Below are positions 1-64,000 of a stretch of 64,000 bases of DNA, piece by piece. The stretch lies in contig NZ_AUHG01000016.1 of NCBI RefSeq assembly GCF_000423065.1, forward strand, positions 124,001 through 188,000, read 5' to 3'. How positions within the stretch are numbered: position 1 is the first letter of the stretch; every line of letters begins with the position of its first letter. A program made the position numbers and the translations under genes. This DNA comes from Christiangramia echinicola DSM 19838. GTDB taxonomy: Bacteria; Bacteroidota; Bacteroidia; Flavobacteriales; Flavobacteriaceae. The notes under the pieces are model-generated. The model was not told the origin of the DNA. It did not search any database and saw only the letters and a program-made list of their open reading frames with translations.

Positions 1-650
1 TGATAATCTTTCTTTTCGATATCGTGTCGCTCGTTGGCACTTTCATCCTCACTATCTTCAGCTACCGCACTTTCCATATCCTCTTCATGGTCATTGCCAG
101 AGGCTTTTTTCTTCTCGCCAACTACTGCATCTCCTATATCACTATCCAGATCATCTTCGTCATCCTGCTCACCGTTTTTTTTACTTCTGGATTCAGACTC
201 AGAAACCATGGCGTCTTCATTATCGGTAGAATCTGAAATTTTCTTAACGGATTTTTCCTCTTTTTCAGAATTCTCTTTGATCACCTCTGGTTCCTTGAAG
301 AATGGATTTTCCGGTTCTTCCTTTCCTTCAATATCAGTATAAGGATCTGCATCTGGGTTTTCCTTTTCAAGGGCTTTCTGGTCTGAAGTAGCTTTACCTG
401 AAGCCGATTCATCTAACATCGCGTCTTCGTGATCTGTAGATTCTTTATTTTCCGTGTTTGACGATTCTACTGAATCATCTTTAGTATTCCCAGTAGTTTC
501 TTTTGATTGGTCACCAACAGACTCTGCCGACATATTCTCCTTACTCTCCTCGTTCAAAGAATTTTCTTCCTGTTTTTTAATACTTTCAGACTTTTTTAAA
601 TCTTCGGAAGAAAGCTCTTTTTTCTTGTTTTCATTTTCTTGCTGTGACAT
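1..650 (-). CDS. Acidic-N-terminus protein, partial; probably DUF349 family
   Basis: The minus-strand frame is open from the ATG at 648-650 to the window edge, giving about 216 residues without a stop. The visible N-terminal part is extremely rich in Glu, Asp, Ser and Lys and looks disordered (it begins MSQQENENKKKELSSEDLKK), with no folded domain in view. The C-terminal part lies outside the window. Flavobacteria commonly carry a long DUF349 protein with such an acidic N-terminus next to aroE; that is the only reason for the DUF349 assignment, which is inference from context. The gene is the last visible member of a leftward series, 119 bases downstream of aroE. Confidence 0.6.
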   Translation of the reverse strand, partial: MSQQENENKKKELSSEDLKKSESIKKQEENSLNEESKENMSAESVGDQSKETTGNTKDDSVESSNTENKESTDHEDAMLDESASGKATSDQKALEKENPDADPYTDIEGKEEPENPFFKEPEVIKENSEKEEKSVKKISDSTDNEDAMVSESESRSKKNGEQDDEDDLDSDIGDAVVGEKKKASGNDHEEDMESAVAEDSEDESANERHDIEKKDY

Positions 651-769
651 ATATTTCAATGTTAAGGTTCCTCTAAATCAATTATTGCTGAAAGATAACA
701 ACTCCCCTAAAATTGAACAAGCGATTAGTTTTATTTATCTGGGTAAGATCAGGTAATTATTGAGCTGAA

Positions 770-1498
770 TTAGGAATTCCAGATCTTCCATGCTTTCTCT
801 GCCTGAAATATTAACATCTGCAAACCATTTAGAGTTTTGGCTCCATTTTCTGTAGCAAGCCTCATTAATTTAGTTTCTGAAGGATTATATATAAGGTCGA
901 AAACAAGGTGCTTTTCTGAAATAAATTGGAAAGGGACATTAGGGGAAATATCTATATCTGGGAAGGTGCCCAGGGGGGTGCAATTAATGATAAGGTGGTA
1001 GTTGCCCAGGATCTCCCCATCAATATCTGAATAAGCTATTTGATTTTCCTCAGGTTTTCGGGATACAAACTTATAATCTATCCTTAATAATTCGAGGGCG
1101 TAAGCAATGGCTTTAGAAGCGCCACCAGTACCCAGGATCAGTGCTTTTTTATGATGAGGTTTTAAATGTGGTTTTAGTGCTTCTAAAAACCCCCAGTAAT
1201 CTGTGTTATAGCCGGTTAGGCTGCCATTCTTTTCGAGTTTAATGGTGTTTACAGCCTTAATTTTTTCTGAATGAGTATCTAATTGATCTAGATAAGGAAT
1301 GATGGCCTCTTTATAGGGAATTGTGACATTAAATCCAGCTACCCCATTTTCCCTGATAATTGAGGGGAACTTTTCTATATCAGGAATGTCAAAATTTCTG
1401 TATTCACATTTTAAATTTTCAATGCTGAATTTTTCAGTAAAATACTTTCTGGAAAAAGAGTAATCTATATTTTTCCCAATTAGTCCGTAAATTCTCAT
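770..1498 (-). CDS. aroE: Shikimate dehydrogenase
   Basis: Predicted NADP-dependent reduction of 3-dehydroshikimate to shikimate in the cytosolic aromatic amino acid pathway. The 242 residues are slightly shorter than typical AroE (about 270). The N-terminal substrate domain has the Ser-x-Ser element (S14, S16), the catalytic Lys in NVTIPYKE (K63) and the conserved Asp in GYNTD (D100). The nucleotide-binding loop is GTGGAS (residues 123-128). In the N-terminal signature the usual Pro after the second Ser is Arg. The start overlaps the end of the upstream DUF368 gene by four bases, so translation is probably coupled. Confidence 0.95.
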   Translation of the reverse strand: MRIYGLIGKNIDYSFSRKYFTEKFSIENLKCEYRNFDIPDIEKFPSIIRENGVAGFNVTIPYKEAIIPYLDQLDTHSEKIKAVNTIKLEKNGSLTGYNTDYWGFLEALKPHLKPHHKKALILGTGGASKAIAYALELLRIDYKFVSRKPEENQIAYSDIDGEILGNYHLIINCTPLGTFPDIDISPNVPFQFISEKHLVFDLIYNPSETKLMRLATENGAKTLNGLQMLIFQAEKAWKIWNS

Positions 1499-2511
1499 TT
1501 CCTTGAATTTCTGTTTTCATACCAGGCCAGGCCTAAAACTATAAATATCCCTATAAGAATAAAAAATACCGCGAGCCAGGTTTCAGAAGAATCGAATTGA
1601 GGTAGAAACCGGTCATAATTATCTATTATTTTATTTCCTTCTCTATCAATAAGAATTTCGCCTGCGTCATTTAATTTATAGATCTTTTCTTTCCAGGGCC
1701 ACACTACCCCCAGTGATCCGGCAATAAAACCAATTATTACAGCAAATGTTTCTTTTTTTCTGGTTTTCAGTACATATCCCAGGAGGTGTGACAGGGATAC
1801 AAGTCCCGCCAGTGAACCGGCGGCAAAAACAAAAAGAACCTGAAGCATTCTTATTCTTTCACTATTATCAATAAAGCTGAAATCAAGAAGAATGATCTCA
1901 GCCATAGTGTCATAAAGGGCATTTACAGAATCTACTAAAAGCAATACATAATTACCCAGTAAAATAAGGATAAAACTACCGGAAAGTCCCGGTAAGGTCA
2001 TTCCTGAAACGCTTATCATTCCGCAGATAAAAACGAACCAGAGATTGTCATTTTCTCTGGCAGGTTCCAGAAAACTGATGCCGATACCGCATATAATTCC
2101 TAAAAGGGCAAATATTACGGAGTTTCTATCCCATTCATCAAAATCCTTACTAATGTAGTAGATAGAACCTATGATCATTCCAAAAAAAGCCGACCACACA
2201 TAAAGTTCGAAATGTACAATTAGATAATCCAGAATTTTGGAAACGCTAAAGTAGCTTATCAACATGCCCAGGATAAGCAATCCAAGGAACCTTCCGTTTA
2301 GATATCGATATAGACTTCTAAACCTCCCTGATATTAGAAGTTTAAAGGCCTTTATATTTACTTTTTGCAGAGAGTATATAAACTCTTCGTAAAAACCTGC
2401 AACGAACGCAACCACACCACCGGAAACACCTGGAACCTTGTTCGCAGCACCCATGGCAAGACCCTTAAGAACAAGCAGGATCTTATCGGTAAACGTTCTA
2501 GTTTGCTGCAT
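1495..2511 (-). CDS. DUF368 membrane protein (PopT-type polyprenyl-phosphate transporter family), copy 2
   Basis: Polytopic membrane protein of 338 residues. It has the DUF368 hallmark near its N-terminus (KGLAMGAANKVPGVSGG) and a second, related Pro-Gly element in mid-protein (MTLPGLSGSFILILLGNY), i.e. an internal pseudo-repeat. DUF368 proteins were experimentally linked to recycling of undecaprenyl phosphate across the membrane (PopT). That role fits the envelope context here but is inferred from the family. It overlaps the upstream paralogue by 14 bases and aroE by four, so the three genes are probably co-transcribed. In the first motif the residue after Ala-Ala is Asn-Lys rather than Asp-Val as in the other copy. 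Confidence 0.88.
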   Translation of the reverse strand: MQQTRTFTDKILLVLKGLAMGAANKVPGVSGGVVAFVAGFYEEFIYSLQKVNIKAFKLLISGRFRSLYRYLNGRFLGLLILGMLISYFSVSKILDYLIVHFELYVWSAFFGMIIGSIYYISKDFDEWDRNSVIFALLGIICGIGISFLEPARENDNLWFVFICGMISVSGMTLPGLSGSFILILLGNYVLLLVDSVNALYDTMAEIILLDFSFIDNSERIRMLQVLFVFAAGSLAGLVSLSHLLGYVLKTRKKETFAVIIGFIAGSLGVVWPWKEKIYKLNDAGEILIDREGNKIIDNYDRFLPQFDSSETWLAVFFILIGIFIVLGLAWYENRNSRK

Positions 2512-3436
2512 CTGGAATTTCGGGATTTTTGGTAGCTACCGCTTCTAGTATGATGATCAAAAGAAAACCTGCCAGCATCAGTAATACCGCCCACAAGGTT
2601 TGTGGGTCTCCATCAAAATTCCATGGTAGAACAGAAGCATCTTTAAGAATAACTTCTTTATCACCATAAATGGCAGTTTCCAAAACTTGCTTCCAGGGCC
2701 AGATCTTATTGAGTGAACCGGCAATAAATCCTGTTAGCACCGCTAATGTGATGCTACTGTAGTGTACAAAAAGCCATTTTAAAACTTTTGAGAATGTAAG
2801 CAAGCCAAATACAGCTCCCAGACCAATTATACCTAATGTTTTAATATCGAAGTCATGCGCGGCTTCAGTAACAGATTTATAAGCGCCAAGTAGTACTAAA
2901 ATGAAAGCTCCGGAAATACCTGGTAATATCATTGCACATACTGCAATGGCACCTGCAAAGAATAGAAATGTATAACTTGAGTTGGCTGCGAGAGGAGGTA
3001 GGCTAACAATGTAAAAAGCCACTCCTGCACCTATTACCAGCGCTAGAATGATCTTCCAGCTCCATTTCGGAATTTGCTTGGCTACAAACCAGATACTTGC
3101 AATTACCAACCCGAAGAAAAAAGACCATATAAGAACAGGATGGTTCTCTAATAGGTAATTCGCTAGGCGCATTACCGTAAAAATACTTATAAGGATCCCG
3201 GTGAAAAGTGCTATTATAAAATTACCGTTCAGCTTTTTCCACATAGCTGAAAATCCATCTTCTTTCCAAACTGCAAGGAGAGCAGGATTTACTCCGCTTA
3301 TAGTAGATATTAATTCTTCATATATACCGGAAATAAAGGCTATGGTACCTCCAGAGACTCCTGGGACAACATCTGCCGCACCCATGGCCATTCCCTTAAA
3401 AGTGATCTTGAGGTAATCCAAAAAACTTCGTTGCAT
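2498..3436 (-). CDS. DUF368 membrane protein (PopT-type polyprenyl-phosphate transporter family), copy 1
   Basis: Integral membrane protein of 312 residues, paralogous to the gene directly downstream. Hallmarks are KGMAMGAADVVPGVSGGT near residues 14-31 and a second element, MILPGISGAFILVLLGAY, in mid-protein. Both copies share a late motif around AGSLNKIWPWK / AGSLGVVWPWK. The family is associated with return of the C55-P lipid carrier to the inner leaflet. The gene leads a tight three-gene unit with its paralogue and aroE. A TACCTTTG-like -7 element on the minus strand lies at 3458-3465, but no convincing -33 box accompanies it. Confidence 0.88.
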   Translation of the reverse strand: MQRSFLDYLKITFKGMAMGAADVVPGVSGGTIAFISGIYEELISTISGVNPALLAVWKEDGFSAMWKKLNGNFIIALFTGILISIFTVMRLANYLLENHPVLIWSFFFGLVIASIWFVAKQIPKWSWKIILALVIGAGVAFYIVSLPPLAANSSYTFLFFAGAIAVCAMILPGISGAFILVLLGAYKSVTEAAHDFDIKTLGIIGLGAVFGLLTFSKVLKWLFVHYSSITLAVLTGFIAGSLNKIWPWKQVLETAIYGDKEVILKDASVLPWNFDGDPQTLWAVLLMLAGFLLIIILEAVATKNPEIPDAAN

Positions 3437-3474
3437 CTTCTATTTTTATGAATTCGCCAAAGGTAGCAAAATTA

Positions 3475-4872
3475 CTAAGAGAGCTTTACGAAGGAATTTA
3501 TAATTTGTTTGACGCTTTTACGGTCAAAAATATTAGGAAATAATTCTTCTATAATTATATAGTATTCTGAGTCTATTTTTAGAGCATTGTTTAGGTGAAA
3601 ATAGCCTTTTTCTCCTTTATTAGTGCAGAAAAACAAACCAGCAAGCCGGTATTCAATTTCCGCAGTTGTAGGATAAAACTCTAATGCCTGGAGCATACTG
3701 TTTATAGCAGTTTCATATTCTCCCAGACCTATTAGAATATCACATCTTCTAATCCAGGTTTCCAGCTCATAATTTCCAAGCTCAAGACTCTTTTTATAGC
3801 CTTGTTCTGCTTCTTCAAAGAAATTAAGCCTGCTGTTTATCTTAGCATATCTTTTCCAGTATAAGACATTCTCTTCATCAATATTTATAGCTTTATTGAT
3901 GTAATAAAGAGCCTTCTGAAAATTCAGTTTTTTGATGTAAAAGTCTGTGATAGCGATCCACCCCTTATCAAGTAATGGATCTTCATGGACCGTTTGCTTG
4001 TAATTCTTCAATGCCAGATCGTCACAACCTAACTTTTCAAAACACTTTCCTATCCTTAAATAAGCAAAGGAAGTAGGATCTTCAAGTTCCAGCGTAATGT
4101 TATAATTTTCTATAGCTTCATTATAACGCTTAAGTTTTTCAAGCACTTTACCCTTTTCAAGATAAGCGCCTACAAACCTGTCGTCACTAATTATTGCGAA
4201 ATCAAAAGCGGCTAATGCCTTTGTGTATTGTTTAAGGTCAAAATATTGCTTCCCTACCTGGTGCCAGGCAACTTCACAATATGGATTCTTGTTCAGGTAT
4301 AAATTAAGATAATCTATCGCTTCCACCTTCTGTTCTAAAAAGTCGAAACAGTACATGATATTGTATAATGCTGAATAATCCTCTTCATCTGCCTCAAGGC
4401 ATTTCATGAAACTATACTTGGCATTTTCAAAATCTTCCAGGAAAAGGTATTCCATCCCTATAAGAGAAAAGATCTCTGCATCTTCCATGGTGATTTCAAG
4501 TGCGGCCTGAAGCATAGTTATTGCCTCCGCATGCATATCTCTTTTAGAATAAATCTGTGCTTTTTGAATGTAGATCTCTTCGTTAGAAGTTTCTAATTCT
4601 TTCAGCTCATTTAGAATTCCATCAGCGAGATCCAGTTTGTCTTCAAATACAAGGATCTCCACCTTAAACAGTCTAAGGTTCACCGAAGTAGGATGCTGGG
4701 CAAGGCCCATTTTCACCGCTTTTTTGGCAAGAGAGAACTTACCATTCTCAAGATAGTGATTGATAATATTTTCAAATTCGTTCGAATCAAAAAATAAAAC
4801 GTCATTTGTTTTAAGCATAGATTCGAAGCGGGAAAGTGAGAAATTATCTTCTTCGTTATGGCTTAGCTGCAT
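3475..4872 (-). CDS. Tetratricopeptide repeat protein
   Basis: A 465-residue soluble protein made almost entirely of TPR-type helical pairs; units such as GKVLEKLKRYNEAIENYN and GKCFEKLGCDDLALKNYK recur about every 34 residues. No signal peptide or catalytic domain is visible, so it is likely a cytoplasmic scaffold. Proteins of this kind are conserved in Flavobacteriaceae but their partner is unknown. It is transcribed in the same direction as the DUF368-aroE unit, 38 bases upstream of it, and may share its transcript. Confidence 0.85.
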   Translation of the reverse strand: MQLSHNEEDNFSLSRFESMLKTNDVLFFDSNEFENIINHYLENGKFSLAKKAVKMGLAQHPTSVNLRLFKVEILVFEDKLDLADGILNELKELETSNEEIYIQKAQIYSKRDMHAEAITMLQAALEITMEDAEIFSLIGMEYLFLEDFENAKYSFMKCLEADEEDYSALYNIMYCFDFLEQKVEAIDYLNLYLNKNPYCEVAWHQVGKQYFDLKQYTKALAAFDFAIISDDRFVGAYLEKGKVLEKLKRYNEAIENYNITLELEDPTSFAYLRIGKCFEKLGCDDLALKNYKQTVHEDPLLDKGWIAITDFYIKKLNFQKALYYINKAINIDEENVLYWKRYAKINSRLNFFEEAEQGYKKSLELGNYELETWIRRCDILIGLGEYETAINSMLQALEFYPTTAEIEYRLAGLFFCTNKGEKGYFHLNNALKIDSEYYIIIEELFPNIFDRKSVKQIINSFVKLS

Positions 4873-4963
4873 AAGAGAGTGATTAAGGGATTTCTACTGT
4901 ACTAAAGTTATAAATGATTAAAGGTGAATTGGAAATTACGTCTTATTGTTGTTAACAAAATAA

Positions 4964-6160
4964 TTAACATTCCATTTCATCTTTCTCTATCTCCCTGAGT
5001 ATGTCAACAATAATGCCACAACCTTTCAATATTTCTTCCTCAGAGATGGTAAGTGGGGGAGTAAGCCGTACTGCTCGTTTTTCGAAGAGTAGCCAGAATA
5101 AAATGAGTTGTTTTTCCTTGGCCTTCAGGATCAGTTTATCAGCAATTTCGGCAGATTCTAAAATCAAAGCTAGCATTAAACCTTTTCCTCTAATTTCTTC
5201 AATAAGAGGATGCTGTAGGTGTTTTCTGAATAATTTCTCCTTCTCCAGGCTTTGTTCCATAAGATCTGACTCAGTAATTTCCTGAAGAGTTGCCAAAGCT
5301 GCAGCTGCTATTAATGGATTACCACCAAAAGTAGTTATATGCCCCATTTTAGGATTATCCATCAATAGATCCATTAGCTCATCAGATGCTGAAAAGGCTC
5401 CTATAGGTAATCCTCCTCCCATTCCTTTGCCCAGAGCTACTATGTCTGGAACCAGGTCGAAATTTTCAAAACCAAAAAGCTTTCCGGTTCTTCCAAATCC
5501 AGGTTGTATTTCATCAAGGATTAAAAGTGCGCCTACCTTTTCGCATCTCTTTTTCACCTTTTTGAGGTAATCATTGGTTGGCATTATAAAACCAGCTCCT
5601 CCCTGGATGGTCTCCAGAATTACTGCTGCGGTCTTAGAAGTGATCTTCTCCAGATCCTTTTCGCGATTGAATTCAATAAAAGAAATATCTCCTATTAGAG
5701 GCCTGAAAGGTTTAACTCTTTCCTCGAAATCCATAAGGCTTAAAGAGCCCATGGTATTGCCGTGATAGGCTTTTTTTGCTGCGATGATCTCTGTTCTTCC
5801 AGTGGCTCTTCTGGCTAGTTTCATTGCACCTTCAATAGCTTCGGTTCCAGAATTTACCAGGTAAGTTTTACTAAGAGGATTAGGCAAATGTTCTGAAAGT
5901 AGCTTGGTTAGTTCTACCGCCGGTTTCTGAGCATATTCTCCGTAGACCATCACATGTAAATATTTTTCTGCCTGTTCTTTTATTGCTGAAACTATCCGGG
6001 GATGGGAATGACCTACACTACAGGCAGAAACTCCGGCTACAAAATCCAGGTGTTCCTTCCCGTCTGTAGTAACTATATATGATCCGCTAGCGTGTGATAC
6101 TTCCAGCGCCAGAGGATGTGGCGTTGTTTGCGCCTGATATTTTAAAAAATCCTTTTTCAA
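4964..6160 (-). CDS. Class III PLP-dependent aminotransferase
   Basis: A 398-residue fold-type I aminotransferase of the acetylornithine/ornithine group. The PLP-binding Asp lies in ILDEIQPGFGRTG (D216) and the Schiff-base Lys in ALGKGMGGG (K245). NSGTEAIEGAMKLAR (about 103-117) is the phosphate-binding region. The exact substrate cannot be read from the sequence, and no arginine-biosynthesis genes are adjacent. The start lies one base after the stop of the OstA-like gene, so the two are very probably one transcript. Confidence 0.92.
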   Translation of the reverse strand: MKKDFLKYQAQTTPHPLALEVSHASGSYIVTTDGKEHLDFVAGVSACSVGHSHPRIVSAIKEQAEKYLHVMVYGEYAQKPAVELTKLLSEHLPNPLSKTYLVNSGTEAIEGAMKLARRATGRTEIIAAKKAYHGNTMGSLSLMDFEERVKPFRPLIGDISFIEFNREKDLEKITSKTAAVILETIQGGAGFIMPTNDYLKKVKKRCEKVGALLILDEIQPGFGRTGKLFGFENFDLVPDIVALGKGMGGGLPIGAFSASDELMDLLMDNPKMGHITTFGGNPLIAAAALATLQEITESDLMEQSLEKEKLFRKHLQHPLIEEIRGKGLMLALILESAEIADKLILKAKEKQLILFWLLFEKRAVRLTPPLTISEEEILKGCGIIVDILREIEKDEMEC

Positions 6161-6161
6161 T

Positions 6162-7946
6162 CTATTGATTCTGGGCTGCCTTATTATTAATACTATCTTT
6201 TTCTATAATGTTCTTTTTAATAGAATCTGGCAATACCTTCTTTTTGAATTTGATGCTGTCTGTTTTTCTATTCTTTAGAACCTTAGGATTTAATCTGGAA
6301 TTTTCATTTAACAAAAGATCATCATCTTCTCTTTCATCAAAAAATTCTTCTGGTGCATCTGGCAGATCTATACCCTTGATCTTTGTTAGTTCAGGTTCAG
6401 CTTCTCCCTCAAAAAGTCCTTCTTTACTAAGTATGCGTTCCTCGCCGCGCCAGTTGAAACCTTGGAGTTTTCTCGCGTTTGGAGGAAAGTCGGCTTCTGG
6501 AGTGAGATCACCGTCTACCTGATTATAATAGTAAATATCCTTGATCTGCTGTTCTTCGAATAGAATTTCAACTGAACTGGCCAGGGTCTTATTAATGCCA
6601 ATTAATTGATTTTCATTATTTCGCATATAATTCAGGGTCTCTGTATTTTTATTGATAACAACCTTTTCTAGGGTATTCTCCTTAAAATAACCAGTGAGTT
6701 CTTTTCCTTTTAACTGGTTAAAACCCTCGATACTATCTTTTTGAATTAAAAAGGCATTATCAAAAACCAGTAAGGAGTCTAATTGTTCTGTTCTAGTATT
6801 ACTTATTAGGTGAATACTGTCACCACTCATTTGATTCTCTCCAGACCATAGTACTGGTTTTCCGTTACCCCTACTGCTAATATTTATAAGTTTTGTTAGG
6901 CCAGATTGCTGATCAGAAAAAATAGAATCGCTTCGCCCGCTCATAGGATTTTCACCGGTTTGATCCTCTTTGAAAATTCGCACGTCATAATAACCCCTTA
7001 TCACGCGCTTTTCGGGTTTCCCGGTGATCATGATGGTATCACTATGTATAAATAAGGTATCCCGATCCTGAAGGCTTGCTGCTAAAGCTTTTTTAGTAAT
7101 AAATACTGAATCTTTATCCCTATATACTTCGGCATAATGGCCGGTAACCCGACTATCATTAATAGTATCTATCACCCGGATATTGTTTGTCGCAGAAGCA
7201 AAATTGTTTTCCCGGTTAAAATACAGACTATCACCTTTTAATATGCGGTTGTCATAATTTATCTGGGAATTCTTCACAAAATATCCATTATCTGCCCTTG
7301 TGTCATAAAACCCTCTTTCACAATATACGGTGCTGGTTTCGCTAACAATTGTTGAAGGGCCATATAGGTAGGCGTGACCACTTTCAGAATAAAAATCCAG
7401 TTGTTCAGAGTTAATAGTGTAATCTGGATTAGTTACTAAGACCTCATTTCTAAAACTGTATTTGTCCTCTTCCATAAAATATCTGCCAATCTTACTTGTA
7501 AGGACACTGGCAGTATCGGTAACTTTTCCGCCGCTTCTATAGTAGGCTTGTTGCTTAATTCGGTCAAAAAAGAGACTATCAGTTTCGAGAGTAGTTTGTG
7601 GTCTTTCCATTCTTACATTCCCACTAGCAAAGGCAAATTCGGTATTTCCATTATATTCAGCATAATTACTGGTCATTCTCACACTGTCACCCTGTTGCAT
7701 TCTAATATTCCCATAAGCCTTAAAAAAGTTATCAGATTTGTAGAAAACAGCATTATCACACCAAACTTCAATACCGTCATGATCAAAATAGACCTGGTTA
7801 TCAACCTTGCTTAAGATCAATGCACCAGGATATCGTTCTTCGTTCTTCAAAGTTCGGTCTGAATCATAATTGATCTCCTGGTTTTTTTGAGCCAGAATTG
7901 GTAATGATGAAAGAAGAATTATAATGGAAAATAAATAAGTTTTCAA
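6162..7946 (-). CDS. OstA/LptA-like periplasmic protein
   Basis: A 594-residue exported protein with a Sec signal peptide (MKTYLFSIIILLSSLPILAQ). The body consists of repeated beta-jellyroll-type stretches (for example GNIRMQQGDSVRMTSNYAEYNG and GNVRMERPQTTLETDSLFF), the pattern of the OstA/LptA family that carries lipopolysaccharide across the periplasm. Bacteroidota carry long LptA-like proteins of this kind. The C-terminal 90 residues are charged and low in complexity. It leads a unit with the aminotransferase. A plausible minus-strand promoter lies just upstream. Confidence 0.85.
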   Translation of the reverse strand: MKTYLFSIIILLSSLPILAQKNQEINYDSDRTLKNEERYPGALILSKVDNQVYFDHDGIEVWCDNAVFYKSDNFFKAYGNIRMQQGDSVRMTSNYAEYNGNTEFAFASGNVRMERPQTTLETDSLFFDRIKQQAYYRSGGKVTDTASVLTSKIGRYFMEEDKYSFRNEVLVTNPDYTINSEQLDFYSESGHAYLYGPSTIVSETSTVYCERGFYDTRADNGYFVKNSQINYDNRILKGDSLYFNRENNFASATNNIRVIDTINDSRVTGHYAEVYRDKDSVFITKKALAASLQDRDTLFIHSDTIMITGKPEKRVIRGYYDVRIFKEDQTGENPMSGRSDSIFSDQQSGLTKLINISSRGNGKPVLWSGENQMSGDSIHLISNTRTEQLDSLLVFDNAFLIQKDSIEGFNQLKGKELTGYFKENTLEKVVINKNTETLNYMRNNENQLIGINKTLASSVEILFEEQQIKDIYYYNQVDGDLTPEADFPPNARKLQGFNWRGEERILSKEGLFEGEAEPELTKIKGIDLPDAPEEFFDEREDDDLLLNENSRLNPKVLKNRKTDSIKFKKKVLPDSIKKNIIEKDSINNKAAQNQ

Positions 7947-7962
7947 GAAGCTGAATTTTTTT

Positions 7963-7989
7963 CAAAAGTAAGAAAATTACAGGTATCAA
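7963..7989 (-). promoter_or_regulatory. Candidate promoter of the OstA-like gene
   Basis: Read on the minus strand there is TTG (7987-7989), a 16-base spacer and TACTTTTG (7963-7970), matching the Bacteroidota consensus TTG...TAnnTTTG with a slightly short spacer. It lies 17 bases from the start codon of the OstA-like gene. Confidence 0.45.
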
Positions 7990-8172
7990 ATTATTTGTCT
8001 TGCCATGCATATTTAAGGAGTATCCAAAAAAATTAACTTAATTAAAATAAAAATTTTTCCTACAAAGCTTAAACCTTTCCCAAAAGCCACTGCTTTAAGA
8101 TAAGCTTAACAATTTTTTGCAAACCATAACCTCTTAGCGTTCGTAAGTTTCTATGAAACTAAAATTTTAATT

Positions 8173-8973
8173 ATGAAAAAACCCTTAGTTAAGGTGGATG
8201 TAGTAGGCACATCCTCCAAAAAAACGAAAAACAATTCGCGTAGAAAATTCATTAAAATGGGAGGACTGGGAATTGCCGGTTCAACATTTTTACTTTATGG
8301 ATGTAGCGAAGAAGAGTTTAACCCAGGTGGAGAGGTTGAAACGCCTGAGCCAGACCCAACTCCAGACCCAGATCCAGATCCAGATCCGGTTGCATTTGAT
8401 TTAGGAAGTGGGGATGTAGGTATCCTTAATTATGCATATGCCTTGGAACAATTAGAAGCTGCTTTCTATACTCAGGTGCGTGCAGGAGACTATTATGATG
8501 GTGCACCGCAGGATGAAAAAGATATATTTGATGCTCTATATAACCACGAAGTAATTCATAGAGACTTTTTTAAAGCAGCCATTATTGCTGCGGCGGGAGA
8601 AGATAATACACTTCCAGATCTGGAATTTGATGTTTCTTCAATTAATTTTGATGATAGAACATCGGTTTTAGAAACGGCTATGTTGTTAGAAGATACAGGA
8701 GTAGGCGCATATAATGGTGCTGGCGATAGAATTGCCGATGAAACTTATTTAACCCTTGCTGGTAAGATTGTTTCAGTTGAAGCTAGACATGCGGCAGCAA
8801 TTAGATCACTTATCGATCCAACCGGAGGATATTTTGCGGGTGATGATATAGTTGATCCTAGTAATGGTTTAGATGTGGCAAGAGATCCTGCAGATGTTCT
8901 TGCAGCAGCAGGTGGATTTATTACTACAGAGTTCACTGCCAATAACCTGCCAGAACCAATGACTGGATCCTAA
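8173..8973 (+). CDS. Exported ferritin-like domain protein with Tat-type signal
   Basis: A 266-residue protein. Its N-terminus has a Tat-type signal (SRRKFIK, residues 22-28), a hydrophobic core and a Cys at 44 that could be a lipoprotein site (LLYGC). An acidic Pro-Asp linker (about 57-72) follows. The C-terminal four-helix domain has a full di-iron ligand set: E95, E126xxH129, E173, E203xxH206. It is therefore likely a metal-binding ferritin-like protein folded before export and anchored outside the cytoplasmic membrane. Its role (iron storage, oxidative stress, desiccation) cannot be decided. It is 26 bases upstream of a second protein of the same family. Confidence 0.85.
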   Translation: MKKPLVKVDVVGTSSKKTKNNSRRKFIKMGGLGIAGSTFLLYGCSEEEFNPGGEVETPEPDPTPDPDPDPDPVAFDLGSGDVGILNYAYALEQLEAAFYTQVRAGDYYDGAPQDEKDIFDALYNHEVIHRDFFKAAIIAAAGEDNTLPDLEFDVSSINFDDRTSVLETAMLLEDTGVGAYNGAGDRIADETYLTLAGKIVSVEARHAAAIRSLIDPTGGYFAGDDIVDPSNGLDVARDPADVLAAAGGFITTEFTANNLPEPMTGS

Positions 8974-8999
8974 TCTACTAACACTAAAAAGACATAATT

Positions 9000-9890
9000 A
9001 TGAGTATTATAAAATTATTAGATGAATTTACATCTGAAAAATTAACTACAAAATCCAGTTCCAGGAGAGAAATGTTCTCTACGTTATCTTCCTTTGGGAA
9101 GAAGGCGGCAATGGCTGCTGTACCATTTGGACTGGCGACAAATAAAGCTAGCGCAGCTGCATTTTTCCAGGAAAACCCTGCTGTAGACGCTTTACAACTT
9201 GCATTAACTTTAGAGTACCTGGAAGCTGAGTTTTATATGAAAGCGTTAGATTCTGGTGTTCTTAATGGAAACCAGAGAGCAATGGATGCTTATATGCAAA
9301 TTTCCAAGCATGAGGATGCACACGTGGCATTTCTCAAAGCTGGCCTGGAAGGCGCAGGAGCAACTCCTGTAGAATCACCTACTTTCGATTTTACGGCTGG
9401 AGGAGCTTTTGACCCTTTTAATGATAACGGTATTGGGCAGGAGACTGCTTATGCACAGTTACTGGCATTAGCGCAGGCTTTTGAAGATACCGGAGTTAGA
9501 GCATATAAAGGTCAGGCTGGTAATTTAATGGGGACAGCATTCCTTGAGCCAGCACTGCAAATTCACTCTGTTGAGGCGCGCCATGCTTCTGAAATCCGAC
9601 AGATTAGAGGAGTCGAAGGATGGATTACCGGGAACGGAGATAATGCAGCTGCACCTGCTAACAGCGAAACTGCGCAAAATGCTTACGCAGCGGTTTATGA
9701 AGGTGAAGGAAATACAATGCAAGGCGGGTTAGATCTAACGACAGATATTACTTACGCTAGCGAGATCGTTGGTGATCTTAACGCGGCGGTAACTCAGGCC
9801 TTTGATGAACCTATTACGGCAGAGCAAGCAACAGCAATTGCTAGTTTGTTTATAGTATCAGACTCTGACGGTGATGATTCTGATGGATAA
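9000..9890 (+). CDS. Exported ferritin-like domain protein, second copy
   Basis: A 296-residue paralogue of the preceding gene. The N-terminus carries a twin-Arg sequence (SSRREMF, about 20-26) followed by a moderately hydrophobic stretch ending in Ala-rich residues (NKASAAA), consistent with Tat export and cleavage rather than lipid anchoring. The predicted di-iron ligands are E75, E105xxH108, E162 and E192xxH195. The C-terminus ends in a short acidic Asp/Gly/Ser tail. The two genes form an evident operon closed by a strong terminator at 9913-9943. Confidence 0.85.
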   Translation: MSIIKLLDEFTSEKLTTKSSSRREMFSTLSSFGKKAAMAAVPFGLATNKASAAAFFQENPAVDALQLALTLEYLEAEFYMKALDSGVLNGNQRAMDAYMQISKHEDAHVAFLKAGLEGAGATPVESPTFDFTAGGAFDPFNDNGIGQETAYAQLLALAQAFEDTGVRAYKGQAGNLMGTAFLEPALQIHSVEARHASEIRQIRGVEGWITGNGDNAAAPANSETAQNAYAAVYEGEGNTMQGGLDLTTDITYASEIVGDLNAAVTQAFDEPITAEQATAIASLFIVSDSDGDDSDG

Positions 9891-9912
9891 GATCACATAA
9901 CCATTCTATAAT

Positions 9913-9943
9913 AAAAAAGGCTGCCAACTGGCAGCCTTTTTTT
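9913..9943. terminator. Bidirectional intrinsic terminator
   Basis: GGCTGCCA / TGGCAGCC stem flanked by A6 on the left and T7 on the right. It lies between the convergent ends of the ferritin-like operon (+) and purA (-) and can serve both. Confidence 0.9.
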
Positions 9944-9961
9944 ATATCAAGCAGATCAATG

Positions 9962-11233
9962 TTATCTTATGATCGTTTGTTTTCTATCTGGTCCTACCGA
10001 AACAATTGTAATTGGTGTTTCTAGTTCTTTTTCCAGAAACTCAACATAATCATTAAACTCTTTAGGTAAAGAAGAAGCATCGGTCATTTTTGTAAGATCT
10101 TCTTTCCAGCCCTTAATTTCAGTATAAACAGGCTCAAGATATTCAGGTTCTATATTATAAGGTAGGTGTTTGATCTCTTCTCCTTTATATATGTACCCGG
10201 TGCAAACTTTCAGCGTTTCAAATCCGCTGAGTACGTCACCTTTCATCATAATAAGCTGAGTAATACCGTTAACCTGAACTGCATATTTCAATGCTACAAG
10301 ATCTAGCCATCCACAACGTCTTTTTCTCCCGGTAGTTGCACCAAATTCATTGCCAACCTGACCCATGGTTTCACCAACTTCATCAAAAAGTTCAGTAGGG
10401 AAGGGGCCACTACCCACTCTGGTAGTGTAAGCTTTAAAAATTCCAAAAGCTTCGCCAATTTCTCTGGGAGCAACACCTAAACCTGTACAGGCTCCGGCTG
10501 CAGTTGTATTTGAAGAAGTCACAAAAGGGTAAGTCCCGAAATCTATATCCAGTAATGATCCCTGTGCGCCTTCAGCAAGTATCGTTTTGCCATTTTTCAT
10601 TGACTGGTGAAGATATTCCTCACTATCAATAAATGTTAGTTCCTTTAAACTTTCAACCGCATTGCAGAATTCTTTCTCCAATTCCTGAAGATCATACTGA
10701 ATGTCTACATCATAAAATGCGATCATTTTTTCATGCTTATCGGCTAGAGCACGATATCTGTCTTTCCAGTCCTCCAGTTCAAGATCTCCAACCCTAAGGC
10801 CATTTCTACCGGTTTTGTCCATGTATGTTGGACCAATACCTTTAAGAGTAGAACCTATTTTGGCTTTACCTTTTGAAGCTTCAGAAGCAGCATCAAGTAA
10901 CCTGTGAGTTGGCAGAATTAAATGTGCCTTTCTTGAAATAAGTAACTTGGATTTGTAATTAATACCATGTTTGGCCAGATTGTCCAGTTCTCTTTTGAAG
11001 ATCACTGGATCTATCACAACGCCATTACCAACAAGGTTGATACTGTCATCATGAAAAATTCCTGAAGGAATTGTATGTAAAACATGTTTTTGACCGTCGA
11101 ATTCTAAAGTATGTCCTGCATTGGGACCACCTTGAAAACGGGCAATAATATCGTATTTAGAGGTAAGGACGTCAACAATTTTGCCTTTTCCTTCATCACC
11201 CCATTGAAGACCTAGTAGTAAATCTACTGCCAT
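9962..11233 (-). CDS. purA: Adenylosuccinate synthetase
   Basis: Predicted GTP-dependent conversion of IMP and aspartate to adenylosuccinate, the first committed step to AMP. The length of 423 residues is normal. The N-terminal GTP-binding and catalytic element LLGLQWGDEGKGKIVDVL and the loop GGPNAGHT are intact, as is GATTGRKRRCGWLDLV. It is the last gene of a leftward series (methyltransferase, M48 protease, Rel, Fur-like, purA) with gaps of 12-36 bases. This puts a GTP-consuming purine enzyme downstream of a (p)ppGpp enzyme. Confidence 0.97.
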   Translation of the reverse strand: MAVDLLLGLQWGDEGKGKIVDVLTSKYDIIARFQGGPNAGHTLEFDGQKHVLHTIPSGIFHDDSINLVGNGVVIDPVIFKRELDNLAKHGINYKSKLLISRKAHLILPTHRLLDAASEASKGKAKIGSTLKGIGPTYMDKTGRNGLRVGDLELEDWKDRYRALADKHEKMIAFYDVDIQYDLQELEKEFCNAVESLKELTFIDSEEYLHQSMKNGKTILAEGAQGSLLDIDFGTYPFVTSSNTTAAGACTGLGVAPREIGEAFGIFKAYTTRVGSGPFPTELFDEVGETMGQVGNEFGATTGRKRRCGWLDLVALKYAVQVNGITQLIMMKGDVLSGFETLKVCTGYIYKGEEIKHLPYNIEPEYLEPVYTEIKGWKEDLTKMTDASSLPKEFNDYVEFLEKELETPITIVSVGPDRKQTIIR

Positions 11234-11245
11234 GAATTTTGAAAC

Positions 11246-11701
11246 TTAATTGGTTGATTTTTTATTTCCGTAAAAGTAAAGAGAATGTTTTTTGATCTCT
11301 ATATCAAAAACTTCCTCTATAGTTTGCTTGATACTTTGGATCCTGGGATCGCAAAATTCTATAACTTCTCCGGTATCTGTAAGTATGATATGATCATGTT
11401 GACGGTCAAAATATGATTTCTCATATTGTGCCTGATTCTGACCAAATTGATGTTTTCTAACCAGTCCACATTCTAATAATAATTCAATCGTATTATATAA
11501 AGTAGCCCGGCTCACACGATATTTTTTGTTCTTCATTTTAATATAAAGAGACTCAATATCGAAGTGATCGTCAGAATTATAGATCTCCTGAAGAATAGCG
11601 AAACGTTCCGGAGTTTTCCGGTGTCCTTTTTCTTCAAGATATTTGGTGAAAACATTTTTAACGACCGCCTGATCGTTTTTATTTACGACTTTTTTGCTCA
11701 T
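11246..11701 (-). CDS. Fur-family transcriptional regulator lacking the CxxC zinc site
   Basis: A 151-residue protein with an N-terminal winged helix ([26 protein letters not shown]) and a C-terminal dimerisation region. The regulatory-metal His pair is present ([16 protein letters not shown]), but both Cys of the usual first CxxC are absent (LTDTG instead of L-C-x-x-C-G). This makes a structural zinc site of the classic type unlikely. Cys-poor Fur-like proteins occur in Bacteroidota, so this may be a lineage feature. Its ligand (Fe, Mn, peroxide) is undetermined. A TACCTTTG -7-like element lies at 11713-11720. Confidence 0.85.
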
Positions 11702-11725
11702 AATTTGCTTTGCAAAGGTAAAAGT

Positions 11726-13936
11726 TTATTCACGGCTAACCTTGTCTATCCCGTTAATTTTTTTCAGCCTTTGGATAATGGTATTGAGGATATTATTATT
11801 TTTTACAACCAGAGTTATACGCCCACTAAATACACCATCTGAACTATCAAAATTCAGGTTTTTCATATTCACGTGCAGGTTACTGGAGATTTCCTGGGTG
11901 ATCTCGCTAACCAGCCCCAGGTTGTCTATTCCCTGAAGGTTTATAACGGCTCTAAAGTCCTGCTGCGAACTGTCTATCCATTTGGCCTGAATGATCCTGT
12001 AGGCGTAATTGCTTTGTAATTGTAAAGCATTTGGACAATCCTTTTTATGAACTTTTAAACCATCATTCACTGAAATGAAACCAAATACATTGTCACCAGG
12101 AATGGGGTTGCAACAATTGGATAATTTGTATTCCAGTTTTTCCTCTTCTTTCCCAAATACCAGTTGATCATACTTGGCTGTAATTTCTTCTTTATCAAGA
12201 TCTGTGGATACATAAGGCTTCTTGATCTTACTTTTGAAATAACTAACCAGTGAGTTGCTTCTGGAACTGGCAAAATCCTTCAGCATTTTATTGTCGATCT
12301 TTCCAATTCCTACCCGGTAGAAAAGATCCAGGCTTGTTTTTAAATTGAAGAAAACTACCAGTTCATTTATAGACTTTTCATTGAATTGAATCTTTTGAGC
12401 TTTCAGTTTTCTAGCCAGTACAGCTTTGCCTTCTTCCGCAATCTCCTTTTTCTCATCCTTAAGTGAAGATTTTATTTTAGCCCTCGCTCTGGCAGTATTG
12501 GCGTAATCTAGCCAGTTAACATTCGGTTTTGCGTTATCTGAAGTAATGATCTCTACCTGGTCGCCGCTTTTAAGTTCGTGACTTAAGGGAACAAGTTTGT
12601 TGTTCACCCTGGCGCCTCTGGTATGAATTCCAATTTCTGTATGAATACTGAAAGCAAAATCCAGTGGTGTAGATCCTTTTGGTAAAGACTTAAGGTCTCC
12701 CTGCGGAGTAAACACGAATATTTCTTTAGAATACAGGTTCAGTTTGAACTGTTCTACAAAGTCTACCGCGTTTACATCCGGGCTCTCAAGGGCTTCCTGC
12801 AAACGAGTTACCCATTCTTCAAAACCTCGCTCTTCTTTATTTTCAGCACCCTGTTTGTATTTATAATGAGCGGCGTAACCTTTCTCCGCGATCTCATTCA
12901 TTCGTTCACTTCTAATTTGAACTTCTACCCATCTGCCTTTTGGCCCCATGACTGTAATGTGCAAAGCCTCATATCCGGTAGATTTAGGCGAGGAGATCCA
13001 ATCTCTTAACCTCGTTGGATTTGGTCTAAAATGATCTGTAACTATAGAATAAATCTTCCATGCTAAAAACTTCTCTTGAGAAGGGTCGCTACGGTATATA
13101 ATTCTAATGGCGAATTTATCGTAGATCTCATCAAAACTAATATTTTGGGTTTTGATCTTCCGGTTTATAGAATAGATAGATTTAGGTCTACCTTTTATAT
13201 CGTAATCCAGATCTTCCTTATCTAAAGAATCTTCGATCACTTTACTGAACTCCTTTATATAGGCATCCTGCTCTTCCTTACTTTCCTTGATCTTAGTTAG
13301 AATATCCTGGTAAACTTCAGGTTCGGTATACTTTAAGCCGAGATCCTCAAGCTCTGTCTTAATATTATAAAGGCCAATTCTGTGGGCCAGGGGAGCGTAA
13401 ATGTAAAGTGTTTCAGAAGCAATTTTAACTTGTTTATCTGGACGCATCGCATCCATGGTTTGCATGTTATGCAACCTATCTGCTATTTTGATGATAATAA
13501 CCCGCACATCATCATTCAGGGTGAGTAGCATTTTTCTGAAATTCTCTGCCTGTTGAGAAACATCTTTATCTTTTTTAAGACTTGATATTTTAGTTAGTCC
13601 GTCAACAATTTTAGCGACGGTTTCACCAAACATTTTCTCAATATCCCCACGGGTATATTTTGTGTCTTCAACTACATCATGAAGTAGGGCAGCGGCGATT
13701 GAAGTCGCGTCCAGACCAATTTCTGAAGCTACGATTTTTGCAACCGCTATAGGATGAAATATATATGCTTCGCCAGATTTTCTTCGCTGATCTTTATGGG
13801 CGTCAACAGCCGTATCAAAAGCATAACGAATGAGCTTTTTATCATCATCTGTCAACGTTTGATAACTAATGCGCAGCAGTTCTTTATACTGCCTTGCAAT
13901 TTGCTTGTTTTCTTTTTCTATAGCCGCCTCTGTCAT
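11726..13936 (-). CDS. rel: Bifunctional (p)ppGpp synthetase/hydrolase (RelA/SpoT family)
   Basis: A 736-residue RSH protein with the complete domain order: HD hydrolase (about 40-190, with HDVVEDT at 86-92), synthetase (about 240-360, with GYEALHITVMGPKGRWVEVQIR), TGS (about 405-465) and a C-terminal zinc-finger/ACT region (YKLSNCCNPIPGD and the last 75 residues). The intact HD motif suggests hydrolysis of the alarmone as well as synthesis. It is probably the main stringent-response enzyme. It sits between the M48 protease and the Fur-like gene in a five-gene leftward series. Confidence 0.95.
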   Translation of the reverse strand: MTEAAIEKENKQIARQYKELLRISYQTLTDDDKKLIRYAFDTAVDAHKDQRRKSGEAYIFHPIAVAKIVASEIGLDATSIAAALLHDVVEDTKYTRGDIEKMFGETVAKIVDGLTKISSLKKDKDVSQQAENFRKMLLTLNDDVRVIIIKIADRLHNMQTMDAMRPDKQVKIASETLYIYAPLAHRIGLYNIKTELEDLGLKYTEPEVYQDILTKIKESKEEQDAYIKEFSKVIEDSLDKEDLDYDIKGRPKSIYSINRKIKTQNISFDEIYDKFAIRIIYRSDPSQEKFLAWKIYSIVTDHFRPNPTRLRDWISSPKSTGYEALHITVMGPKGRWVEVQIRSERMNEIAEKGYAAHYKYKQGAENKEERGFEEWVTRLQEALESPDVNAVDFVEQFKLNLYSKEIFVFTPQGDLKSLPKGSTPLDFAFSIHTEIGIHTRGARVNNKLVPLSHELKSGDQVEIITSDNAKPNVNWLDYANTARARAKIKSSLKDEKKEIAEEGKAVLARKLKAQKIQFNEKSINELVVFFNLKTSLDLFYRVGIGKIDNKMLKDFASSRSNSLVSYFKSKIKKPYVSTDLDKEEITAKYDQLVFGKEEEKLEYKLSNCCNPIPGDNVFGFISVNDGLKVHKKDCPNALQLQSNYAYRIIQAKWIDSSQQDFRAVINLQGIDNLGLVSEITQEISSNLHVNMKNLNFDSSDGVFSGRITLVVKNNNILNTIIQRLKKINGIDKVSRE

Positions 13937-13972
13937 AGGTTAAAAATACAAATTAAGATTAATAGAAAACAA

Positions 13973-15211
13973 CTAATTTCCAGTCTTCAAATTGCGATAT
14001 CGCTGTAGCAAACTGGGGTGAGAGTAATGTACAAAAATATAGGCTTTATGGGGAGTTAAATTACTCAAAGTGTTTTTAGATAGTTTTTTTAAACTTGAAA
14101 TAAGGGAATCGCCATTATAGGTGTTTTTTGCAAAATTATCTGCCTGATATTCAAATTTTCTGGAGATATAATTCATGATTAATCCAGTAATTTCTGAAAT
14201 AGGACTGTATAAAATTCCGAAGGCAACCAATCCAATATGAAAGCTAGGTTTCGCAACCCCAAGAGCTTCTGAAAGTAAAGGATTGCCAACAAATAGCGAT
14301 AATAACCAAAGAGTGAACCCTGTAGTCACTACTGAAGCAAAAAGATTTACGATGATGTGATTTTTCTTATAATGTCCTACTTCATGAGCAAGCACAGCAA
14401 CAATTTCCTCTTCTTCAAGGTCGTTAATTAGAGTATCATATAGAGTGATCCTTTTTTCGCTACCAAATCCGGAGAAATATGCATTGGCCTTTGTACTTCT
14501 TTTAGAACCATCAATAACAAAAATGTTATCCAGTTTAAAACCTACACTTTTAGCATACTGCTCGATCTTTGATCTAAGTGAACCGTCACTTAAAGGTGTT
14601 TGTTTATTGAATAATGGTACGATTAACTTAGCGTAAAACATATTCATAAAAACTGAAAATACAGCTATTAAGATCCAGGCGTACCACCAGAAATTATCAC
14701 CGGCAATCTGAAAGAACCATACGATCAACGCTAAAATCCCTCCGCCGATGATCGCAGTCATGGCCAGGCCTTTAATTTTGTCTAAAAAGAATGTTCCCTT
14801 TGTTGTTTTATTGAAACCATATTTTTCTTCGATCACAAAAGTGCTATACCAGGAAAACGGGGTCATTAGGATATCACTTCCAAGCATGATTATTCCAAAA
14901 AAGATCAGGGCGATCAATATTGAATTATCGCTGATGCTTCTGGCGATCTGGTCTACAAAAGCAAAACCATCAAAAAGGATAAAAGCCAAAGTCAATAAAA
15001 CTGAAAATGTACTTGAGATCAGTCCGAATTTGAATCGTTCTTTTTTGTACCCCTGGGACTTTTCATATTCTTCTTTCTCATATACATCTGCTAACTCTGC
15101 TGGTACAGGATCATTAAAATGTTTAGCGTTTACCGCCTCAAGAATTTTATCGATGATGAAATCCAGGATAATAATTCCGATAATAATATAGAATAAGGTT
15201 TCTGGTGTCAA
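13973..15211 (-). CDS. M48 family membrane metalloprotease (Ste24-like)
   Basis: A 412-residue integral membrane zinc protease with several transmembrane segments in the first 200 residues and two more after the active site. The catalytic motif HEVGH is at 276-280, and the third ligand is probably the Glu in SRKFEYQADNFA, where the family ExxxD-type motif is expected. The family cleaves membrane or processed peptide substrates; its bacterial substrate is not known. The start is 12 bases downstream of the RNA methyltransferase stop. Confidence 0.93.
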   Translation of the reverse strand: MTPETLFYIIIGIIILDFIIDKILEAVNAKHFNDPVPAELADVYEKEEYEKSQGYKKERFKFGLISSTFSVLLTLAFILFDGFAFVDQIARSISDNSILIALIFFGIIMLGSDILMTPFSWYSTFVIEEKYGFNKTTKGTFFLDKIKGLAMTAIIGGGILALIVWFFQIAGDNFWWYAWILIAVFSVFMNMFYAKLIVPLFNKQTPLSDGSLRSKIEQYAKSVGFKLDNIFVIDGSKRSTKANAYFSGFGSEKRITLYDTLINDLEEEEIVAVLAHEVGHYKKNHIIVNLFASVVTTGFTLWLLSLFVGNPLLSEALGVAKPSFHIGLVAFGILYSPISEITGLIMNYISRKFEYQADNFAKNTYNGDSLISSLKKLSKNTLSNLTPHKAYIFVHYSHPSLLQRYRNLKTGN

Positions 15212-15223
15212 GTTTAAATTGAT

Positions 15224-16039
15224 TTATTCAGGGTATGTAATTCGTTGTCTTTTAGCTTCAAAAATAAGTATTCCTGCTGCTACAGAAACATTCATGGAAT
15301 CTATTTCGCCATGCATAGGGATAACAATATTCTGGGTGGAATTCTTCAGCCATTCCTCGCTTAATCCAGTTGCTTCTGTTCCCACTACAATTGCTGAAGC
15401 TTCTTTATAATCTATCTCATGATAAGGTTTTGCAGCTTGCAGTGCTGCGGAATAGATACTAATATTCTCTCGTTTCAGGAACGCTATAATTTCAGAAGTT
15501 TCACCTGTGGCGATCTTATTGGTGAAAATACATCCAACGCTGCTTCTAATAATATTTGGATTATAGAGATCGGTTTTTGGATTGGCAATGATCACCGCGT
15601 CTACTGCAGCAGCATCGGCAGTTCTTAATATAGCCCCGATATTACCCGGTTTTTCTGGTGCTTCAGCAACCAGTATCAATGGATTAGAATTTGAAAATTT
15701 GAGATCTTGTAATTTATGGTCTTTAGATCTGAATACGGCTACCAATCCCTCTGTGCTTCCGCGGTAGGCAATTTTATCGTAAACTTCCTGGCTTATTTCT
15801 GTGATAGAAGCTGGTTGTTGAGCATTAGATCTGGCAATTTCCAGCACTTCCTGAAAATCGATAAGTCCAGGAACAAAATAAAGATGAAGTGGTGAATATT
15901 TTCCCTTTATCGCGATGGAAATTTCTCTCTGTCCTTCGACTATAAACGCCTCTTCTTTTCTTCTATTACGGGATTTCTCCTGTAGTTGAAGCAGCCATTT
16001 TATCTCCTTGTTATGCGGGCTGGTGATCTGTTTTAACAT
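15224..16039 (-). CDS. TrmH/SpoU-family RNA 2'-O-methyltransferase
   Basis: A 271-residue SPOUT enzyme. An N-terminal substrate-binding domain (about 1-100) is followed by the knotted SAM-binding domain with all three motifs: EKPGNIGAILRTADAA, VVGTEATGLS and IPMHGEIDSMNVSVAAGI. It is expected to methylate a ribose in rRNA or tRNA; the position cannot be told. It is the first gene of the leftward five-gene series, with the inverted repeat at 16072-16200 just upstream. Confidence 0.92.
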   Translation of the reverse strand: MLKQITSPHNKEIKWLLQLQEKSRNRRKEEAFIVEGQREISIAIKGKYSPLHLYFVPGLIDFQEVLEIARSNAQQPASITEISQEVYDKIAYRGSTEGLVAVFRSKDHKLQDLKFSNSNPLILVAEAPEKPGNIGAILRTADAAAVDAVIIANPKTDLYNPNIIRSSVGCIFTNKIATGETSEIIAFLKRENISIYSAALQAAKPYHEIDYKEASAIVVGTEATGLSEEWLKNSTQNIVIPMHGEIDSMNVSVAAGILIFEAKRQRITYPE

Positions 16040-16071
16040 GGCGTAAAAGTACGTAGATATTGGGCGTAAAA

Positions 16072-16200
16072 AAAGTTGCCTAAAAAACGAATTATCGTCA
16101 TCCTGTATTTAATTCAGGATCCTGATTAATTGAATATTAACTTTCAATTAGAAGCTGATGTAATTTCAGCTTGACGTATTCTGTTTCTCAGGCAACTTTA
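16072..16200. repeat. Long imperfect inverted repeat containing two copies of a short palindromic element
   Basis: The outer arms AAAGTTGCCTAAAAAAC (from 16072) and, on the opposite strand, AAAGTTGCCTGAGAAAC (ending near 16200) match closely. Inside them stand two head-to-head copies of a roughly 26-base element, CGTCA-N2-CTG-N8-TCAG-N2-TC, at 16096-16121 and inverted at 16151-16175. The whole could fold into one hairpin or two. It lies between two leftward genes and may end the upstream amidohydrolase transcript. The same element occurs at 27788-27857. Confidence 0.75.
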
Positions 16201-16213
16201 AAAATGTATAGGA

Positions 16214-17530
16214 TTATTTACTATCCTTCTGCTCTTTATATTTTTTAGAATATCTTTTCCATAGTTCAGTCTGATGAGTTTCCAGGCTAACTTTTCTTCC
16301 GTCGATGAATGCATGAGAAAGGATATTTCCACGCATATCCAATGCGTCTCCTTCAGAAATGAATAAAGTGGCAGATTTGCCCTTTTCCAAACTTCCATAA
16401 TTTTCATCGATACCCAGGATCTTAGCTGTATTCAACGTGATCAAACTCAGAGCTTTCTCTTTATCCAATCCAAAAGCAGCAACGGTTCCTGCGTAAAATG
16501 GCAGGTTCCTGGAATTCATTCGTTCCATTTGTCCGCTACTTTCAATAGCAACTAAGACCCCTTTTTCATGCAGTAGATTTGCTAATTTATAAGGATAATC
16601 ATAATCCTCGTAAGCCTCTTCTGGCGTGCTATGAGGTCTGTTCACTAAAACAGGAATATCATTGCTTTTTAAAGCATCAGCTACATCCAGCGAATAATAA
16701 CCACCTACGATTACTACATGTTCCAGGTTTTGATCTTTTTTGAACTGAATCACATCAAGTATTTCTTTCTCTCCATCTACATGAACAAATACCTTTTTAT
16801 TTCCACTAAAAACAGGGTCCATCGCCAGATATGGCAAATTCTTGTATTCCCTGTTTCCGTCAAGATATGCTTTTGAAGAAGCAAAGAAATCTGAAAGTTT
16901 CTGAACATCCTCGGTATATTCCTTGTTTGGCTTAAGCCCAGGATCTTCATCACGCCACCAGCGCCCACGCTGGTAAGAATCTGGCCAGTTAATGTGCAGG
17001 CCATCATCCTCTTTAATCACAGCGTCTTCCCAATTCCATGCGTCAAACTGAACGATAGAAGACGTTCCTGAGATCATTCCGCCTCTAGGTACTATCTGTC
17101 CCATAAGTACTCCATTTGGTCTCATGGATTCCACGATCTTACTTTCGGCGTTATAAGCGATCAAACTTCTAATATTCGGAAGCATTTCTCCCATTTCATC
17201 CTGGTCTACAGTTGCCTTTACCGCATCTATCTCTACCAATCCTAAAGTTGAGTTTGGCGCGATGATACCGGGATATACATGTTTCCCTTCAGCATTAATG
17301 ATCTCACCAGGATACTGTCTTTTGGTTAGGTCTTTAGAAGTGACTTCCGTTAGCTTACCATCTTCAAAAATGATAAGGCTATTCTCGATAATTTCTCCAT
17401 TACCTAAATGAGCTGTGGCTCCTACAATAGTAACCGCTTCAGACTGTTTATCTGCCGGAGTTTGCTGGGCGAAGCTGTTTCCTGAAATGATCAGGAATGC
17501 TATTAATATATATGTGTTGAAAATTTTCAT
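16214..17530 (-). CDS. Secreted amidohydrolase-family protein
   Basis: A 438-residue protein with a Sec signal peptide (about 1-21, ending SFAQQ), related to the imidazolonepropionase-like amidohydrolases. N-terminal beta-sandwich elements (VGATAHLGNGEIIENSLIIFEDGKL) and a C-terminal return to that fold (ENYGSLEKGKSATLFI) flank a barrel domain. The normal metal-binding HxH after beta-strand 1 is replaced (KHVYPGIIAPNSTLGL), so activity is doubtful. It probably works with the larger amidohydrolase 13 bases upstream, as these two are commonly paired in Flavobacteriaceae. Confidence 0.85.
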   Translation of the reverse strand: MKIFNTYILIAFLIISGNSFAQQTPADKQSEAVTIVGATAHLGNGEIIENSLIIFEDGKLTEVTSKDLTKRQYPGEIINAEGKHVYPGIIAPNSTLGLVEIDAVKATVDQDEMGEMLPNIRSLIAYNAESKIVESMRPNGVLMGQIVPRGGMISGTSSIVQFDAWNWEDAVIKEDDGLHINWPDSYQRGRWWRDEDPGLKPNKEYTEDVQKLSDFFASSKAYLDGNREYKNLPYLAMDPVFSGNKKVFVHVDGEKEILDVIQFKKDQNLEHVVIVGGYYSLDVADALKSNDIPVLVNRPHSTPEEAYEDYDYPYKLANLLHEKGVLVAIESSGQMERMNSRNLPFYAGTVAAFGLDKEKALSLITLNTAKILGIDENYGSLEKGKSATLFISEGDALDMRGNILSHAFIDGRKVSLETHQTELWKRYSKKYKEQKDSK

Positions 17531-17543
17531 TTTGCTCTAAATT

Positions 17544-20510
17544 TTATTTTACCTCCTCTAAAAGATCACAGTGAACTCTTTGCTCTTCCTTCCTGGTTAC
17601 CGGCTGAGTTTTTACGCCATTGTTTTTCGCTTTAAGCATCTGTCCTATAAGTTCGTTTCGTTCTTTTTTGATGTCTTTACGCATTTCTGAATCGCGGTCT
17701 ATATCAAAATAAAAAACTCCTTCAACCATTGTTTTTTCTGGTTTTGCATAGATAGAAAGCGGATGGTCGTTCCAAAGTACAAGATCTGCGTGTTTTCCGA
17801 TTTTAATACTACCCACAAGATCATCTACATGAAGTAATTTCGCGGGATTAATAGTGACCATTTTCCAGGCATCTTCTTCGCTCATGCCTCCATATTTTAC
17901 ACTCTTGGCTGCTTCCTGGTTTAGTCTGCGACTCATTTCACCATCATCACTGTTAATAGCTACGGTAAGCCCAACTTCGTTCATGATAGCAGCATTATAA
18001 GGGATCGCATCATTCACTTCATACTTATAAGCCCACCAGTCAGAGAATGTAGAAGCTCCAACTCCGTGTTCTTTCATCTTATCGGCTACTTTGTAACCTT
18101 CAAGAATATGGGTAAACGTGTTGATGTTGAATCCAAATTTCTCAGCTACCGTCATAAGCATATTTATCTCACTTTGAATGTAAGAGTGAGAAGTAACAAA
18201 TCGTTCCCCATTAATGATCTCCAAAATAGTTTCCATTTCCAGGTCTTTTCTGAAATCTTCATCATTTCTTGTGCTTTCATATGCTTTAGCACGGCTAAAG
18301 TAGTCGGTGAAAACCTGTTCCACACCCATACGGGTTTGAGGGAATCTAGATCCACTCCAGTTAGATTGTTTTACATTCTCGCCCAGGGCGAATTTTATAA
18401 ATGGAGGTGCCTGCTCAAAGATCATATCTTCAGCAGATTCACCCCATTTCAGTTTTAAAATGGCAGAACGTCCTCCTATTGGATTTGCCGATCCATGTAA
18501 AAGCTGAATAGTGGTTACACCACCGGCAAGATTTCTGTAAATATTAATATCTGTAGGGTCTACAACATCTTCCATAGTAACTTCTGCGGAAGAATTATGA
18601 CCAGCTTCATTAATAGCTGAGGCAGCAATATGCGAATGTTCATCTATAATTCCTGCGGTTAGGTGTTTCCCGGTAGCATCAATAACTTTAGCTCCTCCGG
18701 CATTAAGTTCTTTACCAACTTTTGCGATCTCTCCATTTCTTACCAGTACGTCTGTGTTTTCAAGTACACCAGCATCTTCACTAGTCCATACCGTGGCATT
18801 TTTGAAAAGTACATTTTCCTGTTTTGGTTTATTCTTAAAGCCATAGGCGATATTAGGGTAGGTGACCGCTATTGTAGAAGAGGTTTCATTTTCTTCTTTT
18901 TTCTCGTCTTCTTTTTCAATCTTCGTGTCTGTTTTTTTTACCGCCTGGAAACTGGTTTCATTCCCGTTTGGTAAAATAGCTTTTCCTGAAAATTGATCTG
19001 TCTTTGAAGGGATGTTGGCTACTAACCTGATAAATTCCGTTTTAGTAGTATCTGGTGAAGAAAGCAACAGGTTCATCCAGTTATCACTGAAGGATAATTT
19101 TGATCCGATCTTAGTCTCACCCAGCTTCACTTCAGCTTTAGGACTTGAAGGCTCGCCCTTTAACTTCAGTTCATAAGTTTCGCCATCAACCTTAAGGTCA
19201 TAATTACCGGTAATATCGGTAACATCCATACTGCTTAATACTTTCTTTTCTCCCTGGATCCAGTTCTCATATAAAGTGGTCTTTTTATCAAAATAATCCC
19301 CGGAAGTAATCAGGAAATTCGCCCAGGCACCTTCTTTGATTACCCCTATTTTGCCATCCTGACCTATAGTTTTCGCTGGAACTGTAGTTAAGGCAGCCAA
19401 CGCAGCTTCCTTGTCTAAACCATATTCAATGGCTTTTAGCAGGTTGCTTTTAAAGTCTTTTTCAGCATCTAAAGAATGAGTAGTTAAAGTAAAAGGAACC
19501 TCGTTTTCTGATAACATTTTCAGGTTTACCGGAGCCTGGTTCCATTCCCTCATCTCTTCTAGACTTAACTGATTGGAGAGATATGGGTCTTCCACATCAA
19601 AAGCATCTGGAAATTTAAGCGGAACAATATAAGTTGCATTCGAAGCTTTTACTTCGTCTATACGCTGATATTCCATTCCACTACCAACGATCACATATTG
19701 AATACCAAATTCGTCTCCAACTTTATCAGCACGAAATTCATTCAATAGATTATCTGTAGCAAATATCTGTACCAGGTCTTTATTCTTATTAAGTGCCTCT
19801 AAGGCAAGATCTTTATTTCTGGCATTTCCATTAGCATACCATTTCGCATCCAGATAGACCTGTCTGATCAAAGCCATAGTTCCCATAGTAGAAGTAGGGT
19901 AGGACTGCCTGGATTTCACGCTCTTATCGAATGATAAATATTGAGAGGATCTTTCATTTAGGATCCTGTCTCCTTCAGAAACACCGGGAGTTAAAGCAAC
20001 CAACATTCCGGTTCCTCTTATTATCCCATCCGGGACATGAGTGTTTACAACACCAAATCCAGCTTTATGAAATTTTTCGGCCTCTTTAGAATCAAAACTG
20101 AAATTTGCGATGGCTTCTGTATCTGGTCTAATATGGTCATTCCAGTAATAACCTTCACGGCCTGCGTCATATTGAGGTCCGTTCCCATTTTCGGCTCTTT
20201 TAGGTTTAGAAATGCCAAAATCACTATATAGATCAATAAAAGATGGGTAAACCTCCTTGCCTTTAAGATCTATCACAATACTGTTCTTAGGAACATTTAT
20301 GGATTTTCCAACGGCGGTTATCTTCCCTTCCCTGATCGCAAACATTCCATTATCGATCACATTTTGAGGATCTACATGTATCCTCGCATTTTTAAAAACA
20401 GTGTAATTGGTGTTTCGGGTCTTCACACCATCGTTTGTAGGGAAGTATTCCTGGGCCTGCATCGAAAAAGTACAGAGGAATACCCCAAACATCAGTAATT
20501 TTAATTTCAT
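17544..20510 (-). CDS. Secreted two-domain amidohydrolase
   Basis: A 988-residue exported protein (signal peptide MKLKLLMFGVFLCTFSMQAQ). It holds two amidohydrolase-like modules: an N-terminal one (about 30-430) without a recognisable HxH, and a C-terminal one (about 565-960) with the metal motif DEHSHIA and GGVTTIQLLHGSANPIGG. A Glu/Lys-rich linker (about 525-555) and a beta-rich insertion separate them. Substrate is unknown; a periplasmic peptide- or amide-directed hydrolase is plausible. It is the first gene of a two-gene unit. Confidence 0.87.
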   Translation of the reverse strand: MKLKLLMFGVFLCTFSMQAQEYFPTNDGVKTRNTNYTVFKNARIHVDPQNVIDNGMFAIREGKITAVGKSINVPKNSIVIDLKGKEVYPSFIDLYSDFGISKPKRAENGNGPQYDAGREGYYWNDHIRPDTEAIANFSFDSKEAEKFHKAGFGVVNTHVPDGIIRGTGMLVALTPGVSEGDRILNERSSQYLSFDKSVKSRQSYPTSTMGTMALIRQVYLDAKWYANGNARNKDLALEALNKNKDLVQIFATDNLLNEFRADKVGDEFGIQYVIVGSGMEYQRIDEVKASNATYIVPLKFPDAFDVEDPYLSNQLSLEEMREWNQAPVNLKMLSENEVPFTLTTHSLDAEKDFKSNLLKAIEYGLDKEAALAALTTVPAKTIGQDGKIGVIKEGAWANFLITSGDYFDKKTTLYENWIQGEKKVLSSMDVTDITGNYDLKVDGETYELKLKGEPSSPKAEVKLGETKIGSKLSFSDNWMNLLLSSPDTTKTEFIRLVANIPSKTDQFSGKAILPNGNETSFQAVKKTDTKIEKEDEKKEENETSSTIAVTYPNIAYGFKNKPKQENVLFKNATVWTSEDAGVLENTDVLVRNGEIAKVGKELNAGGAKVIDATGKHLTAGIIDEHSHIAASAINEAGHNSSAEVTMEDVVDPTDINIYRNLAGGVTTIQLLHGSANPIGGRSAILKLKWGESAEDMIFEQAPPFIKFALGENVKQSNWSGSRFPQTRMGVEQVFTDYFSRAKAYESTRNDEDFRKDLEMETILEIINGERFVTSHSYIQSEINMLMTVAEKFGFNINTFTHILEGYKVADKMKEHGVGASTFSDWWAYKYEVNDAIPYNAAIMNEVGLTVAINSDDGEMSRRLNQEAAKSVKYGGMSEEDAWKMVTINPAKLLHVDDLVGSIKIGKHADLVLWNDHPLSIYAKPEKTMVEGVFYFDIDRDSEMRKDIKKERNELIGQMLKAKNNGVKTQPVTRKEEQRVHCDLLEEVK

Positions 20511-20594
20511 AAAATTAAGTGGATTTAATATAAAAAAGATTGGTCTAAAATTTAAGAGCCTTAAATTAGTAAAAATTCCCTAAATCTATTGGTT

Positions 20595-21668
20595 TTAAAA
20601 GGCGTTTCGTGAATCGTCAAAATAATTTACCAGTAAAGCAACTACATAGCTATAACTTTTCATTCCGTCGCTCTGGTTATTGGCTATTAGATAGCGGTTG
20701 TATGTGGCTTTAAAAATTGGTTCAAAGGGATTTTGGTGTTTCAACCAGAATTCATCTACTTCCCTGTAATTTGCAATGATTCCATGATTTAAATCTTCTA
20801 TCAAAGCCTCTGCTTTAGGACGGTCTCTTCTATATAACTCACTAAGACAGTAACTAAGTGCATAGGTGTATCCTGAATACCTGAAATGTTTATTAGGATG
20901 ATTCATGGTGACCAGGCAGGCAATGAAGTTTGCTTCATTTTCTTTAGCGAAACCTAATTGATGTCCTACTTCATGACTGGCAGTAGTTGGAATTTTGTAG
21001 GGTAGAATTATGGTGTTTACCTGTGCTTCATTGGTAAGTGGATTCAAATATCCGTTAAATCCCATATAAGTAAGCGGTAGACTATATATAGACCGTTTTA
21101 AAGCCTCACCGTTATATGCCAATTCAGGATAATCCTTTTTAATATGATCATATCCTTCCAGTGTAATCTGGAATAATTCCTTTTTCGAGAAATCATATTC
21201 GACCTTTAAAGAATCATTTTGAGCTAATTCTAAGTGGATTTCGTTGGACTTTTTTATAAGGGTTTCTGTTAAGCTAATTAACTTCTCTGTGGTATAATCA
21301 TTTTCAATTTCGAGGTTCTTGTGTAAAGGCAACCGGTAATAATTAAAGCCCCAGAATAGGTGAAAACAAAAGTATATTACAGATAAGGTTGCCAGTGTAT
21401 CTGGAATCCAGACCTTTGGTTGTCTGAATCTTTGCGAGACTCTTCTTACAAACCAGCTAATGGCTAGAACTATTAATATTCCGTAGAGCAGATCTCCTAA
21501 TGAAAATGGAACGAAGCCCAGGCTATAGCGCATAACTTTTGAAATTATGGGATAAAGGCCATGAGAATAATATTCTTCAACAAAAACGGGAAACCTGGAA
21601 AGTATATTGATTCCAATGATCTGCACCGGAAATAGAATAGCGAGTAGTAGGACAGATTTTCTCTTCAC
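20595..21668 (-). CDS. DUF3810 membrane protein with HExGH motif
   Basis: A 357-residue protein with three hydrophobic segments in the first 130 residues, then a soluble domain carrying a zinc-protease-type motif (SHEVGHQLGFAKENEANF) whose downstream Glu could be the third ligand. This matches the DUF3810 family widespread in Bacteroidota, whose function is undescribed as far as I know. It is divergent from pepD with 88 bases between the starts. Confidence 0.85.
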   Translation of the reverse strand: MKRKSVLLLAILFPVQIIGINILSRFPVFVEEYYSHGLYPIISKVMRYSLGFVPFSLGDLLYGILIVLAISWFVRRVSQRFRQPKVWIPDTLATLSVIYFCFHLFWGFNYYRLPLHKNLEIENDYTTEKLISLTETLIKKSNEIHLELAQNDSLKVEYDFSKKELFQITLEGYDHIKKDYPELAYNGEALKRSIYSLPLTYMGFNGYLNPLTNEAQVNTIILPYKIPTTASHEVGHQLGFAKENEANFIACLVTMNHPNKHFRYSGYTYALSYCLSELYRRDRPKAEALIEDLNHGIIANYREVDEFWLKHQNPFEPIFKATYNRYLIANNQSDGMKSYSYVVALLVNYFDDSRNAF

Positions 21669-21725
21669 GATTTAAAAATACAAATATTCGGGAGGCTTCA
21701 AATTTTAGAAATCCGTAAATTCGAA

Positions 21726-21733
21726 TACCTTTG
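21726..21733 (+). promoter_or_regulatory. Candidate -7 element of pepD
   Basis: TACCTTTG, a perfect match to TAnnTTTG, 23 bases upstream of the pepD start codon. No clear TTG is found at the expected -33 distance. Confidence 0.45.
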
Positions 21734-21756
21734 TCAAGATACCAAAATTTAGATCA

Positions 21757-23217
21757 ATGAATGAAGAAATAAGAGGGCTGGAACCCAAAGTTTTATGGAA
21801 TAAATTTGCAGACCTGAATGCTGTTCCACGACCTTCAAAAAAAGAAGAACGAGTAATAGAATTCATAAAAAACTTCGGTAACAATCTTAATCTTAAAACT
21901 GAAGTTGATAGCGTTGGAAATGTAGTGATCTATAAGCCGGCGACCCAGGGAATGGAAAGCCGTAAAAAGATCGTTCTACAGGCCCACCTTGATATGGTTC
22001 ATCAAAAGAATAATGATACAGATTTTGACTTTGATACCCAGGGTATAGATATGTATGTTGATGGTGACTGGGTTCGTGCAAAGGGAACAACTCTAGGTGC
22101 CGACAATGGTCTTGGTGTTGCAACTATGATGGCGATTCTGGAAAGCGATACTATTGAGCATCCTACGATTGAAGCGCTTTTTACCATAGATGAAGAAACG
22201 GGTATGACCGGTGCTAAAGGTTTGAGCCCAGATCTTCTTGAAGGAGATATTCTTTTGAATCTTGATACCGAAGAGGATGATGAGATTGGTATTGGATGTG
22301 CCGGAGGAGTAGATATCACGGCTACTAAGAAATATGACGAAGAAAAACTGCCCGATACGTACCGTTCTTACTCGGTAAAAGTAAAGGGATTAATGGGAGG
22401 TCATTCTGGAATGGATATTATCAAAGGACTTGGTAATGCTAATAAGATGATGAACCGTTTACTTATAAATAATTCTGAAGATCTTAAATTGAGAATTTCA
22501 GAAATTAACGGTGGTGGCCTTAGGAATGCAATCCCGAGAGAAAGTGAAGCTATTGTCGCTGTTCCAGATACTGAAGAGGAAAATTTCAAGAAAGAGATCG
22601 AATCTCGTGCGGCAGACATAAAAGCTGAGTATACTTCCTTGGAGCCAAATCTATCTGTGGAAATTCAGAAGATCCCAACTCAGAAAAGTATCATGGACCT
22701 AAAATCACAAAAAGAAGTTCTTCTTGCACTTGCCGGTGCACATAATGGAGTTTATAGAATGAGCCCTGAAATTGAAGGCCTTGTTGAAACCTCAAACAAT
22801 GTGGCCAATGTAACCCTGAAGGATGGTGAGGTATATGTAAAGTGTCTTACCAGAAGTTCTGTTGAATCTTCTAAGAATGATCTTGCCGGTTCATTGAAAG
22901 CAGTTTTTGAACTTGCGGGATTTGAAGTGAAGCTTTCCGGCGAATATCCTGGTTGGGCTCCTAATAGCGATTCAGCAATCCTGAAAACTTTAGATGAGAT
23001 CTATCAGAGAATGAATGGAGAGAAGGCAGATATTGCTGCCTGTCATGCAGGTCTTGAATGTGGTATTATAGGAAGTCATTATCCTGAAATGGATATGATC
23101 TCATTTGGCCCTACGATAAGAGGGGCGCATTCTCCAGATGAAAGAGCAAGTATTTCTTCAGCTCAGAAATACTGGAAGTTCTTACTTGAAGTTTTAAAGA
23201 GTATTCCAGAGAATTAG
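21757..23217 (+). CDS. pepD: Aminoacyl-histidine dipeptidase (M20C)
   Basis: A 486-residue cytosolic metallopeptidase of the PepD type, which cleaves carnosine-like and unspecific dipeptides. The M20 metal and catalytic residues are visible: H77 and D79 (LQAHLDMVH), D116 (LGADNGLG), E146/E147 (IDEETGMTGA), and C-terminal CHAGLECGIIG and SFGPTIRGAHSPDE. The length is normal. It is a single-gene unit closed by the perfect-palindrome terminator at 23241. Confidence 0.95.
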   Translation: MNEEIRGLEPKVLWNKFADLNAVPRPSKKEERVIEFIKNFGNNLNLKTEVDSVGNVVIYKPATQGMESRKKIVLQAHLDMVHQKNNDTDFDFDTQGIDMYVDGDWVRAKGTTLGADNGLGVATMMAILESDTIEHPTIEALFTIDEETGMTGAKGLSPDLLEGDILLNLDTEEDDEIGIGCAGGVDITATKKYDEEKLPDTYRSYSVKVKGLMGGHSGMDIIKGLGNANKMMNRLLINNSEDLKLRISEINGGGLRNAIPRESEAIVAVPDTEEENFKKEIESRAADIKAEYTSLEPNLSVEIQKIPTQKSIMDLKSQKEVLLALAGAHNGVYRMSPEIEGLVETSNNVANVTLKDGEVYVKCLTRSSVESSKNDLAGSLKAVFELAGFEVKLSGEYPGWAPNSDSAILKTLDEIYQRMNGEKADIAACHAGLECGIIGSHYPEMDMISFGPTIRGAHSPDERASISSAQKYWKFLLEVLKSIPEN

Positions 23218-23240
23218 AATGCTACTAAGATCTATAAATT

Positions 23241-23274
23241 AAAAAATCCCTTAACGCGCGTTAAGGGATTTTTT
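23241..23274. terminator. Bidirectional intrinsic terminator (perfect palindrome)
   Basis: A 34-base perfect inverted repeat with no extra loop base: A6-TCCCTTAACGC joined to its complement and T6. It separates the convergent pepD (+) and PPIase (-) genes. Confidence 0.92.
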
Positions 23275-23290
23275 ATTTATGAGGTTGAAT

Positions 23291-24433
23291 TTATTCTGAA
23301 TCTGCCTGAGATCCATTAGCCATCCCTACTAATTCTATTTTAAAGATTAGATCTGTATTTGGTGGAATTGCTCTTCCGTAACCTCTCTCACCATATCCTA
23401 GATGACTTGGGATAAAGATCACCGCTTCGTCACCAATGCTCATTTGTTGAATGCCTTCTTTAAATCCTGGGATCATAGGCGCATCTGGACCATATACCAT
23501 AGGCATTGGGTTATACATTCCCTGAGTATCTCTACGATGATCGTAGATTCCGTAATCTTCAGCCAGTTCCTTTTTGTTAGTGTCAAAGATAGAACCGTCT
23601 TCAAAATACCCTTCGTAATTTACTTTTACCTTCTGGCCATTTTTAGGTTTTTCACCTTCACCCTTATTAGTGAAATAGATCTTTAATCCACTGCTCAATG
23701 AATCTGCTTTAGCTTCAAGCTCTTCAAACTCATCAACTTTAGCTTGTGCCATTTCCTGAACTCTCTTCTGCTCAGCTTCTTTTTCAGCTTCCAGATCGGC
23801 TAGCTTACCTTCAAATTCTTTTGGCGCATCAAAGTCTTTAGCCGCTTTTCCTTTTCTAATGATGTTTACTTCATTCATTACTACATCTTTCACTGGCTTA
23901 TCTCGAGGTCCTGTTTCAACTTTCCCTATAGAATCTACAACATCCTGTCCTTTTACGATTCTACCGAAAACGGTATGTTTCCCATCCAGTTGTTTAACTG
24001 GTGCAAGGGTGATGAAAAACTGACTTCCGTTAGTTCCAGGGCCAGCATTAGCCATGGAAAGAACACCTTTAGAATCGTGACTCAAAGTGTCTACGAATTC
24101 ATCTGGGTATTTGTAACCTGGACCACCACTGCCAGTTCCGGTTGGATCACCACCCTGGATCATGAAACCATCGATTATTCTATGGAATATAAGGCCATCG
24201 TAATACCTTTTGTCTTTATAAGTACTGTCTACCATTTTGCTTTTTCCTTCTGCAAGGGAAACAAAACTAGCAACGGTCATTGGAGTTTCTTCAAAATATA
24301 GTTCAGCAACCACCGGTCCTAGTGAAGTATTAAATTCAGCATACATGCCATCTTCTAAATCAGGATATTCCTCATTGCAGGCGAATAAGGAAAGCGCTAC
24401 TGTTAATAGTAAAAAAATGCTTTTTGTTTTCAT
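23291..24433 (-). CDS. Lipoprotein peptidyl-prolyl isomerase, cyclophilin-FKBP fusion
   Basis: A 380-residue lipoprotein (MKTKSIFLLLTVALSLFAC, lipidated Cys at 19). It has a cyclophilin domain (about 28-195; FHRIIDGFMIQGGDPTGTG, GTNGSQFFIT), a Glu/Lys-rich probable coiled coil (about 205-250) and an FKBP domain (about 255-372; VKVNYEGYFEDGSIFDT, IPSHLGYGERG). Two unrelated isomerase folds are thus joined in one exported chaperone. It lies 90 bases downstream of gldI, another FKBP lipoprotein, suggesting a shared role in folding exported proteins. Confidence 0.93.
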   Translation of the reverse strand: MKTKSIFLLLTVALSLFACNEEYPDLEDGMYAEFNTSLGPVVAELYFEETPMTVASFVSLAEGKSKMVDSTYKDKRYYDGLIFHRIIDGFMIQGGDPTGTGSGGPGYKYPDEFVDTLSHDSKGVLSMANAGPGTNGSQFFITLAPVKQLDGKHTVFGRIVKGQDVVDSIGKVETGPRDKPVKDVVMNEVNIIRKGKAAKDFDAPKEFEGKLADLEAEKEAEQKRVQEMAQAKVDEFEELEAKADSLSSGLKIYFTNKGEGEKPKNGQKVKVNYEGYFEDGSIFDTNKKELAEDYGIYDHRRDTQGMYNPMPMVYGPDAPMIPGFKEGIQQMSIGDEAVIFIPSHLGYGERGYGRAIPPNTDLIFKIELVGMANGSQADSE

Positions 24434-24523
24434 TTGTAATTAATTATTTTGGTTTTGATCAAATGCAATTCGCCAGCAGTATTCTGGTGATTTACCAAAA
24501 TTAGTACTTGGCTCATTTCATTC

Positions 24524-25084
24524 TTAATTTTTGGGTTCTTGATTTGATTCTTCTTTTATTTCATGCAAAGTTACCTTTGCGGTAATAGGTTCGTTACTAC
24601 CTATTTTTTCTTGATCGCCGTAATAACCGAAAGCTTTATGAGATGGAAAAAGAAAAGTTACAGTTTCTCCTGTTTTCATAAGTTTTAAGCCTTGCCTTAG
24701 GCCGGTAAATAACTTCTCTTTATCCATGGCGTATTCACGGGTAGGTTTTTCGCCTTCAGCGTAAATAGGTTCACCTTCGATACTGGAAATAGTATAATCG
24801 AAAACAACAATGTCACCAAATTCCGGAGTCCTGGTATTGGTGCTGTCTGTTGATTTGTTATTATAATAATACCAGAACCCATCTGCTGAATTCAAATATT
24901 CAGTATCGGTATTTTTTCCCATTACTTGTTTGATGTAATCCTCTTCCTGGGCGATCATCTCTTTGTTTCTTTCTACAGATTCGTCTATATAAGAACCTGA
25001 ATTTTGCGAAACCGGATACCTGGCCTCAGGAGATTTACATCCCACAATGGATATAATAAATACAAGTGCGATTAAAATTCTCAT
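24524..25084 (-). CDS. gldI: Gliding motility-associated FKBP-type lipoprotein GldI
   Basis: A 186-residue lipoprotein (lipobox IVGC, Cys at 16) with a C-terminal FKBP domain (FTGLRQGLKLMKTGETVTF, SHKAFGYYG). The combination of length, lipobox and position directly after a DHH phosphoesterase matches GldI of gliding Flavobacteriia, where it is required for gliding, probably by folding periplasmic parts of the machinery. Several canonical FKBP active-site aromatic residues are not obvious, so isomerase activity is uncertain. It overlaps the upstream gene by four bases. Confidence 0.85.
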   Translation of the reverse strand: MRILIALVFIISIVGCKSPEARYPVSQNSGSYIDESVERNKEMIAQEEDYIKQVMGKNTDTEYLNSADGFWYYYNNKSTDSTNTRTPEFGDIVVFDYTISSIEGEPIYAEGEKPTREYAMDKEKLFTGLRQGLKLMKTGETVTFLFPSHKAFGYYGDQEKIGSNEPITAKVTLHEIKEESNQEPKN

Positions 25085-26097
25085 TTTGTCAGTTGTTCAG
25101 AATATTGAGGTAATACCTGGTTGAATTTAACGATGGTGTCATTTAATGATAGATTGCTCTTTCCGCCGGCAGCATTTATATGGCCACCACCTTCAAAATG
25201 CGCCCGGGCAAATTTATTAACATCAAAATCTCCTTTAGATCTAAAAGACATTTTAATAAGATTCTCGTTCTCTTTCTCAATAAATATTACTGCAAAAATA
25301 ATTCCGTCAAGAGAAAGGCCATAATTCACGAATCCTTCGGTATCTCCCTTTTGGAAATTGTGTTTATCCAGTTCTGCCTGTGATAAACTTATATATGCGG
25401 TTCTTAGCTCCTTGTTAACCCTAAGGTTTTGAAGGGCTGTTCCTAATAATTGAAGTTTATTTTCAGAATTAGTATCAAATATGTTGTTATGGATATGGTC
25501 ATTTTTAGCGCCCTTATCTATAAGATCTGCAATAGTTCTATGGGTGTCACTTGAAGTAGAACTAAAACGAAATGAACCTGTATCGGTCATGATTCCCGCA
25601 TAAAGACAGGTAGCAATTTCCGGAGTGATCTTTTTACTTGCTCTTAGTTTTACAATGAATTTATAAACCATCTCACAGGTAGAACTCATAGTTGAATCAC
25701 TATAAGTATAATGAGCATAATCTGAAGGTTCCTGGTGGTGGTCTATCATTACAAATACCGCCTCTGATGCCAGAAGCGAATCCTGCATGGTACCGCATCT
25801 GGAAAGATGATTAAAATCTAAAGTAAAAACGATATCAGCTTCAGAGATGAGCCTGTCTGATCTTTCCTTATCAGTTTCATAAATGATCACCTCTTCGTTG
25901 CCGGGTAACCATTTTAAGAAATGCGGATAATCGTTGGGAGCGATCACATTTGCCGTATGCCCTTTATCTCTTAGAAAATGCATTAGTCCAAGGGTAGACC
26001 CCATCGCATCGCCATCCGGGCCTTTGTGTGGAACAATTACTATATTTTCTGCCCTGGCCAGCTCGGCCGTTATTTCGAGTATTCTTGTGTCTATCAT
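25081..26097 (-). CDS. DHH/DHHA1 phosphoesterase (NrnA-like)
   Basis: A 338-residue protein with the DHH domain motifs PHKGPDGDAMGS, FTLDFNHLSR and the signature DHHQ, followed by a DHHA1 domain with GGGHINAAGG. This is the architecture of NrnA-type enzymes that degrade nanoRNA or pAp and some cyclic dinucleotide products. It is translationally coupled to gldI by a four-base overlap, a common pairing in Flavobacteriaceae. Confidence 0.92.
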   Translation of the reverse strand: MIDTRILEITAELARAENIVIVPHKGPDGDAMGSTLGLMHFLRDKGHTANVIAPNDYPHFLKWLPGNEEVIIYETDKERSDRLISEADIVFTLDFNHLSRCGTMQDSLLASEAVFVMIDHHQEPSDYAHYTYSDSTMSSTCEMVYKFIVKLRASKKITPEIATCLYAGIMTDTGSFRFSSTSSDTHRTIADLIDKGAKNDHIHNNIFDTNSENKLQLLGTALQNLRVNKELRTAYISLSQAELDKHNFQKGDTEGFVNYGLSLDGIIFAVIFIEKENENLIKMSFRSKGDFDVNKFARAHFEGGGHINAAGGKSNLSLNDTIVKFNQVLPQYSEQLTK

Positions 26098-26174
26098 ATG
26101 CGAGGCTAAATATACAATTTAATCACACTTAAGAAATAATGCTACCTTTAAATTTATGTTCTAAAATCCCTTTA

Positions 26175-27194
26175 ATGAAGTCTGTTTATAAGGTTTTACC
26201 TGTATTCTTATTAATGCTTTCCTGTGGAAGTAACTCTAAAATAATTTCTGAAGAAGATGCTGATTTTGTGATAGCCTTCGGCAGCTGTAATAAGGAAGAT
26301 GAACCACAGCCATTATGGAACCCTATATTATTGAATGACCCAGATCTATTTATTTGGGGTGGAGATAATATATATTCAGACACCGATGATCCTGAAAAAA
26401 TGAAAGCTGAATATCTTTTGCAAAACCAAAATCTGGGATATCAAAAGGTTCTTGATAAAATACCGGTTATGGGAACCTGGGACGATCATGATTATGGTCT
26501 CAACGACGGCGGAAAGGAATGGCATTTCAAGGAAGAGAGTCAGCAGTTGTTTTTAGATTTTTTCGATGTGCCTCAAAATAGTCCGCGCAGGAACAGGGAG
26601 GGGGTATATCATGCTGAGATTTTTGAAACCGCAAAAGGGAGCGTGAAAGTGATTGTTTTAGATACAAGATACTTTAGAGATGCATTAATAAGGAGTGAAG
26701 ATCCCAACAGGCGATATGAGCCTTCACCAGGAGGTACTATATTGGGGGAAGATCAATGGAATTGGCTAGCGGCGGAACTTGTAATTAGCAATGCAGATTT
26801 TAATATTATAATGTCCAGCATTCAAATACTTTCAGTAGAACACGGATATGAAACCTGGGGAAATTTCCCTTCAGAAATTAAAAAGCTAAAGGAATTGATA
26901 ATTTCATCGGAAGCAAAAAATGTGATGCTTTTAAGCGGAGATCGTCATATTTCAGAATTCTCAAAAATAGAGGTAGAAGGATTAAATTATCCATTATTCG
27001 ATTTTACCTCCAGCGGACTCAATAATAACTGGAGCAATTTTGGAGGTGAACCTAATGGCAATAGAGTAGGAGAGGTTATTTCAGCAAAGAGTTTCGGCCT
27101 CCTAAAATTCGATTTTGATAAAAATAAAGTTGAGATGGAAATGCGGGGTGGGAATAATAAGTTGTTACAGGATTATATGGTTGAATTTCAGTAG
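26175..27194 (+). CDS. PhoD-like alkaline phosphatase/phosphodiesterase, lipoprotein
   Basis: Metallophosphatase-like secreted protein. The ATG at 26175 is preferred over the one at 26139 because it starts directly with a lipoprotein signal (MKSVYKVLPVFLLMLSC). This gives 339 residues. Motifs typical of PhoD are FGSCN, FIWGGDNIYSD, GTWDDHDYGLNDGG, DTRYFRD and LLSGDRHISEF. It is expected to hydrolyse phosphodiesters or phosphomonoesters outside the cytoplasm. It is monocistronic and divergent from the DHH gene. Confidence 0.88.
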   Translation: MKSVYKVLPVFLLMLSCGSNSKIISEEDADFVIAFGSCNKEDEPQPLWNPILLNDPDLFIWGGDNIYSDTDDPEKMKAEYLLQNQNLGYQKVLDKIPVMGTWDDHDYGLNDGGKEWHFKEESQQLFLDFFDVPQNSPRRNREGVYHAEIFETAKGSVKVIVLDTRYFRDALIRSEDPNRRYEPSPGGTILGEDQWNWLAAELVISNADFNIIMSSIQILSVEHGYETWGNFPSEIKKLKELIISSEAKNVMLLSGDRHISEFSKIEVEGLNYPLFDFTSSGLNNNWSNFGGEPNGNRVGEVISAKSFGLLKFDFDKNKVEMEMRGGNNKLLQDYMVEFQ

Positions 27195-27217
27195 TTGAAC
27201 ATAAAAGCTTAAAGGGC

Positions 27218-27247
27218 TTGTTTATGGAAAGGAATTATTTATTTTTG
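27218..27247 (+). promoter_or_regulatory. Promoter of ndk
   Basis: TTG (27218-27220), a 19-base spacer and TATTTTTG (27240-27247): an exact match to the Bacteroidota TTG-N19-TAnnTTTG promoter, ending 22 bases before the ndk start codon. Confidence 0.75.
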
Positions 27248-27269
27248 CACGGAATTTAAAAACCATATA

Positions 27270-27689
27270 ATGGCAGATAATAGAACATTCACCATGATTA
27301 AGCCAGATGCAGTTGAGAACGGGCATATTGGTGGAATATTAGACCAGATCACAGCTTCAGGATTTAGAATCGTAGCTATGAAGCTTACACAAATGACTCA
27401 GAGAGATGCTGAAACTTTTTATGCAGTACATAAAGAGCGTCCATTTTTCGGAGAATTAGTTGAATTCATGACTCGCGGTCCTATCGTTGCAGCTATTCTA
27501 GAGAAAGATAACGCTGTAGAAGATTTCAGAACTCTTATTGGAGCTACAAATCCAGAAGATGCTGCTGAGGGAACTATTAGAAAAAAATACGCTACAAGCA
27601 TTGGAGAAAATGCAGTTCACGGAAGTGATAGCGATGAGAATGCACAAATTGAAGGTGCTTTCCATTTCGCAGGTAGAGAGATGTTCTAA
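27270..27689 (+). CDS. ndk: Nucleoside diphosphate kinase
   Basis: A 139-residue enzyme that equilibrates nucleoside di- and triphosphates through a phospho-His. The active-site His is H117 in NAVHGSDS, the start has the usual TMIKPDAV, and the length is normal. It is a single-gene unit with a clear promoter and a terminator at 27709-27741. Confidence 0.97.
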
Positions 27690-27708
27690 AAAGAACCATT
27701 TCAATAAA

Positions 27709-27741
27709 TAAAAAACTGGACTTTTTGAGTCCGGTTTTTTT
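27709..27741 (+). terminator. Intrinsic terminator of ndk
   Basis: Stem AACTGGACT / AGTCCGGTT with loop TTTTG and a T7 tract, starting about 20 bases after the ndk stop. Confidence 0.88.
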
Positions 27742-27787
27742 ATGCTTTAAATTTTGCTTAGCTGAGCGCAGTAGAAATTGAAAAATG

Positions 27788-27857
27788 AGATGCTGAATTT
27801 TATTCAGCATGACAGGATTCTTTAATTAATACGTCACCCTGAACTTGTTTCAGGATC
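27788..27857. repeat. Two inverted copies of the CGTCA-N2-CTG-N8-TCAG-N2-TC element
   Basis: One copy reads on the minus strand (27788-27814) and one on the plus strand (27832-27857). They match the two copies in the repeat at 16072-16200. Each forms a short stem (TGCTG/CAGCA on the left; CCCTG/CAGGa on the right) with an 8-base loop. Flanking words GCTGAGCGCAGT (27761) and ACTGAGCACAGTCGAAG (27899-27915) resemble other dispersed words of marine Flavobacteria, so the whole stretch from 27761 to 27915 may be one composite repeat. Confidence 0.7.
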
Positions 27858-27916
27858 TAAGTTTTAGTGTTTTGAATTTCTAAAATGATGTCTGTGAAAC
27901 TGAGCACAGTCGAAGT

Positions 27917-28153
27917 TTATATGAAAATTGGGTTTGTAAAGAAAAACCATTTAAACCGATAATATTGCCTATCTGTAGGATGTAGCCTTGGAGAAACTAA
28001 TAATGTAAAAAGGCCGGTTAGTATAGTGATATATATTGGCTCTAATTCTTCAAAAATCATCTCTAAGAATTCGTAACCCAGAATCCAAGACCCAAGAAAT
28101 ATGACTATAAAATAGATGAAATAAAAAATTCTATTATTACTCTTTGTCTTCAT
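27917..28153 (-). CDS. Small membrane protein, paralogue of the next
   Basis: A 78-residue protein with two predicted membrane segments (about 9-27 and 38-55) followed by a basic/aromatic tail containing SPRL. Unrecognised. Residues YITILTGLFTLLVSPRL align with YLMIISIVITTVISPRL in the upstream neighbour, and both tails share the spacing Y-x2-K-x2-F-x3-P-I, which supports real coding in both. The stop falls directly beside the dispersed repeat. Confidence 0.65.
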   Translation of the reverse strand: MKTKSNNRIFYFIYFIVIFLGSWILGYEFLEMIFEELEPIYITILTGLFTLLVSPRLHPTDRQYYRFKWFFFTNPIFI

Positions 28154-28206
28154 TTAAAGTTATTACGCGAGTTTCTAAAATCTGTACAAATTAAATCTTC
28201 CTTTTT

Positions 28207-28431
28207 TTATTTAATGATCGGTTCCTTACGAAAAACCGACTTTAATACATATTTTCCATTTTGATCCTTGTCCAGCCTGGGAGAAATCACTGTTGTAATT
28301 ACTATAGAAATGATCATTAGATAGAGATGATCCATATTTGGAATTAATAAACTTATCAAATATCTACTCAGGGTAAATATGATTATAAACGATAGAAAAT
28401 AGATCAGGAATACTTTAATTTTATGATTCAT
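28207..28431 (-). CDS. Small membrane protein, tandem paralogue
   Basis: A 74-residue protein with two membrane segments (about 6-27 and 34-50), the SPRL motif and a charged tail ending in KEPIIK. No known family was recognised. It lies 28 bases downstream of the DUF721 gene and 53 bases upstream of its paralogue in the same direction, so it could be the tail of the recF transcript. Confidence 0.65.
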   Translation of the reverse strand: MNHKIKVFLIYFLSFIIIFTLSRYLISLLIPNMDHLYLMIISIVITTVISPRLDKDQNGKYVLKSVFRKEPIIK

Positions 28432-28459
28432 AAAATGTCTTTAAAATCTGATTGAATAA

Positions 28460-28762
28460 CTATCTTAAAACGAGTTTCGAAATAAGTTGCTGACCTATCT
28501 CCTCGTTTAAATTTCTTATGATCTTTTCCTTTCCGTAACTCAGTTCTTCCCTCAAAACCGAAGAACTTAACTGAACATACAGTGTATCTTTTTTCAGCAT
28601 CAGGTTAGTAGTATATCGTTCAATTGCTGGCCCCATCTGGCTGTTCCAGACATCTCTAACTTTAACCTGGTTAAGGCCCTTTGTATCCAGTTTGTTCTCG
28701 TCTACGAAACTCTTGAGCAGATCACCCAGCTTCATTTCTTCATTCTTGCGTCTCTTCTTCAT
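28460..28762 (-). CDS. DUF721 (DciA-like) protein
   Basis: A 100-residue basic protein with the DUF721 pattern: LGDLLKSFVDENKLDTKGLNQVKVRDVW, then a beta-rich part (KKDTLYVQLSSSVLREEL). DUF721 overlaps the DciA family of helicase-loading factors in other phyla, and its place after recF fits a DNA-replication role. That link is inference. The chosen ATG overlaps the upstream gene by 23 bases; an in-frame ATG at 28735 would remove the overlap. Confidence 0.8.
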   Translation of the reverse strand: MKKRRKNEEMKLGDLLKSFVDENKLDTKGLNQVKVRDVWNSQMGPAIERYTTNLMLKKDTLYVQLSSSVLREELSYGKEKIIRNLNEEIGQQLISKLVLR

Positions 28763-29180
28763 CTTGGCTTAGTAAAGGTTTATATCGTTGGTAGTAGTAT
28801 TTTTTGTCGTCTCTGTTCAGGACCACTAATTCGTCTTCTGTGGCTTCCAGAACTTCTTCTTTCCATTCATCAAATGGAGTTTCATAAAAAAGAAAAAGGC
28901 TGTTATCTTCTACTTTTGCGGTTACTTTTTCTGAATCGTTCGAAGCATTTATAAAGCCACCATCGATCTTTGGTTTAAGTTTCTTTCTGAAACCCGTTGA
29001 ATCTGTGATCTCTATATAATCTATTAACTGACTCAGCTGATATTCTATGACCGAATCTTTTTCAATTTCTACTTTTTCAATTTGCCAGTAACCGTTGAGG
29101 TTCTTGATTTGCTCCTGCGGGTCATTATTAGAACAGGAAGCCATGGCAATAATTGATATTATTAAGATCAGTTTTTTCAA
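28740..29180 (-). CDS. Lipocalin-like lipoprotein
   Basis: A 146-residue lipoprotein (lipobox MASC, Cys at 16). The mature part begins [12 protein letters not shown], the usual start of the small lipocalin-like beta barrels of Bacteroidota, and has alternating beta strands and an acidic C-terminus. The ligand is unknown. It overlaps recF by four bases and is translated with it. Confidence 0.8.
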
Positions 29181-30256
29181 AGCTTGAATATTTTATAGGA
29201 TTGATTACTGCTTTTTACCACTTTTTCAGTTCGGTCGGCATGCGTGTCACTAAGGAATATTTGTCCCAGTTCATCTGTGGCCACCAAAGCGACAATATGC
29301 GCAACACGATTCTCATCAAGTTTATCAAAAATGTCATCTAAAAGTAAGATCGGGTTTACCTTACTTATTTGCTTGATAAAATCGAATTGTGCCAGTTTTA
29401 AAGCGATCAGAAAAGATTTCTGCTGACCTTGAGACCCGAATTTTTTAATTGGATGCCCTTCAATCTCAAAACTAAGGTCGTCTTTATGCGTTCCTACAGA
29501 AGTATATTGTAAAGCCATATCCTTCTGTAGATTCTCTTCCAGTAAGTTCGAAAGCGAATTATCAAATAACTGACTCTTGTAATTAATATGAACCTCTTCC
29601 TTATTATTAGTTATGTCTGAATATCTCTTATTAAAAATAGGTATGAACTCTTTCAGGAATTCTTTACGTTTTTCAAATAGATCCTGTCCCAGGCTGCTTA
29701 TCTGAAGATTATAAACTTCCAATGTGTCTCTTTCAAATGTATTATTAGCGCCGAAATATTTTAAAAGGGAGTTTCTCTGTGATACCTGTTTTGTATACTG
29801 TAGTAATTTATTCAAATAAACCTGATCACTTTGTGAGATCACGCCATCCATGAATTTTCTACGGGTTTCAGACCCCTCAATAATAAGGTCTCTGTCTGCC
29901 GGCGAAATAATTACGGTAGGGATGAAGCCTATATGCTCGCTTAATTTTTCGTAAGCTTTGTTATTTCTCTTAATGATCTTTTTCTGGCCTTTCTTGGCGC
30001 TGGCAAGTATCTTCTCAGATTTATCATTCTTTTCAAACTCACCTTCGATCACGAAAAAGTCTGAATCATGATTTATATTCTGAGAAGTAATTGGGTTAAA
30101 ATAGCTTTTTCCGAAGGAGAGATGGTAAATACTATCCAGAACGTTAGTTTTACCCACCCCGTTATTTCCAACCAGGCAGTTGATCTTTTCATCGAAATCA
30201 AATTCAGCCGTCCTAAGATTCTTATAATTAAGCAGGCTTAGATTTTTTAAATGCAT
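29177..30256 (-). CDS. recF: DNA replication/repair protein RecF
   Basis: A 359-residue SMC-like ATPase that helps load RecA at gapped DNA. The P-loop GNNGVGKT is at 30-37, the signature region is [17 protein letters not shown], and Walker B with D-loop is [15 protein letters not shown]. Length and start are normal. It heads a leftward series with the lipocalin-like, DUF721 and small membrane genes, divergent from the YfgM-like gene. Confidence 0.96.
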
Positions 30257-30375
30257 AAATCGCTGTGTTTCAGCTGGAAATCTGTTAATTTTTAAAAGCT
30301 AATTTTCGCTCTCGAAGAAGCTGAAATTATATAAAAAATACAAATAATTTATCTTTTAATTTTCACAAAAAATTC

Positions 30376-30383
30376 TATTTTTG
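30376..30383 (+). promoter_or_regulatory. Candidate -7 element of the YfgM-like gene
   Basis: TATTTTTG, a full match to TAnnTTTG, 20 bases before the start codon at 30404. No TTG occurs at the proper upstream distance. Confidence 0.45.
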
Positions 30384-30403
30384 CCACGCATTAACAAATT
30401 TTT

Positions 30404-31177
30404 ATGGCAACGTATAAGAAAAGAGGATACAAGCCTTCCAATAAGGAGGAAAGAGAACAAACGGCAGAACAGGAATCTACAACTGCAGAAGTTTTTAATA
30501 CTTTAGACGAGGGAGCAAGTAGAACTGAAACATGGGTAGCCGATAATCAAAAGTGGATCTACATCATCGTAGGTGTGGCTATAGTTGCTGTTTTAGGATA
30601 TTTAGGATATAACCGTTTCATTCATGAGCCGAAACAAAATGAGGCTGCAAATGAAATGGCACAGGCACAGGATTACATGGCGTCTGCCTTAAGAGCAAAC
30701 GGAACCGAAAGTGATTCTTTGTATAACCTTGCGTTGAACGGAGGAGAAGGTAAATTCGGGTTTTTAGATATTATCGAAAACTACGGAGGTACCGATGCTG
30801 CTAATCTAGCACATTACAATGCTGGTTTTGCTTACTTAAGAACTGGTAAATACCAGGAAGCTATTGAGCAATTAGAAGGATTTGAGAGTGATGATGAGAT
30901 CTTTTCAGCTTTAGCAACCGGAGGAATTGGAGATGCATTCTTGCAACTTGATCAACCTGAGGAAGCTTTAGGTTACTATGAGAAAGCTGCTGAAATGAGA
31001 GCTAATTCATTTACGACTCCAAGATTTTTATTAAAAGCTGCGATCACTGCTATTAAATTAGGTGAGGCAGATGCGGCTGAAGAACATCTTCTTGAAATTG
31101 AAGATGAATATTCTGAAGCTCCTGAGGCAGACAAGGTGCCAATTTACCTTGGTCAGGCCCGCGCTATGAAAAACTAA
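30404..31177 (+). CDS. YfgM-like membrane-anchored TPR protein
   Basis: A 257-residue protein with a hydrophilic N-terminus (about 1-50), a single transmembrane helix (WIYIIVGVAIVAVLGYLGY, about 51-69) and a C-terminal TPR region (about 85-257; HYNAGFAYLRTGKYQEAIEQL). This is the topology of YfgM/ancillary SecYEG subunits, which act with periplasmic chaperones. Function here is inferred. It is followed after three bases by ribH. Confidence 0.85.
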   Translation: MATYKKRGYKPSNKEEREQTAEQESTTAEVFNTLDEGASRTETWVADNQKWIYIIVGVAIVAVLGYLGYNRFIHEPKQNEAANEMAQAQDYMASALRANGTESDSLYNLALNGGEGKFGFLDIIENYGGTDAANLAHYNAGFAYLRTGKYQEAIEQLEGFESDDEIFSALATGGIGDAFLQLDQPEEALGYYEKAAEMRANSFTTPRFLLKAAITAIKLGEADAAEEHLLEIEDEYSEAPEADKVPIYLGQARAMKN

Positions 31178-31180
31178 AAT

Positions 31181-31687
31181 ATGGCTACAGAAGGTAATAA
31201 CCTTTCACAATACGATAAAGATACGATCCCAAACGCGAAAGACTTTCGGTTTGGGATCGTTGTTTCTGAGTGGAATGATGAAATAACAGAAGGACTTTTC
31301 CAGGGAGCATTTGATGCCTGGATAGATAACGGAGTTCAAAAGGAAAACATCGTTAGATGGAATGTTCCGGGAAGTTTTGAATTGATCTATGGATGCAAGA
31401 AGATGCAGGAAAGCTTCGAAATGCTTGATGCAATTATAGCAGTAGGAAATGTGATCCAGGGAGAGACTAAGCACTTTGACTTTGTTTGTGATGGAGTAAC
31501 TCAGGGTATTAAAGACCTGAATGTTCAAACCGACATTCCAGTAATCTTCTGTGTGCTTACAGATAATAATATCGAACAGTCAAGAGCTCGTAGCGGTGGA
31601 AAGCATGGTAATAAAGGAACAGAAGCTGCCATAGCAGCCATTAAAATGGCGCAATTAAGGCAAGACGCTAAATTCTACAAGGGCTAA
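31181..31687 (+). CDS. ribH: 6,7-dimethyl-8-ribityllumazine synthase
   Basis: A 168-residue riboflavin-pathway enzyme that condenses the ribityl-aminouracil with dihydroxybutanone phosphate. Diagnostic motifs are FGIVVSEWNDEITEGLF, WNVPGSFEL, AVGNVIQGETKHFDFV (catalytic His) and SGGKHGNKGTEAAIAAI. The N-terminus is about 10 residues longer than in compact homologues. Confidence 0.96.
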   Translation: MATEGNNLSQYDKDTIPNAKDFRFGIVVSEWNDEITEGLFQGAFDAWIDNGVQKENIVRWNVPGSFELIYGCKKMQESFEMLDAIIAVGNVIQGETKHFDFVCDGVTQGIKDLNVQTDIPVIFCVLTDNNIEQSRARSGGKHGNKGTEAAIAAIKMAQLRQDAKFYKG

Positions 31688-31804
31688 GAGCAGGTCTCCA
31701 GGTGATTTTAAAACGGCATTGTTATTGCTTATTTATTAATACCCACATGCTTCGGATTTTTGAAGCATTTTGAGTAAATTTGGATCAGCAAACAATCTAC
31801 AGTT

Positions 31805-32098
31805 TTGAAAATCAATTTAAACAGAGTTAGAAAAAATACCAGGTATAACTACACCCCGCGTTACTACAAGGGTAAGGATACCGGTAACATTTATGACTTT
31901 GATAATAAATTCAATAAATATAAAGAAGCTACCAACGCTATAGATTTTGGTTCTCACTGGGCAGAGGCTCGTACAAACAGTCGTACCCGGGGAAACCGAA
32001 GCATTAATAAGCGTGTAGTATATATTATTGTAGTCTTAATTTTCATATGTCTGTGGATATTAGATTTTGATTTGTCCATTTTCTCGAATCCCCGTTAA
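31805..32098 (+). CDS. Small protein with C-terminal membrane segment, between ribH and mutL
   Basis: A 97-residue protein starting at TTG (no in-frame ATG near). The N-terminal 70 residues are basic and rich in Asn, Tyr and Arg (KNTRYNYTPRYYKGKDTG); the C-terminus is a transmembrane helix (VVYIIVVLIFICLWIL). Homologues are sometimes labelled riboflavin synthase beta subunit because of their place next to ribH, but nothing in the sequence supports that. Its stop abuts the mutL start codon, so coupling with mutL is likely. A -7-like TAAATTTG lies at 31775-31782. Confidence 0.72.
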   Translation: MKINLNRVRKNTRYNYTPRYYKGKDTGNIYDFDNKFNKYKEATNAIDFGSHWAEARTNSRTRGNRSINKRVVYIIVVLIFICLWILDFDLSIFSNPR

Positions 32099-33952
32099 AT
32101 GAGTAACGTAATTCAATTGTTGCCCGATCACGTTGCCAACCAGATCGCTGCGGGTGAAGTGGTGCAACGTCCGGCCTCGGTAATAAAGGAACTTCTCGAA
32201 AATTCAATAGACGCAAAAGCCAGCCGCATCCAGGTTGTGATAAAGGATGCCGGTAAATCGCTTATTCAGGTCATTGATGATGGTGTTGGTATGAACCTTA
32301 CCGATGCCCGCATGAGTTTTGAAAGACATGCTACCTCCAAAATAAAAATTGCAGATGATCTTTTTAGTCTTAAAACTAAAGGGTTTCGTGGTGAAGCACT
32401 TGCTTCTATTGCTGCAATCGCTCATGTTGAGCTAAAGACCAGGACTGAAGATGATGAGGTTGGTACCTGTTTAAAGGTAGAAGGCAGCCAGGTGGTTTCT
32501 CAGGATGCCTGTGTGACTCCAAAAGGAACCGGAATTAGCGTAAAGAATCTTTTTTACAATATTCCAGCCCGCCGAAATTTTCTTAAGTCTGATAATGTTG
32601 AAAGCCGTCATATTATCGATGAGTTTCAAAGGGTTGCTTTAGCCCATCCAGATATCAGTTTTTCACTTATACATAACGGGAATGAACTATTTCAACTTCC
32701 CACTACTAATTTCCGTCAGCGTATTACGAATATTCTAGGTGGGAAAACCAATGAAAAACTGGTTCCGGTAGAAGAGGATACTGAAATTGTGAAAATTTCA
32801 GGTTTTGTTGGTAAGCCAGAGTTTGCTAAGAAGAGCAGGGGAGAGCAGTTCTTCTTTGTGAATAATAGATTCATTAAAAGTCCGTATTTAAATCATGCCG
32901 TGGTGGCATCTTTTGAAGGCCTGTTAAAAGATAAGAGTTATCCTAGTTATTTTCTCTACCTGGAAGTAGATCCCAAGTCTATAGATATTAATATTCATCC
33001 AACGAAGACAGAGATCAAGTTTGATGATGAACACGCTTTATATGCCATTTTAAAGAGTTCTATAAAGCATAGTCTTGGCCAGTTCAACGTAGCCCCGATG
33101 CTGGATTTCGAAAGAGATTCTGAATTGGATACGCCTTATGAATATAAAAATAAGAAAGCAGATGTACCGCAGGTGGAAGTAGATAGAAATTTCAATCCTT
33201 TCCAGAGTGAGAATAATTATAAAGCTCAATATGCAGGAGGTGGAAACTACCAAAAAGAGAAACCGGCAGAATGGGAAAGCTTGTATTCAGGGTTGCAATC
33301 TGAAAGTGAACCAGAGGTTGACTTAAAGCAAATTGAATTTGAAAGTGAAGAGGTAACCGGCAATTTGTTCGGAGCTAAAGAGGAGCAGGCAGAGAAGTCT
33401 ACTTTCCAGGTTCAGAAGAAATATATTGTCTCCACTCTTAAAAGCGGCATTCTTGTTATAGATCAGCATAGAGCACACACAAGAGTTCTTTACGAAGAAC
33501 TATTAAAGAATATAACTGTCTCATCTGCAGTTAGTCAGCAATTGTTATTTCCATTAAGACTTCAGTTTAACAGGCATGAAGTTGAAATGCTGAAAGAGAT
33601 CAAAGATTCACTGGAGCAGACGGGATTTATTTTTTCTGAGATCAAGCAAGATGAAGTTGGAATTACAGGTATTCCTACCCTGATTTCAGAAAGTGAGGTA
33701 GAGATCTTACTGGAACAATTAGTGGCCGATTTTGAAAAAGATGTGCCAGATAATGGCTTTTCACAGACAGATCTATTAGCTAAATCTTTAGCTAAATCAA
33801 TGGCGGTTAGATCTGGAACTTTATTAAATTCAGCCGAACAACAACATATAGTGAATAGATTATTTGCCTGCAAGGAGCCGGGGCTTAATCCATTTAATAA
33901 GACAGTGTTTACTACCTTGTCTGTAGACGAACTAGATAAAAAATTTGCCTAA
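32099..33952 (+). CDS. mutL: DNA mismatch repair protein MutL
   Basis: A 617-residue GHKL ATPase that couples MutS recognition to repair. The N-terminal ATPase domain is intact: catalytic Glu in KELLENSIDA (E31), DDGVGM, and GFRGEALASI. A Gln/Glu/Asn-rich linker covers about 355-440, then a C-terminal dimer domain. The endonuclease motif DQHA-x2-E-x4-E is present only in altered form, DQHRAHTRVLYE (455-466), lacking the first Glu. Nicking activity is therefore uncertain. It overlaps the next gene by one base. Confidence 0.95.
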   Translation: MSNVIQLLPDHVANQIAAGEVVQRPASVIKELLENSIDAKASRIQVVIKDAGKSLIQVIDDGVGMNLTDARMSFERHATSKIKIADDLFSLKTKGFRGEALASIAAIAHVELKTRTEDDEVGTCLKVEGSQVVSQDACVTPKGTGISVKNLFYNIPARRNFLKSDNVESRHIIDEFQRVALAHPDISFSLIHNGNELFQLPTTNFRQRITNILGGKTNEKLVPVEEDTEIVKISGFVGKPEFAKKSRGEQFFFVNNRFIKSPYLNHAVVASFEGLLKDKSYPSYFLYLEVDPKSIDINIHPTKTEIKFDDEHALYAILKSSIKHSLGQFNVAPMLDFERDSELDTPYEYKNKKADVPQVEVDRNFNPFQSENNYKAQYAGGGNYQKEKPAEWESLYSGLQSESEPEVDLKQIEFESEEVTGNLFGAKEEQAEKSTFQVQKKYIVSTLKSGILVIDQHRAHTRVLYEELLKNITVSSAVSQQLLFPLRLQFNRHEVEMLKEIKDSLEQTGFIFSEIKQDEVGITGIPTLISESEVEILLEQLVADFEKDVPDNGFSQTDLLAKSLAKSMAVRSGTLLNSAEQQHIVNRLFACKEPGLNPFNKTVFTTLSVDELDKKFA

Positions 33953-34701
33953 TGGGAAGAATGACCGAAACCGTTAAGGTTTTATTGATAATCAACGTAA
34001 TATTCTTTATCGGGAGCCAGTTAATTGGTGATGCAGCATACGAGTATTTCGCGTTGTGGTTTATAAAAAATCCGAATTTCCAGTTCTGGCAACTATTCAC
34101 TCACATGTTCATGCATGGTGGGTTTATGCATATACTTTTTAATATGTATGCGCTCTGGGCATTTGGAAGCCCTATTGAACAAATGCTTGGTCAGAAGCGT
34201 TTCTTATTCTTCTACTTTTCAGCAGGAATAGGTGCGGCGCTGTTGCATACTTTAGTGAACTTTTATGCGTATCAAAAAGGATTTAACGGACTCCTGGAAT
34301 TAGGATGGACCCCGCCCGAAGTGATGAGTTTTATAGAACAGGCTTATACTACCAATAGATTCAGAATTCCGGAAGGTATAGACGAAGGTACACTACGCTC
34401 TATGCTGCAAGCGTTCTCTAATCCCGCGGTAGGAGCTTCCGGGGCAATTTATGGGATACTGGTGGCGTTTGGAATGATGTTCCCGAATGTAGAATTATTT
34501 CTACTTTTTGTACCTGTGCCAATTAAAGCGAAGTATTTTATTCCCGGATTAATTGCCTTAGATTTGTTTTCAGGCTTTACCGGTTATTCAATATTTGGAG
34601 GTTCTATTGCTCATTTTGCCCACATAGGAGGTGCGCTATTTGGCTTCATAATGATGTATTACTGGAAAAAGAATCAGTTTAACGATAATCGCTGGTATTG
34701 A
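33952..34701 (+). CDS. Rhomboid family intramembrane serine protease, first
   Basis: A 249-residue polytopic protein. The rhomboid core is complete: the loop HMFMHGGFMHILFNMYALW, the nucleophile S163 in GASGAIYG, and the catalytic H224 in AHIGGALFG. It starts one base inside the mutL stop and overlaps the second rhomboid by one base (TGATG junction). The substrate is unknown. Two adjacent rhomboids plus an EEP-type protein is a recurring arrangement in Flavobacteriaceae. Confidence 0.93.
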   Translation: MGRMTETVKVLLIINVIFFIGSQLIGDAAYEYFALWFIKNPNFQFWQLFTHMFMHGGFMHILFNMYALWAFGSPIEQMLGQKRFLFFYFSAGIGAALLHTLVNFYAYQKGFNGLLELGWTPPEVMSFIEQAYTTNRFRIPEGIDEGTLRSMLQAFSNPAVGASGAIYGILVAFGMMFPNVELFLLFVPVPIKAKYFIPGLIALDLFSGFTGYSIFGGSIAHFAHIGGALFGFIMMYYWKKNQFNDNRWY

Positions 34702-35609
34702 TGAGATCATCAGATAGATTTAAATATAAGATCCAGACCGCCACGGTCACAGAAAAGCTCATTGCTATCAATGTGCTGGTCTTTATATTGTTCTTTCTGC
34801 TTAGAACCATCGCTTATTTATTTCAGCTTCCTTCAGATTTTTTACTGGAGTGGTTTGTTTTTCCAAAAGAGCCAATGGAATTCTTACTAAAGCCGTGGTC
34901 TATAATTACCTATTCTTTTTTACATAGCGGTATCTGGCATATTTTATCCAATATGTTGATCCTGTATTTTTCAGGTATTTATTTTCTGAATTACTTTTCA
35001 GCTAAACGTCTGTTGAATTACTACTTTCTGGGCGTTATCATTGGAGCTTTAGTCTATATGTTAAGTTATAACCTGTTTCCTGCATTTCAGGGGACTGGTA
35101 GATCTTACCTTATGGGAGCTTCGGCCGGAGTAATGGCAGTTCTTATAGGGATCGCTACCCATATTCCTAATATGAGGGTTAGGTTAATGCTTATTGGAAG
35201 TATAAAGTTCTGGTGGATCGCCGCATTTTTGGTTGTCCTGGATATTATTCAGATCCCAATGGGGAATGCTGGTGGGCATCTTGCTCATTTGGGTGGAGCT
35301 GGTCTTGGTTACTTGTATACTAACCAGCTGCAAAAAGGAAACGATATTGGTAAATGGTTTGAGAACCTGATGGATTCTTTAGCTTCTGTTTTTAAACCCA
35401 GAGAGAAGAAAGCGAGAATGAAAACTGTTCACAGAACCGGTAAAACAGCTAAGACACAAACGCGATCTAATAATGCTAAGAGTAATTTTAATAAGGACGA
35501 GAAACAAAAAAAGGTAGATGCGATCCTTGATAAAATAAGTAAAAGCGGATACGAGAGTTTGAGCAAAGCTGAAAAGGACTTTTTGTTCCAGGCCGGTAAA
35601 GAAGATTAG
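34701..35609 (+). CDS. Rhomboid family protease with DUF6576-like tail
   Basis: The ATG at 34701 is preferred over the TTG at 34698. The protein of 302 residues has a rhomboid domain (about 15-215) with nucleophile S141 in GASAGVMA (second Gly of the usual GxSG replaced by Ala) and H196 in AHLGGAGLGY. A basic linker (about 230-260) is followed by a short helical tail (VDAILDKISKSGYESLSKAE) that looks like the DUF6576 module fused to many Bacteroidota rhomboids. The stop is directly followed by the next start. Confidence 0.9.
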   Translation: MRSSDRFKYKIQTATVTEKLIAINVLVFILFFLLRTIAYLFQLPSDFLLEWFVFPKEPMEFLLKPWSIITYSFLHSGIWHILSNMLILYFSGIYFLNYFSAKRLLNYYFLGVIIGALVYMLSYNLFPAFQGTGRSYLMGASAGVMAVLIGIATHIPNMRVRLMLIGSIKFWWIAAFLVVLDIIQIPMGNAGGHLAHLGGAGLGYLYTNQLQKGNDIGKWFENLMDSLASVFKPREKKARMKTVHRTGKTAKTQTRSNNAKSNFNKDEKQKKVDAILDKISKSGYESLSKAEKDFLFQAGKED

Positions 35610-36644
35610 ATGAAGAAATTAAGCTTATTCGATAAATTCATCTTTATTCTGAATTCTCTGGCAGCAACTGCATTACTGTTCTCATATTTGCTGCCGCATA
35701 TTCCTCCTAAATCATTCCCGTTACTTTCAGTTTTAAGCCTTGGTGTTCCGGTGCTTATTATATTGAATACAATTTTTCTTATTTACTGGATCCTGAGATT
35801 CAAAAGGCAGTTGTTGCTCTCGCTTATAGTGTTGCTATTAGGTTATAATTATGTAACTGGTTTCGTGAAATTTTCCAGTGCTGAGGAAGATGACGAAGAA
35901 GTTTCAGATTTTTCCCTGATGAGCTATAACGTGAGGATGTTCAATGCTTATGAATGGTCTGAGCGGAAAGATATTCCTGAAAAAATTACCGGTTTCATAA
36001 ATGAGAAGAATCCTGATATTCTTTGTGTGCAGGAACACTATATAGGCGCAGCTGAACTCGCAAATGTGTATCCCTATGAGTACATAAAATTAAAGGGTAA
36101 GAATGCTGAATTTGGTTCAGCTATCTTTTCAAAGTACCCCATCATTAACCAGGCTTCACTGGATTTCCCACAGCACGGAAATAATAACGCGATCTATACA
36201 GATATCGTCATTAATAAAAAGGATACTGTTCGTATAGTAAACGTACATTTTCAGTCACTCAATATAAAGCCAGGTATCGATGATCTCCAAAAGGAAGATT
36301 CTAAGAAGTTGCTTGGTAGAATTGGTTACGGCTTTTCGCTGCAACAGGAACAGGCAGAGATGTTATTGGATCATTTAAAACAATCTCCTTACAAGACCAT
36401 TATCGCCGGAGATTTTAATAATACGAGCTTCTCATATATCTATAACCTTATTAAGCAGGACGGAAGATTTAATGATGCTTTTCTGGAAGCAGGTAGTGGT
36501 TTTGGTAAAAGCTTTAAATTGAATTACTTCCCCTTAAGAATAGATTTTCTCCTTATAGAAAATGGATTGTCTATTAATGAGTTTAAGAAGTTCGAGATAG
36601 ATTATTCAGACCATTACCCCGTACTAACCAAGATCGGTCTTTAG
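35610..36644 (+). CDS. Membrane-anchored endonuclease/exonuclease/phosphatase-family protein
   Basis: A 344-residue protein with three hydrophobic segments (about 10-95) followed by an EEP domain. Motifs are LMSYNVRMFNAYEW, VQEHYIG (metal Glu), IAGDFNNT and a final DHYPV (catalytic Asp-His). The active site faces either side of the membrane; substrate could be nucleic acid, sphingolipid or inositol phosphate, and is not decided. It is the last gene of the mutL-rhomboid series and its end overlaps the convergent WbqC gene by 21 bases. Confidence 0.9.
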   Translation: MKKLSLFDKFIFILNSLAATALLFSYLLPHIPPKSFPLLSVLSLGVPVLIILNTIFLIYWILRFKRQLLLSLIVLLLGYNYVTGFVKFSSAEEDDEEVSDFSLMSYNVRMFNAYEWSERKDIPEKITGFINEKNPDILCVQEHYIGAAELANVYPYEYIKLKGKNAEFGSAIFSKYPIINQASLDFPQHGNNNAIYTDIVINKKDTVRIVNVHFQSLNIKPGIDDLQKEDSKKLLGRIGYGFSLQQEQAEMLLDHLKQSPYKTIIAGDFNNTSFSYIYNLIKQDGRFNDAFLEAGSGFGKSFKLNYFPLRIDFLLIENGLSINEFKKFEIDYSDHYPVLTKIGL

Positions 36645-37274
36645 ATCCTGCGCCAGGAGATATTCTAAAGAAGCATTTCCTTCATTAAATATAAGATCTA
36701 GAATACAGAGATTTGGTAGAAAACCAGCTTTAGATTCGAATACCTGAGTGTATTTGTTGTTCTCAAACCCTTGATTGGATTTAGCATTTATCAGGTTTCT
36801 CAGGTTAGTGTTATCCTGTGGTTTTAGAATGAATTCATCAGTTTTATCATATTCCCAGTCTAATTGCAGGCAATCTGCTACAAAATCCATACAATGGTAA
36901 TTTAGGTCCATTAAGAACCTGAACTTCCTGGAATAGATTGGATGTAATTCATCTTCATAGAATTCAAAGAAAGGCGAGGTCTGGTATGAAGCTTTAAAAG
37001 CTCTCCAGTGCTGAGTTTGCCAATCGAATTCATTTTCGATCTGTACATCCTTGTATTTCTGATGTCCTTTTTTGCTTAAGCCTAAAGCCGAGCTATGCTT
37101 TATTGGAATATTGAGAGTAAGCCTGCCATTGGCATCATAGATATACATCCTGTTTCGGTATGTCTGCTTCTGGTAGTTATCTTCGTTTTCGAAAATAACA
37201 TTATCTGCTTTGGCAATTGCCGTCCATTGGCTTATTGGCCCAAAATAGGAGGGATGTAATAAAACCGGTTTCAT
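36624..37274 (-). CDS. WbqC-like family protein
   Basis: A 216-residue protein matching the WbqC-like family, starting LLHPSYFGPISQWTAIAKAD. It contains the typical NRMYIYDANGRLTLNIPI and WRAFKASYQTSPFFEFYEDEL. Homologues occur in O-antigen clusters and, in Bacteroidota, directly after lepB. A role in sugar modification is suspected from the family, not shown here. It is five bases downstream of lepB. Confidence 0.88.
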   Translation of the reverse strand: MKPVLLHPSYFGPISQWTAIAKADNVIFENEDNYQKQTYRNRMYIYDANGRLTLNIPIKHSSALGLSKKGHQKYKDVQIENEFDWQTQHWRAFKASYQTSPFFEFYEDELHPIYSRKFRFLMDLNYHCMDFVADCLQLDWEYDKTDEFILKPQDNTNLRNLINAKSNQGFENNKYTQVFESKAGFLPNLCILDLIFNEGNASLEYLLAQDLKTDLG

Positions 37275-37279
37275 AGTAA

Positions 37280-38848
37280 TTAAGCTTCTTCTCTACGTTT
37301 TTTAAAGTATCTCCAACCAAAGAAGATCACTAATATGATAAGGAAATATGGTAAAAATGAAGTAGGTTCTCCATCACCTTTTACCGTAGTAAAAACTCTT
37401 TCCCATCGTATCTTATCAAAACCACTGGCATTGGTATCCCAGCTCATCCAGATAAATACAGGTTTACCCACCACATGGTTTTCTGGTACATATCCCCAGG
37501 TACGGCTATCTTCAGAGTTGTTTCGGTTATCACCCATCATCCAGTAGTAATTCTGTTTAAAGGTGTAGCTATCTATAGGCTGACCATTAAGTAAAACCTG
37601 GGTTCCATTTATGGTAAGTCGGTTGTCCAGACCCATTTCAGATCCTTCATAGGTCTCAATGATCTCTTTATAAAAAGCCATACTCTGTGGCGTAATATCC
37701 ACGGTTTTTCCAGCTTCAGGAATATAGATAGGGCCAATATTGTCATTGTTCCAGTTACGTTTACCGTCGTTCGGGAAAAGACTGGCATTTTTAACTCCGG
37801 CTGAATCTACATATTTCCTTATTGTAGCGACATTCGGGTGATTTTTAAATCTTTCAAATCCTTCATCTGAAAGTGACTGAATAAAGAAAGCGTTGTTGTT
37901 AGGGTTATACGAATAGCCATCTGTAATGTCGTAAAGCTTATAAAGACTTTGCGGGTTGAATGGTTGTCCTTTTGTTTGACCTACATAAGAGAACTGTGGC
38001 TTAGCTCTGTCTGGAAGCTCCAATTGCTTCCCGTTAATATGGACATATCCATTAACTACCGAAAGTGAATCTCCTGGCACTCCAACGGCTCTCTTAACGT
38101 AATTAGATTTCTTGTCTACAGGTTTTTTAAAGTGCTTACCGGAGCGGTCAAAGAACTTCCGAACCGTGTCTACCGGCCAGTTAAAAACAACAATATCATT
38201 TCTTTCTATATTCTCGAATCCCGGAAATCTTAAATATGGAATTTGAGGTTTATTTAGATAAGACTTTACCCCAAGAAAAGGAATAGTGTCATGAACCATA
38301 GGAAATGCTACCGCCGTTTGTGGTACACGTGCTCCATAGTGAAACTTACTTACAAAAAGAAAATCACCTACTAAAAGTGTTTTTTCTAAGGAAGAAGTGG
38401 GTATGGTAAAAGGCTGCATGAAATAAGTATGCACAATAGTAGCAGCTATAACTGCAAAAAGAATAGAGCTTATCCATTCTCCTGCTTCTGTTCTTGGTTT
38501 TAGATCACGATCAACAATATAAGCATCGTTGGTCGCGTAGTTCACGTAATAAATATAAAGCCCTAAAGTGAGGACCACCGCAAAGGTCTCAGCAGTAGAA
38601 TTTCGACCAAAACTTCTAATAGTTTCAACCCAGATAACCGGAATGATTATAAGATTTACAATGGGTATGAACATCAGGATCACCCACCACCATGGCCTGT
38701 TAATGATCTTCATTAAAACAACAGCATTATAAACAGGTACTGCTGCTTCCCATGCTTTTCTACCAGCTCTTTGATATAATTTCCAGGTTCCTAGAAAATG
38801 AACTACCTGAATTAGCAGGAAGAAAATAAACCATTCGGTAAAAGTCAT
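37280..38848 (-). CDS. lepB: Signal peptidase I
   Basis: A 522-residue leader peptidase, much longer than proteobacterial enzymes but normal for Bacteroidota. Two to three N-terminal membrane segments (about 5-105) precede another at about 125-142. The catalytic dyad is S153 (IPTSSLEKTLLVGD) and K252 (NYVKRAVGVPGD); the late motif is MGDNRNNSEDSRTWG. A long insertion (about 275-430) separates the conserved boxes. A final transmembrane helix ends in RYFKKRREEA. Confidence 0.95.
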   Translation of the reverse strand: MTFTEWFIFFLLIQVVHFLGTWKLYQRAGRKAWEAAVPVYNAVVLMKIINRPWWWVILMFIPIVNLIIIPVIWVETIRSFGRNSTAETFAVVLTLGLYIYYVNYATNDAYIVDRDLKPRTEAGEWISSILFAVIAATIVHTYFMQPFTIPTSSLEKTLLVGDFLFVSKFHYGARVPQTAVAFPMVHDTIPFLGVKSYLNKPQIPYLRFPGFENIERNDIVVFNWPVDTVRKFFDRSGKHFKKPVDKKSNYVKRAVGVPGDSLSVVNGYVHINGKQLELPDRAKPQFSYVGQTKGQPFNPQSLYKLYDITDGYSYNPNNNAFFIQSLSDEGFERFKNHPNVATIRKYVDSAGVKNASLFPNDGKRNWNNDNIGPIYIPEAGKTVDITPQSMAFYKEIIETYEGSEMGLDNRLTINGTQVLLNGQPIDSYTFKQNYYWMMGDNRNNSEDSRTWGYVPENHVVGKPVFIWMSWDTNASGFDKIRWERVFTTVKGDGEPTSFLPYFLIILVIFFGWRYFKKRREEA

Positions 38849-38899
38849 ATTTTATATTCTTTACGGTATAAGGCTGGATTTGCCTTTAAATGTTACATT

Positions 38900-39619
38900 T
38901 TAATTTTGAAAAAGATCAGAAAGCACGTCTTTCATAGTGAATATCCCTGATTTTCCTTTAAGGTATTCAGCAGCCACTACAGCTCCTAATGCAAAACCCT
39001 GTCTGGATTTTGCGGTGTGCGTGATCTCTATTTTGTCTATCGAAGAGTCATACGTGACCGTATGCGTTCCAGGAACGTTTTCTTCTCTTTTTGCATGAAT
39101 AGGAATTTCATCCTCATCTGCATTTTCCAGTTGCCAGCCTTTTAATTTTGAATTTTCCTGTAATATCTGTTGCGCCAGGGTAATAGCTGTTCCGCTTGGA
39201 GAATCCAGTTTTTGTAAATGATGAATTTCCTCGATATCAACAGAATAATCTTCCAGACCCTGCATCATTCCGGCTAGTTTTTGATTCAATTCAAAAAAAA
39301 CGTTTACCCCTAAACTAAAGTTTGAAGCATAAATGAAAGCTGAATCTTCATCCTGGCAGACCTTTCTGGCTTTCTCATAATCGTCAAGCCAACCTGTGGT
39401 TCCGCTAACTACGGGAATGTTATTTTTAAAACAGGTGGTTATATTTTTGAAAGCCGCTTTAGGAATACTAAAATCTATGGCCACATCAATATTGGATTCA
39501 CTGAGATCGTGATTCTCTATATCGTCACTTACCTTCAAAACTATCTTATGACCGCGATTTTCTGCGATCTCTTCAATGGTTTTACCCATCCTTCCGTAAC
39601 CTAAAAGAGCGATATTCAT
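38900..39619 (-). CDS. dapB: 4-hydroxy-tetrahydrodipicolinate reductase
   Basis: A 239-residue NAD(P)H-dependent enzyme of lysine/diaminopimelate biosynthesis. The nucleotide-binding start is ALLGYGRMGKTIEEIA, followed by SGTTGW, ASNFSLGVNVFF and the catalytic region EIHHLQKLDSPSGTA. It is part of the parA-parB-DUF5683-dapB-lepB-wbqC cluster, supplying cell-wall precursor next to secretion and segregation genes. Confidence 0.96.
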   Translation of the reverse strand: MNIALLGYGRMGKTIEEIAENRGHKIVLKVSDDIENHDLSESNIDVAIDFSIPKAAFKNITTCFKNNIPVVSGTTGWLDDYEKARKVCQDEDSAFIYASNFSLGVNVFFELNQKLAGMMQGLEDYSVDIEEIHHLQKLDSPSGTAITLAQQILQENSKLKGWQLENADEDEIPIHAKREENVPGTHTVTYDSSIDKIEITHTAKSRQGFALGAVVAAEYLKGKSGIFTMKDVLSDLFQN

Positions 39620-39620
39620 A

Positions 39621-40211
39621 TTAAAAATTATAATTTAAGGTGAGTCCGTAGTTGGTTTTACCAGATAAGGCGTCAAAATCCAGATTTGGTTTAACCGAAA
39701 GGTCTTCGTCAACATTGAATTGTCTTAAATGCGCTTCGACATTGGCGTCAATGATATTCAGGATATAAACACCTACAGTTACCAGTATTGAGATCTCTTT
39801 GTTTTTCTGGTAAAATTCCTGAGCCCTGATCAACCCGTCGGTGGTGATCCTATTATCAAATTCATCTGGTCTCCCCGCAAGCCTGTCCTTATAGGCATCA
39901 CGATACCTGTCGTACTGTTTGTCATTTTCCAGGTAAAAATAGATTCCGGTGCCAATACCTGCGTAAGCAATTGGTATTTTCCAGTAACTGCCGTTATATG
40001 CCTGTCCTAATCCCGGTAAAACTGCCGAATAAAATGCTGCTTTTGCCGGTGCTAAAGCATTATATGGTTCATATTCTTTTTCCTGTTGTTCTCTTTTTAA
40101 TTCCTTTTTGGATTTCTTTTCAGGTGTAACCAAAAGCGAGTCTTGTTGAGCTGAGGCAACCGAAAGGAAGAACAGGAAAAAGAACAGGAAAAAATAAGGA
40201 TTACTCTTCAC
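39621..40211 (-). CDS. DUF5683 exported protein
   Basis: A 196-residue protein with a hydrophobic N-terminal signal (ending SVASAQQ) and the DUF5683 core KAAFYSAVLPGLGQAYNGSYWKIP, which carries a Pro-Gly-x-Gln hairpin between membrane segments. The short terminal beta strand TNYGLTLNYNF suggests an outer-membrane or surface location. Function unknown. It overlaps parB by 11 bases. Confidence 0.85.
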   Translation of the reverse strand: MKSNPYFFLFFFLFFLSVASAQQDSLLVTPEKKSKKELKREQQEKEYEPYNALAPAKAAFYSAVLPGLGQAYNGSYWKIPIAYAGIGTGIYFYLENDKQYDRYRDAYKDRLAGRPDEFDNRITTDGLIRAQEFYQKNKEISILVTVGVYILNIIDANVEAHLRQFNVDEDLSVKPNLDFDALSGKTNYGLTLNYNF

Positions 40212-41103
40212 CCCGGATTAATTTTTTGATTCTTTCGAAATCTTCTTCGGAAGAAAATGGTATAGTTAATTTTCCGCTACCTTTTTTGGTAACCTTCACA
40301 TCTACTTTAGTTCCTAGATATTCAGTGAATTCTTTAATCCCCTTTTTATAGGTTATAGGTACTGTAACCTTTTTAGAGGCTGCAGCAGGTTTTGCTTCAG
40401 AATTTAATTCTCTAACTAATTGTTCCGTTTCCCTAACAGAAAGAGATTTTTGAATGATCTTTTCATAGATATCCAGTTGTTTCTGAGTATCGTCAATATT
40501 GATGAGTGCTCTACCATGTCCCATACTTAAAAACCCATCACGCATGCCGGTCTGGATGATTGGATCTAGTTTTAAAAGCCTAAGATAATTGGCAATTGTA
40601 GATCTGTTCTTACCAATTCTATCACTTAATTGCTCCTGGGTTAACTGGATCTCATCGATCAAACGCTGATAAGAAAGCGAAATTTCTATTGGATCCAGAT
40701 CCTGCCTCTGGATATTTTCAACAAGAGCCATTTCCAGGGATTCCTGGTCGTTCGCAATTCTTATGTAGGCCGGAATGGTCTTTAGACCAACTAATTTTGA
40801 GGCTCTGTACCTTCTTTCACCTGAAACTAACTGGTATTTATCAAATTCCAGTTTTCTTACCGTTATTGGCTGAATTACTCCTAATTCACGGATAGAGGAA
40901 GCTAGTTCCTTTAAAGACTCTTCATTGAAACTGGTTCTTGGCTGAAAAGGATTTACTTCTATAGAAGAAAGCTCCAGTTCAACAATATGGCCAACCAGTT
41001 TGTCGGCATTTTTATCCTCTGCAGATTTTATATCATTTTCCGGATCTTTCAGTAGGGCTGAAAGTCCTCTCCCCAATGCTTGTTTTCTGGTAGCCTTCGC
41101 CAT
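40201..41103 (-). CDS. parB: Chromosome partitioning protein ParB
   Basis: A 300-residue protein with the chromosomal ParB start (ALGRGLSALL), CTP/NTP-binding domain motifs (NPFQPR, SGERRYRASK, ALVENIQRQDLDPIE), helix-turn-helix (LSDRIGKNRSTIANYLRLL) and a short C-terminal dimer domain. It should spread from parS sites and load SMC. No parS-like palindrome was noticed nearby. It lies five bases downstream of parA. Confidence 0.95.
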   Translation of the reverse strand: MAKATRKQALGRGLSALLKDPENDIKSAEDKNADKLVGHIVELELSSIEVNPFQPRTSFNEESLKELASSIRELGVIQPITVRKLEFDKYQLVSGERRYRASKLVGLKTIPAYIRIANDQESLEMALVENIQRQDLDPIEISLSYQRLIDEIQLTQEQLSDRIGKNRSTIANYLRLLKLDPIIQTGMRDGFLSMGHGRALINIDDTQKQLDIYEKIIQKSLSVRETEQLVRELNSEAKPAAASKKVTVPITYKKGIKEFTEYLGTKVDVKVTKKGSGKLTIPFSSEEDFERIKKLIRGEE

Positions 41104-41108
41104 TTATA

Positions 41109-41870
41109 TTAGTTTTTCTTTATAATTTCATGTGCCAGACTCAAATAATTGCTGGCTCCTTTGCTAGAAGCATCATAATTGATGATGCTTTCACCGTAAC
41201 TAGGCGCTTCACTTAAACGTACATTTCGCTGAATGATTGTTTCAAAAACCATTTCATCAAAATGCTTTTTAACTTCTTCCACCACCTGATTAGAAAGTCT
41301 TAATCTTGAATCATACATGGTTAGTAAAAGACCTTCTATATCTAATTTGTTGTTATGTATCTTCTGTACACTTTTAATAGTATTTAATAGTTTACCTAAT
41401 CCTTCCAGTGCGAAATATTCACATTGTATAGGGATTATAACAGAATCTGAAGCCGTAAGGGCATTCAGGGTTAATAATCCAAGGGAAGGGGCACAATCTA
41501 TTAGAATAAAATCATATTTATCTCTTAGAGGTTCTACTGCCTTTTTAAGCATAGACTCCCTGTTTTCCTGATCTACAAGTTCAATTTCAATAGCCACCAG
41601 GTCTATATGCGCAGGGATAATATCTAAATTAGGGGAGCTGGTTTCCATAATAGCTTCTTCAGCTTTTATAGAATGTTCCAGTAATTGATAGGTTCCATTT
41701 TCTACCGTTTCAACATCTATTCCCAGGCCAGATGTGGCATTTGCCTGAGGGTCTGCATCGATCAATAATATCTTCTTTTCCAGAACGCCCAGCGAGGCTG
41801 CAAGGTTCACAGATGTTGTGGTTTTACCCACGCCTCCCTTTTGGTTGGCAATAGCAATGATTTTACCCAT
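41109..41870 (-). CDS. parA: Chromosome partitioning ATPase ParA/Soj
   Basis: A 253-residue deviant Walker ATPase. The P-loop KGGVGKTT is at 11-18, the switch/Walker A' is LLIDADPQANAT, and Walker B is FILIDCAPSLG. The length matches chromosomal Soj (no N-terminal HTH). It is the first gene of the six-gene leftward cluster. Confidence 0.96.
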   Translation of the reverse strand: MGKIIAIANQKGGVGKTTTSVNLAASLGVLEKKILLIDADPQANATSGLGIDVETVENGTYQLLEHSIKAEEAIMETSSPNLDIIPAHIDLVAIEIELVDQENRESMLKKAVEPLRDKYDFILIDCAPSLGLLTLNALTASDSVIIPIQCEYFALEGLGKLLNTIKSVQKIHNNKLDIEGLLLTMYDSRLRLSNQVVEEVKKHFDEMVFETIIQRNVRLSEAPSYGESIINYDASSKGASNYLSLAHEIIKKN

Positions 41871-41948
41871 TAAAAATGTATGATTTTTGAAAGGTAAAAA
41901 TACAATTTATTATAGGTTTAGAAAATGAAATTGTTAACAGCTTCAAAA

Positions 41949-41998
41949 GAAAAAACCGAAGAAGTTCCTAGTAAAATCAAGACTTTCTCCGGTTTTTA
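41949..41998 (-). terminator. Probable intrinsic terminator of the SDR/mutase unit
   Basis: Imperfect stem AAAAACCG-AAGAAGT paired with ACTTTCTCCGGTTTTT around a loop of about 18 bases. On the minus strand it ends in T6, about 50 bases after the SDR stop. Confidence 0.7.
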
Positions 41999-42047
41999 AT
42001 ATTTTCTTCAGATTTTTTGTTGAAAACTGAAAAAGTAAGAGGCGATA

Positions 42048-42926
42048 TTAGCTCTTTTTTGACTTGATCATTTCCTCAAGCATATCCCACATTTCTTCTG
42101 GTACTGCTTCTAGTAAATTGAACTGTCCTGCACCTTTTAACCATTCTCCGCCATCGATAGTGATCACTTCACCATTTACATATGCTGAAAAGTCTGAAAC
42201 AAGATAAGCTGCAAGATTTGCCAGTTCCTGGTGATCGCCTACACGCTTAAGTGGAACTTTCTTAGCCAGGTCGAATTTCTCTTTCAAATCACCTGGTAAT
42301 AACCTATCCCATGCTCCTTTAGTTGGGAACGGTCCCGGAGCGATCGCATTAGATCTAATTCCGTATTTTGCCCATTCTACAGCCAGTGATCTGGTCATTG
42401 CTAAGACACCTGCTTTTGCAGTTGCACTAGGTACTACGTATGCTGAACCTGTCCAGGCGTAGGTAGTTACAATATTTAGAATGGTTTTGTTCTCTTCTTT
42501 CTTGTCTATCCAATGTTTTCCTAATGCCAGCGTGCAGTTCTTACTTCCTTTAAGAACGATGTCGATAATGGTATCAAACGCATTTGCACTTAATCTTTCA
42601 GTAGGAGAAATAAAGTTTCCAGCAGCATTGTTCAAGAGTATATCTACAGATCCAAATTCTTCAACCACCGCATCACGCATAGCTTCAACCTGGTCGTAAT
42701 GTCTTACATCACATTGAACAGCAAAACACTTCCCTCCGGTTTCTTCGTCCAGCTCCTTAGCAGTTTTTTCCAGCTTTTCCAGGTTTCTGGAGGTGATGGC
42801 TACATTAGCTCCCAGTTCAAGGAAATATCTGGTCATTGATTTCCCTAGTCCGCTACCTCCTCCGGTAACAATTATGTTTTTCCCCTCGAGAGCATCATCT
42901 CTCAGCATTTTTTTCTTAAAGTCCAT
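42048..42926 (-). CDS. SDR oxidoreductase of the 2,4-dienoyl-CoA reductase type
   Basis: A 292-residue Rossmann protein with TGGGSGLG near residues 21-28 and NNAAGNFI. The usual Tyr-x3-Lys is absent; instead it has PSATAKAGVLAM and GPFPTKGAW, the pattern of mitochondrial DECR-type 2,4-dienoyl-CoA reductases, where Ser and Lys of SAxAK act together with an upstream Tyr (probably in TTYAW). It would allow beta-oxidation of unsaturated fatty acids. It is 23 bases after the mutase large subunit, which handles propionyl-CoA products. Confidence 0.85.
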   Translation of the reverse strand: MDFKKKMLRDDALEGKNIIVTGGGSGLGKSMTRYFLELGANVAITSRNLEKLEKTAKELDEETGGKCFAVQCDVRHYDQVEAMRDAVVEEFGSVDILLNNAAGNFISPTERLSANAFDTIIDIVLKGSKNCTLALGKHWIDKKEENKTILNIVTTYAWTGSAYVVPSATAKAGVLAMTRSLAVEWAKYGIRSNAIAPGPFPTKGAWDRLLPGDLKEKFDLAKKVPLKRVGDHQELANLAAYLVSDFSAYVNGEVITIDGGEWLKGAGQFNLLEAVPEEMWDMLEEMIKSKKS

Positions 42927-42949
42927 ATTTTTGGTTGGTTTTAAATCTT

Positions 42950-45082
42950 TTATTCATCGATTAATATTTCCAGTAACTGTATCGCTGCTTCACTGATCTT
43001 GGTTCCTGGACCAAATACTGCGACGGCACCGGCATCAAATAAGAATTGGTAATCCTGTGAAGGAATCACACCTCCTACGATTACCATAATGTCTTCTCTT
43101 CCTAGTTTTTTAAGTTCTTCTATCACCTGCGGAACCAGTGTTTTGTGTCCTGCCGCTAAAGAAGAAACTCCCAGGATATGTACATCATTTTCTACTGCCT
43201 GTTGGGCAGCTTCTGCCGGAGTCTGGAATAGTGGGCCTATATCCACATCAAATCCAAGATCGGCATAACCGGTGGCTACTACTTTAGCTCCGCGATCGTG
43301 ACCATCCTGACCCATTTTTGCCACCATGATCCTTGGCCTGCGACCTTCCATTCCGGCAAACTTGTCTGCCAGTTCTCTGGCTTTATTAAATGAACTGTTA
43401 TCTTTCATTTCTTTTGAATATACTCCGCTAAATGATTGGATTTTCGCCTTATATCTTCCGTAGACATCCTCCAGGGCATCACTTATCTCGCCTAAACTTG
43501 CTCTTTCTCGTGCAGCTTCAACGGCTAAAGCCAGTAAATTACCATTTTGTTCTTTAGCAGCTCTTCTAAGGTTTTCGAGAGTTTCCTGAACCTTTTCTTC
43601 GTTTCTTTCAGCTCTAATTTTTTCAAGTCTGGCAACCTGTTGTTTTCTTACGGTTTGATTATCAACCTCAAGAGTGACCAGTTCGTCTTCTTTTTCAAGA
43701 CGGTATTTATTAACGCCAACAATAACATCGGTCTCACTGTCAATTCTGGCCTGTTTTTTAGCCGCTGCTTCTTCAATTCGCATCTTCGGAATTCCTGCTT
43801 CAATAGCCTTAGTCATTCCACCTAGTTCTTCAACTTCTTCAATTAGTTTCCAGGCTTGGTCCGCGATCTGTTCAGTTAGTTTTTCTACGTAGAAACTACC
43901 TGCCCATGGATCTACTGTTTTGGTGATATTTGTTTCCTGCTGAAGGTATAATTGTGTGTTCCTGGCAATCCTTGCTGAAAAATCTGTTGGTAAAGCGATG
44001 GCTTCATCAAGTGCATTGGTATGTAAACTCTGGGTTCCTCCAAATGCTGCTGCAGCTGCCTCAATGCAGGTTCTGGCAACATTATTAAATGGATCCTGTT
44101 CGGTTAAACTCCAGCCACTGGTTTGTGAATGTGTTCTAAGAGAGAGGGATTTCGGGTTTTTAGGATTGAATTGTTTTACCAGTTTCGCCCAAAGCATTCT
44201 GCCCGCTCTCATTTTAGCGATCTCCATAAAATGGTTCATTCCAATGGCCCAGAAAAAAGATAATCGAGGGGCAAAACTGTCTATATCCATTCCTGCGTCC
44301 AGACCTTTCCGGATGTATTCCAGGCCGTCTGCTAGCGTATAAGCAAGTTCAATATCACAGGTAGCACCGGCTTCCTGCATATGATATCCGGAAATACTGA
44401 TACTGTTGAATTTCGGCATATTTTGAGAAGTATACTCAAATATGTCTGAAATGATCTTCATTGAAGGAGTAGGAGGGTAGATATAAGTATTTCTTACCAT
44501 GAATTCCTTCAGAATATCATTCTGAATAGTTCCCGATAATAATTCAGGTTTTACACCTTGCTCTTCTGCAGCTACTATATAAAAAGCCATAATTGGAAGC
44601 ACCGCTCCGTTCATGGTCATAGATACCGACATTTTATCCAGTGGAATCTGATCGAAAAGGATCTTCATATCCTCAACTGAATCTATAGCGACTCCTGCTT
44701 TACCTACATCTCCAACCACGCGATCGTGATCTGAATCATAACCTCTATGTGTTGGCAGGTCAAATGCTACAGAAAGTCCTTTCTGGCCGGCAGCTAAATT
44801 CCTTCTGTAGAAAGCATTACTTTCTTCAGCTGTAGAAAACCCTGCATATTGACGAATGGTCCATGGACGGCTAACATACATCGTGCTGTAAGGTCCGCGT
44901 AAGTAAGGCGGAATTCCAGCAGCAAAATTCAAATGTTCAGATTCAGAAATATCTTCTTTAGAATAAGAAGTCTTGATCTCTATTTCTTCAGGTGTCTTAA
45001 ATGTTTCCTTTTCCGATGCCGGTTTTCTCTGTGAGAAGTCCTTATCGGCAAGGCTTATATTTTGAAGATCTTTGCGTTGCAT
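42950..45082 (-). CDS. mutB: Methylmalonyl-CoA mutase, large (B12-binding) subunit
   Basis: A 710-residue enzyme interconverting methylmalonyl-CoA and succinyl-CoA. The barrel domain holds [18 protein letters not shown] and [21 protein letters not shown]. The C-terminal cobalamin domain has the lower-ligand motif DGHDRG (D593, H595) and the later VGGVIPSQD. It overlaps nothing but follows the small subunit after five bases, as in other alpha/beta mutases. Confidence 0.96.
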
Positions 45083-45087
45083 AAATC

Positions 45088-46497
45088 TTAATTTAATTGG
45101 GTTGGCTGGCTTTGTTTCTCTTCTTCTAATCTTTTCTCTTCACTCGCTTCACTCAGCCTTCTTTCAAGTATTGGTTCAAGTAAGGTTTTACGCGGATTTT
45201 TCTTCAGGAAAGGATAAAGTTCAATATCCTCCTGCATTCTGTCTTCAGGATTCTCGAACTTATTGGTTCCTATGAGGACAAGTTCTCCATTATTGAATTT
45301 CTCCTGTTCCTCTGCCGCACTCTCTTTTATTTTTTTCTGAATGATTCCCGACTTTAATTCTTTCAGGAAACCTCCTCCTTTTTCTATATCCTTAAATATG
45401 TCAAGGGCTTTTTCAGCTAACTGTCTGGTGAGAGATTCAATATAATAGGTGCCTTCTGCTACATTCCCCACCTTATCAAGATAGCTTTCGTTCCTCATGA
45501 TAAGTAATTGGTTTCTCGCAATACGGTCGCCAAACTCATTGTCCTTATGATAAATAGCATCGTAAGGCATATTGCAAATAGCATCAGCGCCGCCAAGGAT
45601 CGCACTCATACCTTCAGTAGTTGTGCGCAGTAAATTCACATTATAATCATATAATGTCTTGGTTCTTTTGGTAGGCTCTGCTATAATGTGACAATCTGTA
45701 TTAAACCCGAATTCCTTTGCAATGCTTCCAAATAACCATCTCAGCGCTCTTATCTTAGAGATCTCGAAAAAATAATCTGATCCCACCGAGACCTTAAACT
45801 GAAGTTTGAAATTTGCCTTTTTATCTTCTGAAATATCTAATCCTGAAAGGTAATTTAGATATTCTGTGGCCTGTGCGCAAGCATACGCCAGTTGTTGAGG
45901 AATATTTGCTCCTGCATTTTGATAAAGGCCAAGATTGGTGCTTATTACAGATTCAAAATTCCTGGAATTTTGCGTGATCTTTTCCAATTCTTCATGGTCT
46001 GAATTCATATTATCAAACCAGTTTCCCGTACGGGCTAGTTTTCCAATAATATCGGTCTGAAGAAAAACGTTCAGATCTTTACTTGAAAGTGCTTTATCAA
46101 TTAGCTGAACAAAATCTGAATCCAGGAATTCAAGATGTAAATAGACAGAAAGTTTTTCCGGAAAGTTTTTAAATAGGGTTTCGCAATCGATTTCTTTGTT
46201 TGGTAAAATAAACCAGATCGCTTCCGTTCCCTTCTGTAGTTTTTGCAGGGCTTTTGTGTTGGCAGCTTCTGCAGAAGTAACATATATTTTCTCACATATA
46301 TTCCAGTGTGCGGGATTGCTAACCTTTAAGGTTTCTTCTATATCTTCAGAAGAATAAAAAGGTTTGATATCAATGCCGTGAAGGGTTTTGGTGATAAGCT
46401 TCTCGTTATAATCTGCACCCTTAAGATCTGCCTGGATCTTCTGTTTCCATTGTTTTGCAGAAACTTCTTCAAAGTCCTGAAATAACAATTGTTTCAT
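45088..46497 (-). CDS. mutA: Methylmalonyl-CoA mutase, small subunit
   Basis: A 469-residue partner of the catalytic subunit. It keeps the barrel-type fold ([47 protein letters not shown]) but stops before any cobalamin-binding domain, and no DxHxxG motif is present. The length is shorter than actinobacterial MutA (about 600) but usual for Bacteroidota. Confidence 0.93.
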
Positions 46498-46534
46498 TAG
46501 TAGTTGGTTTTTGAACGGGAAGTTTGCGAAGCCT

Positions 46535-46849
46535 TTAGTTTACCGTATCGTACTCGATAATGTAAATATCTTCATTGGGCCTTTTCATATAATATTTCTG
46601 CCTGGCGAACTTTTCAAGTTCTACCGAATCCTGAAGTTTTTCAATGACTGCTTTATCTTTCGCAATTTCCGTTTGATAATAATTCTTATTGTCCTGCAAT
46701 TCATTTATTTCCTGGTCAAGTTCATGATGAATAAACCATGAATTGGTATCCAGGAAGAACATCCAGCCGGCAAATACAAGAATAATCAGTACATACTTGT
46801 TACTGACTATCCTGAACCAGGGCTTTTTACGCAGGTCTTTAAATTTCAT
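46535..46849 (-). CDS. FtsB/DivIC-like septum formation initiator
   Basis: A 104-residue bitopic protein. A basic N-terminus is followed by one transmembrane helix (YVLIILVFAGWMFFL, about 19-33) and a coiled coil (about 38-80; ELQDNKNYYQTEIAKDK), then the FtsB-type ending KFARQKYYMKRPNEDIYII. It is likely part of the divisome. It sits between udk and mutA, with 37 bases to mutA, a common arrangement in Flavobacteriaceae. Confidence 0.88.
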   Translation of the reverse strand: MKFKDLRKKPWFRIVSNKYVLIILVFAGWMFFLDTNSWFIHHELDQEINELQDNKNYYQTEIAKDKAVIEKLQDSVELEKFARQKYYMKRPNEDIYIIEYDTVN

Positions 46850-46868
46850 ACGCTTTAAAGATACAAAA

Positions 46869-47477
46869 TTAGGTTAAGCGATCTTTTATAATAGTCTGAA
46901 CGATATCAACAGCAACCGTATTGTAGCGGTTTGTTGGAATGATGATATCTGCAAATTCTTTGGTAGGCTCAATAAATTGCTGATGCATAGGCTTCAGTGT
47001 TGTTTGATAACGCCATAACACCTCTTCCAGATCTCTGCCACGTTCTGCAATATCTCGTTTTAATCTTCGAATAAGTCTTTCGTCACTATCTGCATGTACA
47101 TAGATCTTAATGTCAAATAACTCACGAATTTCAGGATGGGTAAGTATAAGAATCCCTTCAACGATCACCACTTTTCTTGGATGGATCTCGATGGTTTCTC
47201 CGGTCCTGTTGTGTTCTTTAAAAGAATATACCGGTTGCTGAATGGATTTTCCTGATTTTAGTTCTTTTAAATGTTCAGCTAAAAGTTCAAAATCAATAGA
47301 CTTGGGATGGTCGAAATTTATCTTTTTACGATCTTCAAAAGATAGGTGAGAGGTATCCTGATAATAAGAATCCTGAGAGATCACATCTACTTCCTCGTTC
47401 TTTAATTCATCAATGATCTGATTTACTACCGTAGTTTTCCCGCTTCCCGTACCACCGGCAATACCAATTATAAGCAT
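46869..47477 (-). CDS. udk: Uridine kinase
   Basis: A 202-residue pyrimidine-salvage kinase. The P-loop GGTGSGKTT is at residues 8-16; DSYYQD and FDHPKSIDF are the substrate-binding loops, and RRLKRDIAERGR the lid. The start is preceded by a minus-strand TACCTTTG at 47494-47501. It leads the unit udk-ftsB-like-mutA-mutB-SDR. Confidence 0.95.
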   Translation of the reverse strand: MLIIGIAGGTGSGKTTVVNQIIDELKNEEVDVISQDSYYQDTSHLSFEDRKKINFDHPKSIDFELLAEHLKELKSGKSIQQPVYSFKEHNRTGETIEIHPRKVVIVEGILILTHPEIRELFDIKIYVHADSDERLIRRLKRDIAERGRDLEEVLWRYQTTLKPMHQQFIEPTKEFADIIIPTNRYNTVAVDIVQTIIKDRLT

Positions 47478-47570
47478 AGAGTTGAAATTTGCGCAAAGGT
47501 AATATTAGTTTTTAAAAAGCTTCTGATGATTTTTTAATCAATTTGTCTAAGAACGAAATCCATCAACACA

Positions 47571-47599
47571 AAAAAACCGGACTGTATAACAATCCGGTT
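47571..47599 (-). terminator. Intrinsic terminator of the cytochrome c / sugar dehydrogenase unit
   Basis: Stem AACCGGA / TCCGGTT with a short AT-rich loop, followed on the minus strand by T8, about 20 bases after the cytochrome stop. Confidence 0.85.
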
Positions 47600-47621
47600 C
47601 TAAAATGAAGTTTTAAAATAT

Positions 47622-48089
47622 TTACTCGGTTTCTTTTTGAATGGCTGCAACTTCCTCTTCTGTAACCATATCCTTTATATTGTTGCTCCAGGAATTCATC
47701 ACATAATTCATGGCGTCTGCCACTTCTTTATCACTTAAGCCCATAGGCGTCATGATATTATCATATTTTTCTCCATTCACTTCGATTGGTCCCTGCATTC
47801 CATATTTTACTCCTCTAATGCTTTCCTCTCGTTTTTCGGTAAGCCAGTTAGAACCATCAAGAGGAGGATAGGTGCCAGCAATTCCCTTTCCGTTTGGTAA
47901 GTGACAGGTGACGCAAAGATCATTGTAGATCGTTTTTCCTCTTTCCACACTTGCTGTAAGTGGTGTTTTAGTACTTGATTTTTCTGAAGACGGGATCACA
48001 TAAGATTCTTCTTCAGTATCTTTTTCTTTTTTATCAGATTTACATGCGACGAAAGCGATCAAACTGAAAATAAAAAGTAGTTTTCTCAT
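47622..48089 (-). CDS. Lipoprotein c-type cytochrome
   Basis: A 155-residue lipoprotein (lipobox FVAC, Cys at 16) with an acidic linker and one class I cytochrome c domain: the heme motif is C59-V-T-C62-H63, and the Met of MTPMGLSD is the likely axial ligand. It probably takes electrons from the sugar dehydrogenase encoded directly upstream, whose last base it shares. Confidence 0.92.
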   Translation of the reverse strand: MRKLLFIFSLIAFVACKSDKKEKDTEEESYVIPSSEKSSTKTPLTASVERGKTIYNDLCVTCHLPNGKGIAGTYPPLDGSNWLTEKREESIRGVKYGMQGPIEVNGEKYDNIMTPMGLSDKEVADAMNYVMNSWSNNIKDMVTEEEVAAIQKETE

Positions 48090-49285
48090 TATTCCTGGTT
48101 GTTAGTTAGTTTAGCAATTCCTTTTCCTTCTATGGCCATATAAATATTACCATCAGGTCCCTGTTTTACATCTCTCATCCTTCCTGAATCTTCAAGTAAT
48201 TTAACCCTTTTATTAATTTTTTTGCCATTCAGCTCTAAAAGTTCTAGATATTGAAATTTAAGCGAACCTACGAGTAGATTACCTTTTAATTCCGGGAACT
48301 TGTTAGAAGTCACATAAGCAAAACCACTGGGCGCTATAGAAGGTAACCAGTAAAAGATAGGATCTTCCATATTTGATCGGGAGGTTTCATCGGTGATAGA
48401 TGTACCACTATAATTTTCTCCGTAAGTAACAACAGGCCAACCGAAATTTGCTCCTTTTTTTACCACGTTAATTTCATCTCCTCCTTTTGGGCCATGTTCA
48501 TGAACCCAGATCTCTCCGGTTTCAGGATTAAGGATCATTCCCTGCGGATTTCTGTGACCGTATGAATAGATCGCTTCAACCGCCTCTTGCTGGCCAACGA
48601 AAGGATTGTCAGAAGGTATACTTCCATCATCATTAAGCCTGTAAACCTTACCGTTATCACGAGTAATATCCTGAGGGTTAACATCTCTCTCTCCGCGTTC
48701 CCCGGCACTGAAATATAAGTAACCTTCTTTATCGAAAGCTATTCTGGATCCAAAATGCTGTCCTTTTGTAGTATTTGGTGTAGCTTTATAAAGTACCTCT
48801 TTACTGGTAAGCTGATTTCCCTGAAGTTTTGCTCTCATTAAAGCAGTATTACCTCCGTCACCTTCACCTTCTTTTGATGCGTAAGTAAAGTAGATCCAGC
48901 CATTAGATTCATAATCGGGATGTAGAACTACATCCAGTAATCCACCCTGACCGCGATCATAAACCTCAGGTCCTCCTTGAATATTGGTTTTTTGGCCATC
49001 TTTAAAATGGATGATGTCACCATTTTTTTCAGTAATTAGCATACCTCCATCAGGAAGAAAGGTAAAACCCCATGGAATTTTCAGCCCTTCAACGACCATT
49101 TCATAGGAGTATTTATCTGAATTTTCAGCGTCTATAGGGTCTGGAACTTCAGTAGGCTCCTGAGTTTGTTCCTCACCAGTCTCTTCAATATTTCCTTCGA
49201 CTTGCGCAGTTCCGGAATCTTTTCCATTTTCTCCACAAGCAATAAGACTTAAAGCAAGTCCTGATATTAATAAAATTCTTTTCAT
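48089..49285 (-). CDS. PQQ-type soluble sugar dehydrogenase, lipoprotein
   Basis: A 398-residue lipoprotein (lipobox LIAC, Cys at 17) with a low-complexity acidic linker and a six-bladed propeller of the Asd/YliI-GdhB type: IPWGFTFLPDGGMLITEK, GGLLDVVLHPDY, GQHFGSRIAFD, YSYGHRNPQGM, WVHEHGPKGGDEIN. It is expected to oxidise aldoses in the periplasm with PQQ. No PQQ biosynthesis genes are in the window. The paired cytochrome is the likely acceptor. Confidence 0.92.
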   Translation of the reverse strand: MKRILLISGLALSLIACGENGKDSGTAQVEGNIEETGEEQTQEPTEVPDPIDAENSDKYSYEMVVEGLKIPWGFTFLPDGGMLITEKNGDIIHFKDGQKTNIQGGPEVYDRGQGGLLDVVLHPDYESNGWIYFTYASKEGEGDGGNTALMRAKLQGNQLTSKEVLYKATPNTTKGQHFGSRIAFDKEGYLYFSAGERGERDVNPQDITRDNGKVYRLNDDGSIPSDNPFVGQQEAVEAIYSYGHRNPQGMILNPETGEIWVHEHGPKGGDEINVVKKGANFGWPVVTYGENYSGTSITDETSRSNMEDPIFYWLPSIAPSGFAYVTSNKFPELKGNLLVGSLKFQYLELLELNGKKINKRVKLLEDSGRMRDVKQGPDGNIYMAIEGKGIAKLTNNQE

Positions 49286-49350
49286 AGCAATAATATTAAG
49301 GGTCTAAAACGTATTAAGTGAACTAAGATATAAAAAATTAAAAGTTTTCA

Positions 49351-49379
49351 TTGTGGGAGATTAAATATTCTTATATTTG
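49351..49379 (+). promoter_or_regulatory. Promoter of tRNA-Pro
   Basis: TTG (49351-49353), an 18-base spacer and TATATTTG (49372-49379), an exact TTG/TAnnTTTG promoter ending 28 bases before the tRNA. Confidence 0.78.
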
Positions 49380-49407
49380 CCGCCCAATTGTGGTTGAAAA
49401 GCCATTA

Positions 49408-49482
49408 CGGGGTGTAGCGTAGCCCGGTTATCGCGCCTGCTTTGGGAGCAGGAGGCCGCAGGTTCGAATCCTGCCACCCCGA
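49408..49482 (+). tRNA. tRNA-Pro(TGG)
   Basis: A 75-base cloverleaf: acceptor CGGGGTG/CACCCCG, D-arm GCG/CGC, anticodon stem CCTGC/GCAGG with loop TTTGGGA (anticodon TGG), and T-arm GCAGG-TTCGAAT-CCTGC. The discriminator is A and no CCA is encoded. It is a single tRNA gene with its own promoter and terminator. Confidence 0.97.
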
Positions 49483-49506
49483 CTTTTTAAAATTTTAATA
49501 AGAAAT

Positions 49507-49549
49507 AAAAAAAGGCAATTACATGAAGTTCATGTAATTGCCTTTTTTT
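49507..49549. terminator. Strong bidirectional terminator after tRNA-Pro
   Basis: Long stem GGCAATTACATGAA / TTCATGTAATTGCC flanked by A7 and T7. It closes the tRNA transcript. The rest of 49550-49708 up to the convergent DUF442 gene is AT-rich with no further feature seen. Confidence 0.9.
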
Positions 49550-49708
49550 GTAGATTAAATTAATATAATTCTAGATAAATGATATGTGAGTATTTAGCAA
49601 GTCTGTGATTGGATCGTGAGTTTGTTTACTGTATATAATTAGAAATTGAATGATCCCTTTGTTTATTTGACTTTCCTTAAACCTCAAGCATTTAAAAATC
49701 TTTTCAAT

Positions 49709-50170
49709 TTAATTTTTAGAATCAGAATGCTCATTCACATATTTCTTGAGGAACTGTTCCAGTTCAGGCACATCACATTCAAAACCCATTTCTTTAGCTT
49801 TTTCAATCACTTCTTCGCCAGACATGTTTTTCTGGCAACCAATATGCATCATCACCAATGCACCGGAACGTTTTCCAGATTTGCAATGAATTACGATAGG
49901 TTTTGGGAGCGTTTCAAGTTCCTGTCGGAAATTATCTACCATAGCTTCTGATAAATTATCTTTAGATATACCAATATGTCTATATGTGAGATTATTTTCC
50001 TTACCTAGTTTTTCTTCCTTTTCGGTAGAAACGTTTTGTTCTTCTTTCTCAGTCTGCAAATTGATAACCGATTTAAAACCCTTTTCAGCAAAGTTTTTAA
50101 AGCCGTTTTCATCTGGATCAAATGCAGCTACCGAAATTTCATCATTCACTTTCTTAATTTCCTTTTCCAT
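49709..50170 (-). CDS. TIGR01244/DUF442 phosphatase-like protein (Blh-associated)
   Basis: A 153-residue protein with a protein-tyrosine-phosphatase fold. The P-loop HCKSGKRSG keeps the Cys and Arg of C-x5-R, and the early part (ISVAAFDPDENGFKNFAEKGFKSVINLQTEKEE) matches the DUF442 family often fused or adjacent to persulfide dioxygenase/Blh proteins. It may act as a sulfurtransferase or phosphatase. It lies 20 bases after the MBL-rhodanese gene, which supports a role in sulfide handling. There is no general acid Asp that I can identify with confidence. Confidence 0.82.
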   Translation of the reverse strand: MEKEIKKVNDEISVAAFDPDENGFKNFAEKGFKSVINLQTEKEEQNVSTEKEEKLGKENNLTYRHIGISKDNLSEAMVDNFRQELETLPKPIVIHCKSGKRSGALVMMHIGCQKNMSGEEVIEKAKEMGFECDVPELEQFLKKYVNEHSDSKN

Positions 50171-50190
50171 AGTATCTTTCTTTATTCGAT

Positions 50191-51588
50191 TTAACTTTTA
50201 TTTTCAATTGGTAAATCCGCAGCTTTCCAAGCTTTAAAACTACCAGGAATGCTGTTCACATTCTGAAAACCATTCTTTTGTAAAAAACTGGCCGCAATAC
50301 TGGCTCTATATCCGCTGGCGCAATACACGGCAAATTTTTGGTTTTTATTCAAGGTGCTTATTTTATCAGATAGTTCACCAAGAAATATATGTGTAGCATT
50401 TGGAATATTGCCATTTTTCCATTCTTTCTGTTTACGCACATCCAGAGGTTGATATTGCTCTTTATTTTGACTAAGTTCAAGTACACTCAGTTGTGGTAGT
50501 TTTATTATTGGTTTACCCGATTCTTGCCAACTGCGCATATTCCCTGTCAGATAGCCTTTAAAATTGGTGTGTCCGGTGAGCCAAAGCAGAGTTACAACCC
50601 TCTCAAGGTCCTTATCGTCAGGAAGTACTAATAGTATAGGTGCCTTTGTATCTATTAACCAACCGGCCCAAACCGACAGAATGGGACGTTGTCCTATGTT
50701 GAGAGCGCCTTCTATATGACCGCCTCCAAATGCCAACATATCCCGGGTATCTATAATGATCGTATCTGGGTTCTTCATTTCTTTTTCAAACTCATTTACG
50801 CTTAGAGACCTAACTGGTGGTGTATGACCAAAAGTTTCTGGCCCCTTGGCGTTAAGTTTTTTCATCTTTGGATAATGAGTAGGTACAGGAGGCGCACTAT
50901 CCTGAATGGTTTTTTTAAATTCATCAAAACTCTCGATCTGCATGAATGGATTATGTTTTTTCTCGTATCCAATGGTAGTATGCATACGGTCACCTATATC
51001 AGGACCACAAGCCGAACCTGCTGCATGGCATGGATACACAATCACTTCATCCCCCAGCTTGCAAAAGACTTCTCGCATGGTGTTATATAGAGCCTGGGTT
51101 AATTCATCTGTTTTCTCATCACCCAATAAATCTGGTCGTCCCAAAGAATCAACGAACAGTGAATCACCGGTTACAATGCCCCAGGGATCTTCTTTGTGCG
51201 ATTCAAATAATAAATAGGATAAATGTTCGGGTGTATGACCAGGTGTATGCTTAGCCATCATTTTAACCTGACCGAATTCAAACTTATCTCCTGCCCGAAC
51301 CGGTTCATGAGCAAAATGATATGTGGCGTCACCTTCAACGCTAACATAAATTTTAGCACTTCCATTACATCGGGCTACCAGCTCACAAGCCCCACTCATA
51401 AAATCTGCATGGATGTGGGTTTCAAAAACATGTGTAATAGTAACACGGTATTGCCGGGCTTTCTGTAGGTAGATATCGGCATCGGGAACAGGATCAATTA
51501 CTGCTGCGCAACCTGCACTCTCATCACATAAAAAATATGAAACCTGAGCAATACCTTCTGCTAATATTGGTTCAAATCTTAAAGCCAT
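50191..51588 (-). CDS. MBL-fold persulfide dioxygenase-like protein with two rhodanese domains
   Basis: A 465-residue fusion. The N-terminal metallo-beta-lactamase domain (about 1-240) has H58-x-H60-x-D62 (THIHADF), HTPGHTPEH and GDSLFVD, the ETHE1-like iron site. The first rhodanese domain (about 265-360) lacks a catalytic Cys; the second (about 370-462) has it in CASGYRAS. The protein would oxidise persulfides and move sulfane sulfur. It forms a unit with the DUF442 gene and is divergent from the RsbQ-like gene. Confidence 0.9.
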   Translation of the reverse strand: MALRFEPILAEGIAQVSYFLCDESAGCAAVIDPVPDADIYLQKARQYRVTITHVFETHIHADFMSGACELVARCNGSAKIYVSVEGDATYHFAHEPVRAGDKFEFGQVKMMAKHTPGHTPEHLSYLLFESHKEDPWGIVTGDSLFVDSLGRPDLLGDEKTDELTQALYNTMREVFCKLGDEVIVYPCHAAGSACGPDIGDRMHTTIGYEKKHNPFMQIESFDEFKKTIQDSAPPVPTHYPKMKKLNAKGPETFGHTPPVRSLSVNEFEKEMKNPDTIIIDTRDMLAFGGGHIEGALNIGQRPILSVWAGWLIDTKAPILLVLPDDKDLERVVTLLWLTGHTNFKGYLTGNMRSWQESGKPIIKLPQLSVLELSQNKEQYQPLDVRKQKEWKNGNIPNATHIFLGELSDKISTLNKNQKFAVYCASGYRASIAASFLQKNGFQNVNSIPGSFKAWKAADLPIENKS

Positions 51589-52014
51589 AGGTTATCAAAT
51601 TAACAGCTTAGGCTATCTAAAATAAGAGTTATAATAGATAATAAGGTTAAGAAAAAATCAAAGGTTCACAGGTATAACAAGAGATTAACACATGCGTTAA
51701 TAGTTGTTAATAGTTCTAGTTTATGATTACTTGCGCTTAGGATATGAAAATAAAAAGTATAATAGCACCAAAGGCTTAAGCTAGAAGACACTTTTACCAA
51801 TTCTAAATCTGTAAATATGTTTGGCTAAAATGAGGGAATTTAAAGGCTCTGAAAAAAGTAAATGATTTGTTTATTTTAGCAACAGGTATACAATTAGGTT
51901 TTAAGCCAGCCGCCGTTCTTATAAATTTTTCAAGCCCGTTGTACTATTTATGGTATTAAATTTAAGACAGGTTAAATCCTTATCTTTATTACCGAAAATA
52001 ATTTTTTAGCTACT
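51589..52014. other. 426-base divergent intergenic region
   Basis: AT-rich region between the starts of the MBL-rhodanese gene (-) and the RsbQ-like gene (+). It must carry both promoters. One TATGTTTG (51816-51823) matches TAnnTTTG on the plus strand but has no TTG partner. GTTAATAG occurs twice (51699-51720 area). No ORF, hairpin or RNA gene was recognised. Confidence 0.5.
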
Positions 52015-52833
52015 ATGACTTCAATTGATAAAACCAAGGTTTTAAGTAGAAATAATATTACCGTTCAGGGAAATGGAGAACAAGCTATATTATTCGTCCA
52101 CGGTTATGGTTGCGATCAAAATATGTGGAGATTTGTAATTCCTGATTTTCTGGAGGACTACAAAGTTATTCTTATGGATCATGTGGGAGCAGGAAATTCA
52201 GATGAATCCTACTATAGTAAACAGAAATATGGCAACCTGCAGGGCTATGCCGATGATATACTTGAAGTATGTAAGGTTTTGGATTTAAAAGAGTTGATAA
52301 TCGTAGGGCATTCAGTTAGCGCCATGATTGCATTATTGGCCGCCAATAAGGAACCGGAACTATTTAGCAACATAATCATGATTGGTCCATCACCATGTTA
52401 TGTCAATAAAAATGGATATCGAGGCGGGTTTAATCAGGAAGACATTGATGATTTATTAAATACATTAGATAAAAATTATTTAGGCTGGGCGGCGACTATG
52501 GCCCCTGCTATAATGGGAAATCCCGAAAGACCAGAATTAGGAGAAGAATTAAAGAATAGTTTTTGTCAATCTAACCCTGAAATTGCTAAGCACTTTGCAC
52601 AAGTTACTTTTCTATCAGACAATCGGGAAGATTTGCCAAAGCTTCACATACCTACTCTGATAATTCAATCCAAGGAGGATGTTATTGCACCATTAGAGGT
52701 GGCGCAATATGTTTATAATCAAATCCCGACCAGTACCTTAGAAGTTATTGATGCTACAGGTCATTGTCCAAACTTAAGTGCTCCTAAGCAAACTGTTAGA
52801 GCTATTAAACAATATCTGCAAGGACAGGAATAA
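52015..52833 (+). CDS. rsbQ: RsbQ-type alpha/beta hydrolase
   Basis: A 272-residue single-domain alpha/beta hydrolase closely resembling Bacillus RsbQ along its whole length: GYGCDQNMW, DHVGAGNSDESYYS, MIGPSPCYVN, NYLGWAA and ATGHCP. The triad is S100 (VGHSVS), D222 (KEDVIAP) and H250 (TGHCP). RsbQ activates the PAS phosphatase RsbP, probably by producing or presenting a small hydrophobic ligand; the plant karrikin/strigolactone receptors are of the same family. The stop is directly followed by the ATG of the PAS kinase gene, so the two form an evident functional pair. Confidence 0.93.
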   Translation: MTSIDKTKVLSRNNITVQGNGEQAILFVHGYGCDQNMWRFVIPDFLEDYKVILMDHVGAGNSDESYYSKQKYGNLQGYADDILEVCKVLDLKELIIVGHSVSAMIALLAANKEPELFSNIIMIGPSPCYVNKNGYRGGFNQEDIDDLLNTLDKNYLGWAATMAPAIMGNPERPELGEELKNSFCQSNPEIAKHFAQVTFLSDNREDLPKLHIPTLIIQSKEDVIAPLEVAQYVYNQIPTSTLEVIDATGHCPNLSAPKQTVRAIKQYLQGQE

Positions 52834-54849
52834 ATGAATAATAATAAAAAGCATAAAACAGTATTATTTGAATCTGCAGAAGAGTTATATCATGATGCTC
52901 CTTGTGGTTATGTTTCTTTTTCAAACGATGGGATCGTATATAATATTAATCAAACCCTGATAGAATGGCTGGGATATGAAAGAGAGGAGATTTTAGGAAA
53001 AAAGAAAATATTCGATTTTTTTAAAATGGGGGGGAGATTATATTTTGAAACTCATTTTTTTCCTTTAATCAGGATGCAGGGGTTTGCCAATGAAATCAAT
53101 TTCGAAATTCAAAAAAAAGATTAAACTTCTTTTGCAGCTCTTATAAATGTAAAAGAAATAAAGGGTTCTAATACTGAAGAAAATAGATACAGAGCTTCAG
53201 TTTTTGATATTTCAGATCGAACTAAATACGAACAGGAATTATTCAATGCGAAAATCAGGGCGGAAAAGAATGCCAAAGAGAAGGCTCAATTCCTTGCAAC
53301 CATTAGCCATGAAATTCGAACTCCCTTAAATGGAGTACTTGGAATTGGAAACCTTTTAGCCAAGACCCCTCTTAATTCAAAACAGAAAGAATATGTGGAT
53401 ATCCTGAAGTTATCTTCTCAGAATCTTTTAGGACTCGTAAATAATTTACTTGATCTAAGCAAACTGGAAGCACAATCTGTACTGATTGAAAAGAAACCCT
53501 TCGCTATTCGTACGTTAGTGAAAAGCATAACCCATACTTTTGAAATAAGATGCAAAGAAAAAGGTATTCAACTTTTAACCCAGGTTGATAGTAACATCCC
53601 TAATTATATTGTAGGAGATCCAATTAAACTTAATCAGGTTTTAACAAACCTCGTGGGAAATGCTATAAAATTTACCTGCGATGGTTTTGTAAAAGTATTT
53701 CTTGACCTTGAAACCTTTCATGAGAATCAGGTTGAACTTAAGTTTACCATACAGGATACGGGTATAGGTATTCCAAAAAATAAGGTTGCGAGTATCTTTG
53801 AAGAATTTGCACAGGCAGATAATCAGGTAAATGGTGAACCTAAAGGAACGGGCCTTGGTCTTAGTATTTCTCAGAAAATCTTACAATTACATGGGAGTGA
53901 AATTAAAGTAAAGAGTAAATTAGGCCATGGGTCGAAATTCTTTTTTACTATCAATTATGAGCGATATACAGGATCAAAACAAGTAAAAAAAGAGATCGAT
54001 ACAAATAAAAGGAAAAAGCAAAAACTTGCTCGATCCAAAATTTTAATAGTAGAAGATAATGCTATAAATATTTTTGTTATCTCGGAATATTTGAATGATT
54101 GGAAAATTAAATTTGATACCGCTAATAATGGACAACAGGCTATTGAAGCCGTAAAAGCAAATAATTATGATATAGTTCTAATGGATATTCATATGCCTGT
54201 TATTGATGGTTTTGAAGCTGCTTCTACCATTAGGAATCTAAATCTGGATAAACAGCCTGTAATTTTAGCATTATCGGCTACTAGTAGAGAGAATATTCAA
54301 TCTGAACTGGATCGTGCTGGAATTGATGATTTTATTAGTAAGCCTTTTGGGCCGGGAGATTTACATATGGTCATTTCAAATTATATTATAACGCAAGGCG
54401 AAAGAAAAAAGAATATTAAAAAATATGAGTCCATTAATGACGCCGATAATTTCAAAAATGATCTGGAATTTTCTCAAAAATCCTTTAACCTCACACGCCT
54501 GGTTAAGATGGCAAATAGTAAACCTGTATTTTTAAAAAAGTTTATTGGTAATACTTCAAAGGCTTTTGCAGATTATCTTGATGAGTTTCTACAAGCTGCA
54601 GAACTTACAGACAGTAAGCAGATTTCAGAGTTAATTCATAAAAGTACGATGTCCACTTATTTCATTCAATCAGATCGTCTCATTCAATTGCTTAAGGAAT
54701 GTCAAAGTTATTTCGATGATAAAAGCATTTCTGAAACAAAAATTAAATCTAAAATAGATGAAACTATTGCAGAGTTTAATAAGATAATAATGGGTTTAAG
54801 GGAAATCGATCCAAATGATTTGATTCCTAATGAACAAAGTAGGTCTTAA
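52834..54849 (+). pseudogene. PAS hybrid histidine kinase interrupted by one in-frame TAA
   Basis: The frame is continuous from 52834 to 54849 (671 codons) except for TAA at 53122-53124 (codon 97), inside the PAS domain (about 10-125). Beyond it come the phospho-acceptor H159 (TISHEIRTP), HATPase boxes (NLVGNAIKFT, DTGIGIP, GTGLGLSIS), a receiver with D451 (VLMDIHMP) and an Hpt-like end (ELIHKSTMSTYF). The next ATG (53395) would lose the H box. There is no frame change, only the stop. The gene is either recently inactivated, read through, or affected by a base error. It is the likely target of the RsbQ-type hydrolase encoded with zero spacing upstream. Confidence 0.85.
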
Positions 54850-54942
54850 ACGATTCATTTTTAATAAAAGAATAAAATTTTTCAGGAATTCGTTCTGCCA
54901 TCCCAACGAAACCTATGGTTTTTTCAACTGGCTTTTTTGTTC

Positions 54943-54964
54943 ATTCCCAATTCTTTCCAGTTTT
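54943..54964 (+). promoter_or_regulatory. Putative operator upstream of the OmpR-type regulator
   Basis: ATTCC, two variable bases (CA), then ATTCTTTCCAGTTTT. The same arrangement occurs at 56946-56967. Half-sites ATTCC and TTTCC are 11 bases apart, the spacing used by OmpR/PhoB-type regulators. It lies 33 bases before the regulator's start codon. Confidence 0.6.
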
Positions 54965-54991
54965 GCTTTCTATTTTAACGAGCTATATTTA
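54963..54991 (+). promoter_or_regulatory. Candidate promoter of the response regulator
   Basis: TTG (54963-54965), an 18-base spacer and TATATTTA (54984-54991), one mismatch from TAnnTTTG. The start codon at 54997 is only five bases further, so the transcript would be nearly leaderless, and the operator motif overlaps the -33 box. Confidence 0.45.
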
Positions 54992-54996
54992 GGCTT

Positions 54997-55674
54997 ATGA
55001 AAATTCTAATCATAGAAGACGAGAAAGACATGCTTCAGAATATGCAGGATACCCTGGTAAAGCAGGGATATATCGTAGAATCGGCGAGCGATCTAGATTC
55101 TGCAATTTCAAAGGTAGGGGTTTATGATTATGATTGTATTCTGCTGGATATTAATCTTCCTGATGGCAGCGGAATGGATATTCTTGATTTTCTGAAGAAA
55201 AATGACAAGACCGAAGGAGTTATTATTGTTTCGGCAAGGAATTCTTTAGACGACCGCATCCGCGGCTTAAATACCGGTGCTGATGATTATATTGCCAAAC
55301 CTTTTCATATGGCTGAATTGAATGCCAGGGTAAAGGCCTTGCTAAGGAGAAAAAATTTTGAAGGCAGTGATCTACTCAAAATTGGCAACCTTTGTATAGA
55401 TTCTGAAAAGCATACTTCTGCAACCCAACATGGTGAAATGGAACTTAATCGTAAAGAGTTCGATATACTTACCTATCTCGCTACTAACCAGGATCGCCTG
55501 GTTAGTAAATCGGCACTGGCAGAACATGTATGGGGAGACCATATAGACCAGGCTGATAATTTTGAATTTATCTATTCTCAAATAAAAAATCTTCGTAAAA
55601 AACTCAAAGAAGTCAAAGCAGATATCGAAATTAAAGCAGTTTACGGAATTGGTTATAAATTGACTCTATCTTGA
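54997..55674 (+). CDS. OmpR/PhoB-family response regulator
   Basis: A 225-residue two-domain regulator. The receiver domain (1-118) has the acidic pair E7/D8 (IIEDE), phospho-acceptor D51 (LLDINLPDGSG) and the Lys in IAKPF. The C-terminal winged helix (about 130-225; ELNRKEFDILTYLATNQDRLVSK) is of the OmpR type. The stop overlaps the TTG start of the histidine kinase. It is preceded by the motif shared with the PepSY operon, suggesting autoregulation. Confidence 0.95.
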   Translation: MKILIIEDEKDMLQNMQDTLVKQGYIVESASDLDSAISKVGVYDYDCILLDINLPDGSGMDILDFLKKNDKTEGVIIVSARNSLDDRIRGLNTGADDYIAKPFHMAELNARVKALLRRKNFEGSDLLKIGNLCIDSEKHTSATQHGEMELNRKEFDILTYLATNQDRLVSKSALAEHVWGDHIDQADNFEFIYSQIKNLRKKLKEVKADIEIKAVYGIGYKLTLS

Positions 55675-56942
55675 AATTACTTAATTACACTTCCAGATAT
55701 TTCGCCTGGCTGCTATTTTTTGTGCTAACGGGCTGGGCCGTGATATTTTATTTCCAGATGCTGGACGAGATCTATGATAGCATGGATGATGGTCTGGAAA
55801 ACCAGAAGATGCTGGTAATAGATAATTTAAGAGACCTGGATTCCGTTCGTTTGAAATCAGACTTCAGGGATGGATATTATACCTTGAATAGTATTAGTGA
55901 GTATTCGGCAAAAGGCTTCAAGGATACTTATCGTGATACTCTCATGTACATGAAAAATGAAAAAGATTACGAGCCCGTTCGTTTGCTGGAAAGTGTATTT
56001 AAGAAAGATGAGAAGTACTATAAAGTGAAGGTGATTACCTCGATGGTAGAGGAAGATGACCTTATTGAGGATCTTCTTTTCTCAATTATCTGGTTATATG
56101 TTGGGTTGATCCTGAGTATCATTATTCTTAATAATCTGATCCTTAAAAAGGTTTGGAATCCTTTTTATAATCTAATCGATGATCTAGGAAATTTCAAAAT
56201 TGAAAGGGATTCAGAAATTCAATTACAGGAATCCAGGATCGAAGAATTCAATATGTTGAATGAGAATATAGAAAACCTCATAAACAAGTCTGTACGCAGC
56301 TATCGCAGCCAGAAGCAGTTTATTGAAAATGCATCACACGAGTTGCAAACACCCCTTGCTATTAGTATCAATAAGCTGGAGCTACTGCTGGAAGAGGATG
56401 ATTTGCAGGAACAGCAAGCCACCAGGATCGTTTCAGTTATCGAGAACCTGGAGCGACTTTCCAGGTTCAATCAGTCCTTATCCCTTCTTTCTAAAATTGA
56501 AAATAAGCAGTTCCCCGAGGTTGAAATAGTAGATATAAATCACTTAACGCATCGAATCCTAGAGAGTTTTGATGATTTCCTGCGGCATAAAAAAATCAAA
56601 ATAGAATTGAATGAAATAGAACAATTACAATTTTCGATCAATCCAGATCTGGCACAAATCCTACTTACGAACCTTATTAAGAACGCTATTATTCATAATT
56701 CTGATTCAGGCTCGATAGAAATTAGCATCAGTAATAATAAATGGGAGATCACTAATCCTGGAGAAATTGCCATCAAAGCAAAAGACCTGTTTTCAAGATT
56801 TCAAAGCGTTCAGGATAATTCGCAGTCTTCGGGCCTGGGACTGGCCATTTCCAAGGCTATTGCAGACGTCTATAACATTCATATTTCTTACAATTTCGAT
56901 AACAGGCACGTATTTAGTTTAAATTTCCCTCTTCACAACTAG
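55671..56942 (+). CDS. Sensor histidine kinase
   Basis: A 423-residue membrane kinase starting at TTG that overlaps the regulator's TGA (TTGA). Transmembrane helices are at about 11-28 and 138-158, with a small periplasmic domain of about 110 residues between. The HisKA motif is FIENASHELQTP (H223) and the ATPase has NLIKNAIIHN and SSGLGLAIS. The DxGxG loop is replaced by ITNPGE, a common variant in Bacteroidota kinases. It should phosphorylate the regulator encoded with it. Confidence 0.93.
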   Translation: MKLLNYTSRYFAWLLFFVLTGWAVIFYFQMLDEIYDSMDDGLENQKMLVIDNLRDLDSVRLKSDFRDGYYTLNSISEYSAKGFKDTYRDTLMYMKNEKDYEPVRLLESVFKKDEKYYKVKVITSMVEEDDLIEDLLFSIIWLYVGLILSIIILNNLILKKVWNPFYNLIDDLGNFKIERDSEIQLQESRIEEFNMLNENIENLINKSVRSYRSQKQFIENASHELQTPLAISINKLELLLEEDDLQEQQATRIVSVIENLERLSRFNQSLSLLSKIENKQFPEVEIVDINHLTHRILESFDDFLRHKKIKIELNEIEQLQFSINPDLAQILLTNLIKNAIIHNSDSGSIEISISNNKWEITNPGEIAIKAKDLFSRFQSVQDNSQSSGLGLAISKAIADVYNIHISYNFDNRHVFSLNFPLHN

Positions 56943-56945
56943 CAT

Positions 56946-56967
56946 ATTCCAGATTCTTTCCAGTTTT
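56946..56967 (+). promoter_or_regulatory. Putative operator upstream of the PepSY-like operon
   Basis: ATTCC, two variable bases (AG), then ATTCTTTCCAGTTTT, matching 54943-54964 in 20 of 22 positions. It begins four bases after the histidine kinase stop and ends 36 bases before the PepSY-like start codon. Confidence 0.6.
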
Positions 56968-57003
56968 CAGTCTCATATTTGACTCAAATTAAAAATTGAA
57001 ATT

Positions 57004-57450
57004 ATGAGAAGACTAGTTTTTATGAGTGCAATGGCCCTATTTTTTATTACTGGCTGTGCACAGAAAGATGTAACGAAGGCTGAAATCCCATCGGTAGTAT
57101 TAAATGCCTTTGAAGCTGAATTTGATAATCCAGAAAACCTGGAATGGGAAAAGAAGGGAAAGGATTTTGAAGTGGAGTTTGAGATCGCAGAGGTAGAGCA
57201 TAAAGCACTTCTGGATAGCGCTGGAAAACTATTGAAATCTAAGAAAGATATTACCCAGGCAGAACTTCCGGAAGCAGTCGTTTCAATTCTTGAAGCTGAA
57301 TTTTCAGATAAAAAATATGACGATTTTGAACTGATGAATATCAATGGTGAAAAATATTACCAGGTAGAAATTGATGAAATGCTGAAAGATAAGAACCTGG
57401 TATTTACCGCCAGTGGTGAAAGGACATCAGATATTCCAGTTTGGGATTAA
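57004..57450 (+). CDS. PepSY-like exported protein
   Basis: A 148-residue protein with a signal or lipoprotein peptide (FFITGC, Cys at 18) and two similar modules: AEIPSVVLNAFEAEFDNPENLEW (from about 27) and AELPEAVVSILEAEFSDKKY (from about 87). This repeat pattern belongs to the PepSY-like (BLIP-type fold) proteins of Bacteroidota, often beside two-component systems and thought to act as envelope inhibitors or sensors. It is 61 bases after the kinase and carries the shared operator motif in front. Confidence 0.85.
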   Translation: MRRLVFMSAMALFFITGCAQKDVTKAEIPSVVLNAFEAEFDNPENLEWEKKGKDFEVEFEIAEVEHKALLDSAGKLLKSKKDITQAELPEAVVSILEAEFSDKKYDDFELMNINGEKYYQVEIDEMLKDKNLVFTASGERTSDIPVWD

Positions 57451-57461
57451 GATTAAAAATC

Positions 57462-58319
57462 ATGAAAATGAGCATGAGAATTCTGGGAATCGTGGTTATT
57501 ATTCTTGGCCTTGCAGGAATTGTCGCTTTTTCCTTCAGCAATAAATTTGAAAAGGAGATTCACGAACAAGTGAAGGAAAGTAGGGAGTACTCTGTAGAAA
57601 AAAGATGGGTACTCCCGGAAATCCTGGAAGAAGTTTCGGGGATAAATTTCTTTGCAAATGATAAGCTGGCAGCAGTGCAGGATGAAGATGGAATAATCTT
57701 TATATACGACCTGGCTAAAGGTGAAATTGAACGCGAAATAGATTTTGGCGGGAACGGCGATTATGAAGCAATTTCGATCAAAGAGGAGGATGCTTTTATT
57801 TTAAGAAGTGATGGGGTTATTTTCGAGGTTAAAGATTTTCTTAGCTCCCCCCAGGTAACTACTTATGAGCCCGACCTTGAACATTCTGTAAATTTCGAAG
57901 GGCTTTGCCTAAGTAAGAAAGCTGAAAAACTTTTACTCCTTACCAAGGATGAAGATGTTAAAAATGGGGTGAAGAATGTGTATAGTTTTAATCTGAAATC
58001 AAAACAATTTGAAAAGGATATCCCATTTAAACTGGAAACCGAAAAAGGTATTTTCAAGGATTATAAAGGTTCCTTCAGACCTTCAGAAATTGAAATTAAC
58101 CCAAAAACCGGGGAGTTCTATGTACTTGATGCAAAACATCCCAGATTATTGATATTGAATTCCACTTTTCAGGTTTTGCGACTAATCACTTTTGATGAAG
58201 ATGAATTTGAGCAGCCTGAAGGGATAGGTTTTGATACTGAGGGCAGGCTTTATATTTCTAATGAGGCTGGAGATAGCGATGCGAATATTCTGCAGGTAGA
58301 ATTAAAACCGGTTAAGTGA
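57462..58319 (+). CDS. SdiA-regulated (YjiK-like) domain protein
   Basis: The ATG at 57462 is preferred to the TTG at 57441, which lies inside the preceding gene. The 285-residue product has one N-terminal membrane anchor (ILGIVVIILGLAGIVAFSF) and a beta-propeller-type domain: ILEEVSGINFFANDKLAAVQDEDG, NGDYEAISI, EGLCLSKKAEKLLLL, EGIGFDTEGRLYISNE. This matches the SdiA-regulated family of unknown role. The stop overlaps the start of the VTT gene. Confidence 0.85.
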   Translation: MKMSMRILGIVVIILGLAGIVAFSFSNKFEKEIHEQVKESREYSVEKRWVLPEILEEVSGINFFANDKLAAVQDEDGIIFIYDLAKGEIEREIDFGGNGDYEAISIKEEDAFILRSDGVIFEVKDFLSSPQVTTYEPDLEHSVNFEGLCLSKKAEKLLLLTKDEDVKNGVKNVYSFNLKSKQFEKDIPFKLETEKGIFKDYKGSFRPSEIEINPKTGEFYVLDAKHPRLLILNSTFQVLRLITFDEDEFEQPEGIGFDTEGRLYISNEAGDSDANILQVELKPVK

Positions 58320-59026
58320 TGCAAAGTCTTGCAATAGAAGATCAAAATATAAATAAGAGTAAACTACCATTGTACTTATCTATAGGGATAGTAGGTTGCC
58401 TTGTAGCAGCATATTTTTTTATTCCGCCCGCCCAGGGATTTATGGATGAAGCCTGGAGCGTTTTAACAAGCGGCGATACCAATAAGATTCAGCAATGGTT
58501 TAAGGATTTTGGCTGGATCGCTCCTTTGGTACTTATTTTCGCCATGGTAGCGCAAATGTTCCTGATTGTAGTGCCTACTATCGCCTTAATGGTGGTTAGT
58601 ATTTTAGCATATGGACCGGTTTGGGGAAGCCTCATCGTATTTGTCGCGGTATTTACCGCTTCCAGCGTTGGCTATTGGATTGGTCGTTATTTTGGCCCTG
58701 GAATAGTGGATAAGATCATTGGCCATAAAACTGAAAAAAAAGTAGCCGATTTTCTGGAAGATTATGGTTTCTGGGCAATTTTTATTACCAGATTAAATCC
58801 GTTTCTTTCTAATGATGCGATAAGTTTTGTTGGCGGAATTCTAAAGATGAGTTATAGAAAGTTCATTACGGCTACAATTTCCGGAATTGCTCCCCTAACC
58901 ATATTTATAGCCATCCTGGGGAAAAGTACTCAGGGTTTGAAAATGGGCTTGTTGTGGGGATCTATAGTGAGTCTCGTCCTATTTGCAGGCTATATATACT
59001 GGGATAAAAAGATTCGGAAAGATTAA
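58319..59026 (+). CDS. TVP38/TMEM64 (VTT-domain) membrane protein
   Basis: A 235-residue polytopic protein; the ATG at 58319 is chosen over the GTG at 58316. The VTT core has the re-entrant pattern VVPTIALMVVSILAYGPVWG, SVGYWIGRYFG and FWAIFITRLNPFLSNDAISFVGG. The related DedA family includes undecaprenyl-phosphate translocases; TVP38-type members are less well defined. It is the last gene of a three-gene unit with PepSY-like and SdiA-regulated-like proteins, ended by the terminator at 59030. Confidence 0.9.
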   Translation: MQSLAIEDQNINKSKLPLYLSIGIVGCLVAAYFFIPPAQGFMDEAWSVLTSGDTNKIQQWFKDFGWIAPLVLIFAMVAQMFLIVVPTIALMVVSILAYGPVWGSLIVFVAVFTASSVGYWIGRYFGPGIVDKIIGHKTEKKVADFLEDYGFWAIFITRLNPFLSNDAISFVGGILKMSYRKFITATISGIAPLTIFIAILGKSTQGLKMGLLWGSIVSLVLFAGYIYWDKKIRKD

Positions 59027-59029
59027 TTG

Positions 59030-59060
59030 AAAAAGCCTGTTGATTTTTCAACAGGCTTTT
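59030..59060. terminator. Bidirectional intrinsic terminator
   Basis: Stem AAAAGCCTGTTGA / TCAACAGGCTTTT with a short T loop, between the convergent VTT (+) and 5'-nucleotidase (-) genes. Confidence 0.9.
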
Positions 59061-59093
59061 AGTTTTTAACTATTTCAGGTTTCTAAATGTGAC

Positions 59094-60746
59094 TTATTGA
59101 AACTGATATTTAGTACCTGGAACTGTAGAGAAAGAATATTCTCCCAGAGATTGGCAATAAGCCCTTTGCTCCAGACTTGGCGAGACCGGGGAATGTTCCC
59201 TTAAATATTCTTCCACCACGTCGTGGATGGTGTAATCCATTAGCTCGACATCTTTTACATCAGTCATTCGGCATAGATTGTCTAATGGATCGCCAGGTCG
59301 CACACAGGCCGAAATACTATAGAGTTTATCATCCTGTATAGGTTCTCCATTCACTGTTATCTTCTCAATGCGTTCGCCTTCGGGTTTCTTACTATCAAAT
59401 TCCACTTTCATCCCTGAAAAACGTACTAACCATCCGCCAAAACGGTCCAGCGGTTGTTGAGAAAAAGCATTATGCATTTCCTTTTCCAGCCAGTCTTTTA
59501 TCTGCTTTCCGGATGCTTTTCCGATTTTCAACTTTTCATTCACGGGTAACAGGTTCCACAAGTTTGCCCGTGTTATGGGGGCCGGCTTTCCATTTTCTGG
59601 AACAATTGGATTACCAAAACGGAATCCATTCGAAATTGCAATGTCTACTCCGGTTTTCCATCGTGCAGCGTCAGTGATCATATTGTCCATGGGATTTTCT
59701 ACCGTAAGATACCTGTACAACGGAGTTTTGGTATAGCCTATTATTGTTTCCAGGTTATCTTTATAAGGAGCCTTGGCGCTATCTATCATCTTTTGTAAGT
59801 CCTCATCTGCCGGGAATTTTTCCGGATCAACATCAATAAGCTCGTAAGTGTCTTTAACTAGCTTGCCGTTTACAAAATCCAGTTCGAGTTTACCAACGAA
59901 GGAACCAAAAGCACCGGGTTCAGTTACTTTGGCAAATTTTCCCTGGATAGGTTCTCTGATTCTTTCATGGGTGTCATTCCCCAGGATATAATCCACATTT
60001 TTGGCAACTGGATTATTAGCCAGGTCTACTTGTTTAAATACACCAAGATGAGTCACCAGGAAAAGAACATCCACTCCTTTTTGAGTTTTCAGCTTATCCA
60101 GAGTATTTTGAAATTCTTTATTTACTCCACTAAAATCTATGCCCTTACTAAAGATGGGATTCTGTCTTACCGGAACATCTGGGTCGTTTAGACCAACGAA
60201 ACCAATTTTAATACCCTCAATTTCCTTGATCCAATATATTGGGAACAGTGGTTTCTCAGTTTCTTCATGAAACATATTATGTGCAACAACCTGAGTGTCA
60301 TAAGAATTCATCACGTCGAGCATAATCTCTTTACCGTAGACTACCTCCCAGTTACCGGGAATTATGACATCATATTGCATATTTTTTATGATTTCTGGAA
60401 AAATACTGCCTTTTGAAAGAGCAGCATAGCCGCTTCCCTGTATAAGGTCACCACCATCAACAATTATGGTATTCGGGTTCTTTGCACGTTCCTTCTCAAA
60501 TAGCGTTTTTATATTGGCCAGGCCACCTCTATCCTTAAAGATGATCTCGTCGTCTTCCCAGAAAAGTTCCGGATGCGTATCCAGTTGACCATGTATATCG
60601 GCGGTTTGCAGAATAATTATACTTAGGGTATCCTGCGAGCCTGAAGTTTTGTTCTCAACTTTTCTATCTGTTTTGCAACTTAGGGTTAAAATAAGTAGCG
60701 CAAACAAACTCAGCGAGCTTAGTGTTTGGGTTCTAGATCTATGCAT
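59094..60746 (-). CDS. Bifunctional metallophosphatase/5'-nucleotidase, lipoprotein
   Basis: A 550-residue lipoprotein (lipobox LSC, Cys at 24). The metallophosphatase domain (about 40-310) has ADIHGQLDTHPE, VDGGDLIQGSGY, GNWEVVYG, VTHLGV and GNDTHER; the C-terminal 5'-nucleotidase domain (about 330-530) has SNGFRFGNPI and NRFGGW-like substrate elements (DRFGGWLVRFSGM). It would release phosphate from extracellular nucleotides. In the first motif, the usual NDxHG is replaced by ADIHG. It lies four bases after the DsrE-like gene. Confidence 0.92.
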   Translation of the reverse strand: MHRSRTQTLSSLSLFALLILTLSCKTDRKVENKTSGSQDTLSIIILQTADIHGQLDTHPELFWEDDEIIFKDRGGLANIKTLFEKERAKNPNTIIVDGGDLIQGSGYAALSKGSIFPEIIKNMQYDVIIPGNWEVVYGKEIMLDVMNSYDTQVVAHNMFHEETEKPLFPIYWIKEIEGIKIGFVGLNDPDVPVRQNPIFSKGIDFSGVNKEFQNTLDKLKTQKGVDVLFLVTHLGVFKQVDLANNPVAKNVDYILGNDTHERIREPIQGKFAKVTEPGAFGSFVGKLELDFVNGKLVKDTYELIDVDPEKFPADEDLQKMIDSAKAPYKDNLETIIGYTKTPLYRYLTVENPMDNMITDAARWKTGVDIAISNGFRFGNPIVPENGKPAPITRANLWNLLPVNEKLKIGKASGKQIKDWLEKEMHNAFSQQPLDRFGGWLVRFSGMKVEFDSKKPEGERIEKITVNGEPIQDDKLYSISACVRPGDPLDNLCRMTDVKDVELMDYTIHDVVEEYLREHSPVSPSLEQRAYCQSLGEYSFSTVPGTKYQFQ

Positions 60747-60750
60747 ATAT

Positions 60751-61173
60751 CTACAGGCTTAAACTTTTATATCCTTTTTTCTGAAGCTGAAAATTATAAA
60801 GAATACCGTTCTCAACTATTTTCATTTTTTTGGGAACTTCGTCTTCTTCTACTTTAAATTTATTCAGTGAGAATCCGCAGGCGACGATTTGCACGCCTAA
60901 GTTTTCAGCTTTAGTGATGAATTTTTCCATTTTTGAAGGATCGGTGATATCACCGATGTTTTTTCCGCAGATAATGATTTCAAAATTTCCAAACTGGGAA
61001 CCATCTTCCTCCCTGAGTTTTTCTGCAGTTAATAAAATTGGTTGTAATTGCGGAACTTTTTTAGTGAGCACCACGTAATTATGTTTGGAGTCATTTTCCT
61101 GCTGTGCACAGGCTTTAATTCCTGTGAAAAGCATTAGTAACAGTAGAACACTGCTATAAAGAATAGTTTTCAT
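60751..61173 (-). CDS. DsrE-family-like exported protein
   Basis: The ATG at 61173 is preferred since it starts a proper signal peptide (MKTILYSSVLLLLMLFTGIKACAQ); the upstream ATG adds an unlikely hydrophilic lead. The mature 115 residues have a DsrE-like alpha/beta pattern (FEIIICGKNIGDI, EKFITKAENLGVQIVACGFSLNKF), with a Cys in VACG at the site used by DsrE/DsrF proteins. The role may lie in periplasmic sulfur handling. It follows the DoxX-like gene after one base. Confidence 0.75.
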   Translation of the reverse strand: MKTILYSSVLLLLMLFTGIKACAQQENDSKHNYVVLTKKVPQLQPILLTAEKLREEDGSQFGNFEIIICGKNIGDITDPSKMEKFITKAENLGVQIVACGFSLNKFKVEEDEVPKKMKIVENGILYNFQLQKKGYKSLSL

Positions 61174-61174
61174 A

Positions 61175-61579
61175 TTATTTAATTTTAAAGAGTTTATCGG
61201 TGTCATTAATTATAAAAAACAGCAGACCACCTAGAATTGCAATGTTTTTAAAAAGTGGTCCAAGTGTATTTATTTGCCCTACTTGGACAGATAGGGTTAT
61301 TGGTATTAATACGAGTATTAGAATACTTGCCGTCCATCTGGTTTTATATCCTATTAGGAATAAAAAACCCGCTGCCAGCATTACGATTCCGGAAAGTATG
61401 ACCAGCCATTCTGGATCCCCGAAAAAATAGGCGATTCCTTTAAAACTGGCCTTTTCAAGCCGGCTGACTGTTTTCGTGGTATTCAGCAAATGATTTCCAC
61501 CTGCGATCAGAAAAATCCCACTAACCAGAATTCGTAATAACTGTATGGAACGACGACTAATATGAATTTTGTTCGTCAT
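61175..61579 (-). CDS. DoxX-like membrane protein
   Basis: Start taken at 61579 (MTNKIHISRRS) rather than 61621. The 134-residue protein has four membrane helices (ILVSGIFLIAGGNHLL, WLVILSGIVMLAAGFLFLIGYK, ASILILVLIPITLSV, IAILGGLLFFII), the pattern of DoxX-family proteins that sit beside oxidoreductases and sulfur proteins. The linked DsrE-like gene supports a redox or sulfur-related role; this is inference. Confidence 0.8.
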   Translation of the reverse strand: MTNKIHISRRSIQLLRILVSGIFLIAGGNHLLNTTKTVSRLEKASFKGIAYFFGDPEWLVILSGIVMLAAGFLFLIGYKTRWTASILILVLIPITLSVQVGQINTLGPLFKNIAILGGLLFFIINDTDKLFKIK

Positions 61580-61651
61580 TATAAAGGTTATTGTAATTGA
61601 TAATTTGTTCTGAAATATCAATATAGACTTCAGAAAACACTAAAATTTCAA

Positions 61652-62038
61652 TTACATAAGCCTGGGAGGAGGGGACTGGCTATCCAGATATAGGTAGCTT
61701 AATTTTGAAGTAAATGATATGTCCTCTTTAGTTATTAACTCAATGGATGTGGCAGACCAATTAAAAACATTGAAATTAAACTGAGGAGTGCAAAAACTGC
61801 CAATTTCAGTAATGCTATACCTGGCGTCCAGGTCTTGCTGAAACTCGTAGGTCTTCTGAAGATGAGCACCTGACTGATCCTTCTGACAATATTTTTTTAC
61901 AAAAGAAACCTGTCCCTGAGATAACAAATTGATCACACTGGCATCCACAATAAATAACTTCCCTAAAAAAAGGGGAATCAAGAAAAGCGATATGAGGGCA
62001 TTTGAACTCACCAGGGCGAAAATAAGGTTCTGTTTCAT
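61652..62038 (-). CDS. Uncharacterised small protein with N-terminal signal anchor
   Basis: A 128-residue protein with one hydrophobic segment (about 5-27) and a mature part with two Cys (KKYCQKD, SFCTPQF) and a Pro-rich end PPPRLM. No family was recognised with confidence; short proteins with such Pro tails are found beside metal-related genes in other Bacteroidota, but none is adjacent here. The coding call rests on the frame, the plausible signal segment and the lack of an alternative. Confidence 0.6.
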   Translation of the reverse strand: MKQNLIFALVSSNALISLFLIPLFLGKLFIVDASVINLLSQGQVSFVKKYCQKDQSGAHLQKTYEFQQDLDARYSITEIGSFCTPQFNFNVFNWSATSIELITKEDISFTSKLSYLYLDSQSPPPRLM

Positions 62039-62109
62039 TTCTGAAAGTAACTTATGTTACTTAAGTAGAATTAGGTTGCAGGCGGCTCTACTTTGTAGTT
62101 CAATTAATC

Positions 62110-62137
62110 AAAAAAGCCCGGCAGTTCCGGGCTTTTC
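62110..62137 (-). terminator. Intrinsic terminator of the M16 protease unit
   Basis: Stem AGCCCGG / CCGGGCT with loop CAGTT; on the minus strand a T6 tract follows. It lies about 20 bases after the stop of the M16 gene. Confidence 0.88.
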
Positions 62138-62155
62138 AATTGAAATGTGTGTATT

Positions 62156-63540
62156 TTAATTCTTGGTATTTTCCGGCAACTTTATAGTTTCCTGGATTTG
62201 ATCATTGATCTTTTCTTTATCTCCAACTACAATAAGTGTCATCTTCTCTGGCTGAATATATTTTTTCATCATTTCCTGAACTTGCTCTGGAGTAACAGCA
62301 TTTATATTCTTCACTTTATCTACCAGAAATGATTCCGGTAGATCATGAATATCAAGAAAATTTAACTGACTTATAATTCCTCCTGGAGTTGAATTTTGAA
62401 GAACATAGATCCCGGATTCGTAATTCTGGATCCCTTTAAGTTCATCTATTCCTGGAGCTTCATTCTGTAAACGAACTATTTCTTTTTTGATCTCATCTAA
62501 GGAAGCACCGGTGAATTCAGTAGTAACATCTGCACTCTCGTACCAGATTCCAGATTTATAGTTAGTGTATAAAGAGCTGCTAGGGGAGTAGGTATAACCT
62601 TTATCTTCGCGAATATTACTGGTTATTCTGGATCCAAAAGAACCTCCCAGTAAGGAGTTCGTAACATCCAGGGCTATGTAATCTTTACTATCTGGAGCAG
62701 CTACCGGTAAACCATAATAGATGGTTGATTGTGGTGCACCTGGACGATCTATAATCTTCACTGAACCTTTTGAACTTGTTTCAGCTACAGGATAATTAGC
62801 CTCGGTTCCTTTTCTCCAGGAACCAAGCTGCTGCTTAACCATCTCTTTTATTTTCTCGGCATTAAATTGCCCAACTACGTAAACCGTAGTTCTTTCAGCT
62901 CCAAAATTCTCATCGTAGAATGATTTTACGTCAGCCAATGTATAAGAATCTACCATCTCGATGGTTGGATATAGTCTTCCGTAGGGATGATCTTGATACA
63001 GCTCGGAAAAAAGTCTTTTCTTGCTTGTGTGCCTGGTCTGGATAATGAAACTGTGATATTACGTTTCATATTGTTTTTAAGCCTTTCTAATTCAGCTTCT
63101 GGTAGTTCAGGACTCACCAGTACATCACTTAAAACCTTTAGAGCTTCAGGAGCAAATTCTGCAAGTACATTGGTACTTAGCGTAGAAGTGTGCGTACCTA
63201 CTCCTATATTAAGGTTTCCACCCATTCCTGCCAGTTTATCTTTTTCAGAATAATCTGAAGTTGAACCTTCTTCCATTAAATCTGCCAGCAGGTCTGAAAC
63301 CCAAACCTGATTTTCCTTTTCGTGAATATTTCCTGTTTTAATGGTAATATTGATAGTTGCCTTCGGGATACTTCCGTAAGGAACTAATACCAGTTCCAGT
63401 CCGTTGTCATAACTAATCACCTCTTTTTCAGGAAGGGTAAAACCTTTTGGTTCTCCTCCTTTAGGCGGGGTTTGCTTTTGTGCATTAGCTGGTAATACAA
63501 CTAATAGCGCTAATATAAATAGGTAATATGTGGTTCTCAT
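62156..63540 (-). pseudogene. M16-family protease-like protein, broken by a one-base frameshift
   Basis: Two frames together form one M16 protein of about 460 residues with a signal peptide (ending PANAQ). The first frame runs from 63540 to the stop at 62950; the second continues to 62156. Near 63005-63011 the T6 run (A6 on the plus strand) should hold one more base: with seven, the reading becomes KDFFSELYQDHPYGRLYPTI and joins the second frame perfectly. The zinc motif HxxEH is absent (VWVSDLLADLMEEG), as in the inactive partner of paired M16 proteases. It may be a true frameshift or a homopolymer error. Confidence 0.85.
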
Positions 63541-64000
63541 TGATTCTTATTTTCGTTATTAGCCAGTAATGGATTTACGGTTAAGATCGTTCTATTGGTT
63601 TTTCGTAAGTATTCCTCAACTGTTTTATTCATCACCTCTGGTGTGATCTTTTTAAATTCTGCTTCCAGGTCATTTATTCTTGCTGGGTTATCATCAAATA
63701 ACGCGAAACTAGCCAGTAGATCTGCGCGACCAAGACCAAATGTACTTCCCAGGTTATCATACAACTGAGAACGCATTTTTACAAGGGCATTATCTAACAT
63801 TTCCTGGGTAATTCCATCATTTAATTTTGCCAGAACCTCATCTATTGCTGTAACGACCTGTTCTTTAGATGTCTCATTGTCATACGTAAAATTGAACATC
63901 ATATGCATTGGTCCATTGTAATTGAACATATTTCCAAGGTAATTGATACCTCCGCTAACGTTTGACGTATAACCCAATTCATCTACCAGTTTTTTCTGTA
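63537..64000 (-). CDS. M16-family zinc peptidase, C-terminal part
   Basis: The gene runs off the window at 64000. The frame is open to the edge (it reads QKKLVDELGYTSNV there), so the TTG at 63975-63977 is not a start. The visible 154 residues are the C-terminal M16 half: GITQEMLDNALVKMRSQLYD, FGLGRADLLASFALFDD. It overlaps the start of the downstream M16-like gene by four bases. Expected to be the catalytic partner of that gene; the active site is outside the window. Confidence 0.88.
   Translation of the reverse strand, partial: QKKLVDELGYTSNVSGGINYLGNMFNYNGPMHMMFNFTYDNETSKEQVVTAIDEVLAKLNDGITQEMLDNALVKMRSQLYDNLGSTFGLGRADLLASFALFDDNPARINDLEAEFKKITPEVMNKTVEEYLRKTNRTILTVNPLLANNENKNQ

Follow-up and report, generated by a model that had tools for sequence, protein, structure and literature searches.

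The locus analysed here raises the question of what an RsbQ-type hydrolase does directly upstream of a hybrid histidine kinase frame, and whether the two can still work together. It lies in a window of 64,000 nucleotides from Christiangramia echinicola DSM 19838, a member of a genus formerly named Gramella. We consider it likely that the locus is a bipartite RsbQ-PAS sensing module, belonging to the hybrid-kinase class, whose relay is off in this genome as sequenced. Modules of this type have been published, and the window holds an interrupted copy.

An RsbQ homologue in front of an interrupted kinase frame

The first gene of the pair (52015-52833, forward strand, as are all features below) encodes an alpha/beta hydrolase of 272 residues. 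Its closest solved structure is RsbQ from Bacillus subtilis (1wom), matched over residues 7-269 with an E-value of 3e-91, followed by Olei00960 (3qvm, 4e-75) and then by plant KAI2 proteins (2e-61 and weaker). The catalytic residues Ser100 (codon 52312-52314), Asp222 (52678-52680) and His250 (52762-52764) were unchanged in all 27 aligned homologues. Judged by its sequence, the window hydrolase is a true RsbQ homologue. At E <= 1e-40, its distribution is patchy, a point against the module reading: it was found in 11 of 24 Christiangramia genomes, in 5 of the 149 genomes sampled from the family and in 22 of the 395 from the phylum, its own genome being included each time. Plasmids can carry RsbQ-like hydrolases as well (E <= 1e-30): of 72,556 plasmid records 74 have one, the most frequent sources being Streptomyces (11), Rhizobium (8) and Phaeobacter (8).

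The kinase frame follows the hydrolase stop immediately, at 52834, and is open to 54849 except for an in-frame TAA at 53122-53124. When the stop was read as X, Pfam detected a PAS_9 domain (frame residues 24-128, 52903-53217, E 5.6e-10), a HisKA dimerisation and phospho-acceptor domain (53281-53472, E 2.1e-19, His codon 53308-53310), a HATPase_c catalytic domain (53614-53958, E 5e-25) and a Response_reg receiver (54040-54375, E 3.8e-25, Asp codon 54184-54186), in this order. The TAA falls inside the PAS domain, and the open reading frame list accordingly holds an N-terminal fragment of 96 residues (52834-53124). No ATG, GTG or TTG is present between the TAA and the phospho-acceptor His codon; the first listed start after the TAA, the GTG at 53395, lies downstream of that codon, so that a product restarting there would lack the phospho-acceptor histidine. 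Because the stop precludes a full-length kinase, the hydrolase would be left without a working partner in the genome as sequenced.

These results bear differently on the preliminary description of the locus. Its likening of the hydrolase to RsbQ, with the S100-D222-H250 triad, was borne out, and so was the PAS-first frame immediately behind the hydrolase stop. The view that the output is something other than a SpoIIE phosphatase agrees with the genome-wide search, which returned no SpoIIE domain in this genome and matches in 5 of 14 control genomes. A partner-switching pathway was rejected on the same grounds; HATPase_c_2 gave two matches above and three below the cut-off in the genome. The reading of 52834-54849 as a single kinase gene had overlooked the TAA and does not hold for the genome as sequenced. 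Of the proposed kinase-receiver-Hpt output, the HisKA, HATPase_c and receiver parts are present, but the Hpt part is weak by sequence: the Pfam Hpt model had no match in the window at E-values up to 1, and the genome-wide Hpt search gave one match, below the cut-off and elsewhere in the genome, and none at this locus. The fold lends it some support, as seen in a structural model of the C-terminal region from the C. portivictoriae relative (pLDDT 86.7). In a Foldseek search with this model, the top 15 chains, which come from 9 entries, were all Hpt proteins, though the best E-value was 0.0068, with none at or below 0.001; the TM score to 7c1i was 0.72. Transferred to the window, the helical bundle spans 54490-54846, its start being approximate because it was taken from the relative's model. 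The Hpt-like histidine (codon 54637-54639) occurs in 11 of 13 aligned rows, the window included, and is missing in loci L080 and L087. As modelled, the kinase appears to end in a degenerate Hpt-like domain, and a phosphorelay running through it is plausible. A Peptidase_S46 match at the kinase C-terminus (E 4e-4 and 6e-5) was put down to chance.

Pairing of the hydrolase with PAS proteins in relatives

All ten of the other Christiangramia genomes with the hydrolase carry an uninterrupted kinase of 660-673 residues, located -1 to +5 nt from it; among them is the sister of our strain (L006/L038), whose hydrolase is 90% identical. Across 36 loci from the genus, family and phylum samples, a PAS-first kinase-type protein adjoins the hydrolase in 32, as counted by eye from the translations and with a Pfam scan for part of the loci. 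Loci L063 and L070 have no PAS-first neighbour, L072 ends at a contig edge, and L073 (41% identity), which lies beside a different hybrid kinase, was left out of the 32. A second set consists of the best 80 of 583 relatives, kept from a pattern scan of named genomes, and overlaps with the first in at least five assemblies. In 74 of these 80, an RsbP-like PAS, detected with a profile built from the 32 PAS-first loci, starts -34 to +158 nt from the hydrolase stop. A histidine-kinase profile, likewise built from the 32, matched 54 of the 74 PAS pairs, including L106 (E 2e-3), which Pfam identifies as a phosphatase. Of L106 and the 20 pairs lacking a kinase match, a Pfam scan covered 13, and it detected SpoIIE in every one of them; L091, one of the 20, is cut by a contig end. 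No cyclase motif was seen among the 74 PAS-paired loci. Taken together, the 32/36 and 74/80 pairings rule out chance adjacency of the hydrolase and the PAS protein and confirm the expectation that the module is conserved in relatives. Distances between hydrolases and between PAS domains were correlated (r 0.66, n = 74; maximum of 0.17 in 1000 shuffles), as joint inheritance predicts, though shared ancestry alone could also give such a correlation.

In B. subtilis RsbP, the L48A, F55A, Y59A and E72A mutations are null, with F55A and Y59A abolishing signalling and reducing the interaction with RsbQ (PMC3183031). In the same work, RsbQ and RsbP failed to bind as purified proteins in the absence of cell extract (PMC3183031). 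At the positions inferred to correspond to RsbP F55, Y59, P62 and E72, the window PAS has Tyr70, His74, Pro77 and Glu87; the putative register is anchored on the conserved proline (RsbP P62) and is off by one near C10. In an alignment of 107 rows, one of them the window, the four columns hold Phe 53, Tyr 51 and His 3 times; His 98 times; Pro 103 times; and Glu 97 times. Two features count against the module reading. The position that would match RsbP P86 is Ala in the window and Pro in most rows, and the window PAS ends in the DIT-like motif DIS (53206-53214), with DIT or DIS found in 28 of the 107 rows. A DIT-like PAS end is also present in many partners from the same genus and phylum.

The preliminary description had suggested modelling the hydrolase-PAS complex. 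An AlphaFold (AF2) monomer model of the tethered hydrolase and PAS from the intact C. portivictoriae pair reached a pLDDT of 91.8 and a pTM of 0.65, with helix 400-422 leaving the PAS domain. By our estimate, a rigid domain of 272 residues joined to an unrelated one of about 140 would reach roughly this pTM, so the model supports no confident interface, and the score neither favours nor excludes a contact. The eLife 2025 paper (PMC12143880) predicts a 2+2 RsbP-RsbQ complex in which RsbQ sits between the PAS domains and linkers, an arrangement that a monomer model cannot reproduce.

For relatives with an intact kinase, we suggest that the hydrolase most likely acts by binding a small molecule, perhaps turning it over as well, and that it may contact the PAS domain of the dimeric kinase through the F-alpha helix. 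This contact would change the activity of the kinase, in one direction or the other. Phosphate would then pass from the histidine to the aspartate of the receiver, possibly on to the Hpt-like domain, and finally to a response regulator that is presumably encoded elsewhere.

On the same strand, 147 bases past the kinase frame, two genes at 54997-56942 encode a response regulator of the OmpR type and a sensor kinase. This position would suit an output of the module, but tblastn with both genes (E <= 1e-20) matched nothing in any of the 36 related loci, each 8-12.5 kb long except for L047 and L072 (3-4 kb), and the pair resembles a self-contained two-component system. We therefore rejected the pair as the output, a role we regard as extremely improbable. 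The related loci show no conserved gene for a cognate regulator next to the hydrolase-kinase pair, a further point against the module reading. Scarcely more credible is the proposal that we are dealing with an ordinary metabolic esterase whose gene happens to adjoin that of a kinase. Its top NCBIfam models are indeed enol-lactonase and BioH, but all 25 listed matches are far under their cut-offs, whereas RsbQ is by far the top solved match, the signalling partner is PAS-first across many phyla, and the published RsbQP genetics (PMC3183031) likewise speak against a purely metabolic role.

A separate matter is how the stop itself is to be read. That it is a sequencing or assembly error, leaving the module intact, is a possibility to be taken seriously, though we think it the less probable case. 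It is a lone stop in a well conserved and otherwise open frame, the TAA comes after a run of A, and the kinase is intact in all same-genus homologues. In a comparison of the window, the sister and one outgroup, in which the numbers are small, the stretch past the stop collected 37 silent changes against 29 replacing ones on the window's branch, and 40 against 36 on the sister's, with 50 ambiguous. Constraint after the stop is thus not visibly relaxed, and with no surplus of replacing changes the loss would have to be recent, or the stop an error. Against an error stand the quality of the assembly (3.5 Mb, 18 contigs, 99.85% complete) and the reading frame, which is the same on both sides of the stop, unlike in the usual homopolymer error. 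The unrelaxed sequence would also suit fragments that remain active, with the 96-residue PAS piece binding the hydrolase or with a rare non-standard start or readthrough yielding some kinase; near-cognate ATT, ATC and ATA codons do occur in the stretch that separates the stop from the His codon. We find this improbable, given that the standard start codons are missing from that stretch and that the PAS domain loses its final portion to the stop. An interrupted RsbQ-PAS module, with its relay off, remains the reading we prefer.

A possible second partner class in Hymenobacteraceae

Among the best 80 relatives, the six lacking an RsbP-like PAS all belong to Adhaeribacter or Pontibacter. Five of them have a protein of about 134 residues downstream (in L090, the listed start covers a part of 97 residues only), and L095 has none. 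Such loci, in which an RsbQ is combined with a SpoIIAA-like small protein, include L083 (5377-5778), L088 (5359-5760), L104 (5242-5655) and L148 (5327-5767), with further examples in 27 of the loci L168-L197 and in L258-L287. The assignment to SpoIIAA-like is weak: of four proteins scanned, three matched at 0.09-0.15 and one had no family. A solved-structure search gave nothing convincing, its two matches having E-values of 0.41 and 0.45. The family numbers 3-9 copies per genome in the seven genomes searched, and among eight paralogues scanned, one scored above the SpoIIAA-like cut-off (26.6 bits), two below it (24.6 and 21.6) and five had no match.

An RsbQ homologue at E <= 1e-60 was present in 164 of 200 Hymenobacteraceae genomes. 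In 30 loci fetched as the best copy from the best genomes, the small protein adjoins 27 hydrolases and a PAS protein 3, with none having both. In 60 lower-scoring places picked from the list, a PAS was found at 40 (weak in L217), the small protein at none and neither partner at 20. The contrast of 27/30 with 0/60 ties the small protein to one branch of RsbQ rather than to the whole family. When the small protein served as the query against these 200 genomes (E <= 1e-50), 47 places in 47 genomes were returned, five of them seeds of the profile and 42 new. In all 47, the gene directly follows an RsbQ on the same strand, 55-106 bases on. Two genomes, those of L080 and L093, contain a PAS pair at one site and a small-protein pair at another.

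In a quick tree covering 121 hydrolases, 31 partners of the small protein group with L155 in one branch (SH-aLRT 97); from the 80-locus set this tree took one locus in three and eight selected ones besides, and sequences with X or shorter than 230 residues were dropped. The small-protein branch lies beside one PAS-paired row (95) and is nested inside the PAS-paired hydrolases. The triad is unchanged in all 121 rows. Pro188 is found in 68 of 68 PAS-paired rows of the tree vs 16% of the small-protein rows, and is a candidate partner contact; L021 and L022, PAS-paired homologues outside the tree, lack it. Two Adhaeribacter RsbQ copies, at L155 (569-2088) and L157 (2383-3823), are followed by other proteins of about 145 residues, 281 and 217 bases on, which have no significant Pfam match. 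A separate branch comprises 20 Hymenobacteraceae homologues with neither a PAS nor the ~134-residue protein adjoining: L095, L156 (near a contig end), L200, L205-L207, L210, L211, L219, L220, L225, L226, L231, L246, L248, L250, L251, L253, L255 and L257.

From its position, the small protein would be functionally linked to the hydrolase. We lean towards a picture in which RsbQ hydrolases are exchangeable ligand-receptor subunits, and in which a Hymenobacteraceae clade swapped the PAS domain for a STAS-like switch protein while keeping the active site. Our searches of open-licence papers yielded no description of an RsbQ-SpoIIAA-like (STAS) pairing. If the swap is true, a hydrolase acting on a STAS-like switch protein would add a new kind of RsbQ signalling to the kinases, phosphatases and cyclases that work through PAS, and comparing PAS-paired with SpoIIAA-like-paired hydrolases would separate residues for the ligand from those for the partner contact. 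It is this partner swap that most merits further work, the window module itself being of a published kind.

Relation to known systems

The preliminary description had seen a rewired sensing module in the coupling to a kinase, yet such coupling is not new: RsbQ-PAS modules with histidine or hybrid kinases were published in 2011, when Nadezhdin, Brody and Price described 45 RsbQ-PAS pairs with a PPM phosphatase as output in Gram positives, a histidine or hybrid kinase in Gram negatives and a cyclase in both (PMC3183031). Three of their kinases have a C-terminal receiver, and one pair, from Mesorhizobium, is split from its kinase by a frame shift that is possibly an error (PMC3183031). In the main text of that paper, figure labels apart, 'bacteroidetes' and 'flavobacter' do not occur (PMC3183031). 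The window shares with these modules, as described there, an RsbQ homologue with the full triad directly upstream, a PAS as the first domain of the partner (with the frame read through the stop as X), a histidine kinase and receiver as output, and the F-alpha signature (PMC3183031). It differs in the stop that interrupts the kinase, in an Hpt-like end, for which no mention was found in the text of that paper, and in a PAS ending in DIS, whereas the paper gives no DIT motif at the PAS end for its set (PMC3183031). PAS and output domains are joined in one protein in all ten same-genus homologues, but in the window the TAA at 53122 cuts the output domains off from the start of the PAS; the locus is thus an interrupted copy descended from RsbQ-PAS modules. 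As of 2011, neither the RsbQ substrate nor the signal sensed by the module was known (PMC3183031), and the ligand of plant KAI2 is also unidentified (PMC10504578).

A flavobacterial hydrolase with a kinase readout could serve as an assay for the ligand, and the natural interruption, set against the sister species with its intact pair, provides a contrast. RsbQ-RsbP of B. subtilis has the same hydrolase and PAS halves as the window locus but a PPM phosphatase in place of the kinase, and the present genome has no SpoIIE-domain phosphatase. The proposed kinship with the karrikin and strigolactone receptors KAI2 and D14 holds by sequence: the hydrolase belongs to the same subfamily (KAI2, E 2e-61), with the same Ser and His in the alignment. 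As homology is what supports it, perception of karrikins or strigolactones remains a lead. The partner, too, sets the systems apart, being a PAS kinase in the window and an F-box protein for KAI2 and D14 in plants.
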